Origin: Oligoflexia bacterium
GTDB taxonomy: Bacteria; Bdellovibrionota; UBA1018
DNA: 45,241 nt
NCBI GenBank assembly: GCA_903881565.1
Contig: CAIRTR010000178.1
Location: 1-45,241, forward strand
Reading direction: 5' to 3'
Shown here piece after piece: positions 1-45,241 of this stretch. Position 1 is the stretch's first letter. Every line of letters starts with the position of its first letter. The position numbers and the translations under genes were made by a program. The notes under the pieces were generated by a model. The model searched no databases and was not told the origin of the DNA. It was given only the letters and a program-made list of their open reading frames with translations.

Positions 1-1520
1 CCAAGGATGCATAAAATACTAAAACTCTTTGTAATGGCAAATTCAAAGCAAGTTAAGAATTTGTAGGAAGAGTCCGACGAAAAGTCTTTGCTGCGGTAGC
101 CGACTTGAAGGGCAGAAGCGCCAAAATCAGATTCCAGGGTGTGGATGATTTTCTCAGACAGCCCGGTATGAACACAGTGCCTGTCTGCTCCATCCCGAAA
201 AACAATAGCGCCTTCGGGAATCCCAAAGAAGCTTCGAATGGTTCCAAGGCCGTGTTCAAACGCGTCGTCTAAGTGCTCCACTTCGAGCCGACAGCTAGCG
301 AGTTCTTCTATAGCTTTCAGGTGATCTTGGGTCGCTCTGATCTCGGTTTGGAGAAGGGCTTGGTTTTTCTCCGAGAGCTCAACCGATTCGGATACCTTTT
401 TCCGCCAGCGATTTAGCGCGTGAGCGAGAATGCCGACTTCATCAGGACCAAAGGTTGGAAGTTGCGTCGCGGAAGGAGTCGTGTCGAGCGCTTTTACCGA
501 CTGGGTCAAAAGGGTGAGAGGCTTTACCACACTGCGAACCGCAAGGCCCACAAACAGCAAGAAAAGCGCGATAAACGCGGCGCCGATCCATCCCAGATGG
601 GTCTGGAGAACGAAGGCCGGGGCCAGCGCCTCTTTTTCGAGCTGCCTTACGGCTATTCCCAAAGCGAGAGTCGGGAGGGGGGTGAAAGCCAAAACTTCAA
701 TTTCTTTTCGGGTAGCCAGCGATGCTCGCTCACCCGAAACATGGCAGCTATGGCAGCGGCTTCGCACTTCTTTTCTTTTTGTGATGGCCTCTGAGAGAAT
801 TCGCCCGTGGTCGGTTTGGGAAAATAAATCCTCGCGATGGGATGATCCCACCACGTTTCCATTTCGATCGATGAGTTGAAGTGTGGTTGTTTTTCCGTTT
901 TGGAGATGGCCAAAAGATTCTAGAAGGTTCGAGGTAGCAGGATGTAAAAGGCCTGCGACGAAGCCCAAGAGTCGCTGAGAATCGCTTCGAATGGGACTCA
1001 CGACGACAAGGATTGGCCGCTTTTTGTTGAGCAGGATTATAGAAGAAATAACGGCTTTTTTTGCGTTTTCGGCGCTTTTCGCAAGTTCGCGGAGGTCAAG
1101 GGCTGTCGTGAGTCCTGCGGGTACGTCAGGAGCCCCTGTAATGATATTTCCGGCGGGGTCGAGGACGAGGGCTCCTTCTCTGAACATCGTCCCGGCGTAG
1201 ATCCGGTTCAGCATATCTCTGAATGAAGATGCTTGTAGGGAGTTAAAGATTTCATTAGAGGTTCCGGAGGAAACCTCGAGCAGACTGTCTGAAATGCGCT
1301 CAATATCATGATGAATGAGATGCTCGAGATAGGTGCCGGTAGTACGAGCTTGTTCAGCTCGTTCATTGAGCAGTCGATCAATGGAGTCGCCCACCATCAT
1401 CCAAGACTGCGCGACAATTGCGCCTAGAAAACAGCCACAGCCTATTATCGTAAACAGGGTTGCGCGGGCGTAAAGGCTGTGCCGTAAGCGAAGAAAGCCC
1501 TTGATATGAGACCGGGTCAT
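1..1520 (-). CDS. Membrane sensor with c-type heme motif, HAMP and GAF-like domain (partial, runs off left edge)
   Basis: The minus strand is open without a stop from the ATG at 1518-1520 to base 1, giving 506 residues with no C-terminus in the window. An N-terminal membrane segment lies at about residues 15-37. A long extracytoplasmic region follows and ends in CHSCH at residues 256-260, a CxxCH c-type heme attachment motif. A second membrane segment is at about 307-330. A HAMP linker then follows, with 'KPLTLL' and 'GPDEVGILAHALNRW', and after it a coiled coil and a GAF-like start. The layout fits a transmembrane receptor that senses redox state or a small ligand through heme outside the inner membrane. 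The output domain (kinase, cyclase or methyl-accepting) lies beyond the window, so the class is open. Heme attachment is inferred from the motif alone. Confidence 0.85.
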   Translation of the reverse strand, partial: MTRSHIKGFLRLRHSLYARATLFTIIGCGCFLGAIVAQSWMMVGDSIDRLLNERAEQARTTGTYLEHLIHHDIERISDSLLEVSSGTSNEIFNSLQASSFRDMLNRIYAGTMFREGALVLDPAGNIITGAPDVPAGLTTALDLRELAKSAENAKKAVISSIILLNKKRPILVVVSPIRSDSQRLLGFVAGLLHPATSNLLESFGHLQNGKTTTLQLIDRNGNVVGSSHREDLFSQTDHGRILSEAITKRKEVRSRCHSCHVSGERASLATRKEIEVLAFTPLPTLALGIAVRQLEKEALAPAFVLQTHLGWIGAAFIALFLLFVGLAVRSVVKPLTLLTQSVKALDTTPSATQLPTFGPDEVGILAHALNRWRKKVSESVELSEKNQALLQTEIRATQDHLKAIEELASCRLEVEHLDDAFEHGLGTIRSFFGIPEGAIVFRDGADRHCVHTGLSEKIIHTLESDFGASALQVGYRSKDFSSDSSYKFLTCFEFAITKSFSILCIL

Positions 1521-1720
1521 AGATGCGGCTACTCTATCTCAAAAGGCTGGTTCTCACTAGTTTTTGCGGACCAAGGCGCCAAGAAAACGCCAAGAAGGTG
1601 GCGGGGGGTTCACCTCCGCTCACGACGGGTTGGCGTCGGAGTTGTTGATATTATTGCGGAAAATTCCTAGTGCCGAAGGTCGAAATTGCCGTTAGACTTG
1701 AGGACGGGGGATGAGGCGAC

Positions 1721-3229
1721 ATGAAAAGATCTTGGTTAACCGGAACTCTAGGGATGGTTGTATTGGTTTCGCTTGCTCTACTACAGGCGGGAGGTTGTGC
1801 GACCGGATCGCGAAAACCTGCCTCGGCTGCTTCAGATGCTGAGGCGCTGGCTGCTTCGAAGAATTTTCATACCATCACCGGTAAGTTCCTCGAGTATGTT
1901 TTGAGTGATCAGTTTAATGCTGAAAGCTGCTCTCCTTTTCTTAATGAAGTTTATTCTCAGATCTTTGCCGCTCCCGTGAGTTACTTTGATCTGTCGCATC
2001 TGGATGCAGAGGCGACCGGGATCATTAGAAATTTATTTCGGACTCGATTGGAAATGAGACGGAAGCTTGCGCTGTTTAGCGTCGCAGGAGCTGCAACCGA
2101 GGAGTGTGTAAATTCGATGCGCAACGTCCTGCGCGCGGTTCGTTTTGCCGAAGACTACGTGGGTGAATTTCAGGTAAGGCCTAAACCGTTTGATGCTAAG
2201 AATCCCGCGATCGCCTTTGCCGGCGCAGAGCCTCATACGATGGTGAATTCTTATTATCTCCCCTTTGATATTGAAGCCAACGTGCGCTCCGGAGACGTTT
2301 TGTTGAGCCGGGGGGCTGCTTTTACCAGTGCCGCGATTGCGCGCCTGGGCGATGTGGATTCGCAGTTCAGTCACGCTGCCCTTGTTTATATTGATTCAGA
2401 AACTCATGAAAAGTACACGATTGAAGCCCACATCGAAATCGGCGTGGTCGTGGCTCCTTTTAAAAAATATCTGGGGGACGGCAAAGTCCGTTCCGCTCTT
2501 TTTCGATACGGCGATCCTGTGCTCGCCCATGAGGCTGCGCGGATCATGTATGAAAAAGCCAAGGCGGCCATGGATCGCAAGGAAAACATCCATTATGATT
2601 TTACGCTAGACGTGAAGGATCACTCGAGCATTTTTTGCTCTGAAGTTGTCGCGACCGGATTTGAAGAGGCCTCAAAAGGCAGAGTCATGGTGCCGATGTT
2701 CATGAGTCGGGTGACCCCTAAGAATCGAAGTTTCGTTGATCGCCTGGGTGTGACGGCAACTCAGTCGTATATGCCTGGGGATACAGAGGTCGACCCACGA
2801 TTCGAACTCATTGCGGAGTGGCGAGACTTCAGCCGTATGCGAGCGACAAGGTATAAAGATGCGGTGCTTACGAAGGTCTATGAGTGGATTGAAACAAAAA
2901 ATTATACCTTCGATCCTACTGCGTTTACGAAGGCAGCCAGTGGTGTCGCTTGGGTGCTTCGCCACACGCCCTTTGTGGGATTATTGCTGGAGGAGAAATT
3001 TCCTCCCTATATGGCTCGGAAAATTCTGGAAACGATCGGAGTCCTCAATGACACCGTGAGCCCGATTGAGGCAAAGCTTGCGAAGCAGGATGAGGCACGG
3101 ATTCGCGCAACCGGTTTTCCAATGACGGCTCATGAGCTCTATGAGGAATTAGAGCGTATGCGCGAAGAAGACCAGAAGACCTATGCTTCTGGCGGAAAAT
3201 CTCTTTTTCATAAGATTTTTCATCCTTAG
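1721..3229 (+). CDS. Lipoprotein with permuted papain-like (YiiX/NlpC-P60-type) hydrolase domain
   Basis: This is a 502-residue protein with a hydrophobic export signal ending in QAGGC (residues 22-26), an approximate lipobox. Residues about 190-320 carry the circularly permuted NlpC/P60 (YiiX/YebB-like) pattern: 'GDVLLSR', then His in 'SQFSHAALVY', an acidic residue in 'IEAHIEIG', and the presumed nucleophile Cys in 'SSIFCSEVV'. Such enzymes cleave amide or thioester bonds in peptidoglycan or lipids, and the substrate here is unknown. The C-terminal third (about 340-502) is charged and unassigned. The ATG follows a purine-rich GATGAGG. No partner gene is adjacent, because a tRNA follows. The fold assignment is by motif only. 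Confidence 0.75.
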   Translation: MKRSWLTGTLGMVVLVSLALLQAGGCATGSRKPASAASDAEALAASKNFHTITGKFLEYVLSDQFNAESCSPFLNEVYSQIFAAPVSYFDLSHLDAEATGIIRNLFRTRLEMRRKLALFSVAGAATEECVNSMRNVLRAVRFAEDYVGEFQVRPKPFDAKNPAIAFAGAEPHTMVNSYYLPFDIEANVRSGDVLLSRGAAFTSAAIARLGDVDSQFSHAALVYIDSETHEKYTIEAHIEIGVVVAPFKKYLGDGKVRSALFRYGDPVLAHEAARIMYEKAKAAMDRKENIHYDFTLDVKDHSSIFCSEVVATGFEEASKGRVMVPMFMSRVTPKNRSFVDRLGVTATQSYMPGDTEVDPRFELIAEWRDFSRMRATRYKDAVLTKVYEWIETKNYTFDPTAFTKAASGVAWVLRHTPFVGLLLEEKFPPYMARKILETIGVLNDTVSPIEAKLAKQDEARIRATGFPMTAHELYEELERMREEDQKTYASGGKSLFHKIFHP

Positions 3230-3241
3230 GTGTTGTTGGTA

Positions 3242-3270
3242 TTGCAAAAATTGAGGGGTTAGCCTATACC
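3242..3270 (+). promoter_or_regulatory. Probable sigma-70 promoter of tRNA-Val
   Basis: TTGCAA (3242-3247) and TATACC (3265-3270) are separated by exactly 17 bp. This places the start of transcription near 3277, about 16 bp before the mature tRNA 5' end. Prediction from sequence only. Confidence 0.5.
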
Positions 3271-3292
3271 CGAGGGATTGCGTTAGGTCGAT

Positions 3293-3367
3293 ACGAGTGT
3301 AGCTCAGCGGGAGAGCACGCCCTTCACACGGGCGGGGTCGTAGGTTCAATCCCTATCACTCGTACCA
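3293..3367 (+). tRNA. tRNA-Val (anticodon CAC)
   Basis: A full cloverleaf can be folded by eye. The acceptor ACGAGTG pairs with CACTCGT, the D stem is GCTC/GAGC, the anticodon stem is CGCCC/GGGCG around loop TTCACAC (anticodon CAC), and the T arm is GTAGG-TTCAATC-CCTAT. Discriminator A is followed by an encoded CCA. Total length is 75 nt. No integrase gene or duplicated 3' tRNA end is visible downstream, so it does not look like an occupied attachment site. Confidence 0.96.
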
Positions 3368-3441
3368 TTATTAGATTCGGCTTTTCAATTGTTTGACTGC
3401 TCAGGGCAAACACGTCATCCTGTCATTAGTCTTGGGGGTGT

Positions 3442-4266
3442 ATGATTCGAGCAGAGGTTTGGCTAGTTTTGAATTTTATAATTTGTGTTTCCGCTTTTGC
3501 TGATTCGCAATTAACCGCCGTCGCCGAATCCGCTTCGGATTTGAATCGGACCGTCCCGCAAACGGTGAGCCCGGCCATTAGGCGCTGTGACGTTCCCCAA
3601 GGTCCTCCGAATGTTGGACAACAGCATAAAGAAGATTCCGCTACTAGCGACACTCTTTTGAATAGGTGTCTCAAAGATCCTGCGGTAACTGAGCGGCGCT
3701 GGAAAGGTGTGTCGTATGTTGCTTCTCAATTGTGCAAGAAGCCGAATACAATGGAAGCAACTCCTGCTGCCTACCGTATTAGAAAGCAAGACGGTAAGAT
3801 TCAAGTCGCTATGACTGTGATCTTTGATTACAAAGGAGGCATGAATAATCTTCCCGGCGTGCTCCGAAGATTAGGCTCCGTGCGTGATTGTATTTCGAGG
3901 TTTTACGCACGCTTTGGAATCAATCTGGAATTAGACTTTAATACAAATCCAGGCGTATCCAGTCCAAAATCTGGTGATTTACATGTCGATCTTTGGGATA
4001 AATATCCGCGGTATAACTCGGCGAATTGGGCTATGATTGAAACCTGCGGCGTGTCCCTCACTGAAGACCAGGCGTGTGGTGCTTATGCACATGAGCTTGG
4101 CCATCTGCTGGGTTTACCCGATCGGTATGTAGAGCCTAATTGTCCCGATCGAGAACTCGGGCCTCATGATAGCGTTATGCGAGCGGGGGGCTGGAATGGG
4201 AGTAAATCCGTGAGACTCTATCCGAATGATATTGCAATAATCTTGGAACCCCTGTGTGGCCACTAA
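3442..4266 (+). CDS. Secreted snapalysin-like (M7/metzincin-type) zinc metalloprotease
   Basis: This 274-residue protein starts with a Sec signal peptide (residues 1-20, cleavage near 'SAFADS'). At about residue 216 it has HELGHLLGLPDRY, matching HExxHxxGxxD, in which the third ligand is Asp as in snapalysin (family M7). 'DSVMRAGG' downstream fits the Met-turn. Cysteines in 'NRCL', 'QLCKK', 'DQACG' and 'EPLCGH' suggest disulfides in an exported protein. A paralogue sharing the same blocks lies at 34046-34804. The next gene begins at or overlaps its stop, so the two are probably co-expressed. It presumably degrades extracellular or prey/host proteins; that role is inferred. Confidence 0.85.
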   Translation: MIRAEVWLVLNFIICVSAFADSQLTAVAESASDLNRTVPQTVSPAIRRCDVPQGPPNVGQQHKEDSATSDTLLNRCLKDPAVTERRWKGVSYVASQLCKKPNTMEATPAAYRIRKQDGKIQVAMTVIFDYKGGMNNLPGVLRRLGSVRDCISRFYARFGINLELDFNTNPGVSSPKSGDLHVDLWDKYPRYNSANWAMIETCGVSLTEDQACGAYAHELGHLLGLPDRYVEPNCPDRELGPHDSVMRAGGWNGSKSVRLYPNDIAIILEPLCGH

Positions 4267-4270
4267 AACT

Positions 4271-5092
4271 ATGCTGAAAACAATTCTCTTGGTCATTGTT
4301 TCGGTGTGCAGTTTGTTTCACTCTTTGACGTGTTTGGCGGAGGACGTTTCCAAAAGCCCCATCATTGCATTCCGATTTCATGGGGGTGCCTTGCTTTCGT
4401 ATGTCGATGACCGTCTCAGAGTTTTTCCGAATGGAAGAACGGAGCTTGAGACGATTTCCCCATTTCCTTATGACCCCAGCATTCAAAACCGTATTGGACG
4501 ATTTGAAGGACGAGTGGATCAGAAGGAATATTTGGCACTTTTCGCTGAAGGTTCCAAATTATTCAAGGCGAATAGTAAAAATAACGAAACGCCGGCGGAT
4601 GCAGTTGTTACGGAATTGTCATTCGAAAGCGATGAGAAACCTCAGCGTTCAGTTTGGGTTCTGGGTAGTAACACCCAAGCTAAGGTGCTTGAGGATCATT
4701 TCTATCAGATAAAGAAGAATTCGATGAAGAAGGCACTTGCTGCGCTGGAATTGACTTGTGATACTCATCCCAAAGTCGAAGTTAGGTGCAATATTAAGAA
4801 TATCGGGATGGGTCAAGTAAGAACTGTAGATCCACTCGGAGTATCAAATTCTCTTTTTTGTATAAATAATTTCGGCCAAAGAGTACCCATGAATTTGGCA
4901 GAAGAGTACGATCCTCGCAAAATGAAACCGAAGTCTCTATTGCTGGAGACTAAGGAAATTTATGCATTTCGACTTGAACTCAAATCCCCATGTCATGGGC
5001 GAATTTTAATGAAGACCTCGGATATGTTGATTAACAGTGCCTATGCTGGCCATTTGTTAGGGGAGTTAATTTCGAATCCGCTTGAAAAGTAG
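4271..5092 (+). CDS. Secreted protein of unknown function, possible protease partner
   Basis: I do not recognise a family. The ATG at 4271 begins a clean Sec signal peptide ('MLKTILLVIVSVCSLF...', cleavage near 'CLAED'). A GTG at 4256 in the same frame would add five residues and overlap the protease stop. The mature part is about 250 residues. It has four cysteines, in the blocks 'ELTCDTHPKVEVRC', 'SLFCINNFG' and 'KSPCHGRI', which suggests two disulfides in a compact C-terminal domain. The tight coupling to the upstream metalloprotease would suit an inhibitor, chaperone or accessory subunit, but no motif shows this. The paralogous protease at 34 kb has no such neighbour. Confidence 0.75.
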   Translation: MLKTILLVIVSVCSLFHSLTCLAEDVSKSPIIAFRFHGGALLSYVDDRLRVFPNGRTELETISPFPYDPSIQNRIGRFEGRVDQKEYLALFAEGSKLFKANSKNNETPADAVVTELSFESDEKPQRSVWVLGSNTQAKVLEDHFYQIKKNSMKKALAALELTCDTHPKVEVRCNIKNIGMGQVRTVDPLGVSNSLFCINNFGQRVPMNLAEEYDPRKMKPKSLLLETKEIYAFRLELKSPCHGRILMKTSDMLINSAYAGHLLGELISNPLEK

Positions 5093-5109
5093 GTTGGAAG
5101 CAATGGCGA

Positions 5110-7011
5110 CTATGCCACCACTGCTTTAGCTTGAGGCCCTACCGCCAAGTACGCGTGAGTAACATACTGCTGAACCACCCGATGCGTATTAAAGAACGAA
5201 GCATTAAGGGAAATCGCGCCTTTCATCACGCTGATCCACCGTGCCCGATTCGTATAAAATAGCGGTGCGATCAGATGCTCTAGTTTTCCGTAGAGATCGT
5301 CTGCATCTCGTTCGTCGACCCCGGGCCCATCCGCACTTTTTCCCCCCATCGACCACCCCGTGATTCCTTCGATGTTTCCTTCAATCCACCAGCCGTCGAG
5401 CACGCTGAAACTTGGAACTCCATTGTGTGCGGCCTTCATCCCGGAGGTTCCGGATGCTTCCAAAGGTCGAAGGGGGGTATTGAGCCAGAGGTCAGCTCCG
5501 GCCGTCAGGACCTGTGCGATCTCGGTGTTGTAGTTTGGCAGGTACACGACCGGCAGTAAACTCCCGAGTTCCTTGGCGGCTGCAAAGATATCGCGGATCA
5601 AAGCTTTCCCCCCTTCGTCACTGGGGTGGGCTTTTCCGGCGAAAATGATTTGCATCGGAGTGTTTTCGGCAATCCGCTTGAGTCGGGCGAGATCATGAAA
5701 GATCAGATCCAGTCGCTTGTAGATCGTTGCTCGGCGTGCGCATCCGATCGTCAAGACATCAGTAGAAAATACGGCGCCAGTTTTGTCCTTTACCATCTGG
5801 ATGAGAGTTTGCTTGGCCTTCTGGTGAGCTTTCCAGACTTCTTGAGCTGGAATACTTGCTGCCTGACGGAGCATCGCAGGGTCTTCGCGCCACACGGGGA
5901 CGTAGCGATCATAAAGGTCCCGAAAACTTTCGCAGGTCCACGTTCCTGAGTGGACGCCATTGGTGACGTGATGGATTTCATAACCTGGGAACATGCCTTC
6001 GGACATCTGTTGATGTTTCAGGGCCACGCCATTCACAAAATGGCTGAGGTTTAGCGCAATCTGGGTCATGTTCATTCGATCAGGTCCTCCGATCATACGG
6101 AGGACCTCTTCAGGATAGGTAGCTCCCAGAAACTCTTTAACCAAGCCGTATTCAAATTGGTCATGACCCGCAGGGACTGGGGTGTGGGTCGTGAAAATGC
6201 AGCGGTTCTGAACGTAGGTATAATCCAGTTTCTTTTCCAAACCCGGCTTGGAGGCTGCCTCCGAGAAAAGAAGTTCGACTGCAGCTAGACTCGCGTGCCC
6301 TTCGTTGAGATGAAATTTTTGGATCGCGGTGTACTTGAGCATCTGCAGAATTCGGACGCCGCCAATACCCAGAACGGCTTCTTGCAGCAGTCTCAGGCGT
6401 GGCCCGTTGCCATAAAGATAATCAGTGATGTGGCGGTCTTCGTCGTTATTGGTGGGAATATCGGTGTCGAGTAAAAGAATCGGTACCAAGTAGCCATCAT
6501 GTCCGCGGATGTCATATTGCCACGCCTGAATGCGAACTTGCCGTCCTCTCAGCGTCACGTCCACCGTCCCTGGGAGCAATCGCAGAACTTGTTCGGGCGC
6601 CCAGCGGACGGGTGTTTCTTCTTGAGTGCCGTCGTTCTTTAAGTGTTGATCGAAGTAGCCGGAGCGATGCAGAAGGGTCACTGCAACAATGGGGATATGA
6701 AGGTCTGCGCTTGATCTTAACGCGTCTCCCGCCAGGACGCCAAGACCGCCCGCGTAAGTTGGCATTCTTGGGTCAATTGCGATTTCCATCGAGAAGTAGG
6801 CAATCAATCTTTGTTCTGCACTTAAATTCAAATCATGCACCGTGGTCTGATTGTTCGAAGGGCGCTGCCCAAATTCCTGACGGCAGAGCTCGGAGCAAAA
6901 ATAGAAGGTTTTCCCTTCATGAATCAAATTGATAGCGGTTGCAGGATCGACGGGCATTCCGCAAATTGGATCTTTGAGTATCGGCAAAATGGTGGCGATT
7001 TCTTGTGACAT
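5110..7011 (-). CDS. Alpha-glucan phosphorylase (GT35, short form) with N-terminal YHS domain
   Basis: The enzyme releases glucose-1-phosphate from glycogen or maltodextrin. Residues about 15-50 form a YHS domain ('DPICGMPVDP' ... 'YFCSELCRQEF'), a metal-binding module. The catalytic part begins with 'AYFSMEIAIDPRMPTYAGG', diagnostic of the short bacterial/archaeal phosphorylases (TIGR02094 type). It ends with 'EASGTSGMKAAHNG' near residue 524, whose Lys should carry pyridoxal phosphate. I chose the ATG at 7011 (633 aa). An ATG at 7095 would give 661 aa but would leave only 21 bp to the divergent map gene. The YHS fusion is unusual. The phosphorylase call is firm; the YHS role (metal or redox control) is open. 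Confidence 0.88.
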   Translation of the reverse strand: MSQEIATILPILKDPICGMPVDPATAINLIHEGKTFYFCSELCRQEFGQRPSNNQTTVHDLNLSAEQRLIAYFSMEIAIDPRMPTYAGGLGVLAGDALRSSADLHIPIVAVTLLHRSGYFDQHLKNDGTQEETPVRWAPEQVLRLLPGTVDVTLRGRQVRIQAWQYDIRGHDGYLVPILLLDTDIPTNNDEDRHITDYLYGNGPRLRLLQEAVLGIGGVRILQMLKYTAIQKFHLNEGHASLAAVELLFSEAASKPGLEKKLDYTYVQNRCIFTTHTPVPAGHDQFEYGLVKEFLGATYPEEVLRMIGGPDRMNMTQIALNLSHFVNGVALKHQQMSEGMFPGYEIHHVTNGVHSGTWTCESFRDLYDRYVPVWREDPAMLRQAASIPAQEVWKAHQKAKQTLIQMVKDKTGAVFSTDVLTIGCARRATIYKRLDLIFHDLARLKRIAENTPMQIIFAGKAHPSDEGGKALIRDIFAAAKELGSLLPVVYLPNYNTEIAQVLTAGADLWLNTPLRPLEASGTSGMKAAHNGVPSFSVLDGWWIEGNIEGITGWSMGGKSADGPGVDERDADDLYGKLEHLIAPLFYTNRARWISVMKGAISLNASFFNTHRVVQQYVTHAYLAVGPQAKAVVA

Positions 7012-7116
7012 AGTAGCTGATTTAAGAGTGCAGTGCGCGTGCCACTGCCCTGTGTGATTCCTGTCATCTCGAGGGTTCATGGATGCAAATTGCAAATCTT
7101 GTGCTAAAGTACTGAA

Positions 7117-7902
7117 ATGGTCACGATCAAGTCCGCGCGCGAAATAGATGCCATGAGAAAAGCGGGCGCGCTTGCCGCTAAGTGCCTCGCTGAGATGTTA
7201 AAACTGGTGAAGCCTGGCGTATCACCGCTTGCCATTGATCGCGCCTGTAACGAATGGACTTTAGCGGCGGGAGCGATTCCTGCGCCGCTAAATTATCACG
7301 GCTTTCCCGGCAATCTCTGCATCTCCGTGAACGACGTCGTTTGTCACGGGATACCTGACAAGCGAGCTTTCAAAAAAGGGGATCTTGTTAATCTTGATGT
7401 CACTCCGATATTGAGCGGGTTTCACGGGGATACGAATGCAACGGTCGTCGTAGGCGCGCAAGGCGCCGCAAAAGAGAGTGAAATCCTCCCCGAGGTCAGA
7501 CGGCTTATTGAAACGGCCCGCCTTTCGATGTGGGAGGGGATTCGCCAAGTACGCCCTGGGGCAACCCTTGGCGATCTGGGGCACGCAATTCAAACTTTTG
7601 TTGAAAAGGCGGGCTTTTCGGTGGTTGCCGAATATTGCGGGCATGGCATAGGACGGGGTTTTCATGAGGACCCCGTTGTTCCCCATCTCGGACGACCCGG
7701 GCAGGGGTTGAAGCTTCGCGAAGGCATGACCTTCACGATTGAGCCCATGGTGAACATGGGCAAGCGCGATATTTATGTTGAGGATGATAACTGGACCGTG
7801 CGCACCCGCGATGGCTCGTTATCTGCGCAGTTCGAACATACTCTTTTGGTGACCGCCAACGGTGTTGAAGTATTGACCCTTGGCGAGGGTGAGGTCATTT
7901 GA
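7117..7902 (+). CDS. map: Methionine aminopeptidase, type I
   Basis: This removes the initiator methionine from nascent proteins. The 261-residue length is normal for type Ia enzymes. The metal ligands are recognisable: 'NLDVT' and 'GDTNAT' (Asp pair), '[12 protein letters not shown]' (His), 'FTIEPM' (Glu) and 'QFEHTLLVT' (Glu). '[15 protein letters not shown]' is the usual substrate-pocket block. Its stop overlaps the TTG start of the helicase gene by 4 nt, so the two are translationally coupled. Confidence 0.97.
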
Positions 7903-10454
7903 GTCGCACTCTCTCTCAACGAATTACTCCTGATCGCCAATTAACATCCTCTGATGCTCTAGACATCTTTTTGGAATATGTTCGCGAAAAGGGCCTCGAG
8001 CTTTATCCCGCGCAAGAAGAAGCCCTGCTTGAACTTTATGCCGAAAAGAACGTGATCCTTAATACGCCAACCGGCTCAGGAAAATCGCTCGTGGCTCTGG
8101 GACTGCACTTTTTATCACTCACTCAAAAGAGGCGTTCCGTTTACACCTGCCCGATTAAAGCCCTCGTGAACGAAAAATTTTTAGCACTCTGCAAAGACTT
8201 CGGGCCTGAATATGTCGGAATGATCACAGGAGATGCCACGGTGAATCCCGACGCTCCGATCTTGTGTTGCACGGCGGAGATTCTGGCAAACGACGCCTTG
8301 CGACTCGGGGCGCGAGTTGATGTTGATGATGTGATCATGGACGAGTTTCATTATTATGCCGATCGTGAACGAGGCGTCGCCTGGCAAATCCCGCTGCTGA
8401 GCTTGCCGCAAGTCCGGTTTCTGCTGATGTCTGCAACTTTGGGCGACGTGAGTTTCTTTGAAAAAGCGCTGACGAAGTTGAATCATTGTGAAACCGTGAC
8501 CGTGAGTTCGGTGGACCGTCCCGTGCCGCTTGATTTTGAATACAGTGAAATTCCCGTGCACGAGGCTGTTGCCAAACTCATCTCGCGGGGGCGAGCGCCA
8601 ATCTATCTTGTGAGCTTCACGCAAAGAGGGTGCGCTGAAGAGGCTCAGAACTTCATGAGCGTTGATATCTGCTCGAAAGAAGAAAAGAAGACGATTGCGC
8701 TTGAGCTTGAGGGTTTTAAGTTTTCAAGCCCCTACGGAAAAGAGATTCAAAAATTCATAAAACATGGTCTCGGGATTCATCATGCGGGGCTGTTGCCGAA
8801 GTACCGTGTCCTGGTGGAGCGCCTAGCCCAAAAGGGCTTGCTGAAAATCATTTTCGGAACTGACACGCTTGGCGTGGGCGTGAATGTCCCTATACGCACC
8901 GTCTTGTTTACGAAGCTTTGCAAATTCGATGGGCAAAAAACCACGATCTTGAGTGTACGCGATTTTAAGCAAATTTCGGGACGTGCAGGCCGGAAAGGCT
9001 TTGATGACCGCGGCACCGTGGTGGTGCAGGCGCCTGAGCATGTGATTGAAAACTTGCGCAATGAGGATAAAGCAGCGGGCGACGCAAAAAAAATCAAAAA
9101 ACTGGTAAAAAAGAAACCGCCCGATAAGGGTTTTCTTATTTGGAATAAAGAGACCTTTGAACGATTGGTTCAGGGCCAGCCCGAGGCGCTCGTATCACAA
9201 TTCAAAGTGACCCACGCCATGCTTCTTCAAGTCCTCGGGCGAACCAAGGCTGTCACGGATGGGGGGCCAGGGGTCAGTGGCAAAGAGGCAGGGCGTGCGA
9301 TGCGGAAGCTGATTAGTGATTCTCATGAATCAGATCACGCCAAAAGGCAGCACCGCCGAAAAGCTTTTGAGTTGTTTCGCTCGCTGGTGGATCGGAAAAT
9401 TATTGAGCTTAATCCGCTTCGGGTGAATATCGATCTGCAGGACGATTTTTCGTTGAATCAAACGCTCTCTTTGTATTTGATTGATTCGGTTGCGGCTCTG
9501 GATCCGCTGGTCGAGAACTATGCGCTTGATGTTTTGACTCTGGTTGAATCGATCCTTGAGAACCCTGACATGATTTTGCGAAAACAGCTCGATCGCTTGA
9601 AAACCGAAAAAATGCAGGAACTCAAGATGCAGGGGATGGATTTTGATGAGCGCGTCGCCGAACTTGAGAAGATGGAGTATCCCAAGCCCAATTGCGATTT
9701 TATTTATGAAACCTTCAATGTGTTTTCCGCGAAACATCCATGGGTAGGCGAGGAGAACATTCGGCCCAAGTCCATCGCCCGTGAAATGGTGGAGCTGTAT
9801 GCGTCTTTTTCGGACTACATTAGAGAATATGACCTTCAGCGCGGAGAAGGTCTGCTCTTGCGTTATCTTTTTGACGCTTATAAGACGCTCGTTCAGACGG
9901 TCCCGAGTTTTGCTAAGAACGAAGAGATTGAGCTGATTGAAGTATATCTCGGAACCCTCGTGAGAGCAGTAGACTCAAGTCTCTTGGAAGAATGGGAGCG
10001 AATGCGCAATCCGGGGAGCGCCCGCCTTTCTGGGAAATCAGTAGCGGCCCTAGCGCAAGAAGCTCAGGAGGCTCAGCAGGCCAATCGAAAAAGGTTCCAG
10101 ATTCAGCTTCGCAATGAGGTTTTTCGAGTCGTTCGTGCCCTGTCTCAGCGAGACTTTGAAGAAGTCCTAACGATTGTTCAAAAAGATGACGCTTGGACCG
10201 CTGCTCGTATGGATGGATTGATGGAAGAATACGTCGCGTCTGGGCATATGCGTATGAGAACAGATACTCAGGCGCGCGCACCGAAGCATCAGACGGTGAC
10301 CGAACCCACTCCCGGGATTCTCCGCATCGAACAAGTCCTTGTGGATCCGGAAGACGCGAATGATTGGGTTTTAACCTTCGAGCTCGACAAGATTCGCGCG
10401 GAGACCGAAGGGAAGCTTGAATTACGGTTACTTGGATTCGGCCCTGTGGTTTAA
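7899..10454 (+). CDS. Ski2-like DExH-box helicase with DUF3516-type C-terminus
   Basis: This is an 851-residue superfamily 2 helicase. It has Walker A 'NTPTGSGKS' near residue 57, DExH box '[12 protein letters not shown]' near 148, motif III 'LMSATLG', motif IV-like 'YLVSFTQRG', and motifs V/VI in '[13 protein letters not shown]' and '[15 protein letters not shown]'. The long helical C-terminal half matches the DUF3516-associated helicases of about 850 residues found in several bacterial phyla. Its substrate is probably structured RNA, by analogy with Ski2; this is not shown here. The TTG start at 7899 follows GAGGTC and overlaps map by 4 nt. Confidence 0.9.
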
Positions 10455-10480
10455 TACTTCTTGAGAAGAGGGGTTTGATC

Positions 10481-11146
10481 ATGAAGATGAAGCACTGGGT
10501 TCTTGGCTTAGCATGGGGTCTCGCAATTTTCTCGAGCGCGCAGGCCGCTCAATATTCAAATTCTGAGAGCGTCAGTGTTCAACCTCAACGCGGGATGCAA
10601 GAGACGTTTTGGGGGGTCGAAATCGCAGGCTCCGGCTTGGGCGTAGCCCCTAAGCTTTCAGGAGTCGCGACGGGCAAGTCGATTTCCAATTTTTCCATGA
10701 ATGCTGAGGTTCAGCCTCCGTTGAGCTCCGCGAGTATTGGTGAAATTAATATCGGGCCCAGTTTTTCGACTTTTTCCAGTCAAGGCGCAGGTCCAAACGA
10801 AGTTCCTAGATCTTTGGTGTTTGCCTGGACGGTGGGAGCAGGCGCTCGTTATCAGGCGCGGTTTCTCTCTGATCAGTGGATCGTACCGATGGTTTCTTAC
10901 AACCTGGAGTCGTTTCAATATCGTTTGCGAAGCGGTGAGACTGGGCAGTTCTTTACAAAAGGTCCAACCTTGGGCGCGTATTTTTTACTAAATTCTTTTG
11001 ACCCAGAGGCAGCGCACGCTCTGCATTCAGGTACGGGAATTGCCCGCACTTATGCCACTTTTGAGTATCGCGCAGTATCCGGCTCGGGCTCGGATATGGA
11101 ACTCGACGGGCGCTCCGCTCATTTTGGCTTGCGCGTTGAATTTTAG
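10481..11146 (+). CDS. Exported beta-barrel-like protein
   Basis: This 221-residue protein has a Sec signal ending near 'SSAQAAQ'. It is rich in alternating hydrophobic and polar strands ('FAWTVGAGARYQARF', 'SAHFGLRVEF'), and its last residue is Phe, the usual signature of outer-membrane barrels inserted by Bam. The ATG at 10481 is preferred over a TTG at 10475 because GAAGAGGGG lies about 7 nt upstream. It is 26 nt downstream of the helicase and may share its transcript. Function unknown. Confidence 0.7.
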   Translation: MKMKHWVLGLAWGLAIFSSAQAAQYSNSESVSVQPQRGMQETFWGVEIAGSGLGVAPKLSGVATGKSISNFSMNAEVQPPLSSASIGEINIGPSFSTFSSQGAGPNEVPRSLVFAWTVGAGARYQARFLSDQWIVPMVSYNLESFQYRLRSGETGQFFTKGPTLGAYFLLNSFDPEAAHALHSGTGIARTYATFEYRAVSGSGSDMELDGRSAHFGLRVEF

Positions 11147-11153
11147 CTGAATT

Positions 11154-11780
11154 TTAGACGAGGGGAAGGCTTCGTTCCAGTTTAAGTGTGGAATCGTTAT
11201 CAGCCGTAGCAAGTGTAAAGCGCAGAGGATAGATGATCCCATTAGGGATCGGCGCTGGAAAACTGCCATCATTCATTGCTTTCTGAATGAGCCGTCGTAC
11301 CACCCCTCCGTGGGTTGCAATCCCAATTGCTTTGTAACTTCGCGTTTCCATAAATCTGGCAATAGCTGAAAGTGCTCGCCCGATCACCTGCTCGCCCGTC
11401 TCGGAGCCGGTGAGCGCGACCTCGTCATCGGTTAGGGGGAGGGCCCTGAGATTCTTGGAGAACTCCGCACCAAATTGCGCGGCGATTTCATCCCGGGTGA
11501 GTCCTTGAACTTTTCCCAGGTGAATTTCACGCAGCCCCTGATCCGTGAAAATCGGAACCTCTCCGATATGTCGTGCAATGATCTGGGCTGTTTCATGGGC
11601 GCGGCACAGATCAGAACTCAAGATCGCCTCGATACCAAATCGCTTAAGATGCGGCGCGATTTTCAAGGCTTGCGAGCGGCCATGGTCATTCAGCGGAATA
11701 TCCAGATGCCCCTGGATACGGCCTTCTGCATTCCAATCGGTCTGACCATGGCGAAAGAGATAGAGTGCGCACGAATTCAT
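11154..11780 (-). CDS. Histidine phosphatase family protein (phosphoglycerate mutase-like)
   Basis: This is a 208-residue branch-1 histidine phosphatase. It has 'FRHGQTDWN' with the catalytic His near residue 11, 'SDLCRAHETAQ', 'IHLGKVQG' with the Glu region, and 'ATHGGVVRRL' with the second catalytic His. It could be an alpha-ribazole phosphatase, a sugar-phosphate phosphatase or a broad phosphatase, and the sequence does not decide. It converges with the barrel-like gene, with only 7 bp between the stops. Confidence 0.9.
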   Translation of the reverse strand: MNSCALYLFRHGQTDWNAEGRIQGHLDIPLNDHGRSQALKIAPHLKRFGIEAILSSDLCRAHETAQIIARHIGEVPIFTDQGLREIHLGKVQGLTRDEIAAQFGAEFSKNLRALPLTDDEVALTGSETGEQVIGRALSAIARFMETRSYKAIGIATHGGVVRRLIQKAMNDGSFPAPIPNGIIYPLRFTLATADNDSTLKLERSLPLV

Positions 11781-11970
11781 CGCCGTCCAGCATAGCTTTG
11801 ATCGGCGGGGTTGTGCAACGGCTAGGTTCTTAACAATTTGCAGCGTGTTATTTTTATCCTAACCCCGCGCACTGACTAAAAATAATACACTGCTGTCAAA
11901 TGAGTGATCTTTTTTCTTAAGTTGGGGCGGGGGTTTGACCGATACGGACTTTAGAGAGAGGGCTGCGCAT

Positions 11971-13551
11971 ATGATTAATTGGGAAGAACTGAGACACATA
12001 CACGTTATCAAGAAACTTGAAGCGATTCTCGCGCAATGGTTCGACACGGATCTCTTCTTTGTCGATGAGCGCGGACAGGTGAGGAACTGGGATCCCACCG
12101 ATCGCAAGCGCGAATATAAAAACCATTTTTCACAGGCGTGGATGAGTAAAGAACCTGCGCGTGCGCATTGGTTCAAGACTCTTTCAGAATGGAATGAAAA
12201 ACTATTCCATAGCTCCGAGCCCCATATGGTGTTTCAAGGCCCTCTGGGATTTGAACAGTTTGTCGTGTCAAGAGTCGCGCACGAAGGTGATTTTCTAGGT
12301 TCTGTTGTGGCTTACTGCTACATCGATAAACCCTGGACGCCTGAAACCAAGGCGCAAGCCAAGGCGGCGTGGGACCAATGGGGTTTTGATCCCACTCATT
12401 TTGAAGAAGCGATTGCGAGCTTTAAAGTCGCCACGGAGTCGGAGCGAAAATATTTTCAGGAGCTAGTGGATTTGGTGTCGCAGGAGATTGTGACTTTCCA
12501 TGCGGAAATCTCAAAACGGGAAGACAAAATCAACGATTTGAGTACGCAGTTGGGCAGTCGTTACAGTTATGATCAGATGATTGGAAAATCTAAACCCATG
12601 CAGGCCGTATACGGAATGCTGGATAAGATTAAAAACTCTGAATCCACCGTCCTTGTTCAAGGGGAAAACGGAACAGGTAAAGAGCTCATAGCGCGCGCGA
12701 TTCATTTTAATTCGCCACGTCGAGGGGCGCAGTTTGTGACGGTCAACTGCTCGGCTTTCAATGAAAACCTGCTTGATAGCGAACTCTTTGGTCACGTCAA
12801 AGGCGCATTTACGGGCGCCATTCGCGATAAAAAGGGCCTATTTGAATCAGCGGATCGAGGAACCCTCTTCCTGGACGAAATTGGAGATATGTCTCCGACC
12901 ATGCAAGTGAAGCTCCTTCGGGTCATTCAAGAAGGCACACTCACGCCGGTCGGCGGCACGGAACAGCGCAAAGTTGATGTGCGAGTCGTGGCCGCGACGA
13001 ACAAGAACCTTAAAGACATGATCGAAGACGGTACGTTTCGAGAAGATCTTTACTATCGGATTAACGTGATCAATCTCGTGGTGCCTCCGCTTCGGGAGCG
13101 CAAAGAGGATATTCCACTTTTGGTGGATGCCTTCTTGTCCAAAGGCTGTAAGGAAAAAGAGCAGCCGCTCAAGACGCTACAGAAGCGTACCCTTGAGAAG
13201 ATTTTTGACTTCACCTGGCCGGGCAACATCCGACAGCTTGAGAACGAAATCGAGCGTTTGATTGTGCTCTCAGGTGAAGAGCAAAGAATCCCGATGGAGC
13301 TGCTCTCGCAAACCATTCGTGAGTTTGGCGAGCAATCCAAAGTTCAAGGCGTTCGAGTAGCCGGCAAACTCAAAGATGCCCTCGAAGAGCTTGAAAAGAC
13401 GATGATCCGTGAAGGCCTTCGACGCACGAATTGGAACAAGAGCAGGCTTGCTAAGGAGCTTGGAATCTCACGTGCGGGGTTGATCATGAAAGTCGAGCGC
13501 TACGGGCTTGATAAACGGAAACTTGCGCGCGGGGCCGGCGAAGCAGCTTAA
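11971..13551 (+). CDS. Sigma-54-dependent transcriptional activator with novel N-terminal sensor region
   Basis: This is an enhancer-binding protein that activates sigma-54 RNA polymerase. The AAA+ core has Walker A '[15 protein letters not shown]', the sigma-54-contacting loop 'GAFTGAI', Walker B '[10 protein letters not shown]' and '[11 protein letters not shown]'. A Fis-type helix-turn-helix closes the protein ('[16 protein letters not shown]'). The first 190 residues are not a receiver domain; they look like a GAF/PAS-type sensor followed by a coiled linker, and the ligand is unknown. I prefer the ATG at 11971, preceded by AGAGAGAGGG at good spacing. A TTG at 11935 behind GGGGCGGGGG would add 12 residues. 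Confidence 0.93.
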
Positions 13552-14180
13552 TCCTTCGGGTTCCCAAGCGGATATCTCCAGCCGTGAAAATCCTGATTCA
13601 TTTGCCGGGCTCGCCCGTGGTCGCTTGAGGCGCTGAGATAAAACCGCATGAGTAGTCCCGCATCGATCGCAGGGGCAGGACTCATGCCGCCGCTGTAGCT
13701 GACGAATTGCGCGCCTCCGCATAAGCCCAACGAGAATTTAGGCGTGATCGGCCATAAAATTCCACTTTCGCCCATGAATCCTAAGCCGCCTGTGGCCGAG
13801 GAGAGTGAAGTGACTGAGTTACTGGAAAAAATAAAAGGCGTAAATCCGGCTCCGACGTAAATGCGCCCGAACTGAATACGAAAAGTGGGATAGGGCGAAA
13901 ACATTGTATACTGTGAGTCAGGCCCTGAGGCGCTGATGAAGCGACCTACCAGTCCGATCTGCCCCTCTAGAAGGGATCCGTTGGAAAGCGTGTGAAAAAT
14001 GCTGAAGGTTCCCCCGCCGCCCATGCTGGTTTTCGTGGGTGCGCCCACAAAATAGGGGTCGCCTTTCATAATGATACCGGCCCCGCCCGAGACCTCGTCG
14101 TAGATCATGGTGGCGCGAGCTGGATGAGCTGCGACAAAAAAGGCTGCGATAATGAGGGAAAATCGGGCTAGACCCAGCAT
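13548..14180 (-). CDS. Exported beta-barrel-like protein
   Basis: This 210-residue protein has a signal peptide (cleavage near 'HPARATM'). It is Gly/Ser/aromatic-rich with alternating strands ('FRIQFGRIYVGAGFTPFIF', 'AIDAGLLMRFYLSA'), typical of small outer-membrane barrels. It shows no recognisable family. Its stop shares the palindromic TTAA (13548-13551) with the stop of the sigma-54 activator on the other strand. Confidence 0.7.
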   Translation of the reverse strand: MLGLARFSLIIAAFFVAAHPARATMIYDEVSGGAGIIMKGDPYFVGAPTKTSMGGGGTFSIFHTLSNGSLLEGQIGLVGRFISASGPDSQYTMFSPYPTFRIQFGRIYVGAGFTPFIFSSNSVTSLSSATGGLGFMGESGILWPITPKFSLGLCGGAQFVSYSGGMSPAPAIDAGLLMRFYLSASSDHGRARQMNQDFHGWRYPLGNPKD

Positions 14181-14283
14181 AGCCCCTCAATGGTACAGCT
14201 CTCGGAGGTTTCTGTAAATGACGAGGCGCGCGGTTTATACGAATTCAGTGGGCGAAGCACTTTTCCTGTGTAATTAAAGAGGT

Positions 14284-15846
14284 ATGGCTTATGTCGATCA
14301 GTTACGGGAGCTTGCCGAGCGTGAAAAGCGCGCGCAAGAAGGGGGAGGGGTCGAGCGAATTGCTAAACAACACCAGAGCGGGAAGTTGACCGCGCGGGAG
14401 CGTTTGGAATTATTGCTGGATCCTGGAAGTTTCATTGAACTCGATAAGTACGTCGTTCATCGATGCACGGACTTCGGAATGCAGTCACAACTGTTTCCAG
14501 GCGATGGCGTTGTCACGGGATACGGCACGATCGGCGGTCGCACCGTTTATGTTTTTTCTCAAGACTTCACTGTTTTCGGTGGGAGTCTCTCGGGCGCGCA
14601 TGCGGGAAAAATTTGCAAGGTCATGGATCTTGCCGTTAAAAACGGGTGTCCCATCATTGGACTCAATGACTCAGGCGGCGCGCGCATTCAAGAAGGGGTC
14701 GAAAGCCTGGGCGGGTACGCCGAGATTTTTTGGCGAAACGTTCAAGCCAGTGGTGTGATTCCCCAAATCAGTGTGATCATGGGACCGTGCGCGGGGGGTG
14801 CGGTTTATAGCCCCGCGATCACGGATTTTATTTTCATGGTCGAGAATACTTCATACATGTTTGTCACGGGTCCAGACGTCATCAAGACCGTCACTCATGA
14901 AGATGTGACAAAAGAGGCCTTAGGCGGCGCTGAAGCACATTCCGAGAGAAGTGGGGTCGCTCATTTTTCAATGACGGACGAGCGGGCGTGCTTGCAGGGG
15001 GTGCGGAAACTGATTTCGTTTCTGCCTTCCAATAATCTTTCGCCCACCGTGCGCTCTCATGTGGGTGATATTCAAGAGGATCGATTGTGTCTTAAGATCG
15101 CCGGAATTCTCCCCGATTCTCCGAACAAACCCTATGATATGCGGCTTCTGGTTGAAGATGTCGTGGATGAAGGAGAGTTCTTCGAAGTTCACAAGGGCTA
15201 CGCCCAAAACATGATCGTGGGCTTTGCTCGATTAGGAGGCAAAGTCGTCGGAATTGTAGGCAATCAACCGGCTCATCTCGCCGGTTGCCTCGATATCTCG
15301 GCTTCCTTAAAAGGCGCGCGCTTTGTGCGCTTTTGCGATGCCTTCAATGTTCCGCTCATCACCTTTGTTGATGTGCCCGGGTTCCTGCCCGGAACGAAGC
15401 AAGAGCATGGCGGGATCATCAAGCACGGCGCAAAGTTATTGTATGCCTATGCCGAAGCCACCGTGCCCAAAATTGCCGTGATCACGCGCAAAGCCTACGG
15501 CGGCGCTTATGACGTGATGTCCTCGAAGCACATTCGCGCTGACTTTAACTTCGCATATCCGACGGCGGAAATCGCCGTGATGGGTCCTGAAGGGGCGATT
15601 AATATTCTGTATCGCAAGGAGATTGCGGCAGCCGAAAAAGCAGGACGTCTCACCGAGGAGCGCGCACGTCTTGTCGAAGAGTATCGTACAACTTTTGCAA
15701 ACCCTTATAAGGCTGCAGAGCTTGGGTACGTCGATGATGTACTGGTTCCTGAGGAAACGCGTCGTGTTTTGATTCGCTCGCTCGGCGTTTTGGCGGGCAA
15801 ACGCGAGCGGGGACCGGCTCGAAAACATGGGAACATCCCGCTGTGA
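14284..15846 (+). CDS. pccB: Propionyl-CoA carboxylase beta subunit (carboxyltransferase)
   Basis: This transfers carboxyl from carboxybiotin to propionyl-CoA (possibly also acetyl-CoA), giving methylmalonyl-CoA. The 520-residue length is standard. Family blocks seen are '[18 protein letters not shown]', '[18 protein letters not shown]', the first oxyanion-hole region '[16 protein letters not shown]', and in the C half '[22 protein letters not shown]' (given here only as the block start) and '[14 protein letters not shown]'. It is first in an operon with the biotin carboxylase, the BCCP and methylmalonyl-CoA mutase, which argues for propionyl-CoA as the main substrate. Confidence 0.93.
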
Positions 15847-15853
15847 GGCCGCG

Positions 15854-17401
15854 ATGAAAAATGGAGCGACGACTGCAGTGAAGCGGGAACCGGTTTTAAT
15901 TGCGAATCGCGGCGAGATCGCCATTCGCATTGCGCGCACGTGCCGGGCTTTGGGTTTTCCGACGATCGCGATCTATTCTGAAGCCGATCGGTTCTCTGAT
16001 CATGTCAAAGCATGTGATCAAGCTTATTGGATAGGGGAGGCGGCGCCCAAAGAGAGTTATCTCAATGTTGAGCGCGTGATAGCGGCTGCAAAAAAAGGCG
16101 GCGCCCGCTTCGTGCATCCGGGCTATGGATTTTTGAGCGAGCGCGCGCACTTTGTCGAAGCCTGCGAAAAGGCGGGTCTCGTTTTTGTCGGTCCTACCGC
16201 CGAGAGCATGCGCTTGATGGGCGATAAGATTCGGGCGCGCGAAACGGTGGATCGCCTGGGTGTGCCTCGGGTTCCCGGGAGTCTCGGCGCTGTGGCCAAT
16301 GCAAAAGAAGCTTTGGGTTTTGCCGAAAAAGTTGGCTTTCCGGTGCTGCTTAAAGCGGCTGCCGGGGGTGGAGGCAAGGGGATGCGACGCGTGGATTCGG
16401 CCAAGGAGCTTGAGTCCGCGTTTGAAGGAGCCACTCGCGAATCCTTGGGTGCTTTTGGCGATGGTGCCCTGTATGTTGAAAAACTTATTTTAAAACCCCA
16501 TCATGTCGAGATTCAAGTCTTCGGCGACGGCAAGGGTAAAGCGATTCACCTAGGTGAGCGTGAATGCTCCATTCAAAGGCGCCATCAAAAAGTATGGGAA
16601 GAAACGCCATCACCGTTGATGGAACGATTTCCGAAAACTCGTGACGCGATGTTTGAAGCGGCACTTAAAATCACTTCACATGTGAAGTATGCGGGGGCGG
16701 GCACGCTTGAGTTCATTGCAGATGAAGAAGGGGATTTCTATTTTCTCGAAATGAACACCCGCCTGCAAGTCGAGCATCCCGTGACCGAATGGGTGACGGG
16801 AGTGGATCTCGTGGCTTGGCAATTGCTCTTGGCTTGCGGTGAATTGAAATGGCCTGAGATTCCGGCTCGAAACGGCAGCGCCATCGAAGTTCGGCTTTAT
16901 GCCGAAGACCCGCAAAACTTTTTGCCGGCGCCGGGCCCTGTGGGGCTCATTGAATTTCCTTCGGGCGCTTTTGTGCGGTCTGACGCCGCTTTTTCTCGGC
17001 AAGGCGAGGTCAGCGTTCACTATGATCCGATGATTGCAAAGGTTTCGGCGTGGGCCCCTGACCGCCAAGCCGCACTTGCGCGTCTTCGTACGGCTTTGGA
17101 TGAAGTGCGCGTGGAGCGCCCCCGTAAGGCGGGAGGAGAGAGTGTGGGTTCGCTGAAGACGAATCTTCCCTTTCTGCGCAAGCTTTGCCGACATTCGGAT
17201 GTCCTAAGTGGCAATACGGCGACGGATCTCATTGCCAGAAGCCCCGAACTTACGGAGTTTCAAAATACTCCGCCCTCAAAGGAGGCCGTTCTCGCAGTTG
17301 CTCTTTTTCAGATGCTTTTGGACACTGAATCCCAGTCGATGAATGCAGATCCCTCCGATCCGTGGAACCTCGCCGCACTTCGGGAAGGAGTGCGCACATG
17401 A
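15854..17401 (+). CDS. pccA: Acyl-CoA carboxylase biotin carboxylase subunit (propionyl-CoA carboxylase alpha, BC part)
   Basis: This ATP-grasp enzyme carboxylates biotin. It opens with 'PVLIANRGEIAIRIARTCR', has the glycine-rich ATP loop 'KAAAGGGGKGM' near residue 166, and the catalytic region 'FLEMNTRLQVEHPVTEWVTG'. At 515 residues it stops after the biotin carboxylase domain: the biotin carrier domain usual at the C-terminus of PCC alpha is encoded by the next gene. The ATG at 15854 follows TGAGG by 6 nt and sits 7 nt after the pccB stop. A start at 15827 would overlap pccB. The stop overlaps the BCCP start as ATGA. Confidence 0.93.
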   Translation: MKNGATTAVKREPVLIANRGEIAIRIARTCRALGFPTIAIYSEADRFSDHVKACDQAYWIGEAAPKESYLNVERVIAAAKKGGARFVHPGYGFLSERAHFVEACEKAGLVFVGPTAESMRLMGDKIRARETVDRLGVPRVPGSLGAVANAKEALGFAEKVGFPVLLKAAAGGGGKGMRRVDSAKELESAFEGATRESLGAFGDGALYVEKLILKPHHVEIQVFGDGKGKAIHLGERECSIQRRHQKVWEETPSPLMERFPKTRDAMFEAALKITSHVKYAGAGTLEFIADEEGDFYFLEMNTRLQVEHPVTEWVTGVDLVAWQLLLACGELKWPEIPARNGSAIEVRLYAEDPQNFLPAPGPVGLIEFPSGAFVRSDAAFSRQGEVSVHYDPMIAKVSAWAPDRQAALARLRTALDEVRVERPRKAGGESVGSLKTNLPFLRKLCRHSDVLSGNTATDLIARSPELTEFQNTPPSKEAVLAVALFQMLLDTESQSMNADPSDPWNLAALREGVRT

Positions 17402-17952
17402 TTTCAGTTAAGGGGACCGTGATTACGCGCGTGGGTGCTTATGAGATTGAGTGGCTTTCCATTCCCCGCGGGCGTGTGGGAATGGCTCATCTTAGACTTA
17501 CGAGTGGCGGAACGACTCAGCAGCTCTCGTTGGCTTGGCGAAGAGATGCGCTTGGTTTGTGGCTCGAATTGCCTTGGGGGGTTGTTGGTTTTGATTTGAG
17601 TGCAGAGCAGAATGATGACGGGGTAAAAAGTTTTTCAGTCTCCCAGCGTGGGAACTCTTATCGAGCAGATGGACTCATTTGTGTTCGGGGAACCCAGGCG
17701 GATCCAAGCAGTGCTCAAAAAGGTAAGAAAAAGGGAGTGCGCGTTCGCGCTCAGATGCCCGGAAAAATGATTCGGGTCTCGGTGAAAAACGGTGATGCCG
17801 TTGAAAAAGGGCAGTCCGTGGCGGTGATGGAAGCGATGAAAATGGAAAATGAAATTCGCGCTCCTGCCAGCGGAACCGTCTCAAAGCTGGGCGTGCAAGA
17901 AGGACAAGCCGTTGAGAGTGGGGCTGAGCTGTTTTGGATTGATCCCGTTTGA
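17398..17952 (+). CDS. Biotin carboxyl carrier protein subunit of the acyl-CoA carboxylase
   Basis: This is a 184-residue protein whose last 75 residues are a biotinyl domain: 'VRAQMPGKMIRVSVKNGD' and 'VMEAMKMENEI', in which the Lys of EAMKMEN (about residue 147) is the biotin site. The first 100 residues are beta-rich and resemble the linker/BT region that joins BC and BCCP in fused PCC alpha subunits. The ATG at 17398 has GGAAGGAG upstream and forms ATGA with the biotin carboxylase stop. Functionally this is the missing C-terminal half of PCC alpha. Confidence 0.9.
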   Translation: MISVKGTVITRVGAYEIEWLSIPRGRVGMAHLRLTSGGTTQQLSLAWRRDALGLWLELPWGVVGFDLSAEQNDDGVKSFSVSQRGNSYRADGLICVRGTQADPSSAQKGKKKGVRVRAQMPGKMIRVSVKNGDAVEKGQSVAVMEAMKMENEIRAPASGTVSKLGVQEGQAVESGAELFWIDPV

Positions 17953-17963
17953 AGGAGTGATTT

Positions 17964-19568
17964 ATGGCTGAAGTTCCCAAAAAAGAATTTGTCACTCGAT
18001 CAGGTATTCCGGTTAAGCCCGTTTACCGCGAGACCGATGCACCGGGCGTGAATGCCCAAAGCTTGGGTGAACCGGGCCAGGCGCCCTTTACTCGCGGCGT
18101 TCAAAAGGACATGTATCGCGGGCGTCTTTGGACCATGCGCCAATACGCAGGTTTTGCGACCGCCGAAGAATCCAATAAGCGTTATCACTATCTTTTGTCT
18201 CAAGGTACGATGGGGCTTTCGGTTGCTTTTGATTTACCGACTCAATTGGGACTTGATCCCGATCATCCGCGCGCAAAGGGTGAAGTGGGTAAAGTAGGCG
18301 TATCCGTTTCTACGCTTGATGATATGCGCACTCTTTTTCGGGGGATTGATCTGGCCAAAGTCTCGACTTCGATGACGATCAATGCGACGGCCGGTGTCTT
18401 GCTTGGGTTTTATGTGGCTGTTGCTGAAGAAAATGGGGCAAAGATCAGTGAATTGCGCGGCACCGTTCAAAACGACGTGCTCAAAGAATATGTGGCGCGC
18501 GGAAACTATATTTATCCGCCTGAAGGCGCGATTCGGCTGACGACCGATATGTTTGCTTGGTGCACGCAGCATGTTCCTAAATGGAATCCCATCAGCATCT
18601 CGGGTTACCATATTCGTGAAGCGGGTTCGACAGCCGTTCAGGAACTTGCTTTTACGTTTGCCAACGCGATTGCTTACACGGAGGCCACGGTAAAACGTGG
18701 CTTGGGGGTGGATGAGTTTGCGGGGCAGTTGTCATTCTTCTTCAATGTTCATAATGATTTTTTTGAAGAGGTCGCAAAATTCAGAGCGGCAAGGCGTTTG
18801 TGGACGCGTATCATGAAGGATCGTTTCGGGGCTAAAGATCCCCGGAGCTGCATGCTGCGTTTTCACACGCAAACTGCCGGATCCACCCTGACTGCGCAGC
18901 AACCCCAAAACAATGTCGTACGTGTAACCCTGCAGGCGTTGGCTGCGGTTTTGGGGGGGACGCAATCCCTGCATACGAATTCGATGGACGAGGCGCTGGC
19001 TCTACCGACTGAAGAGACTGCTCGCCTGGCGCTTCGCACGCAACAATTGATTGCGTCTGAGTCGAACGTCACACAAGCCGTGGATCCGCTCGGAGGGAGT
19101 TGGTTTGTTGAGAATTTGACGACAGAACTTGAGGCCCGAGCTTGGGCGATGATTGAGGAGATTGATCGTCGGGGTGGGGTCGTGAAGTGCATTGAGACGG
19201 GATACATTCAAAATGAAATCGCCTCCTCCGCCTATGCCGATCAGAGACGAATTGATCACGGAGAAGTTAAGGTGGTGGGTGTGAATTGTTTTCAGGATGA
19301 TGCGCAGACGGTTTCGAGCAGTATGAAACTTTTGAAAATCGCGCCCGAAGTTGAGCGCGCTGCGGTGGAGAAAACCAGGGCCTATCGCACCAAGCGGTCT
19401 GATTCAACGTTCAAGGCGTCTCTTTTGGCTCTTGAAGAGGGTGCTCGAGGCGATCTGAATTTGCAGCAGCTGATTTTGGCCTCTGTCAAAGCCGGTGGAA
19501 CTTTGGGTGAGATTTCAGACGTGTTGCGCGGCGTGTTTGGCGAGTATCGGGAGTACGCAGGATTCTAG
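17964..19568 (+). CDS. mcmA: Methylmalonyl-CoA mutase large (catalytic) subunit
   Basis: This adenosylcobalamin enzyme interconverts methylmalonyl-CoA and succinyl-CoA and completes the propionate route started by the upstream carboxylase. The 534 residues hold the substrate TIM barrel only; no cobalamin-binding DxHxxG is present, so a separate small subunit must lie elsewhere. '[14 protein letters not shown]' keeps the Tyr, and '[13 protein letters not shown]' keeps the Arg, that distinguish methylmalonyl-CoA mutases from isobutyryl-CoA mutases (Phe/Gln there). '[12 protein letters not shown]' and '[15 protein letters not shown]' are further family blocks. Start ATG with AAGGAG at 8 nt, 11 nt after the BCCP stop. 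A short GC hairpin at 19593-19606 follows the gene but lacks a T-run. Confidence 0.93.
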
Positions 19569-19654
19569 CCTGCGGGGTTTTAGGTCTGCTTCAGCCCTGA
19601 GGGGCTAGTTCAGGTTCCGAAAAATCTAGCCAGACTGAGCTTGGAAAAGGTATA

Positions 19655-20593
19655 ATGCTAGAAATGAATATCTTTCAGCTCATTCAAGCTAATCCGTCCC
19701 TCACCGTACAAATTCAAAAATCTCTTTTGGAGACTTTGAAGACTCATTCCAAGTGCTCTCTTGATTCGAAGCCCGCCAATTTGAAAGAAAACAAAACTAA
19801 ATTCAAAATCTCGATTTTGAGCATGCTTAGTTTGAGCAATAAGTCTGGCGAGAAGGGTGTCTTGGCCCTCGGATTTTCCGACAATTCTTTCATGAAGATT
19901 TATGAAAACACGCTCAATCCAAAGCCCGAAGGGATCGGTCCGGAGAATGTAAATCTTGCCGGCGCTCTCATTAACGTCATTTATAAAGTTATCGCCCCAG
20001 AACTGAGTAAAAAAGGAACGACGTTTGATCCCGCTGTTCCAATTGTCTTGCTTGAAAAAGAGGTCAGCGATTCAGCAAAGGTGGCGGTGGATCGTTCCCT
20101 TGTTTTTCCTTTTAGCTCGGAGCAAGGGGATTTGTATTTTGAGATCCCCGAGATCATGGAAGCACCTGCTGAAAGGCCTCACGATTCGACGGTAAAGCCC
20201 CAGAAGCTTCTCGCGTTTGAAACTCGAATTTTGCTGGTAGATGACTCGGGTACTACCCGAAAAATTTCGAAAAAGGCACTTTCCGAATTAGGTTATACCA
20301 ATATCATTGAAGCCAGTGATGGGGCCCTCGCTTGGGAGCTCATCGTCCAGGGCAACCCCCCGGTTGATATTGTCATCTCAGATTGGCACATGCCCAATAT
20401 GACGGGGCTTGAATTATTGACGAAAATTCGCAGGACGCCGGAAACGAAAACTCTTCCGGTCATCATGGTCACCGCCGAACGCAATAAGGAAGAAGTCATG
20501 AAGATCATTAGTCTTGGCGCCCAAGGCTATTTGGCGAAGCCCTTTGATCAATCGGCACTTCAGAAACTTGTTGATAAGATCGTAAACAAGTAA
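19655..20593 (+). CDS. CheX-like domain fused to response-regulator receiver domain
   Basis: This 312-residue protein has residues 1-165 resembling the CheX phosphatase fold ('KGVLALGFSDNSFMKIYE', 'NVNLAGALINVIYKVI', 'PAVPIVL'). Residues about 190-312 are a receiver domain: 'LLVDDSGTTRK' acidic pair, phosphoacceptor Asp in 'IVISDWHMPNMTG', 'VIMVTAE' and 'YLAKPFD'. The CheX active-site motif ExxN reads A-L-I-N, so the Glu appears lost. This suggests binding rather than phosphatase activity. No chemotaxis genes are adjacent. ATG preceded by GGAAAAGG. An ATG at 19664 is an alternative, since TATAAT overlaps the first start. Confidence 0.82.
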   Translation: MLEMNIFQLIQANPSLTVQIQKSLLETLKTHSKCSLDSKPANLKENKTKFKISILSMLSLSNKSGEKGVLALGFSDNSFMKIYENTLNPKPEGIGPENVNLAGALINVIYKVIAPELSKKGTTFDPAVPIVLLEKEVSDSAKVAVDRSLVFPFSSEQGDLYFEIPEIMEAPAERPHDSTVKPQKLLAFETRILLVDDSGTTRKISKKALSELGYTNIIEASDGALAWELIVQGNPPVDIVISDWHMPNMTGLELLTKIRRTPETKTLPVIMVTAERNKEEVMKIISLGAQGYLAKPFDQSALQKLVDKIVNK

Positions 20594-20608
20594 AACTGGT
20601 TTTGGCCT

Positions 20609-21271
20609 TTAGCGCTTTTGCAGAAGCTCCGCCATGTCTTCGGGTAACTCCGCTTTGAATTTTAGGAGTTCTTCACTCATCGGGTGAGGAAACTCGAGTT
20701 CATAAGAGTGTAGCGCCGTCCGGGGAAAATCTGCCGTACTTTTGTATTTGCGATCCCCTACAATCGGGTGGCCCTCAAACGCGCTTTGGGCGCGAATTTG
20801 GTGCGAGCGACCGGTTTCGAGTTGGAACTTTGCGAGCGTGATTGGCTTGCCACTGATCTGAGAATATTTTTCGGGGATAGCGTTTAGGACGGCTAGTTTT
20901 CCTAGATTATGGTTCTTGTGAAACACCCGCACCTGGTTCATGTGTTCGTCTTTGAGTAACTTGTGCTCCCAGCGTACGGGTCCCTCTAATCGCCCTTCGA
21001 TCCAGCCCAAGTAGCGGCGGATCACAAGTCCTTCTTGAAGGGCGGATGAAAGGCGATTGGCGGCTTTGGATCTTTTAGCAACGAGCATGAGGCCTGAGGT
21101 GTTGCGATCGAGACGGTGAATGAGGCCGACGTAATTGCGCCCAAAATGAACTCGGAGCAAATCAACAAGATTTTCGTCGCCGCTCGCTTCGCCCTGACTT
21201 AAGAGGCCTGCCGGTTTGTTCACTACCACAAGGTGAGTGTCTTCAAATAGAATTTGGAACAGGATTTTCAT
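20609..21271 (-). CDS. RluA-family pseudouridine synthase
   Basis: This isomerises uridine to pseudouridine in rRNA or tRNA. The 220-residue protein has 'VVVNKPAGLLSQ', the catalytic 'GLIHRLDRNTSGLML' (Asp in HRLD) and 'FQLETGRSHQIRAQ'. It lacks an N-terminal S4 domain, as in the short RluA/RluC-like subgroup. Its ATG overlaps the stop of the upstream metalloprotease gene as TAATG, so the two are co-transcribed. The target nucleoside cannot be read from the sequence. Confidence 0.93.
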   Translation of the reverse strand: MKILFQILFEDTHLVVVNKPAGLLSQGEASGDENLVDLLRVHFGRNYVGLIHRLDRNTSGLMLVAKRSKAANRLSSALQEGLVIRRYLGWIEGRLEGPVRWEHKLLKDEHMNQVRVFHKNHNLGKLAVLNAIPEKYSQISGKPITLAKFQLETGRSHQIRAQSAFEGHPIVGDRKYKSTADFPRTALHSYELEFPHPMSEELLKFKAELPEDMAELLQKR

Positions 21272-22101
21272 TAGTTTCCAGAAGGTGTGGGTTGATACAG
21301 ACAGTTTGCCCGGCCTTGATCATTTTCGGTGAGCTGGCGTTTTTGCTCGCCCAGCCCACTGGAGTCAAAGCCGAACACGGGAAACATGACCGCTGAATAG
21401 TAGGCAGGATTAAGGGTAGGACTGGTGCAGTTAGGAAATCCTGCTTTATCCTTCGTTTCACAACTATGATTGAGTCCCACCAGGTGCCCTAATTCATGAA
21501 GGATAATGGTGCGAAGATCGGGCACCTTTTTTCCGGCTGTAAAGAAGTTTTGATAGTTAACCTCCATGATGGCCATGTACATCGTGGGCAGTGGTTTTGC
21601 AGGTAATGGGCAAAAGCTGGTGAGCGCGATCGCATCTTGTAGATTGGTGTAGGGCCAGCGTGGGACTGCGTAGATCACCACTTGACCTGAGAATTGATTG
21701 CCCTGAACGATGCCTTGGGCGCAAAGCGTGGTGGGTTTTGTGGCGGATGACATTCGTGGATTGCTCGGATCACCCCCATAGTCAATGAGTGGCATATTCA
21801 TGCTTGATTGCGCAAAAGTATTCCAGGAGTCGGCGGCTGCCACCATATCAGCAAGTTCACTTGCTGTGAAGCCTGGGCTCTGGCTAAAGGCAATGGGGAT
21901 GGGTGTGAGTTTCCATCGAGCAGAGAGGGTGGAGGCTTGATCGGGCTGGATTTGGCATTCTTTGACGACGGGTGCTGCCTTGGCATTCGGCGTCGCTGGC
22001 GCGCACGAGAAGCCCCCTGCACCCGCTGCACTCAGAGCGAGTACGAGAGCCGCACGTGCTGTCCGTCGCTTTGATGTGTTGAAACTCCCCTTGTTCCCCA
22101 T
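21271..22101 (-). CDS. Exported matrixin-like zinc metalloprotease
   Basis: This 276-residue protein has a twin-basic, hydrophobic N-terminus. A cysteine in 'GGFSCAP' might be a lipid site, though the lipobox is atypical. The zinc motif is 'ILHELGHLVGLNHSC', a classical HExxHxxGxxH with three His ligands near residue 201. The Met-turn is 'YYSAVMFP', and the usual tail is 'LTENDQGRANCLY'. It differs from the two HExxHxxGxxD/E proteases in the window. It is translationally coupled to the pseudouridine synthase, which looks incidental. Confidence 0.87.
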   Translation of the reverse strand: MGNKGSFNTSKRRTARAALVLALSAAGAGGFSCAPATPNAKAAPVVKECQIQPDQASTLSARWKLTPIPIAFSQSPGFTASELADMVAAADSWNTFAQSSMNMPLIDYGGDPSNPRMSSATKPTTLCAQGIVQGNQFSGQVVIYAVPRWPYTNLQDAIALTSFCPLPAKPLPTMYMAIMEVNYQNFFTAGKKVPDLRTIILHELGHLVGLNHSCETKDKAGFPNCTSPTLNPAYYSAVMFPVFGFDSSGLGEQKRQLTENDQGRANCLYQPTPSGN

Positions 22102-22173
22102 ACTTCCTATCTCTTCGGAATAGCTTCAGTTTTTCTTGATACCCCAATACCCAACAGTATTAGTCTACTATAG

Positions 22174-23043
22174 ATGAACCGCAAATGGCAAGAGTTTGAT
22201 AACTTCCCTGTGAAATTGTATGCTTATGCTAACGGGGTCCCTGGAATGACACAGCGAAATGACAAGACCGAGTTCAGAACTGTTCTCATAACCGGCGGCG
22301 GTAGTGGGATTGGCTTGGAAACGGCCCGCATGTTATTGGAGCCTTCGCTGAAGATTCGCGTCGTGCTGCTCGGTCGTGATCGCAATCGGCTGGAGGCGGC
22401 TTCAGAATTTCTTCTTAAAGCAACGGGGGCCTCCGAGCACCAAGTTGCGGTGCAGGTTTGCGATTTGCGAAACGCGGATCAAATTGCGAAGACCCTGGAG
22501 CGTATTCTTTCAGGCTGCAAAAATATTTACGGGCTCGTCAATAATGCGGGCATTTATCCTTTTGGTGGACTCTCTGATACCACCGAGAGCATTTGGGATG
22601 AGGCGATGGATGTAAATCTCAAGGCGCCTTTTTTGCTCATTCAATCGGTGGCTCCTTGCATGGCTAAGAATGAAAACGGCGGACGCATCATCAATGTTTC
22701 TTCAACGGCCGGGATTTTGCCCAATCAGTCGGCGCTGGCTTATTCGGTTTCCAAAGGGGCGATCGTTCATCTCACGAAGGCGCTCGCCAAGGAGTTGGGC
22801 AAAGATAAAATCACCGTCAATTGCGTTTGTCCTGGGATTGTTCGCTCTCCTCTTCACGAGACTTATCACGCAAGCGATATTGAACTCGAAGAGTTCTATG
22901 TAAAGCGCGGCGCAGTTTTGCCCTTGGGGCGTGTCGGGGAATCTCGGGACGTCGCCGGCGCGATTCGCTACTTTTTAAGCGACGACGCTTCTTGGGTCAC
23001 GGGCGAGATTTTCGTCGTGGATGGCGGCCGATTGGTTTCATAA
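22174..23043 (+). CDS. Short-chain dehydrogenase/reductase (SDR)
   Basis: This is an NAD(P)-dependent oxidoreductase of the classical SDR type. It has 'TGGGSGIGLETAR' cofactor loop, 'NNAG', Ser in 'IINVSSTAG', 'YSVSKGAIVHL' (YxxxK), 'PGIVRSPLHETY', and the C-terminal 'WVTGEIFVVDGGRLVS'. The substrate is unknown. The annotated start gives 289 aa; an ATG at 22246, just before the Rossmann strand, would give 265 aa, closer to the usual 250. The gene ends where the comEC-side direct repeat begins. Confidence 0.9.
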   Translation: MNRKWQEFDNFPVKLYAYANGVPGMTQRNDKTEFRTVLITGGGSGIGLETARMLLEPSLKIRVVLLGRDRNRLEAASEFLLKATGASEHQVAVQVCDLRNADQIAKTLERILSGCKNIYGLVNNAGIYPFGGLSDTTESIWDEAMDVNLKAPFLLIQSVAPCMAKNENGGRIINVSSTAGILPNQSALAYSVSKGAIVHLTKALAKELGKDKITVNCVCPGIVRSPLHETYHASDIELEEFYVKRGAVLPLGRVGESRDVAGAIRYFLSDDASWVTGEIFVVDGGRLVS

Positions 23044-23058
23044 GTGGAATCCTGATAT

Positions 23059-23083
23059 GTTTCATGGCGAATCACGCCTTGTT
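23059..23083. repeat. Left 25-bp direct repeat flanking the TA cassette
   Basis: This copy matches 23752-23776 at 22 of 25 bases, with ATCACGCCTTGTT identical in both. Read on the minus strand in the comEC frame it continues as G-V-I-R-H-E-T. That resembles the usual ComEC C-terminus better than the present tail does. Confidence 0.8.
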
Positions 23084-23107
23084 ATTTTGGTCTAGTTGGT
23101 CTAGTAT
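23079..23107 (+). promoter_or_regulatory. TA module promoter with tandem 9-bp operator-like repeat
   Basis: TTGTTA (23079-23084) and TAGTAT (23102-23107) are 17 bp apart. Between and into the -10 lies TTGGTCTAG repeated twice (23087-23095, 23096-23104), a likely site for antitoxin autoregulation. The predicted start of transcription falls at or beside the antitoxin ATG (23115), which would make the mRNA leaderless. Confidence 0.5.
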
Positions 23108-23114
23108 AGAAGGT

Positions 23115-23348
23115 ATGGCAAAGAAGTCTTACAATATGTACGAAGCTAAGACGAAGCTCTCGGAAATCGTTGATGCGGTTTTGCACGGAAAAGAGATCAC
23201 TCTCATGAACAGAGGGAAGCCGGTCGCGAAGGTGGTTCCTATTAAAGAAGAAGTAAAGGAACGAAAATTTGGAGCATTCGAGGGGCGCATTGTATTTAAA
23301 AAGAACTGGGACGCGCCTATTGATGACTTCAAGGAATACCTTAAATGA
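23115..23348 (+). CDS. Antitoxin, Phd/YefM family
   Basis: This is a 77-residue antitoxin. It opens 'MAKKSYNMYEAKTKLSEIV', the DNA-binding Phd/YefM fold, and continues 'GKEITLMNRGKPVAKVVPI'. The tail from residue 50 is the toxin-neutralising part. The reading frame is open further upstream (to 22992), but that part is the end of the SDR gene in another frame, so the ATG at 23115 is the real start. It overlaps the toxin gene as ATGA. It should bind VapC and the repeat upstream. Confidence 0.92.
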   Translation: MAKKSYNMYEAKTKLSEIVDAVLHGKEITLMNRGKPVAKVVPIKEEVKERKFGAFEGRIVFKKNWDAPIDDFKEYLK

Positions 23349-23734
23349 AACTTCTCCTAGATACTCACACTTTTCTGTGGCAGCTCTACGATCGTTCTTC
23401 AGTTTCCAAACAAGCTCTAAATGCTTTATCAAATCCCAAACACTCTCTTTTTGTAAGCACTGCATCTCTTTGGGAAATTGGGATCTTAATAAGTCTAAAG
23501 AGAATTAAAACGCTCGACACCGTTGCTCGCATGTTGGAGCAGTCGGAGCTTGACTGTGGAATTGAGCTTTTACCTATTAGCGTTGCTCATATTGAAGCGG
23601 TGGCCGGTCTTCCCCTTCACCATCGAGATCCTTTTGATAGACTCCTGATCGCTCAAGCCCAGTGCGATAATTTAACCGTGATTGGGGCAGATAGGGCGTT
23701 TGACCTTTATGGGCTGGAGAGAATCTGGGATTAA
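23345..23734 (+). CDS. vapC: PIN-domain toxin, VapC family
   Basis: This 129-residue RNase toxin carries the four acidic PIN residues: Asp in 'LLLDTHTFLW', Glu in 'SLWEIGI', Asp in 'HHRDPFDRLLIAQA', and Asp in 'IGADRAFD'. It belongs to the subgroup paired with Phd-type antitoxins. Its last 158 bp (23577-23734) are also read on the opposite strand as the C-terminus of comEC. The catalytic residues are intact, so it is probably active. Confidence 0.93.
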   Translation: MKLLLDTHTFLWQLYDRSSVSKQALNALSNPKHSLFVSTASLWEIGILISLKRIKTLDTVARMLEQSELDCGIELLPISVAHIEAVAGLPLHHRDPFDRLLIAQAQCDNLTVIGADRAFDLYGLERIWD

Positions 23735-25904
23735 ACTCCTTAGCTGGATGAGTTTTATGGTGGATCACGCCTTGTTGGTCGGTTCTGAAGACCGGGATCG
23801 CCAGTTCTGAGAATCGCTCGAGCGTTTGCGCATTGGGATGCCCGTAGCGGTTTCCCACTCCTGCGGAAACCCATACTTCAGAAGGCTTCAGCCTGCGCAG
23901 GAGTGCTTCGGAGTTCGAGGTTTTTGATCCGTGGTGGCCGGCCTTGAAAAGTTCGACGGCTCCCCATTTTTCAATATTCTCAGCAAGCCAAGCAGAGTTC
24001 AGGAGTTGAAGCTCTTGGGATTTTTCGGCATCCCCTAAGCTGAGATACCCTCCCCCGTTTTGCAGTGGAACGAAAAGAGCGCCCATAATGGCATTGCCAT
24101 TCTTTTTGGACTTCTTTTCCGTAAGGACAGTTGTGGGCAGCGGCACGCACCCTGCGCTCCAGTCGCGGAGTGGTACTCCTACATCTTGAAGCGCATTTTT
24201 TAGCGAGTTTGCTTTTGGAGTTTCTAAAATCGTTTGCGTGGTTTCCACGCAACGAATGGGAACCAAGCGCGCAAGCCGACTGACGCCCCCCGAATGGTCT
24301 TCATCCAGATGGGTGAGGGCGATCCACGAAAGTTCCGTGATGCCACGTGAACTTAGCAGATCAATCCACGCCGAATCTGAGAGCGTGTGGCTTGAACCGG
24401 TATCGATGAGCCCCGCCTGGCCCTTCTCATTCATGACAAGCGTCGAATCTCCCTGGCCCACATCGAGTTGTTCAACTGTGGCCGCCTGCCAACGCACCGT
24501 AGGAGGATTAGCGTTGAGCAGCACTTGGGCTTCTCGCGCGCAAAGGGCAAGGACGCTCAAGATGCCGAGCGTGTAAAACGAGTTTTGTAAACGCTTCTCA
24601 AAGGAGGTCATGAGGGTTGCAACAAAAATTCCTCCGCCCAATGCAGGCAGGGAAACAACCCAAACGCTGGGAATTGCGAGCGCGGCGTCGGCCATGAGTT
24701 GGGTTGCCTGATTCCCAAAAGTCGCGATGAGCTTAAGCGGGGTGGCAAATGCTGAAAACCCCAGAGCAAGCGGATAAAGGATCGAGGCGTAGAGGGGGAG
24801 TGTGATGACACTCAGGACCGGCGTGGCCAGCGCAAAACGATGGGTGACAAAAGCTTCAAAAACTGCCGAAAAAGCCCAAGAAGCGATCGCTAATCGTAAA
24901 TGCTGATGAAGGTGGTGCTTAAGGCGTGCGAAGAAGGAGGATTCGCCGTTATTTTCTTCGTCGCCGAGCGAGAGCAGTCCGCCGCCCACGGCCAGAGCGT
25001 AGATCCACCGTCCCGGTGCCCAGGCGTGGGGATTTCCGCTCAACGAGAGCGCGAGTGCGACGCCTAGATCCGCGGATAGCGCGATGAAAAGCGGCGCGCC
25101 GATTCGCCATTTGATGCCTAGTGCTTTGGCGAGGCTTCGGAGTCCTACGACAATGAGAGGGCGGAGCATTCCAGGGCGTGCGCCACTCAAGAGCCAGGCA
25201 AAGAGGGATGTCACTAGGACAAGTCCACGCGTGACCATTAATCCTCGGCGTGCAGAAAATCCCAGGCTGAAAAGAGCGTTTCGGCCAAAGAAGTGAATCC
25301 AGGAACTGAGGACGTAGAGGTGGATTCCGGTAGCGGTGAGGAGATGGATGAAACCTAAGATCATGAGCAGCGAAGCAGGGGAGTCCGGAGTGCTTTGTCC
25401 GATCATGAGTTTTCGAAACACCCCCAAGGTGTCGGCTTCAGTGCCGCCAAGAATATCCGAAATCCGCTCTCGAATTCGTTCGATGCCAATCGCGAGCCTC
25501 CAGGCCAGTGGGCGAAGAATCCCTCGCGTTGCTATGGGAGCTGAGGGATATTTTTCTGCTTGAACCATGAATCGGGTGGAGAGGGTCTTGTGTGGGGGGG
25601 CCTCTGAAAAAAGGGGGGCAGGAGGGTTAAGCAAGGGAGAGGATATTTTGGTGTGGCCCAAGAGCAAGTGTTCGCACGGGTCAAATGGGTTTTGGGACGA
25701 CTCTGCTAACCAGCGTTTCCAAAGTGCTTGTGGAATACAAATTTGGGCCCCTTGCGGCGTGCCCCACTGAATCCAACAGTTCGTTCGCCCTGTTCGGGTG
25801 GCGAGTTGGGGATTTATATCAAATAAACCAGGGTTTAGATTGGCGAGCGCAAGGCTTGAAAAAAGGCCGAACAAGAGCGTGCAAGTGATCCCAAAGTGTT
25901 GCAA
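23577..25904 (-). CDS. comEC: ComEC/Rec2-family DNA uptake channel, C-terminus displaced by TA insertion
   Basis: This inner-membrane protein imports single-stranded DNA in natural transformation. It has an N-terminal membrane segment, the Competence membrane domain ('LTATGIHLYVLSSW', 'LLSGARPGMLRPLIV'), and a C-terminal metallo-beta-lactamase domain near residue 531 ('LTHLDEDHSGG', 'FKAGHHGSKTS', 'VGNRYGHPN'). The TTG at 25904 (775 aa) is the most plausible start; the frame is open to 26381, but upstream residues are antisense to the J-domain gene. After 'TDQQGVIHHK' about 55 residues are antisense to vapC. That tail looks acquired. The N-terminal OB-like domain is short. Confidence 0.85.
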   Translation of the reverse strand: MQHFGITCTLLFGLFSSLALANLNPGLFDINPQLATRTGRTNCWIQWGTPQGAQICIPQALWKRWLAESSQNPFDPCEHLLLGHTKISSPLLNPPAPLFSEAPPHKTLSTRFMVQAEKYPSAPIATRGILRPLAWRLAIGIERIRERISDILGGTEADTLGVFRKLMIGQSTPDSPASLLMILGFIHLLTATGIHLYVLSSWIHFFGRNALFSLGFSARRGLMVTRGLVLVTSLFAWLLSGARPGMLRPLIVVGLRSLAKALGIKWRIGAPLFIALSADLGVALALSLSGNPHAWAPGRWIYALAVGGGLLSLGDEENNGESSFFARLKHHLHQHLRLAIASWAFSAVFEAFVTHRFALATPVLSVITLPLYASILYPLALGFSAFATPLKLIATFGNQATQLMADAALAIPSVWVVSLPALGGGIFVATLMTSFEKRLQNSFYTLGILSVLALCAREAQVLLNANPPTVRWQAATVEQLDVGQGDSTLVMNEKGQAGLIDTGSSHTLSDSAWIDLLSSRGITELSWIALTHLDEDHSGGVSRLARLVPIRCVETTQTILETPKANSLKNALQDVGVPLRDWSAGCVPLPTTVLTEKKSKKNGNAIMGALFVPLQNGGGYLSLGDAEKSQELQLLNSAWLAENIEKWGAVELFKAGHHGSKTSNSEALLRRLKPSEVWVSAGVGNRYGHPNAQTLERFSELAIPVFRTDQQGVIHHKTHPAKEFNPRFSPAHKGQTPYLPQSRLNYRTGLERSGVYQKDLDGEGEDRPPLQYEQR
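23752..23776. repeat. Right 25-bp direct repeat flanking the TA cassette
   Basis: This is the partner of 23059-23083, 693 bp away, and lies inside comEC where it encodes D-Q-Q-G-V-I-H-H. The two copies bracket the antitoxin and toxin genes with their promoter. Confidence 0.8.
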
Positions 25905-26405
25905 AATAAAGGAGTGACTCGAGACAAGTTCTATTTGATTCAAATTGGGATTGGCGTTGGCTTTCTCGTGCTTTTTTTGTTCCTGCGGGGGCGAAGGCCT
26001 GAGTCTCAGTTTCGAGTGAGGGAAGCGGACAAGAAACCGGAAAAGAAGGTGCCCCAAAAAAACTCGCAAGAGGCACAAGCCACGGTCAAGCGCGAGTCTT
26101 TGGCCCATGCACGAATAAAGAAGCCTGAGCCCAAACCTGCCCCGTTGCGGCTGACGGGTTTTAAGATTGATGGTCTCCCTCATGAGATTTTGGGGGTATC
26201 CCCGAATGCGTCTCAAGCCGAAATTCAAAAAGCCTATCGCGATCTCATGAAGCGCTATCATCCGGATGTGGTTGATCGTCCGGGGTCCCGTCCGTGGAAA
26301 GACGCGCAACAGATTGCCGAAGCCGTAAATCGGGCAAAAGAGCAGATGCTCGAGAAAATCGCAAAAGAAGAGCATCAGCAAAAACCCAAGCGCTCGGGTC
26401 GATAA
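25896..26405 (+). CDS. Membrane-anchored J-domain protein
   Basis: This protein of up to 169 residues has one N-terminal membrane segment ('IGIGVGFLVLFLFLRG'), a charged linker, and a C-terminal J domain: 'HEILGVSPNASQAEIQKAY' and 'RYHPDVVD', in which HPD is the DnaK-stimulating tripeptide. It should recruit DnaK/Hsp70 to the membrane. It lies head-to-head with comEC with almost no spacer. The start is uncertain: GTG 25896 (used here), TTG 25899 or GTG 25914. Its 3' end overlaps comM by 31 bp on opposite strands. Position between two competence genes hints at a transformation role, unproven. Confidence 0.82.
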   Translation: MLQNKGVTRDKFYLIQIGIGVGFLVLFLFLRGRRPESQFRVREADKKPEKKVPQKNSQEAQATVKRESLAHARIKKPEPKPAPLRLTGFKIDGLPHEILGVSPNASQAEIQKAYRDLMKRYHPDVVDRPGSRPWKDAQQIAEAVNRAKEQMLEKIAKEEHQQKPKRSGR

Positions 26406-27925
26406 ATCGACGCTTCGATAAAATGAGCGCGAGTGGGTCCAGATTCGGAGCTATCAAGAGCCGCAAGTGTCAAAGCAAGCCTGAAACATTTGTGACGAGC
26501 TCGCAGACTCTTAAATTGTAATAACTCCAGATCCCGCAGCCAATCGGGGTGCCCGTGAAGCAGGTCCTCGGTTTCTCTGGGAGAGAGAACTCCGGGGAGT
26601 TCTCCGAAATCTCTTTGAAGCGCTTCGCGACTGCGTAGCACTTGCGCTTGAATCTCTTCGAAGGGGTGCTCTTTTTTCGGGGTAGGTGCTGTCTGTAGTC
26701 CCACAAGGGCCGCGATATCAATTCGATCCAGCAGCGGTCCTGAGATTCGTGCAAAGTAGGCTTTTCTACGCGATAGAGTGCACTCGCAGGAACTTTCAGA
26801 ATTTGGGCCTGCGTTGATGGCGCGTGGAAAGTTTTTGGGAACTCCACCGCAGGGGCAAAGGTTTCCGGTGGCGGCAAGAATAAATTCCGCAGGAAGCTCT
26901 GCTGACCCCGTGACGCGACTCAGAGTGACTCGTCGTCTCTCGAGTGGCTCCCGTAAAGCTTCGCGAGAATCTCGGGGCCATTCGGGGAGTTCATCGGCAA
27001 TGAGGATCCCGCCGTGCGCGAGTGAGCATTCACCGGGTCGGAGCGTGGTTGAAGTCGTGCTACCGATCAACGCTGCCGGACGAACCTGTGAGCTCACGCG
27101 CCTGATGGGATTATAGAGTTGAGGCTCAAAACTAAGTTCCCTTAAAAGGAGATGCTCTATTTGAGTTTGCGCAGACGGTGCTGGCAGAAGGGCGCTCATC
27201 CATTCGATGGCCTGGCTTTTTCCAACTCCTTTTGGCCCTAGAAGTAGTAGATGGTGTCCGCCGCTGATGCTGGCCGAGACGAGGCGGGTCAGTGCGGGTG
27301 GGAGGGGGAGTAAGTTGTGAAATCTGTTTGAGCCTGCGGTATCGGTTGGCTTGTCAAATCTTTGAATCGAGGGCGATCGCGTTGGAGGTTTCCCCTCGAA
27401 GATCTTGATCGCTTCACGCCAAGCTTCGGCTAGGGTTTCGACTCCCACAATTTGAAGACTGTTGTTTGAGGACAGACTCGCGAGTGTCGCGATTGCGGTC
27501 ATCGCGTCCGACTTCTGGACGATGAGGAACGGGATTTCGGCTTTTAGCGTTGCGATCACCGCGCGCGTGATTTGGCCCGAAGCTTTGAGTTTTCCATCTA
27601 AACCGAGTTCGCCCCAGGCGGCGATTGCATGAGGTGATTTTGTTTTTGCTTGGTTGGCCAGCACACTTAGGGCCATGGCGAGATCAATCCCGGTACCTCG
27701 TTTTTTGATACTCGAAGGCGAGAGATTGAGGATAACCCTTCGTTTTGGAAACTCAAATCCACTGGAGGTGATCGCAGCACGGACGCGCTCGCGGGCCTCC
27801 ATCACTTCGGGCGCCGGGAGTCCGATGATGGTGAATTGAGGAATTTGAAAGAAACTTGCGACTTCAATCCATTGGAGGCAAGGCGTGGCTTCGGTGGTAA
27901 GGGGAGCTGCGATTTTTATTGTCAT
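26375..27925 (-). CDS. comM: YifB/ComM-family Mg-chelatase-like AAA+ ATPase
   Basis: This 516-residue protein is of the ComM/YifB family, whose members drive branch migration during integration of transforming DNA. It has an N-terminal Lon-like domain ('FTIIGLPAPEVMEARERV', 'DLAMALSVLA'), Walker A 'GPKGVGKSQ' near residue 230, Walker B 'GILIADELPEW', 'LAATGNLCPCG' and a cysteine pair. The conserved 'PLLDRIDIAALV' and C-terminal helical lid are present. With comEC nearby it makes a small competence cluster. Confidence 0.93.
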   Translation of the reverse strand: MTIKIAAPLTTEATPCLQWIEVASFFQIPQFTIIGLPAPEVMEARERVRAAITSSGFEFPKRRVILNLSPSSIKKRGTGIDLAMALSVLANQAKTKSPHAIAAWGELGLDGKLKASGQITRAVIATLKAEIPFLIVQKSDAMTAIATLASLSSNNSLQIVGVETLAEAWREAIKIFEGKPPTRSPSIQRFDKPTDTAGSNRFHNLLPLPPALTRLVSASISGGHHLLLLGPKGVGKSQAIEWMSALLPAPSAQTQIEHLLLRELSFEPQLYNPIRRVSSQVRPAALIGSTTSTTLRPGECSLAHGGILIADELPEWPRDSREALREPLERRRVTLSRVTGSAELPAEFILAATGNLCPCGGVPKNFPRAINAGPNSESSCECTLSRRKAYFARISGPLLDRIDIAALVGLQTAPTPKKEHPFEEIQAQVLRSREALQRDFGELPGVLSPRETEDLLHGHPDWLRDLELLQFKSLRARHKCFRLALTLAALDSSESGPTRAHFIEASIYRPERLGFC

Positions 27926-27967
27926 GCCGGCAGGCAGAGCAGGAAGTGGGCCAAGCGATAAGAAACC

Positions 27968-29167
27968 CTAGTTAAAAATCTTCCCGATAATTGACCTCAA
28001 ATACGCCGAAGGCATCGGCGATTGCCGCGAGACAATGCGAATCACTTCGATGATGGACCATTGAAGGCTTAATCGTGAGGGCCTGTTCGTGAGCGCTCGG
28101 TATTCGCCGATTTTGCCAACGAGCCAGGCGATGTCGTCTTCGGTCAGACCGTTGTCTTGCGGGCGAGAGAGCATGAGTTCCATGATTTCGGCCACTCGAA
28201 TGCCTTGCTCATAAAGATTGGCGTACGGGTCGTCTAAGAAGCGAAACTCTTTGCCAGCGCTAGACTGTTGATAATTGATCAGCAGAGATTTCATCCATTG
28301 GGTGACCGAACCCAGCAGACGGTAATCAATGAGCTCCGGTTTATCCATTGGTGTGTGGTAGGTTGCTGGCATTCCTGCGGTGAGAAAAACGAAAGGGATG
28401 TTGGCACCACGAAACGAGGAGTAGTCCGATCGTGGAATTCCTGCGGGTTCAATCAAGAAGATCTGGCCATCGATTGCCTTGAGGGGTGAGCCGGGATTTT
28501 TGTTCGTTTGTTTAACGATGCGGTGAAGGTCCGGGCTGGATTCTGCTCCTAGGGTGAGTAAATGGTTTTCAAAGCCTGAGAAAAAGGGAACACCCACGAG
28601 ATCAAGTGTCACGGAGAACAGAACTTTTTTGCATTTGTTAGCGACGATGTCGGCGATGAAGGGGCTACCTTGGACAAAATTCTCTTCTTGATCCGGGAAT
28701 ACAAAGTATACGTCCGCATCAAATTCTAACTTTTCTTCTTGGACGTTTCGCGCAAGCTCAAGCAGGGCTGCGACTCCGGTGGCGTTGTCGTTTGCGCCGG
28801 GAGAGTATTTTCCGCCCATGGGAGGATTGTGATCGTAGTGAGCTGCGAAGACAACGCAGCGATCGGCCCAGTTCTTTGAGGGTTTAATGGTGACGATGTT
28901 TTCGATCGGGCCTTTCCAGGGTTGAAGTGAAGGCGCATTCAAAATGAGTGAGGTGTATCCGTACTCCGCTAATTTGCCTTGGATAAATTGCTGAGTCATT
29001 CGATGTCCGCGCGACATGGGGTTTCGACCGCCCACTTTAGGTGAGGCCAGATACTCAACCGTGTTTTGCAAGTTGGCGCTGAGGACCTCCGCGGCGGGTG
29101 CGGGGTGTGGGGATAGACTTAAAAGGAGAGTTGGAATCAAAAACAGGGTCTTTTTCATAGAGTTCAC
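27968..29167 (-). CDS. Secreted M28-family metallopeptidase
   Basis: This 399-residue exported aminopeptidase-like enzyme has a signal peptide ending near 'HPAPAAEV'. Zinc ligands are recognisable in 'FAAHYDHNP' (about residue 110), 'PGANDNATGVAALLELA', 'VFPDQEENFVQGS' and later 'SDYSSF' and 'TYHTPMDKPEL'. These are the usual order of M28 blocks. The start is a GTG at 29167 with AAAGG 6 nt upstream; an ATG at 29158 is possible. It adds to the set of secreted peptidases in this window. Confidence 0.92.
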   Translation of the reverse strand: MNSMKKTLFLIPTLLLSLSPHPAPAAEVLSANLQNTVEYLASPKVGGRNPMSRGHRMTQQFIQGKLAEYGYTSLILNAPSLQPWKGPIENIVTIKPSKNWADRCVVFAAHYDHNPPMGGKYSPGANDNATGVAALLELARNVQEEKLEFDADVYFVFPDQEENFVQGSPFIADIVANKCKKVLFSVTLDLVGVPFFSGFENHLLTLGAESSPDLHRIVKQTNKNPGSPLKAIDGQIFLIEPAGIPRSDYSSFRGANIPFVFLTAGMPATYHTPMDKPELIDYRLLGSVTQWMKSLLINYQQSSAGKEFRFLDDPYANLYEQGIRVAEIMELMLSRPQDNGLTEDDIAWLVGKIGEYRALTNRPSRLSLQWSIIEVIRIVSRQSPMPSAYLRSIIGKIFN

Positions 29168-29311
29168 AGCAGCCTTTCTGGGGGTGACTTATAACATATC
29201 GGAACGCTGTTTTCCACTAATGGTTGATTAAATTAATCTACAATTACGATGTTTTTGTGATGATATAAGTTATTGATTTTAAGCTGTTTTATTTAACCAA
29301 GTCATCAGCTA

Positions 29312-29341
29312 TTGCCTTTATCTAATCTTTCATGCCATAAT
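29312..29341 (+). promoter_or_regulatory. Possible promoter upstream of the HEAT-like/M64 operon
   Basis: TTGCCT (29312-29317) and CATAAT (29336-29341) are separated by 18 bp within the very AT-rich 224-bp spacer between the divergent M28 gene and this operon. Only a pattern match. Confidence 0.35.
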
Positions 29342-29391
29342 AGTTTAGTAATCTGGTCAAGTAATTGCGGAACGTATTTCAGGGGGATATC

Positions 29392-30222
29392 TTGGCACAC
29401 ACACCTAAACGACGGAAGAAATCGAAAAAGCGCAGACAACGAGAACGCCTACGACTGATCTTGGGCGCTATGGGTCTGTTGGGCTTAGCCTTGGGTTTCT
29501 TATTTGCCCCAGCTTTCAATCCTGTCAGCCCAGAGCAGATCGCGCTTGAGAAGCCTGCCAGGTATATGCCGGGGCGCGCGCCTGCCAGTGTTTCGCGAGA
29601 ATCTCTGGCGGTGCAGGCGCAAGTTGATGAGCACAATAAGGCGTTGGTTGAGGAGCATCACGCTTTTGAAAAAGCCGGGTGGCATTCGGTCTCCGTGGAG
29701 CCCCCTAATCCCGCACTTATGAGTCTCGATCCCGCATTGCTTGGAAAAAGTGAGCCGGAGCTTCAAGTCCAAATCGGATCCAACAGTTTCAACGGAGCTC
29801 AGCTGGAACAGCTTCGAGTGATCGCTACAAAAACCAATGTTCGCAAAACAAGATTCATTGCGATCGATGCTGTCGGGCGCTCTCATGATCCCGCAGCCGC
29901 GGAAACTCTCGCTCAACTTTACGAAGACCCTTCGCTTCGAATCAATGATCGTAAACAGATCCTTGGCTATTTTCATCCGACGAGCGTTCAGGATTCTTCG
30001 GTAGATTTTTTGCTCTCCGTTATCGCGGATCCCAGTACGCCTGAAGGACTTCGAAAACAGGCGGCCTTTCCGATTGCGATGATTTCGGGAGGCGCTGACG
30101 ACGGTGAGTTGGCGAAACGGGTTCCGGCTGCATGGCAAAATGAATTTGCAAGGCTTAGGCAGGTGGTCCGTCAGGGCGGCTTAGCTCAGCCTGCGGCTGA
30201 TGAGGAAGTGATAAGCGAATAG
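29392..30222 (+). CDS. Single-pass membrane protein with HEAT-like C-terminal region
   Basis: This 276-residue protein starts with a highly basic stretch (KRRKKSKKRRQRER), then one membrane segment ('LILGAMGLLGLALGFLF'), then a mainly extracytoplasmic part. Residues about 150-260 look like HEAT/armadillo helical repeats ('TRFIAIDAVGRSHDPAAAETLA', 'RKQILGYFHPTS', 'LRKQAAFPIAMIS'); the first of these is a 22-residue block quoted only as a landmark. I use the TTG at 29392 because AGGGGG lies 6 nt upstream; a TTG at 29365 has no such site. It is 28 nt before the M64 peptidase gene and probably in its operon. Possibly a scaffold; function unknown. Confidence 0.75.
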   Translation: MAHTPKRRKKSKKRRQRERLRLILGAMGLLGLALGFLFAPAFNPVSPEQIALEKPARYMPGRAPASVSRESLAVQAQVDEHNKALVEEHHAFEKAGWHSVSVEPPNPALMSLDPALLGKSEPELQVQIGSNSFNGAQLEQLRVIATKTNVRKTRFIAIDAVGRSHDPAAAETLAQLYEDPSLRINDRKQILGYFHPTSVQDSSVDFLLSVIADPSTPEGLRKQAAFPIAMISGGADDGELAKRVPAAWQNEFARLRQVVRQGGLAQPAADEEVISE

Positions 30223-30250
30223 GGGTTTTTGGTAAGAGGGGGATAGTTGA

Positions 30251-32146
30251 ATGAAGTACAAAATACTAATGACTTTTGGCGCTCTCGCTTTTGCTTTAGG
30301 CACCTCGGCTTGTAATGAGCCCGGGCAAGTTCAAAACAGGAGTGCTGTTTCGGCAGGATCGCCTTCTTCTGATCTCATAAAGAACAGCAAACCCGAGGTT
30401 GCGGCGGCTTTGGCCGAGCAGATCCGGGCCGTGCCCTCTCCTGCTTTGGGTATTGCTGCACCGTTGGTCTTACGCGCACCAGCGCCGATTATCGTGCAAG
30501 CCCCCGCGCCCGTCGCGCCGGTCATTCGGGTCAATCCTGCTCTCCAACCTGCGCCGGCGTTTTCGCTTTTCAAAGCGCCTCTCATTTCACTTCCGTCGTT
30601 GACGTTTGTACCAAAGCTTCCTGCTGTCGAAATGCCTGTTTTTTGGTGTAAAACAGGCAGTGGCCAAGTTTGCAGTGCAAGTCAGCTCAGTGATACGTTT
30701 CATAATCGCCTTGTGGTACTCTTGCCTACTGGATTTACCGAGAGTGAGTACTCGGTTTTTCGACAAGAGTTTGATCACTTCATTTCTAATGTTTCTGAAA
30801 ATGATCCCAGACTTTATGCGACTCAACACAAGGAGAATCTACTTTATGTTGGATTTTGGCTTCCGGGTGGAGCCCTGGGAACTCCGACATCGGTCTTCGG
30901 TGGAAAGGTTGCTAAACACCCGATCCGTGGACTTGCCTTGACGCTTAGGCAAGATGACGTCATCAATGTCGTGGAGACAAGGCTCCGTACTGAGGCCTTT
31001 TCTAAGCTCGGATTCACGAGCAATCCTTCTGCCGTGATGGTTCTCTTCAATACTTTGACCACCGAAAAGGTTACCCCTAACGCAAGTCCACCCAGCGTCT
31101 TGAATAAGCCCTATGGAATCGGAAAAGTAACTCGAACAAATCTGACTTTTGAGTATACGATTATTCATGAGCTCGCGCACTCGCTTCTAAATCTTCTTGA
31201 TGAATATCAGGAGCCCGGATTAGAAGAAGCTAATATTCGCCTCGTCGATGCTGCGACACCTCTTGTTTTGTTGAACGGAAGTTGGGGATCTTGGAAGGAT
31301 GCCATCGGGAATTTGCTTGGAATCTATGACTACAATATCAGCGAAATTCTCGCATCCAACGGCTCCGAAAATACCGATACGACTCGCTATGCTTCTCGTG
31401 TGTCCACGCCCGGGTTTCCAGGCGTTGTGTTGGAGTACGAAGGGGGAATGTTTTTTGGTCGTGGAGTCTTTCACGATCAAGGAAAGAATATTATGAATTC
31501 CTCGATTGGCGCTCGCGCTTGGGATGATGGTTTTGACTATGCGCACTCTTTAGTGCATTTGAACTCGATTAATGTGGCTTTCAATCTCGGCGGTGGCGCC
31601 GCTCGCCCTAATGATCGCATTCGAAACGCGGGCCCCCTGAAGGATTGGATCCCCAAGTTTGGCTCAACCACGCAAGTTCTCCTGTTCGACGCAGACAAGC
31701 ATCATCATTTTCAACCGACCTCTCAGTATGTCGTTCAAGTAGGTTGGTATGAGCGGGTTTGGAAGGCGTGCTACAAGTTTGGCATTCCCTATCCGTGTTA
31801 TGATGATGTTTGGACCACTCGAGAGAAGTCCGTTGATCCTTCGACGCGATCCATTGAACTTAAGGGCTCTGCTCTCTATCAGCTCTCGGAACTTTTCCAA
31901 GGAGTTGCCTGCAAGCTCGGAATATCTGCTATTTCTTCAGGCGGTGGGTCATTTGACCTCTGTGGACAATCCCTCGGTGATGTTGTTAATTCATTCTTGC
32001 CGACTTTGAGTTTCAGAGTTCCGTATCAAGAAGTTCCCGTTCCCGCGACGCAATGGTTTACCACCTATAAGTGGCGCTTTGCGACCCAGAATGGAAAATA
32101 CCAATCGGGCTTTACTGGATGGAGTGACTTCTACCGTTCTTTCTAG
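30251..32146 (+). CDS. Lipoprotein with M64-type (IgA peptidase-like) zinc metallopeptidase domain
   Basis: This 631-residue lipoprotein has 'LGTSAC' at residues 16-21 as the lipid site, followed by an Ala/Pro-rich spacer (about 60-110). The zinc site '[18 protein letters not shown]' near residue 306 fits family M64, in which Glu of DEY helps bind the metal. '[12 protein letters not shown]' and 'NIMNSS' match the M64 Met-turn region. The last 150 residues form an extra aromatic-rich domain ('[16 protein letters not shown]'). Surface-anchored proteolysis is the likely role. Its stop shares a palindromic CTAG with the convergent superoxide dismutase gene. Confidence 0.87.
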
Positions 32147-32718
32147 AAATTCTTCTCAACGAATTTCCAATTGATATGCTTGAAGAACTCTTCAACGTAC
32201 TTCGCGCGCGCGTTGCGATAGTCGATGTAGTACGCGTGCTCCCAGACGTCGCAAGTGAGCAGTGGAGTGTTGGCGGTCGTAAGTGGAGTTGCGGCGTTTG
32301 AGGTCTTCTCAATTCCTAAGGACCCATCAGGTTTTTTCACAAGCCATGCCCAGCCCGAACCAAATTGGGTGATACAGGCATCGGCGAAAGCCGTCTTGAA
32401 ATCTGCAAATGACTTAAACGACTTATCGATTGCCGCTTTGAGCGCGCCGGTGGGTTCAGCGTCGCCTTTAGGCGTCAGGCAGTTCCAGTAGAAGGTGTGG
32501 TTCCAGACTTGAGCGGAGTTGTTGAACATGCCCGCTTCGGATTTTTTGACGATCTCTTCTAAGGTCGCCTTTTCGAATTGCGTTCCTACGATGAGCTTAT
32601 TGAGGTTGGTGACGTAGGTTTGGTGATGCTTGCCGTAATGAAACTCTAATGTTTCTTTCGAAAGAAAAGGGGCAAGGGCGTCCATCTCGTAGGGAAGTTT
32701 GGGTAGTTCGAAGGCCAT
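32143..32718 (-). CDS. sodB: Superoxide dismutase, Fe/Mn family
   Basis: This converts superoxide to hydrogen peroxide and oxygen. The 191-residue protein has metal ligands in '[12 protein letters not shown]' (His), '[12 protein letters not shown]' (His) and '[12 protein letters not shown]' (Asp and His). '[11 protein letters not shown]' carries the Gln position typical of Fe-type enzymes. AGGAG lies 10 nt before the ATG. Cytoplasmic, as no signal peptide is seen. Confidence 0.96.
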
Positions 32719-32829
32719 AATCTGTGTTCTCCTGATTGTATTTTATTTCAATTAAGCACATTTTACGCTCCCTGCGCAAGAGTATGTCTGATTCTTTACA
32801 AACGCGGTGCACAGTTGTAGGTTTGGGAC

Positions 32830-33399
32830 GTGGAATCTCAAGAGTTTTCAGGTGAAGTTTTTGATCAAGCGCGGCTAGAGGGTTTTCAATTCGCTAGCCA
32901 TGAGTTCTATGGTTGCGAGTTTCACGGCTTACGCGGCGCGGAGATTTCGTTCGAGCTGGCGGTTTTTGTGGATTGTAAGTTCGTGGCGTGTGATCTGAGT
33001 AACGCGAGCCTCAAGAACGCGCGTTTCAAAGGGGTCACCTTTTCGTCCTCAAAGCTTCTGGGACTTGACTGGACGCGCGCGCGCGATTTAGGTCGCTTGG
33101 AATTTGAGGAGTGTAACCTCAGTCTGTCAAACTTCACGGCCTTGGATTTGCGAAGAATGAAGCTCACGGGGTGCCGGGCGCATGAAGTGCACTTTGCCCA
33201 GGCCAACCTGTCGCAAGCAGAGATGCGTGAGACCGATTTTTTGCGCTGCGAATTTGCAGGATCCAATCTCGAGGGTGCTGACTTCAAGGGGGCGCGTAAC
33301 TATGATATTCACCCCGGTAAATGTCGGCTCACGGGGGCCAAGTTTTCGCTGCCTGAAGCGGTAGTTTTGTTGCGGGGTTTAGGGATTATTTTAGAATAA
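32830..33399 (+). CDS. Pentapeptide-repeat protein (McbG/Qnr-like)
   Basis: This 189-residue protein is built of repeats of the A(D/N)LXX type ('CDLSNASLKNARFKG', 'ANLSQAEMRETDFLRC', 'SNLEGADFKGARNY'). These fold into a right-handed quadrilateral helix. The ending 'LTGAKFSLPEAVVLLRGLGI' is typical of the McbG/Qnr-like group, some of which mimic DNA and protect gyrase. Whether this one does so is unknown. GTG start at 32830. The SGNH hydrolase follows after 9 nt. Confidence 0.88.
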   Translation: MESQEFSGEVFDQARLEGFQFASHEFYGCEFHGLRGAEISFELAVFVDCKFVACDLSNASLKNARFKGVTFSSSKLLGLDWTRARDLGRLEFEECNLSLSNFTALDLRRMKLTGCRAHEVHFAQANLSQAEMRETDFLRCEFAGSNLEGADFKGARNYDIHPGKCRLTGAKFSLPEAVVLLRGLGIILE

Positions 33400-33408
33400 G
33401 GGATGAAT

Positions 33409-34077
33409 ATGGGAAAAGTTATTGCGGCTATTTTGGTTTTATTTGTTGGCGGCCTCGCTCACGCTGATCCCCTGTCCCCGGTTCTTTTCATCGGCGATTC
33501 GCACAGCGCCGGTCCTTTTGGGGCGGAACTTGAGCGTCTGTTGGAGGTCAAAGGAATTGCGGTAAATCGCACGGCCTGTGTGGGCGCTTCGACGACGACG
33601 TTTCTAAAAGGAGGCTCCCTTTGCAAAAGTGGATCAGTGATCGACGGCAAAGTTGCCGATTATAAGGCTCCAACGATTGGGGAATTGCTGTCCAAAGCCC
33701 ATCCTTCTACTGTCATCGTCGCCTTGGGCTCCAATATGTATGAATACCTCGGCTGGACTTCAAAGGAGCGGGCAGCGACGACGAGAGAGCTTGTCGATTC
33801 GATTCGTGCGGCGGGCGCCGCCTGTGTTTGGGTAGGGCCTAAGTATGGTCCAAGCTCAACTTTTGAAGAAGCGGGGCAGGTGCTTTCGGATATCACGCAA
33901 GGGGTGGCAGGTGAGTGCGAGGTGATCGACTCGCGTCCCCTGGCTGAGTTCAATTGGTGCGGGGATAAGGTTTGTTGCTGTGACGTCAACCCACATTACA
34001 ATGCGCATGGCCCCGAAGGCATTGCAGCTGCCAAGAAGTGGGCGCTTAATGTTGCGGGCAAATTGGGTCTAGAATGA
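33409..34077 (+). CDS. Secreted SGNH/GDSL hydrolase-like protein
   Basis: This 222-residue protein has a signal peptide (cleavage near 'LAHADPL'). SGNH blocks are 'LFIGDSHSAG' (Ser nucleophile), a Gly at 'CVGAST', 'VALGSNMYE' (Asn), and 'DVNPHYNAHGPEG' containing the Asp/His pair. Several cysteines ('GDKVCCCDVN') are unusual near the active site. Substrate (acyl ester on polysaccharide or lipid) unknown. ATG 33409 has GGGATG spacing 6; ATG 33403 would add two residues. It overlaps the convergent protease gene by 32 bp. Confidence 0.83.
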   Translation: MGKVIAAILVLFVGGLAHADPLSPVLFIGDSHSAGPFGAELERLLEVKGIAVNRTACVGASTTTFLKGGSLCKSGSVIDGKVADYKAPTIGELLSKAHPSTVIVALGSNMYEYLGWTSKERAATTRELVDSIRAAGAACVWVGPKYGPSSTFEEAGQVLSDITQGVAGECEVIDSRPLAEFNWCGDKVCCCDVNPHYNAHGPEGIAAAKKWALNVAGKLGLE

Positions 34078-34804
34078 TCTCTAAATCGTCGGGGTAAAGC
34101 ACTTTTTCGTCGACCCGGCTCCAGATCCCTGCGCCCATGATACTGTCTTCGGATTCTGATTCTTCTCTTGGCTTCACACGGTCAGGGCATCGTGATTCTT
34201 TATAGCGCTCCGGAAGTCCTAATCGATGGCCCAATTCGTGGGTTGCAATGAGGCAGGCTTGCTCTTCGGAGATGTCAAAACCGTTACTTCTAATTAGAGG
34301 CCAATTCGAGGATCCCGCGCGATCGTATTCATCCCAGAGCTGGATCTCCTTTTTTGCGAGCAAGGAGAGGGGCAAGCTTTCAGCTTCGGAGTCAATTCTG
34401 AAGGTGGGAGACAGGTGAAGCCCGAAGCGCGCGTAAAATTCAGAAACGCACAATTCGACTTTCTGAAGTCGTTGAATGACTTCGACCCGGTTTTCGGGTT
34501 TTCCCCGATATCGGAAGGGGACGTCCATGTTGATTTGGATTTGATTTTTGTATGCGCGAATCAGGTAATCAACATCGGAACCCATGTAGCTGTCCTGCTG
34601 CCACCACTGATTCTTTTTGCAAAGGTGGCGAGCGCGGTAGGAGATCGTTTTCCATTTCGAATTTGCGGGGCTCGGGTTCGCAAGGCAACGGGTAAGGGTT
34701 GTATGAGCTTCGGAGCTTGCGGTGGCAAGTCTGAGGTATAGTCCGGCGCCAAATAGGGTGAAGAGGCACAGGGCGAGGCTCAGCGGACTGGTTTTGAAAC
34801 TCAT
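34046..34804 (-). CDS. Exported snapalysin-like metalloprotease paralogue with Glu as candidate third ligand
   Basis: This 252-residue protein has an N-terminal signal or anchor segment ('LALCLFTLFGAGLYLRLA'). It shares order and sequence blocks with the protease at 3442-4266: 'TRCLANP', 'ARHLCKKN', 'CVSEFYARFGLHL', 'QLWDEYDRAGSSNW', 'EEQACLIATHELGH', 'DDLEIILDPIC'. The zinc motif is HELGHRLGLPERY, so the Asp of the M7 consensus HExxHxxGxxD is replaced by Glu. The Met-turn is 'DSIMGAGIW'. I use the ATG at 34804 with AGGAG 9 nt upstream; GTG 34810 is an alternative. Confidence 0.85.
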   Translation of the reverse strand: MSFKTSPLSLALCLFTLFGAGLYLRLATASSEAHTTLTRCLANPSPANSKWKTISYRARHLCKKNQWWQQDSYMGSDVDYLIRAYKNQIQINMDVPFRYRGKPENRVEVIQRLQKVELCVSEFYARFGLHLSPTFRIDSEAESLPLSLLAKKEIQLWDEYDRAGSSNWPLIRSNGFDISEEQACLIATHELGHRLGLPERYKESRCPDRVKPREESESEDSIMGAGIWSRVDEKVLYPDDLEIILDPICPQH

Positions 34805-34934
34805 GCACACATTCTCCTGGGGTGAAGAGGAGCAAGTTTGGTGCCTCGGGACTGAGGAGTATTAGGCAATAGTATCGGGGCAAGGGAAGGTCCGGGCTGT
34901 CTAAGAAGTAGGCATCTGTAGCGCTACCGGTTTA

Positions 34935-34991
34935 GACCATTCCTCATATAACTGAGGAATGGTCTGGACAAATCCTCAGTTATATGAGGAA
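34935..34991. repeat. Nested inverted repeats upstream of the DUF4143 ATPase gene
   Basis: GACCATTCCTCA (34935-34946) pairs perfectly with TGAGGAATGGTC (34953-34964) around TATAAC. Overlapping this, the 19-base arm 34940-34958 pairs perfectly with 34973-34991 around a 14-nt loop. The two hairpins exclude one another. The second arm holds GAGGA (34986-34990), the only candidate ribosome site for the ATG at 35003, so folding could hide it. It could equally be a dimeric operator. Confidence 0.75.
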
Positions 34992-35002
34992 CTGTAACTG
35001 CC

Positions 35003-36220
35003 ATGTCAACCACCCGCTATCTTGAAAAGGCCTTACTTGAAGATCCTTTAGCCTCAGGGAAAATGGCATTTGTCAGTGGTCCGCGCCAATGCGGAAAGAC
35101 AACTCTTGCCGAAAAACTCTTAGAGGGGCAACAGTGTTTGGGAAATTACTTTTCCTGGGATGACGAAGCCTTCCAGCGGCTTTGGGTGAAGGCACCCAGC
35201 GAATTGCTTACCAAGCTCTCGTTACCGGGCGATTCGGCGCCGCTTGTTGTCTTGGATGAGTTGCACAAATATCGTAAATGGAAAAACTCGCTTAAGGGAT
35301 TTTACGATCTTCATAAGAAGAAGGTGCACTTGCTCGTCACGGGGAGTGCACGTCTAGATACTTATCGAAAATCAGGCGATAGCTTGGTCGGCCGCTATAT
35401 TCCTTATCGATTGCATCCATTCACTTATGGCGAGTCCTTTCAAATCAAACCGCCGCCTCAGGGGAGTTGGGAGCTGCCGGCAGGGTTTCAGGCGCAGTTT
35501 GATTATAAATCTCTCTTAGAGCTTGGCGGGTTTCCTGAGCCGCTTTTGGGTGGGAACGCAGGAAAAGCAGTTAGGTGGTGGCGGCTTTATCGAGAACAGA
35601 TTGTTCGGCAAGACTTGCGTGATCTAAGGGCGTTTCGAGATATGCAACTCATCTCTACGCTTGTGTCTCTTTTGCTTGAAAAAGTGGGGGGGGGCTTTTC
35701 GTTTGGGAGTCTTCAAGAGGACTTGTCACTTTCGTTTGCTACGGTAAGGGATTGGATCACGGCTTTAGAGAGCGTCTTTATGTGCTTTTTGATCCGGCCC
35801 TATTCCAAGCGCATTCAGGGTTCGCTCAAGAAGGAGCCCAAGGTCTATTTTTACAATTGGGCTGCGGTGAGTTCTGTGGGGGCACGTTTGGAGAATTTGG
35901 TCGCATGCCACTTGCTCAAGTCCGTTCATGCGTGGACCGATGCAGCTATGGGTGAATTTGATCTCTTTTACATCCGTGACAAAATGAAGCGCGAAGTTGA
36001 CTTTTGTGTGACAAAAAATGGCAAGCCCTGGTTGCTCGTTGAAGCAAAGAATTCGTCGAAGGCGCTTTCGCCGGCGCTGGTAGATTATACCGAGTTGCTT
36101 TCGCCTGAGTTTTCGATCCAATTGCGGGAACCCGGGGCGCCCCTTAAGGCTCAACTCACGACAACAGGAAAGAAGATTTTGCAGATGGGAGTTGATCGGT
36201 TTTTGGCAGTCTTGAATTAG
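35003..36220 (+). CDS. AAA_14/DUF4143-family ATPase with PD-(D/E)XK-like C-terminus
   Basis: This 405-residue protein has Walker A 'GPRQCGKTTLAE' near residue 27, Walker B 'LVVLDELHKY' near 82, sensor 'LLVTGSARLDTYR', and then the DUF4143 region. Near residue 335-350, 'KREVDFCVTKNGKPWLLVEAK' (landmark motif) has the Asp and ExK spacing of a PD-(D/E)XK nuclease-like fold. Such ATPases are widespread and scattered between genomes; their physiological role is poorly known. It stands alone with its own inverted-repeat leader. Confidence 0.9.
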   Translation: MSTTRYLEKALLEDPLASGKMAFVSGPRQCGKTTLAEKLLEGQQCLGNYFSWDDEAFQRLWVKAPSELLTKLSLPGDSAPLVVLDELHKYRKWKNSLKGFYDLHKKKVHLLVTGSARLDTYRKSGDSLVGRYIPYRLHPFTYGESFQIKPPPQGSWELPAGFQAQFDYKSLLELGGFPEPLLGGNAGKAVRWWRLYREQIVRQDLRDLRAFRDMQLISTLVSLLLEKVGGGFSFGSLQEDLSLSFATVRDWITALESVFMCFLIRPYSKRIQGSLKKEPKVYFYNWAAVSSVGARLENLVACHLLKSVHAWTDAAMGEFDLFYIRDKMKREVDFCVTKNGKPWLLVEAKNSSKALSPALVDYTELLSPEFSIQLREPGAPLKAQLTTTGKKILQMGVDRFLAVLN

Positions 36221-36302
36221 AGTCTCAATATTTTCAAATCAAACGTTTCTTAAAGGGTTGAAAATCTCTGAGCGCTTTCCATTTCGCACAATTCGATCAA
36301 GT

Positions 36303-36429
36303 CTACTTCGGGCAGTCGCTGCACATCATTCCCATCGTGTATTCCCAACCCATCGGGGTCGAGCTGTAGAAAATTTTCTTGTGTTCGCCGCCGCCTTCAA
36401 TCCTACCATCGAGTTACAAAAAGTTTCAT
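36303..36429 (-). pseudogene. Possible frameshifted micro-ORF with C-terminal CSDCP motif
   Basis: A good Shine-Dalgarno AAGGGGAG lies 7 nt before an ATG at 36429 on the minus strand, but that frame stops after 8 codons. Shifting +1 at about 36415 opens a frame to 36303 that reads as protein-like sequence (L-D-G-R-I-E, then 'KIFYSSTPMGWEY' and 'MGMMCSDCPK'). Joined, they would make a peptide of about 42 residues. I do not recognise a family. The rest of the 288-bp gap 36221-36508 shows nothing else I can support. Confidence 0.35.
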
Positions 36430-36508
36430 ACAGTGACTCCCCTTGTAAAATGCGTCATTCCATTCTAATGTGCCGGGTTATCTCTTTCAACTGAGTCCAA
36501 GCTGACGC

Positions 36509-38354
36509 TCACTTATCCGCGCTCCCCTCGGGCAACACTCGCCACATCGTAAAGTCCAAACCGCCTGATGCGTTTGTGCTGTAGCCCGCTATCAGATATC
36601 TGCCCTGGGAATCAATGAGCAGGCCATTGCCCGTATCACATTTAGAGGGTCCTCCTGCGGTGGAGGTGGTCCCCCCGTGATCGTGAAGATAATAGCCACT
36701 CCCATTGAAAGTCGTATCGAGCGAACCATCCTCAAGATAACGTAAAATCGCCAACTCGTACGCGCAACTCGCACCACTTGCGTTCATGCTTCGTCCTGCT
36801 AAAACATAGCGGCCCTGCGAATCCAGCCGGATTGAAAAAAACTGATCCCATTTCCCTGCATCGGGTTTTCCTGCGACTCCGTTTCCTCCGTGCTGAAAAA
36901 GTGCGACGCCTCCTGTTCCAAAAGATGAATCAAGAGTGCCATCAGACAAATAGCGCCAGATCACCGCTTCAAGCCTATGAAGTGCCGTTGAAGAATAACC
37001 TCCAATCACGATTCGACTCTGCGAATCGATAAGCATCCCATAGGGATATTCAGCCTTTTGAACGTCGTTAGCTGCGCCGGCTGCGCCGAGTCCCCCGGGT
37101 TGAAAAATCACATACCCTTGGGAGTTAAATGAAGTATCGAGTGCGCCCGTGGAGAGATATCGCCAAATGACAAACTCTCTTCCGCCAACACTGTTTTTGC
37201 TGGAACCCCCGATGACGTATCGGCCCTGTGAATCGATTTCAAATGAACTGGGGGCGTCGGATTTAGACGCATTGCTTTGACCTGCGGCTCCTGTGCCTCC
37301 GGGCTGAAACAACGTGTAGCCCGTGTTATTGAAGCTCGTATCGATCGCTCCGTCGCTTGTGTAGCGCCAAATTGTCAGTTCGGTTCCTCCTGCTGCATTT
37401 TTGCTGCTGCCAGCGATTACGTATCGGCCTTGGGAATCGATTTTGAGGTAAGTTCCTGAATCATATTTATTAGAATCATTGGCGTGTCCCGCCGCTCCTA
37501 GGCCGCCGGGCTGAAAAATGACGAATCCTGTGGAATTAAAACTCGTGTCTATAGCCCCTGTCGCAAGAAACCTCCAGACAACCATTTCGGTTCCACCGGC
37601 TGAATTCTTGCTTCTGCCCGAGATGACGTATCGGCCTTGTGAATCAATCTGAAGTGCTGAAAAGTAATCGCTCTTTGAAACAGCCGGTGCTCCTGCGGTC
37701 CCGATATCTCCTTGTTGGTAAACAAGATAGCCTTGCGAATTGAAACTCGTATCCAAGGTGCCATCCGGAAAATACCGCCATAACACGGCCTCTGATCGAG
37801 GGAGGAGGATGTATGAATATCCAGCAAGCACGATCCTGCCCAGTGAATCAACCGCCATCCCTTGATAGCCTACCGACTCTTGCTTGCTCGCTGCGCTTGC
37901 GCCGGAGAGTCCAGTGGCATTGTTATTGAAAACCGCGTAGCCAAGCCCAGAATTGAATTTGCGTTTAATCCAAACCGGATATTGTGAGCAGGCGTTTGCA
38001 TTTAACGTGGATGCGGTTGCCCCGAGATAAATGTCTCCCTCCAGGTGATCATCCGCCCGCGCGTAGGAAACTCCCGAAAAAATGGCCAGACCCGAAGCAA
38101 GCGCCACGGGGTTGTCCGTCGCACTCAGCGTGCCCGTCGCCGCCACGCTGCAGGCGTTGTCTGTAAGCGCTTCGCGAATCCTCAAGTAGGCTCAGAGAGT
38201 AGGAAGGTGAGGGTAATGAAGTGGGCGATGGCGAAGCCGGTGTTTCAACAGGAGTCGCTGCCGGCTCACTTGCCTTCTCGCGGGAGCAAGACGAGCACGA
38301 AGTTCCCACCCCTAGAAGAAGTCCCAGTGCTGCAAACAGGGTTCGTAGTTTCAT
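36509..38354 (-). pseudogene. Delta-60-repeat lipoprotein gene split by a frameshift
   Basis: The main frame (36509 to about 38185, 558 codons) contains about seven copies of a 60-65-residue repeat with 'DSQGRYVIAG', 'WRYLSDGTLDTSFN' and 'FQPGGLGAAG', the delta-60/beta-propeller type seen in surface proteins. It has no signal peptide and would start at a weak TTG. Directly upstream in another frame, ATG 38354 begins a perfect lipoprotein signal ('LGLLLGVGTSCSSC') with a Pro/Ser spacer that runs into the repeat frame near 38185-38205. The intact gene would be one surface lipoprotein of about 610 residues. Mutation or sequencing error cannot be separated here. Confidence 0.75.
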
Positions 38355-38449
38355 TTTATTTGACTGCGCCTCTTAATCGAAAGTGCATAGAGCATTATCT
38401 AATTTCCCCTCTAGCCGTTTCGCAATTCCCTATTTAAATCATGAGCCAA

Positions 38450-38472
38450 ATTATATTCTATCAGAATATAAT
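38450..38472. repeat. Perfect AT-rich inverted repeat, possible operator
   Basis: ATTATATTCT (38450-38459) and AGAATATAAT (38463-38472) form 10-bp arms around ATC. It lies in the 196-bp gap between two minus-strand lipoprotein genes, upstream of the delta-60 gene. TATAAT lies in both arms, so it may overlap a promoter. The rest of the gap shows nothing I can name. Confidence 0.6.
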
Positions 38473-38550
38473 GCACTGCACAATAATGGGGCAGCCACGG
38501 AGAATAGCCCGAATGCGATACGATATGCCGCTACTCGACTCTAAGCGTCC

Positions 38551-39165
38551 CTATGACGGATTTGCCACTTTTTTACCAAAGAGCACCACGATTTCAAAAC
38601 GTCCCTCAGCATTATTAAGGGACCCGAACTTCCCCGCTTCTAATTGAAGGCACTTTCTTTGTGTCCCTGGGGCCACGCGACTTAGCGGCTCCTCGAAATA
38701 GGGAAGCACTTCGTTTTCACCATCGTAAGTCCAATAGATGAGCGGCACGAAATCCGTACTTTCTTTGGCAACTTGTTGTTGATTAAAACAAAACCACAAA
38801 TCATTTTTCGGAGGCTGATTTCCAAGAATAACGTGGAACTCCCCTGGGTACCGTTGCAATGCTGCCGAAGCGGGGTTCGTTTGAAATACTTCATCAAGCT
38901 CTTTGTCTTGCGTGGCTCGCAGCTCTGCGTCTTGAGCGGTGGCAAATGAATTTGGCGCCACTTCGATCATAACGACACCTATGTCAGGCGTCCGACTTTC
39001 GGATCGAATGCCGGAAAGTGGGACCTGAAATGTCATCTTGTGCGATGAAGTGATGCCGTTAAATGCACTAGCCTCATTTAAGCGAGAATAGTGCGAACAC
39101 CCCGGAAGCATCCATACAATGGTCAGCGCAGTGATAACGAAAGGAATAAAGTTTTGAGCCTTCAT
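38551..39165 (-). CDS. Lipoprotein of unknown function
   Basis: This 204-residue protein has a hydrophobic signal and the lipobox 'WMLPGC' (Cys23). The mature part has no family I recognise. It has a Gln/Glu-rich stretch ('ATQDKELDEVFQTN') and a C-terminal beta-rich part ending 'RFEIVVLFGKKV'. It is on the same strand as the delta-60 gene, 196 bp upstream of it. Confidence 0.75.
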   Translation of the reverse strand: MKAQNFIPFVITALTIVWMLPGCSHYSRLNEASAFNGITSSHKMTFQVPLSGIRSESRTPDIGVVMIEVAPNSFATAQDAELRATQDKELDEVFQTNPASAALQRYPGEFHVILGNQPPKNDLWFCFNQQQVAKESTDFVPLIYWTYDGENEVLPYFEEPLSRVAPGTQRKCLQLEAGKFGSLNNAEGRFEIVVLFGKKVANPS

Positions 39166-39270
39166 AAAGGAACCTTATGCAAAAGATATGTCACCAGTTC
39201 GTTCATAAGCAAATCTATTTATCACCACCCCACAATCAGTTGATTTCGGGGTAGTCACTTCTGAGTTTTG

Positions 39271-39312
39271 AAAACCCCAGATTCATCGGGAATAGCGATG
39301 ATCTGGGGTTTT
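39271..39312. terminator. Strong bidirectional intrinsic-terminator-like hairpin without an obvious gene
   Basis: AAAACCCCAGAT (39271-39282) pairs perfectly with ATCTGGGGTTTT (39301-39312). The 18-nt interior continues with CATCG/CGATG pairing. T-runs follow on both strands. No gene ends at it: a lipoprotein gene starts to the left (39165) and the TA module to the right. The rest of 39166-39426 contains no ORF I can support. Confidence 0.7.
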
Positions 39313-39426
39313 GGTTATTTGATAGGATTTGCGGGTACCCCTACCCCTTACGAGTTCGCTTATCACCGCTCCAAAAGCACTTAAGGAGGCTGTTTTTTAC
39401 CGCTCCCTGTCCATTAAAGAGAAAGA

Positions 39427-39455
39427 TTGACATTATACTCTTAAACGTATACTTT
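39427..39455 (+). promoter_or_regulatory. Promoter of the HigB-like/XRE module
   Basis: A perfect TTGACA (39427-39432) is followed by TATACT (39448-39453; 15-bp spacer) or TACTTT (39450-39455; 17 bp). AAACGTATACTTT around the -10 is nearly palindromic and could be bound by the XRE antitoxin. Confidence 0.45.
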
Positions 39456-39462
39456 ATAACGT

Positions 39463-39846
39463 ATGTCTCCCAGATTATTCATCTTGAGTAACAACCGCCA
39501 GGTAAACCTTGCAAAGGTTGTTTGAGAAGGGGATGCCGTAAAAGTTATCAACCGCTTTCCTGACGACGTAAGAAGAGATCTAGGCTTTCAAATTTATAAG
39601 CTTCAACTTGGTGAACGGCCCGATGACTTTAAATCCATGACCTCTATTGGTCCGGGTGTTTATGAGCTGCGGGAGTCCGATGATCGCACCTGGTACCGAG
39701 TGATCTATTTTTCGAAGGTTGCAGACACAATTTATATTCTTCATTGCTTTGAGAAAAAGACCAGCAAAACGAGTAAACCTGACATCGAAACAGCAAAGCT
39801 GAGACTAAAAAGGGTTCGCACAAGATTAGCGGAGGAAAAGAAATGA
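39463..39846 (+). pseudogene. HigB/Gp49-like toxin gene interrupted by an in-frame TGA
   Basis: Read from ATG 39463 the frame gives 20 codons, then TGA at 39523-39525, then continues open to 39846. After the stop come 'EGDAVKVINRFPDDVRRDLG', 'IYKLQLGERPDDFKSM', 'GPGVYELRESDDRTWYRVIY' and 'YILHCFEKKTSKTS'. This is a complete phage Gp49-like/HigB toxin body. In that family 'VVWEGD' is the usual opening, so TGA stands where TGG (Trp) is expected. A truncated 69-aa product from ATG 39637 would lack the N-terminal third. Probably an inactivated toxin. Confidence 0.8.
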
Positions 39847-40184
39847 AAACGCACGAAGACAAAGATAACTCACCTGGCCACGTGACAACGGGTAATATTT
39901 TTGCCGATCTTGGCTTTAATAAAACCGAAAGCGCTGCCCTGCGGATTAAGGCAGATCTTTTGACCTCTATTCAAAACATCACCAAAGCGCGCGGTTACAA
40001 ACAGCGCGACTTAGAAAAAATTCTAGACCAGCCACAACCTAGAATTAGTGAGCTGCTTTTAGGAAAAATTTCGCGAATGAGCATTGATAAGCTTGTAGAT
40101 TATTTGCACCGCCTAGGCGCTGAAACCAAAGTGAATGTAACGGTAAAAAACCTAAAAAGAGGCTCGCTTAAAATATCGTTATAG
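39843..40184 (+). CDS. XRE-type antitoxin (HigA-like)
   Basis: This 113-residue protein has a helix-turn-helix at about residues 55-100 ('KQRDLEKILDQPQPRISELL', 'MSIDKLVDYLHRLG'), typical of antitoxins paired with Gp49/HigB toxins. The ATG overlaps the toxin stop as ATGA. The frame is intact, unlike the toxin gene. It should repress the promoter at 39427. A lone functional antitoxin could neutralise related toxins arriving on mobile elements. Confidence 0.9.
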   Translation: MKTHEDKDNSPGHVTTGNIFADLGFNKTESAALRIKADLLTSIQNITKARGYKQRDLEKILDQPQPRISELLLGKISRMSIDKLVDYLHRLGAETKVNVTVKNLKRGSLKISL

Positions 40185-40194
40185 GGCTTTACCC

Positions 40195-40830
40195 CTACCG
40201 GCCTGCTGATCGCGCGTCTTGGAGCTTTTTAGGAAGTCGTTTTTTTGGGGTTGCCTGAATTGCGCGCCAAACAGAGCCGGAAGAAAGCTTTAACGCCTTT
40301 TCAATCTGCTGGTAGCTCTTCCCCTGCCCTCTTAGCTTTTGAACTTCTTCGTAATCATTTTTCTTAGGACGCCCAAGTTTCTTGCCGCAGCTTTTCGCAT
40401 ACTCAAGGCCCAGCATAATCCTCTCGCGAATTAGCTCGCGCTCGAACTCTCCAAGGCTTCCCAAAAGTTGCATGAAGAGTCTGCCGGCGGGGGTGGTGAG
40501 ATCCACTTGGTCGCGTGTTGCGATGAAATTAACCCCCAGGGCTTCGAATTCTGAAAGCGTATTGACCAAGTGTTTGAGGGAGCGAAAAAGGCGGTCCATT
40601 TTTACAACTATAACGGCGTCCACTTCCCGCGCACGGACCATTTGAAGAAGCTGTTTTAGTCCTGGCCGGTCATCGGTTCCGCCGCGAGCACGGTCAGTGA
40701 TCTCATGAACGACTTTAAACCCTCGCGCCTTGCAATAGCGCCGAAGCTCTTGGACTTGAATTTCTGGTTTCTGATCGCGTTTTGTTGTGCTTACGCGCGA
40801 ATAGGTAGCTACCAAAAAGTTTGCCTTCAT
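40195..40830 (-). CDS. Serine recombinase (resolvase/invertase family)
   Basis: This 211-residue site-specific recombinase has 'ATYSRVSTTKRDQ' with the catalytic Ser at residue 14, 'VIVVKMDRLFRS' and 'GEFERELIRERIMLGL', and a C-terminal helix-turn-helix ('GKSYQQIEKALKLSSGSVW'). The size is that of small resolvases/invertases, not large phage integrases. ATG 40830 forms ATGA with the HEPN stop, which decides the start over TTG 40863. It closes the minus-strand accessory array and is the only mobility gene seen there. Confidence 0.93.
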   Translation of the reverse strand: MKANFLVATYSRVSTTKRDQKPEIQVQELRRYCKARGFKVVHEITDRARGGTDDRPGLKQLLQMVRAREVDAVIVVKMDRLFRSLKHLVNTLSEFEALGVNFIATRDQVDLTTPAGRLFMQLLGSLGEFERELIRERIMLGLEYAKSCGKKLGRPKKNDYEEVQKLRGQGKSYQQIEKALKLSSGSVWRAIQATPKKRLPKKLQDARSAGR

Positions 40831-41243
40831 TTGGGAGGAAGGGCTTCTGCCGGAACTTGACAAATTATGGCATCAAACACCCGCTGCGCAATCACAAGGG
40901 CATCGCTCGAATCCTCAAGCGAAGGAAGATCTAGTTCCCCAGGGTAGCGAAACATAGTCGCATATGGCGTAAGTTCGGTCGCCTGTTTCAACAAGGGTTC
41001 AAGCGTTGGGGCAATTCTCAATACATCGGGGGACAGGTCCCCAATGATGTGCGTCTTCTTAAAAGGACGATCATGCAAAACTAGAAACCCCTTAAGCGCC
41101 TTTTCAACTGCTTGTTGGCAATGAAATACTGCATCGTCCGTGATCGGGGGATTATTCGCTAAGTTCATGTTAGCTATCGTCAGATCTCGCTTTGCCCTAA
41201 TAAACCAGTTTAAAACTTCCTTGGTTTTCGCTTTAGGCAGCAT
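40827..41243 (-). CDS. HEPN-domain protein of a MNT/HEPN toxin-antitoxin pair
   Basis: This 138-residue all-helical HEPN protein has 'FHCQQAVEKALKGFLVLHD', then 'RPFKKTH' (R-x5-H, compatible with the HEPN RNase motif Rx4-6H), and 'YATMFRYPG', a block common in this subgroup. The ATG at 41243 has AAAGGAG at 5 nt, so the longer open frame upstream is not used. It overlaps the nucleotidyltransferase gene by 11 bp. In known pairs the HEPN partner is the RNase toxin and the MNT partner AMPylates it. Confidence 0.88.
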   Translation of the reverse strand: MLPKAKTKEVLNWFIRAKRDLTIANMNLANNPPITDDAVFHCQQAVEKALKGFLVLHDRPFKKTHIIGDLSPDVLRIAPTLEPLLKQATELTPYATMFRYPGELDLPSLEDSSDALVIAQRVFDAIICQVPAEALPPK

Positions 41244-41568
41244 AAAGCTCCTTTCCTTCTCGCAACACGGTAGAAGGAAGAGAACATGCCACAGTTGCAG
41301 CCTCATCGAATTCATCACAAGTTAAAAACAAAACATCGGCTCCATTTAAAAGACCCCAAAGTGCTCGCTGGGCATGCTGTGCGAGTTTATATCGTGGCTC
41401 ATGCGAACTCGAAATTAGTACCATCACATCGTAATCACTATCTGGCAACGCGTCTCCACGTGCTCGTGACCCAAATAAAAATATCCGTACCGGATGAAAC
41501 TCTTGGACAAGCCGAGCAACAATTGCAGCGAGAACGGGGTCTTGATCTAGAACAGCGGTATTCGTCAT
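41233..41568 (-). CDS. Minimal nucleotidyltransferase (MNT) antitoxin-like protein
   Basis: This 111-residue protein has the polymerase-beta-like motif 'FGSRARGDALPDSDYD', with GS at residues 33-34 and the metal-binding DxD at 45/47. It is the upstream partner of the HEPN gene, with AAAGGA 6 nt before the ATG. MNT antitoxins of this kind modify HEPN toxins with AMP. The three genes MNT, HEPN and recombinase overlap and form one transcript. Confidence 0.9.
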   Translation of the reverse strand: MTNTAVLDQDPVLAAIVARLVQEFHPVRIFLFGSRARGDALPDSDYDVMVLISSSHEPRYKLAQHAQRALWGLLNGADVLFLTCDEFDEAATVACSLPSTVLREGKELYAA

Positions 41569-41635
41569 TTGGTTCCTTTCTCAATTAACACTTATCGAAC
41601 ATACATCCGCACCCACTTAAGATGTGGATGTCCTA

Positions 41636-42322
41636 TTATCCCATTGCATCCAAATTATTCGCCCCTGTTTGATCTGGCCGCGTGCGCAGATAAAGTGACC
41701 CACTCCTAGATGTTGCGACCACAGCGTCAATTTTGCCTTTTGAGGCGAGAGCTATCGCCGCTCCTTTTGCCAACCACCCCAATCCGACTACGTAATAGGC
41801 AACAATAATTCCCTTATCGTCCTTCTGTACTGCAGAGATCTTCCCTTTTTTTGTAGCGGAGGCATCCTCTACTATCTTTCCAGCGCGATACCCCTCCATT
41901 CGTTCGATAGCATTCACAAAACACTCAAGCTCCTTTTTTGACAGGTCTTTCACTTTCCGTTTTAGGTCTAAGCCAGTCCATTTATGAACCAACTTCCTGT
42001 ATCTTTCGGGGTTATTTCCGTCCTTTTCAGGAGCGTATTCCCCAATCGTGGCGGCTAGTGTGTTGTCTTGATATTTTTGAAGGCCCATCAGGCTAAAGAT
42101 AGCTGCTCGTCCGATTTCATAACTGGGAAAAACCGCAAAACCTCCCGCTCTCCCTATCGCTCCGTGCGCCTTTGCGAATGGCCCACTTGCCACAATATTG
42201 CCCGGATTTTGGTTCCTCCACGTCCGAGTGCCGCCTATAAACGTACTGCTTGAGCCATCTGCCCTAAAATAGGTAATCCGGAGTGCGTTTTGTTCCTTAA
42301 TGCCAATAAATGGTGAACTCAT
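41636..42322 (-). CDS. Muramidase-like (RNxNPGN) domain fused to DUF3892: candidate effector
   Basis: This 228-residue protein has no signal peptide. Residues about 30-140 have 'RTWRNQNPGNI', 'GGFAVFPSYEIGRAAIFSL', 'IGEYAPEKDGNNPERY', the pattern of small phage and secretion-effector lysozyme-like domains. Residues about 155-228 match DUF3892 ('ISAVQKDDKGIIVAYYV', 'GKIDAVVATSRSG', 'YLRTRPDQTGANNLDAM'). It overlaps as ATGA with the preceding gene for an exported DUF4431 protein. This is the order expected of an immunity/effector pair acting on peptidoglycan. Catalysis and export route are not shown. Confidence 0.75.
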   Translation of the reverse strand: MSSPFIGIKEQNALRITYFRADGSSSTFIGGTRTWRNQNPGNIVASGPFAKAHGAIGRAGGFAVFPSYEIGRAAIFSLMGLQKYQDNTLAATIGEYAPEKDGNNPERYRKLVHKWTGLDLKRKVKDLSKKELECFVNAIERMEGYRAGKIVEDASATKKGKISAVQKDDKGIIVAYYVVGLGWLAKGAAIALASKGKIDAVVATSRSGSLYLRTRPDQTGANNLDAMG

Positions 42323-42747
42323 TTTACAACCTCAATTTTTTCTACTTCCATCAACACGTCTGTGTGGTGGTGTCCCGTATGCGCAGAAAAGAATGTCCCG
42401 GTCACGCGAACTTTTGGGCCTTCAATTGCCTTCACATTTTGATCATGAAAAAGCACCAACTCAAGCTTTCTTTGATTAAGAGCGGGGTCATGAAAATATT
42501 CCTTGTCTTCTTTTAATGGCAAAACAGAAATAGGCTTATCTAAAAATAAAATATACTCCGCTTCCGGTCTATCGCCCTTTTTAATGCTTTCGTAATTGGG
42601 TGGCCCTGGAAACGTAATCGTTTTAATAACTCCAACAAGGGAACTGGGCATCGCTCCATAATAATATATCGGCTGTACCGCCGGCGGCTTCGGTTCCGCC
42701 CAAGAAGAGCCTGATATTAAATTAAAAAACAAGATTGTTATTAGCAT
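42319..42747 (-). CDS. Exported DUF4431-like protein, candidate immunity partner
   Basis: This 142-residue protein has a Sec signal peptide (cleavage near 'GSSWAEP'). The end carries the DUF4431 block 'KVRVTGTFFSAHTGHHHTDV', and before it is an OB-like beta-rich part. It is translationally coupled (ATGA) to the muramidase-like/DUF3892 gene. A periplasmic product next to a leaderless peptidoglycan enzyme suggests protection of the producer. DUF4431 has no firmly known function, so it could also be unrelated. Confidence 0.78.
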   Translation of the reverse strand: MLITILFFNLISGSSWAEPKPPAVQPIYYYGAMPSSLVGVIKTITFPGPPNYESIKKGDRPEAEYILFLDKPISVLPLKEDKEYFHDPALNQRKLELVLFHDQNVKAIEGPKVRVTGTFFSAHTGHHHTDVLMEVEKIEVVK

Positions 42748-42754
42748 CGTCGAA

Positions 42755-42967
42755 TCAACCGGCCTCGTTATTTGTATCTGTCTTTTTCTTATTCAATTTT
42801 GAGAAATCAATTTTTATAGGTTTAAGCGTTGATCTTTCAAATCCTAGTTTTTCCGCGCGTTTCATTGCATCCCTATGAAATTTCCCAGGGTTTTGCGCCT
42901 CTTTACGGGCTAAAGTCTCCCGAATTTTGTGAAGTTCTTCGACAATGTCTTCTTTTTTGTTTTTCAT
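42755..42967 (-). CDS. Small antitoxin-like protein
   Basis: This 70-residue, highly charged protein reads 'EELHKIRETLARKEAQNPG', then 'FHRDAMKRAEKLGFERS'. It resembles the many 50-70-residue partners of PIN and other toxins that begin 'VEEVRKxREE'. GGAGG lies 8 nt before the ATG. No cognate toxin is evident next to it; the Uma2 gene lies upstream and the DUF4431 gene 7 nt downstream. Function inferred from pattern and context. Confidence 0.65.
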   Translation of the reverse strand: MKNKKEDIVEELHKIRETLARKEAQNPGKFHRDAMKRAEKLGFERSTLKPIKIDFSKLNKKKTDTNNEAG

Positions 42968-43013
42968 TTTTCAGTCCTCCATAAATGCATCCCTTTTGCA
43001 TAATGTAAGATCC

Positions 43014-43589
43014 CTACTGTTTTCCGTCCGGAAGCCAGAGCGAACCGAGATCAATCTCTACCGCATCAAAAGGCCCTGCTCGCACACATTCGTTTCCTGC
43101 GTAGGAACCTAAAAGAATCCACCGTTCAACGTCCCTTGAATAGACTTCGAGCGTTTTTTTATCTGGATCAATTAACCATACGTGATCGACTTTCTCGCGG
43201 GCATAAATTGGAAGTTTTTTAACTCGATCCATCCCGGCGGTGCGGTTTGAGAGAACTTCGCATACCCAATTTGGAGCTATCTCAAAATAGGCTTGCTCAA
43301 CAGGAATATTTGGCATCTTTTCTTTCTTCCACCCCGCCAGGTCTGGGACTAAAATATTTTGGCCGAGATGGAGTTCTGGTTCATCCAATATCCACCAGCC
43401 CCCTGGGCCACCTTGTCCTTCGTCAAAGGGACTCGTGATCTTACTACCAAGCACGGAAGAAGCTCTTGCTTGTCTCGGTCCCGGTCGTGGGGAAGCAATC
43501 AGTTCCCCAGCTATAATCTCCCCTACGAGATGATCGGGCAATGCTAAGAGGTCGATATAAGTCGCATGTTTTTTTGCCTCTAAACTCAT
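43014..43589 (-). CDS. Uma2-family (DUF820) putative endonuclease
   Basis: This 191-residue protein has the Uma2 fold of the PD-(D/E)XK type: 'HLVGEIIAGELIASPRP' at the start, 'ILVPDLAGWKKEK' with the conserved PD, 'WVCEVLSNRTAGMDR' with Glu, and 'VWLIDPDKKTLEVY'. The family is common in environmental bacteria and its role is unknown. AAGGAG at 8 nt and ATGA coupling to the upstream DUF5615-like gene define the start. Confidence 0.9.
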   Translation of the reverse strand: MSLEAKKHATYIDLLALPDHLVGEIIAGELIASPRPGPRQARASSVLGSKITSPFDEGQGGPGGWWILDEPELHLGQNILVPDLAGWKKEKMPNIPVEQAYFEIAPNWVCEVLSNRTAGMDRVKKLPIYAREKVDHVWLIDPDKKTLEVYSRDVERWILLGSYAGNECVRAGPFDAVEIDLGSLWLPDGKQ

Positions 43590-43876
43590 GATTGTGTCTC
43601 CTTGGACCTAACGTTTGCGAATTTATCAACCAAACCCTCTGTCATACTTACAAAGTCTGTGAAATTCACAGAGTCTGCGAAATCCGCAGAGTTCAGGGGT
43701 ATCCCAAATCTCTTCCAGTTAAGTGAGTCTGGCTTAAGTCGGCTCCAGCCCCCCTTATCGGTACTGGAATAACCTATCGTACCCACTGAATAAGCTTCAA
43801 CTTGAAACTGCTGTGTAAGCCATCCGGCAAACCGGGAAGATATCTCCTCGTCGACCCAAAAAATCATATTACCCAC
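43586..43876 (-). CDS. DUF5615-like PIN-fold protein with repeat-derived tail
   Basis: This 96-residue protein begins 'MIFWVDEEISSRFAGWLTQ', the N-terminus of DUF5615 (PIN-like) toxins. The later PIN blocks expected in a 110-residue member are not recognisable. From residue about 60 the coding DNA includes an 18-bp tandem repeat giving S-A-D-F-A-D / S-V-N-F-T-D. The gene overlaps the DUF433 gene by 13 bp and Uma2 by ATGA, so the frame is kept. Likely a decayed toxin. Confidence 0.7.
   Translation of the reverse strand: MGNMIFWVDEEISSRFAGWLTQQFQVEAYSVGTIGYSSTDKGGWSRLKPDSLNWKRFGIPLNSADFADSVNFTDFVSMTEGLVDKFANVRSKETQS
43651..43694. repeat. 18-bp tandem repeat, 2.4 copies, with internal palindromes
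   Basis: Units 43651-43668 and 43669-43686 agree at 14 of 18 bases, and a partial third follows. CTGTGAA/TTCACAG and CTGCG/CGCAG are palindromic. Such 'CTCTGCG/CTCTGTG' repeats recur in intergenic DNA of many environmental genomes; here one lies inside a coding frame. Confidence 0.75.
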
Positions 43877-44112
43877 ACCGTGGAATGATCTACTCTGCGA
43901 GAAGCATAAACAAGACAGGCATGCACATCATCTTCTGTGAGATTAGGAAGTTCTTCAAGAACCTGCTTAGTGTTCAATCCTGAAGCCATCAAAGCCAATA
44001 CGTCTGAGACACGAATTCTCATCCCTCGAATACATGGACGACCACCGCACAGCGCTGGATCAATTGTTATTCTTCCCTCTAAAACATTAGCTGTTTGATC
44101 TTGTCGATTCAT
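43864..44112 (-). CDS. DUF433-family antitoxin
   Basis: This 82-residue protein is the standard DUF433 (VapB45-like) antitoxin: 'RITIDPALCGGRPCIRGMRI', 'VSDVLALMASGLNTKQVLEE', 'LPNLTEDDVHACLVYA'. It contains a winged-helix-like DNA-binding fold. Family members pair with DUF5615 PIN-like toxins, exactly the gene that overlaps it here by 13 bp. Confidence 0.92.
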   Translation of the reverse strand: MNRQDQTANVLEGRITIDPALCGGRPCIRGMRIRVSDVLALMASGLNTKQVLEELPNLTEDDVHACLVYASRRVDHSTVWVI

Positions 44113-44172
44113 AGAGTTATTTCACAGTGGCAAATTCTGCTATAGCTCCATTTTCTATAGCGGCCTCGATAA

Positions 44173-44394
44173 TCAAGCCGCGTCCTTGAGCTTCTTTCGT
44201 CGTTTTATCACTTGCTCATCTTTGACGCGCGCCCACCATCCGGAAAGAGGCCCGCGAGAAGTGCTTTTTCTGAAATATTCGATTTCCTCGGCCCTACTCA
44301 TCCCGGAAATATCTTGCGCGATTTCCGCCTGTGTTTTTGCCTTGAAGGCAAGAACATCAAAGTCTTTCTTCGGTTGTTTTCTAATCTTTTTCAT
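44173..44394 (-). CDS. Small antitoxin-like partner of the PIN protein
   Basis: This 73-residue basic protein reads 'KAKTQAEIAQDISGMSRAEE' followed by 'IEYFRKSTSRGPL'. The 'MxxEEEIxYFR' pattern is frequent in small genes beside PIN-domain toxins of the type encoded just upstream (44459-44845). A GGGAGG lies 6 nt before the ATG. Function inferred from context. Confidence 0.75.
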   Translation of the reverse strand: MKKIRKQPKKDFDVLAFKAKTQAEIAQDISGMSRAEEIEYFRKSTSRGPLSGWWARVKDEQVIKRRKKLKDAA

Positions 44395-44458
44395 AATTAA
44401 CCTCCCGAGGAGTCACAATAGTAAGAATTCCGTAACCATTTGCCAGATTCACCTGATT

Positions 44459-44845
44459 TTACGCTTTCATTTTATCAAGTCGAACGATGTGCTTAAAATT
44501 CCACGAAACAATAGCATCAGCCCGCGCAACTGTCGCCGCTGCAACATGGGTTGCATCATCAATCCACTTTTTGCCTAGAATTTTTGCCGCAAGATAAGCC
44601 GCCCGCAAAACAAGGACCTCTTCATCCAAAGTTACAACCTCAACGGCTGTTGGCGAGATAGATGCCAGTACGTCCTGAACTTCTTTCGGTGCCTTCCCTA
44701 TCTCACGAACAACGACTTCACTAATTAAGAGAATCGCCTTACCTCGATGAACTCCGGCGATAACTCGACGCGAGTCTTCATCAAATCCCACATCATAGCA
44801 TCCACCAATCACTGAGCTATCGAGATAAATACGAAGTGGTTTCAT
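44459..44845 (-). CDS. PIN-domain toxin-like protein
   Basis: This 128-residue protein has PIN acidic residues in 'RIYLDSSVIGGCYD' (Asp9), 'EVVVREIGKAP' (Glu), 'KWIDDATHVAAATVARAD' (Asp) and ends 'IVSWNFKHIVRLDK'. It is the 'YxDSSVIGGCxD' subgroup, usually encoded with a short antitoxin as here. It overlaps the stop of nothing on its own strand but forms ATGA with the upstream gene at 44842. Confidence 0.9.
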   Translation of the reverse strand: MKPLRIYLDSSVIGGCYDVGFDEDSRRVIAGVHRGKAILLISEVVVREIGKAPKEVQDVLASISPTAVEVVTLDEEVLVLRAAYLAAKILGKKWIDDATHVAAATVARADAIVSWNFKHIVRLDKMKA

Positions 44846-45241
44846 CCCCTCTCCTCCCCAAACGATTGCGCAATCGTTGCTTTGATCTTCTCCCGCTCAC
44901 TGGGATCAACATCACTTTGAGAAGTTTGAAGCTCTGGCCATACGTTTTCTACAAAATAATTTTTCAATGCTGAGTCTTGAACTGGTCCTGGCCTGCGTGC
45001 GTGCTCAGGTAATTGTGCGACAATTTCAGCGACGGATTGTCCCCTCTTCCAACTCGAAAACTCTAACTCCAAAATTTGCTGTTCTTCTGCTTGTCTTTGG
45101 GACTCTTCACGTTGGAGGAGCTCCAAACGCTTACGCCGAGCTGCTTCTTGGGGCGTCTCATAATTCGGAGGGCGTGCATACGCAAGGCCCTTGCGTAATA
45201 TTCCCATGAAGTAGTTTAGCGGTGCTCCCCTCAGCTCTTTC
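44842..45241 (-). CDS. C-terminal part of a replication-initiator-like protein (partial, runs off right edge)
   Basis: The frame is open from base 45241 through the ATG at 45207 to the stop at 44842, and sequence upstream of that ATG reads 'ELRGAPLNYFMGILRKG'. The gene therefore starts beyond the window. 'NYFMGILRKGLAYARPPNYE' followed by a charged coiled helix ('RRKRLELLQREESQRQAEEQ') resembles the C-terminal end of plasmid or phage replication initiators ('NPxxYLxxxLKKG...PP'). The match is by eye. It overlaps the PIN gene as ATGA. Confidence 0.6.
   Translation of the reverse strand, partial: KELRGAPLNYFMGILRKGLAYARPPNYETPQEAARRKRLELLQREESQRQAEEQQILELEFSSWKRGQSVAEIVAQLPEHARRPGPVQDSALKNYFVENVWPELQTSQSDVDPSEREKIKATIAQSFGEERG

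Follow-up and report, generated by a model that had tools for sequence, protein, structure and literature searches.

The stretch of DNA analysed here (the window) comprises 45,241 nucleotides of a contig from an Oligoflexia bacterium. On its minus strand, positions 5110..7011 hold a gene for a YHS-GT35 alpha-glucan phosphorylase of 633 aa, identified from its open reading frame (ATG at 7011, stop codon at 5110-5112, 633 codons without an internal stop) and from domain profile matches. The GT35 catalytic domain (residues 70-622; 5146..6804, minus strand) was delimited by its match to TIGR02094, by alignments and by a fold match. With an E value of 2.4e-158 and 528.6 bits against a cut-off of 191.7 it belongs to this family, and it covers profile positions 1-599 of 600, a complete short-form phosphorylase. 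The catalytic motifs FTTHTP, RRATIYKR and EASGTSGMKAA were intact; the codon of K526, placed within EASGTSGMK by the alignments, lies at 5434..5436 (minus strand) and marks the position of the pyridoxal-phosphate lysine. Together with R426-R427, K432 and H276, which we likewise take to be GT35 catalytic residues, K526 was invariant in an alignment of 9 proteins and also aligned to solved phosphorylases. In the Leptolyngbya protein (L053:11992-13851) Lys replaces the Glu of EASGTSGMK (RPLKASG), at a position near the cofactor lysine that is normally conserved. No DUF3417 match was obtained when the window protein was searched with domain profiles.

At the N-terminus, residues 13-52 (6856..6975, minus strand) matched the Pfam YHS profile PF04945 with 32.3 bits against a gathering score of 30.3, and a genome-level search recovered the same segment at 6856-6975 with 37 bits. 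The initial annotation, which had described an in-frame fusion of a YHS domain to a complete GT35 enzyme, was thus borne out, given that both profiles score above their cut-offs within one uninterrupted frame. The YHS domain carries the putative metal ligands D14, C17, C39 and C43, a set named by analogy to the proposal (PMC4626032) that one Asp and three Cys of YHS domains serve as ligands for transition metals. An AlphaFold model built from a 20-sequence alignment had a mean pLDDT of 80.7. The YHS domain appeared in it as a confident unit (block means of about 82-88), residues 51-64 between the two domains (6820..6861, minus strand) had a pLDDT below 50, and the best solved match to the GT35 fold was the glycogen phosphorylase of Segatella copri (9l6i). 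In this prediction the YHS domain forms a unit of its own, joined to the enzyme by a linker of low confidence.

The fusion is present in at least four bacterial phyla. Apart from the window it was found at 10 further loci, in Acidobacteriota, in Desulfobacterota and on cyanobacterial plasmids, so the possibility that it was confined to this assembly, raised in the initial annotation, does not hold. The fused proteins were 52-57% identical to the window protein and aligned with it from the YHS domain onward. The fusion occurred in 3 of 396 Acidobacteriota genomes (including a Blastocatellia MAG), in 3 of 345 Desulfobacterota genomes (one copy with a TAG near the C-terminal end, leaving a 601-aa frame) and, among the 369 genomes from the phylum to which the window belongs, in 1, namely the window genome. 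In cyanobacteria it was found in five plasmid records of four species, where the public annotation reads alpha-glucan (family) phosphorylase. No fused copy was detected among 350 Chloroflexota genomes at the threshold used, the pattern was not matched in viral contigs, and no phage record matched above 36% identity (identity alone being scored). The contig itself was consistent with its genome, as the helicase encoded next to the fused gene shares 61-72% identity with its counterparts in genomes of the same family; this match and the recurrence of the fusion elsewhere ruled out an assembly artefact or contamination.

The history of the fusion was examined in a tree of the GT35 core from which the YHS domain was excluded (91 rows, 11 of them fused). 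The fused rows needed one state change, compared to a mean of 10.6 after shuffling, and formed two clusters with support of 99, one of 8 rows including the window protein and one of 3 Desulfobacterota rows, scattered among many unfused relatives. A single origin of the fusion is consistent with this tree but unproven, because the branch uniting all 11 fused rows was unsupported (16). In three of the four cyanobacterial species the plasmid carrying the gene was assigned to a conjugative type, and this, together with the scatter across phyla amid unfused copies, points to lateral spread of the YHS-GT35 gene family. An unfused GT35 island carrying phosphoketolase, ATP-cone and MBL genes beside a CusA-type transporter was also shared, at 84-92% identity, by a genome from the same phylum as the window (L129:1-9408 in G602) and a plasmid of Criblamydia sequanensis (L058), an identity that likewise points to lateral transfer between phyla.

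In a tree of the YHS domain only (42 columns, with some of the comparison loci retrieved by means of the window's own YHS peptide), ten fused YHS domains grouped together and that of the window stood apart on a long branch. A second, independent origin of the window YHS domain was considered and set aside, given that one clade for all fused YHS domains was not rejected (AU p = 0.153) and that the GT35 core groups the window protein with the other fused copies. Capture of the domain from a metal ATPase of the same genome was unsupported, because the genome-level search found no other YHS domain there.

The putative ligands were the same at all 11 fused loci, and the dN/dS ratio of the YHS frame was 0.035 and 0.137 in the two cyanobacterial pairs with a measurable dS (a high one in one of them), which indicates that the frame is under purifying selection in these pairs. 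These values bear on the suggestion in the initial annotation that translation might begin after the YHS segment. Such a start is physically possible because in-frame GTG/TTG codons follow the segment (V58, L61 and L68), but it is disfavoured by the conservation of the YHS frame. The same values, and the invariance of the ligands, argue against the YHS domain being a neutral passenger, joined to GT35 when adjacent genes fused by chance and without effect on the enzyme; the occurrence of YHS genes near GT35 genes in some islands and the divergence of the window YHS domain would fit such an event, which we regard as hardly probable.

The genes surrounding the fused copies were scored under a single rule, in which metal-efflux or copper genes were counted within 9 kb at 57 loci (11 fused and 46 unfused). 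Such genes were found near 7 of the 11 fused and 4 of the 46 unfused genes (Fisher's exact test, p = 3e-4, kinship ignored), a comparison in which the flanks were of unequal length and several were short, some of the reference genes had been taken from the very plasmids being scored, and relatedness was uncorrected. When only chromosomes were considered, the corresponding numbers were 3/7 and 2/43 (p = 0.016, kinship again ignored). At one locus (L161) a P-type ATPase fragment lay just outside the 9 kb limit. On the cyanobacterial plasmids the fused gene was located in heavy-metal islands among heavy-metal or cation P-type ATPases, with stress genes such as those for universal stress proteins near some copies and, in at least one of the four islands, standalone YHS proteins, DUF2933, DUF5676, MerR, four-helix copper proteins or phytochelatin synthase. 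Genes of carbon metabolism also occurred nearby: phosphoketolase comes after the fused gene in Leptolyngbya, pfkA adjoins it or lies within about 0.5 kb at four loci (L117, L118, L160 and L161), and lactate dehydrogenase, GlgX, GH57 or a CBM48 protein was found near some copies. At L160:971-1126 a standalone YHS gene of 51 aa, starting 28 bp past the stop codon of the fused gene, lies between the latter and pfkA. In two Acidobacteriota (L116:9265-9690 and L118:9339-9815) a Cys-rich small protein is encoded immediately upstream of the fused gene; it contains the motifs CRGCCG and CAGC and matched no Pfam or NCBIfam profile.

The window copy, by contrast with these islands, had no metal-efflux or copper gene within 9 kb; it is solitary, with peptidase and helicase genes on its flanks. 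The short divergent region between the phosphorylase gene and that of the M24 peptidase contains an imperfect inverted repeat (7027-7051; 9-nt arms, 7-nt spacer), which may be due to chance. Metal islands also harbour several unfused relatives (L058, L059, L129 and L176), and the YHS domain is therefore not needed for the association with such islands. These two observations, and the YHS domain of toluene-4-hydroxylase, which is without a known metal role (PMC4626032), speak against a metal-sensing function.

Several properties speak in its favour and uphold the link to metals drawn by the initial annotation: the four putative ligands are invariant, metal genes are commoner near fused genes, and a copper-responsive YHS enzyme has been described. 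This enzyme, a YHS-adenylyl cyclase of Mycobacterium phlei, is activated by 1-10 uM Cu2+ only when its YHS domain is present, shows no activity with Zn, Fe, Cr, Co or Ni, and loses the copper effect upon chelation with EDTA (PMC4626032). Like the window protein it consists of an enzyme, a short linker and a YHS domain with the same set of one Asp and three Cys, but the enzyme is of another type and its YHS domain is C-terminal rather than N-terminal; the copper response was demonstrated for the cyclase (PMC4626032) and, by analogy, might extend to the phosphorylase. The heavy-metal islands around the cyanobacterial copies, the adjacent pfkA, the standalone YHS gene at L160 and the prediction of the YHS domain as a separate unit speak for metal sensing too. 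From the copper-switched cyclase, the invariant Asp and Cys residues and the low dN/dS of the YHS domain we infer that metal binding to the YHS domain tunes the phosphorylase, and the finding of the fusion in at least four phyla, in many cases close to genes for metal resistance, suggests that the use of stored sugar may be under the control of metal exposure.

In the reading that we favour, the family would consist of laterally spread, metal-stress-linked, short-type (TIGR02094) glucan phosphorylases with a tethered N-terminal metal-sensing YHS domain; with binding and control judged from sequence and analogy, it has in our view an even chance of being correct. According to it, a soft metal, most likely copper, would bind D14, C17, C39 and C43 and thereby alter the packing of the tethered YHS domain on the GT35 core or on its dimer, and this would switch or tune the enzyme as it releases glucose-1-phosphate, the substrate being glycogen or maltodextrin. 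During metal stress the released sugar might then feed glycolysis (pfkA adjoins the fused gene at four loci) or enter the phosphoketolase route (the neighbouring gene in Leptolyngbya), and this flux would pay for metal efflux. A bolder version, plausible yet somewhat short of an even chance, is that of a metal-gated glycogen phosphorylase: copper, or a soft metal akin to it, would act through the fused YHS domain as a direct switch for the breakdown of storage glucan, and the mobile gene family would thereby link metal resistance to an emergency supply of carbon and ATP.

Other functions of the YHS domain would account for part of the same evidence. It could hold Zn or another metal permanently and stabilise the enzyme or its oligomer without any sensing, as in L24e, a related TRASH-domain protein in which the bound metal has a structural role (PMC4626032). 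The predicted confident fold of the domain agrees with such a structural knuckle, whereas the many close relatives without YHS, the predicted flexibility of the linker and the association with metal-efflux genes, which it leaves unexplained, make it rather unlikely. The low-confidence linker in the model would also suit a docking function, in which the phosphorylase is held to a partner, e.g. a protein consisting of YHS alone or a metal ATPase contacted at its YHS region, and supplies sugar phosphate and ATP to the efflux pump. Standalone YHS genes and YHS-bearing ATPases do share the same islands, but given that no further YHS domain was found in the window genome we consider docking improbable. 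Finally, the three cysteines might act as a thiol redox switch or soak up metal as a sponge without directed control of the enzyme, to which the stress-gene neighbours such as universal stress proteins would be suited; this appears very improbable, as the Asp is conserved as much as the cysteines and the loss of the copper effect with EDTA in the cyclase speaks against an oxidation mechanism (PMC4626032).

The YHS and GT35 modules are each known, and their combination was without mention in the literature found. In a search mostly outside subscription journals no paper joining a YHS domain with a phosphorylase was found, and nothing relevant or useful was obtained on glucan phosphorylases on metal plasmids or islands, on the TRASH domain with glycogen, or on copper and bacterial glycolysis; the combination may already be listed without comment in domain databases. 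To our knowledge phosphorylases are controlled by phosphorylation, by small-molecule effectors such as AMP, or by partner proteins. If metal sensing through the fused YHS domain is true, a metal-responsive module would add an input of a new type to the control of glycogen use, and it could account in part for the location of genes for glucan phosphorylase, phosphoketolase and phosphofructokinase beside heavy-metal genes. The phosphorylase would also be a second enzyme, after adenylyl cyclase, in which YHS could be tested as a general plug-in metal sensor.

Compared to known proteins, the window protein resembles the TIGR02094 phosphorylases in having the whole profile, the catalytic motifs and the fold, but carries a YHS domain that is absent from the nearest solved enzyme, 9l6i. 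Its YHS domain shares the canonical DPxCGM...FCxxxC pattern with the YHS domains found in heavy-metal P-type ATPases and in standalone proteins; unlike these, the fused form is a soluble metabolic enzyme, and the ten fused YHS domains that grouped together form a group of their own. The window genome encodes a second GT35 protein with a TIGR02094 domain (L021), which is 37% identical to the window protein and differs from it in its fusion partners, a glycogen synthase domain and DUF3417, and in lacking YHS. The open frame in question (G000:C201:13473-15278 together with its 5' part) is 1429 aa long and combines Glycogen_syn (GT3-like), DUF3417 and GT35, and similar long frames were also present in genomes of the same family.
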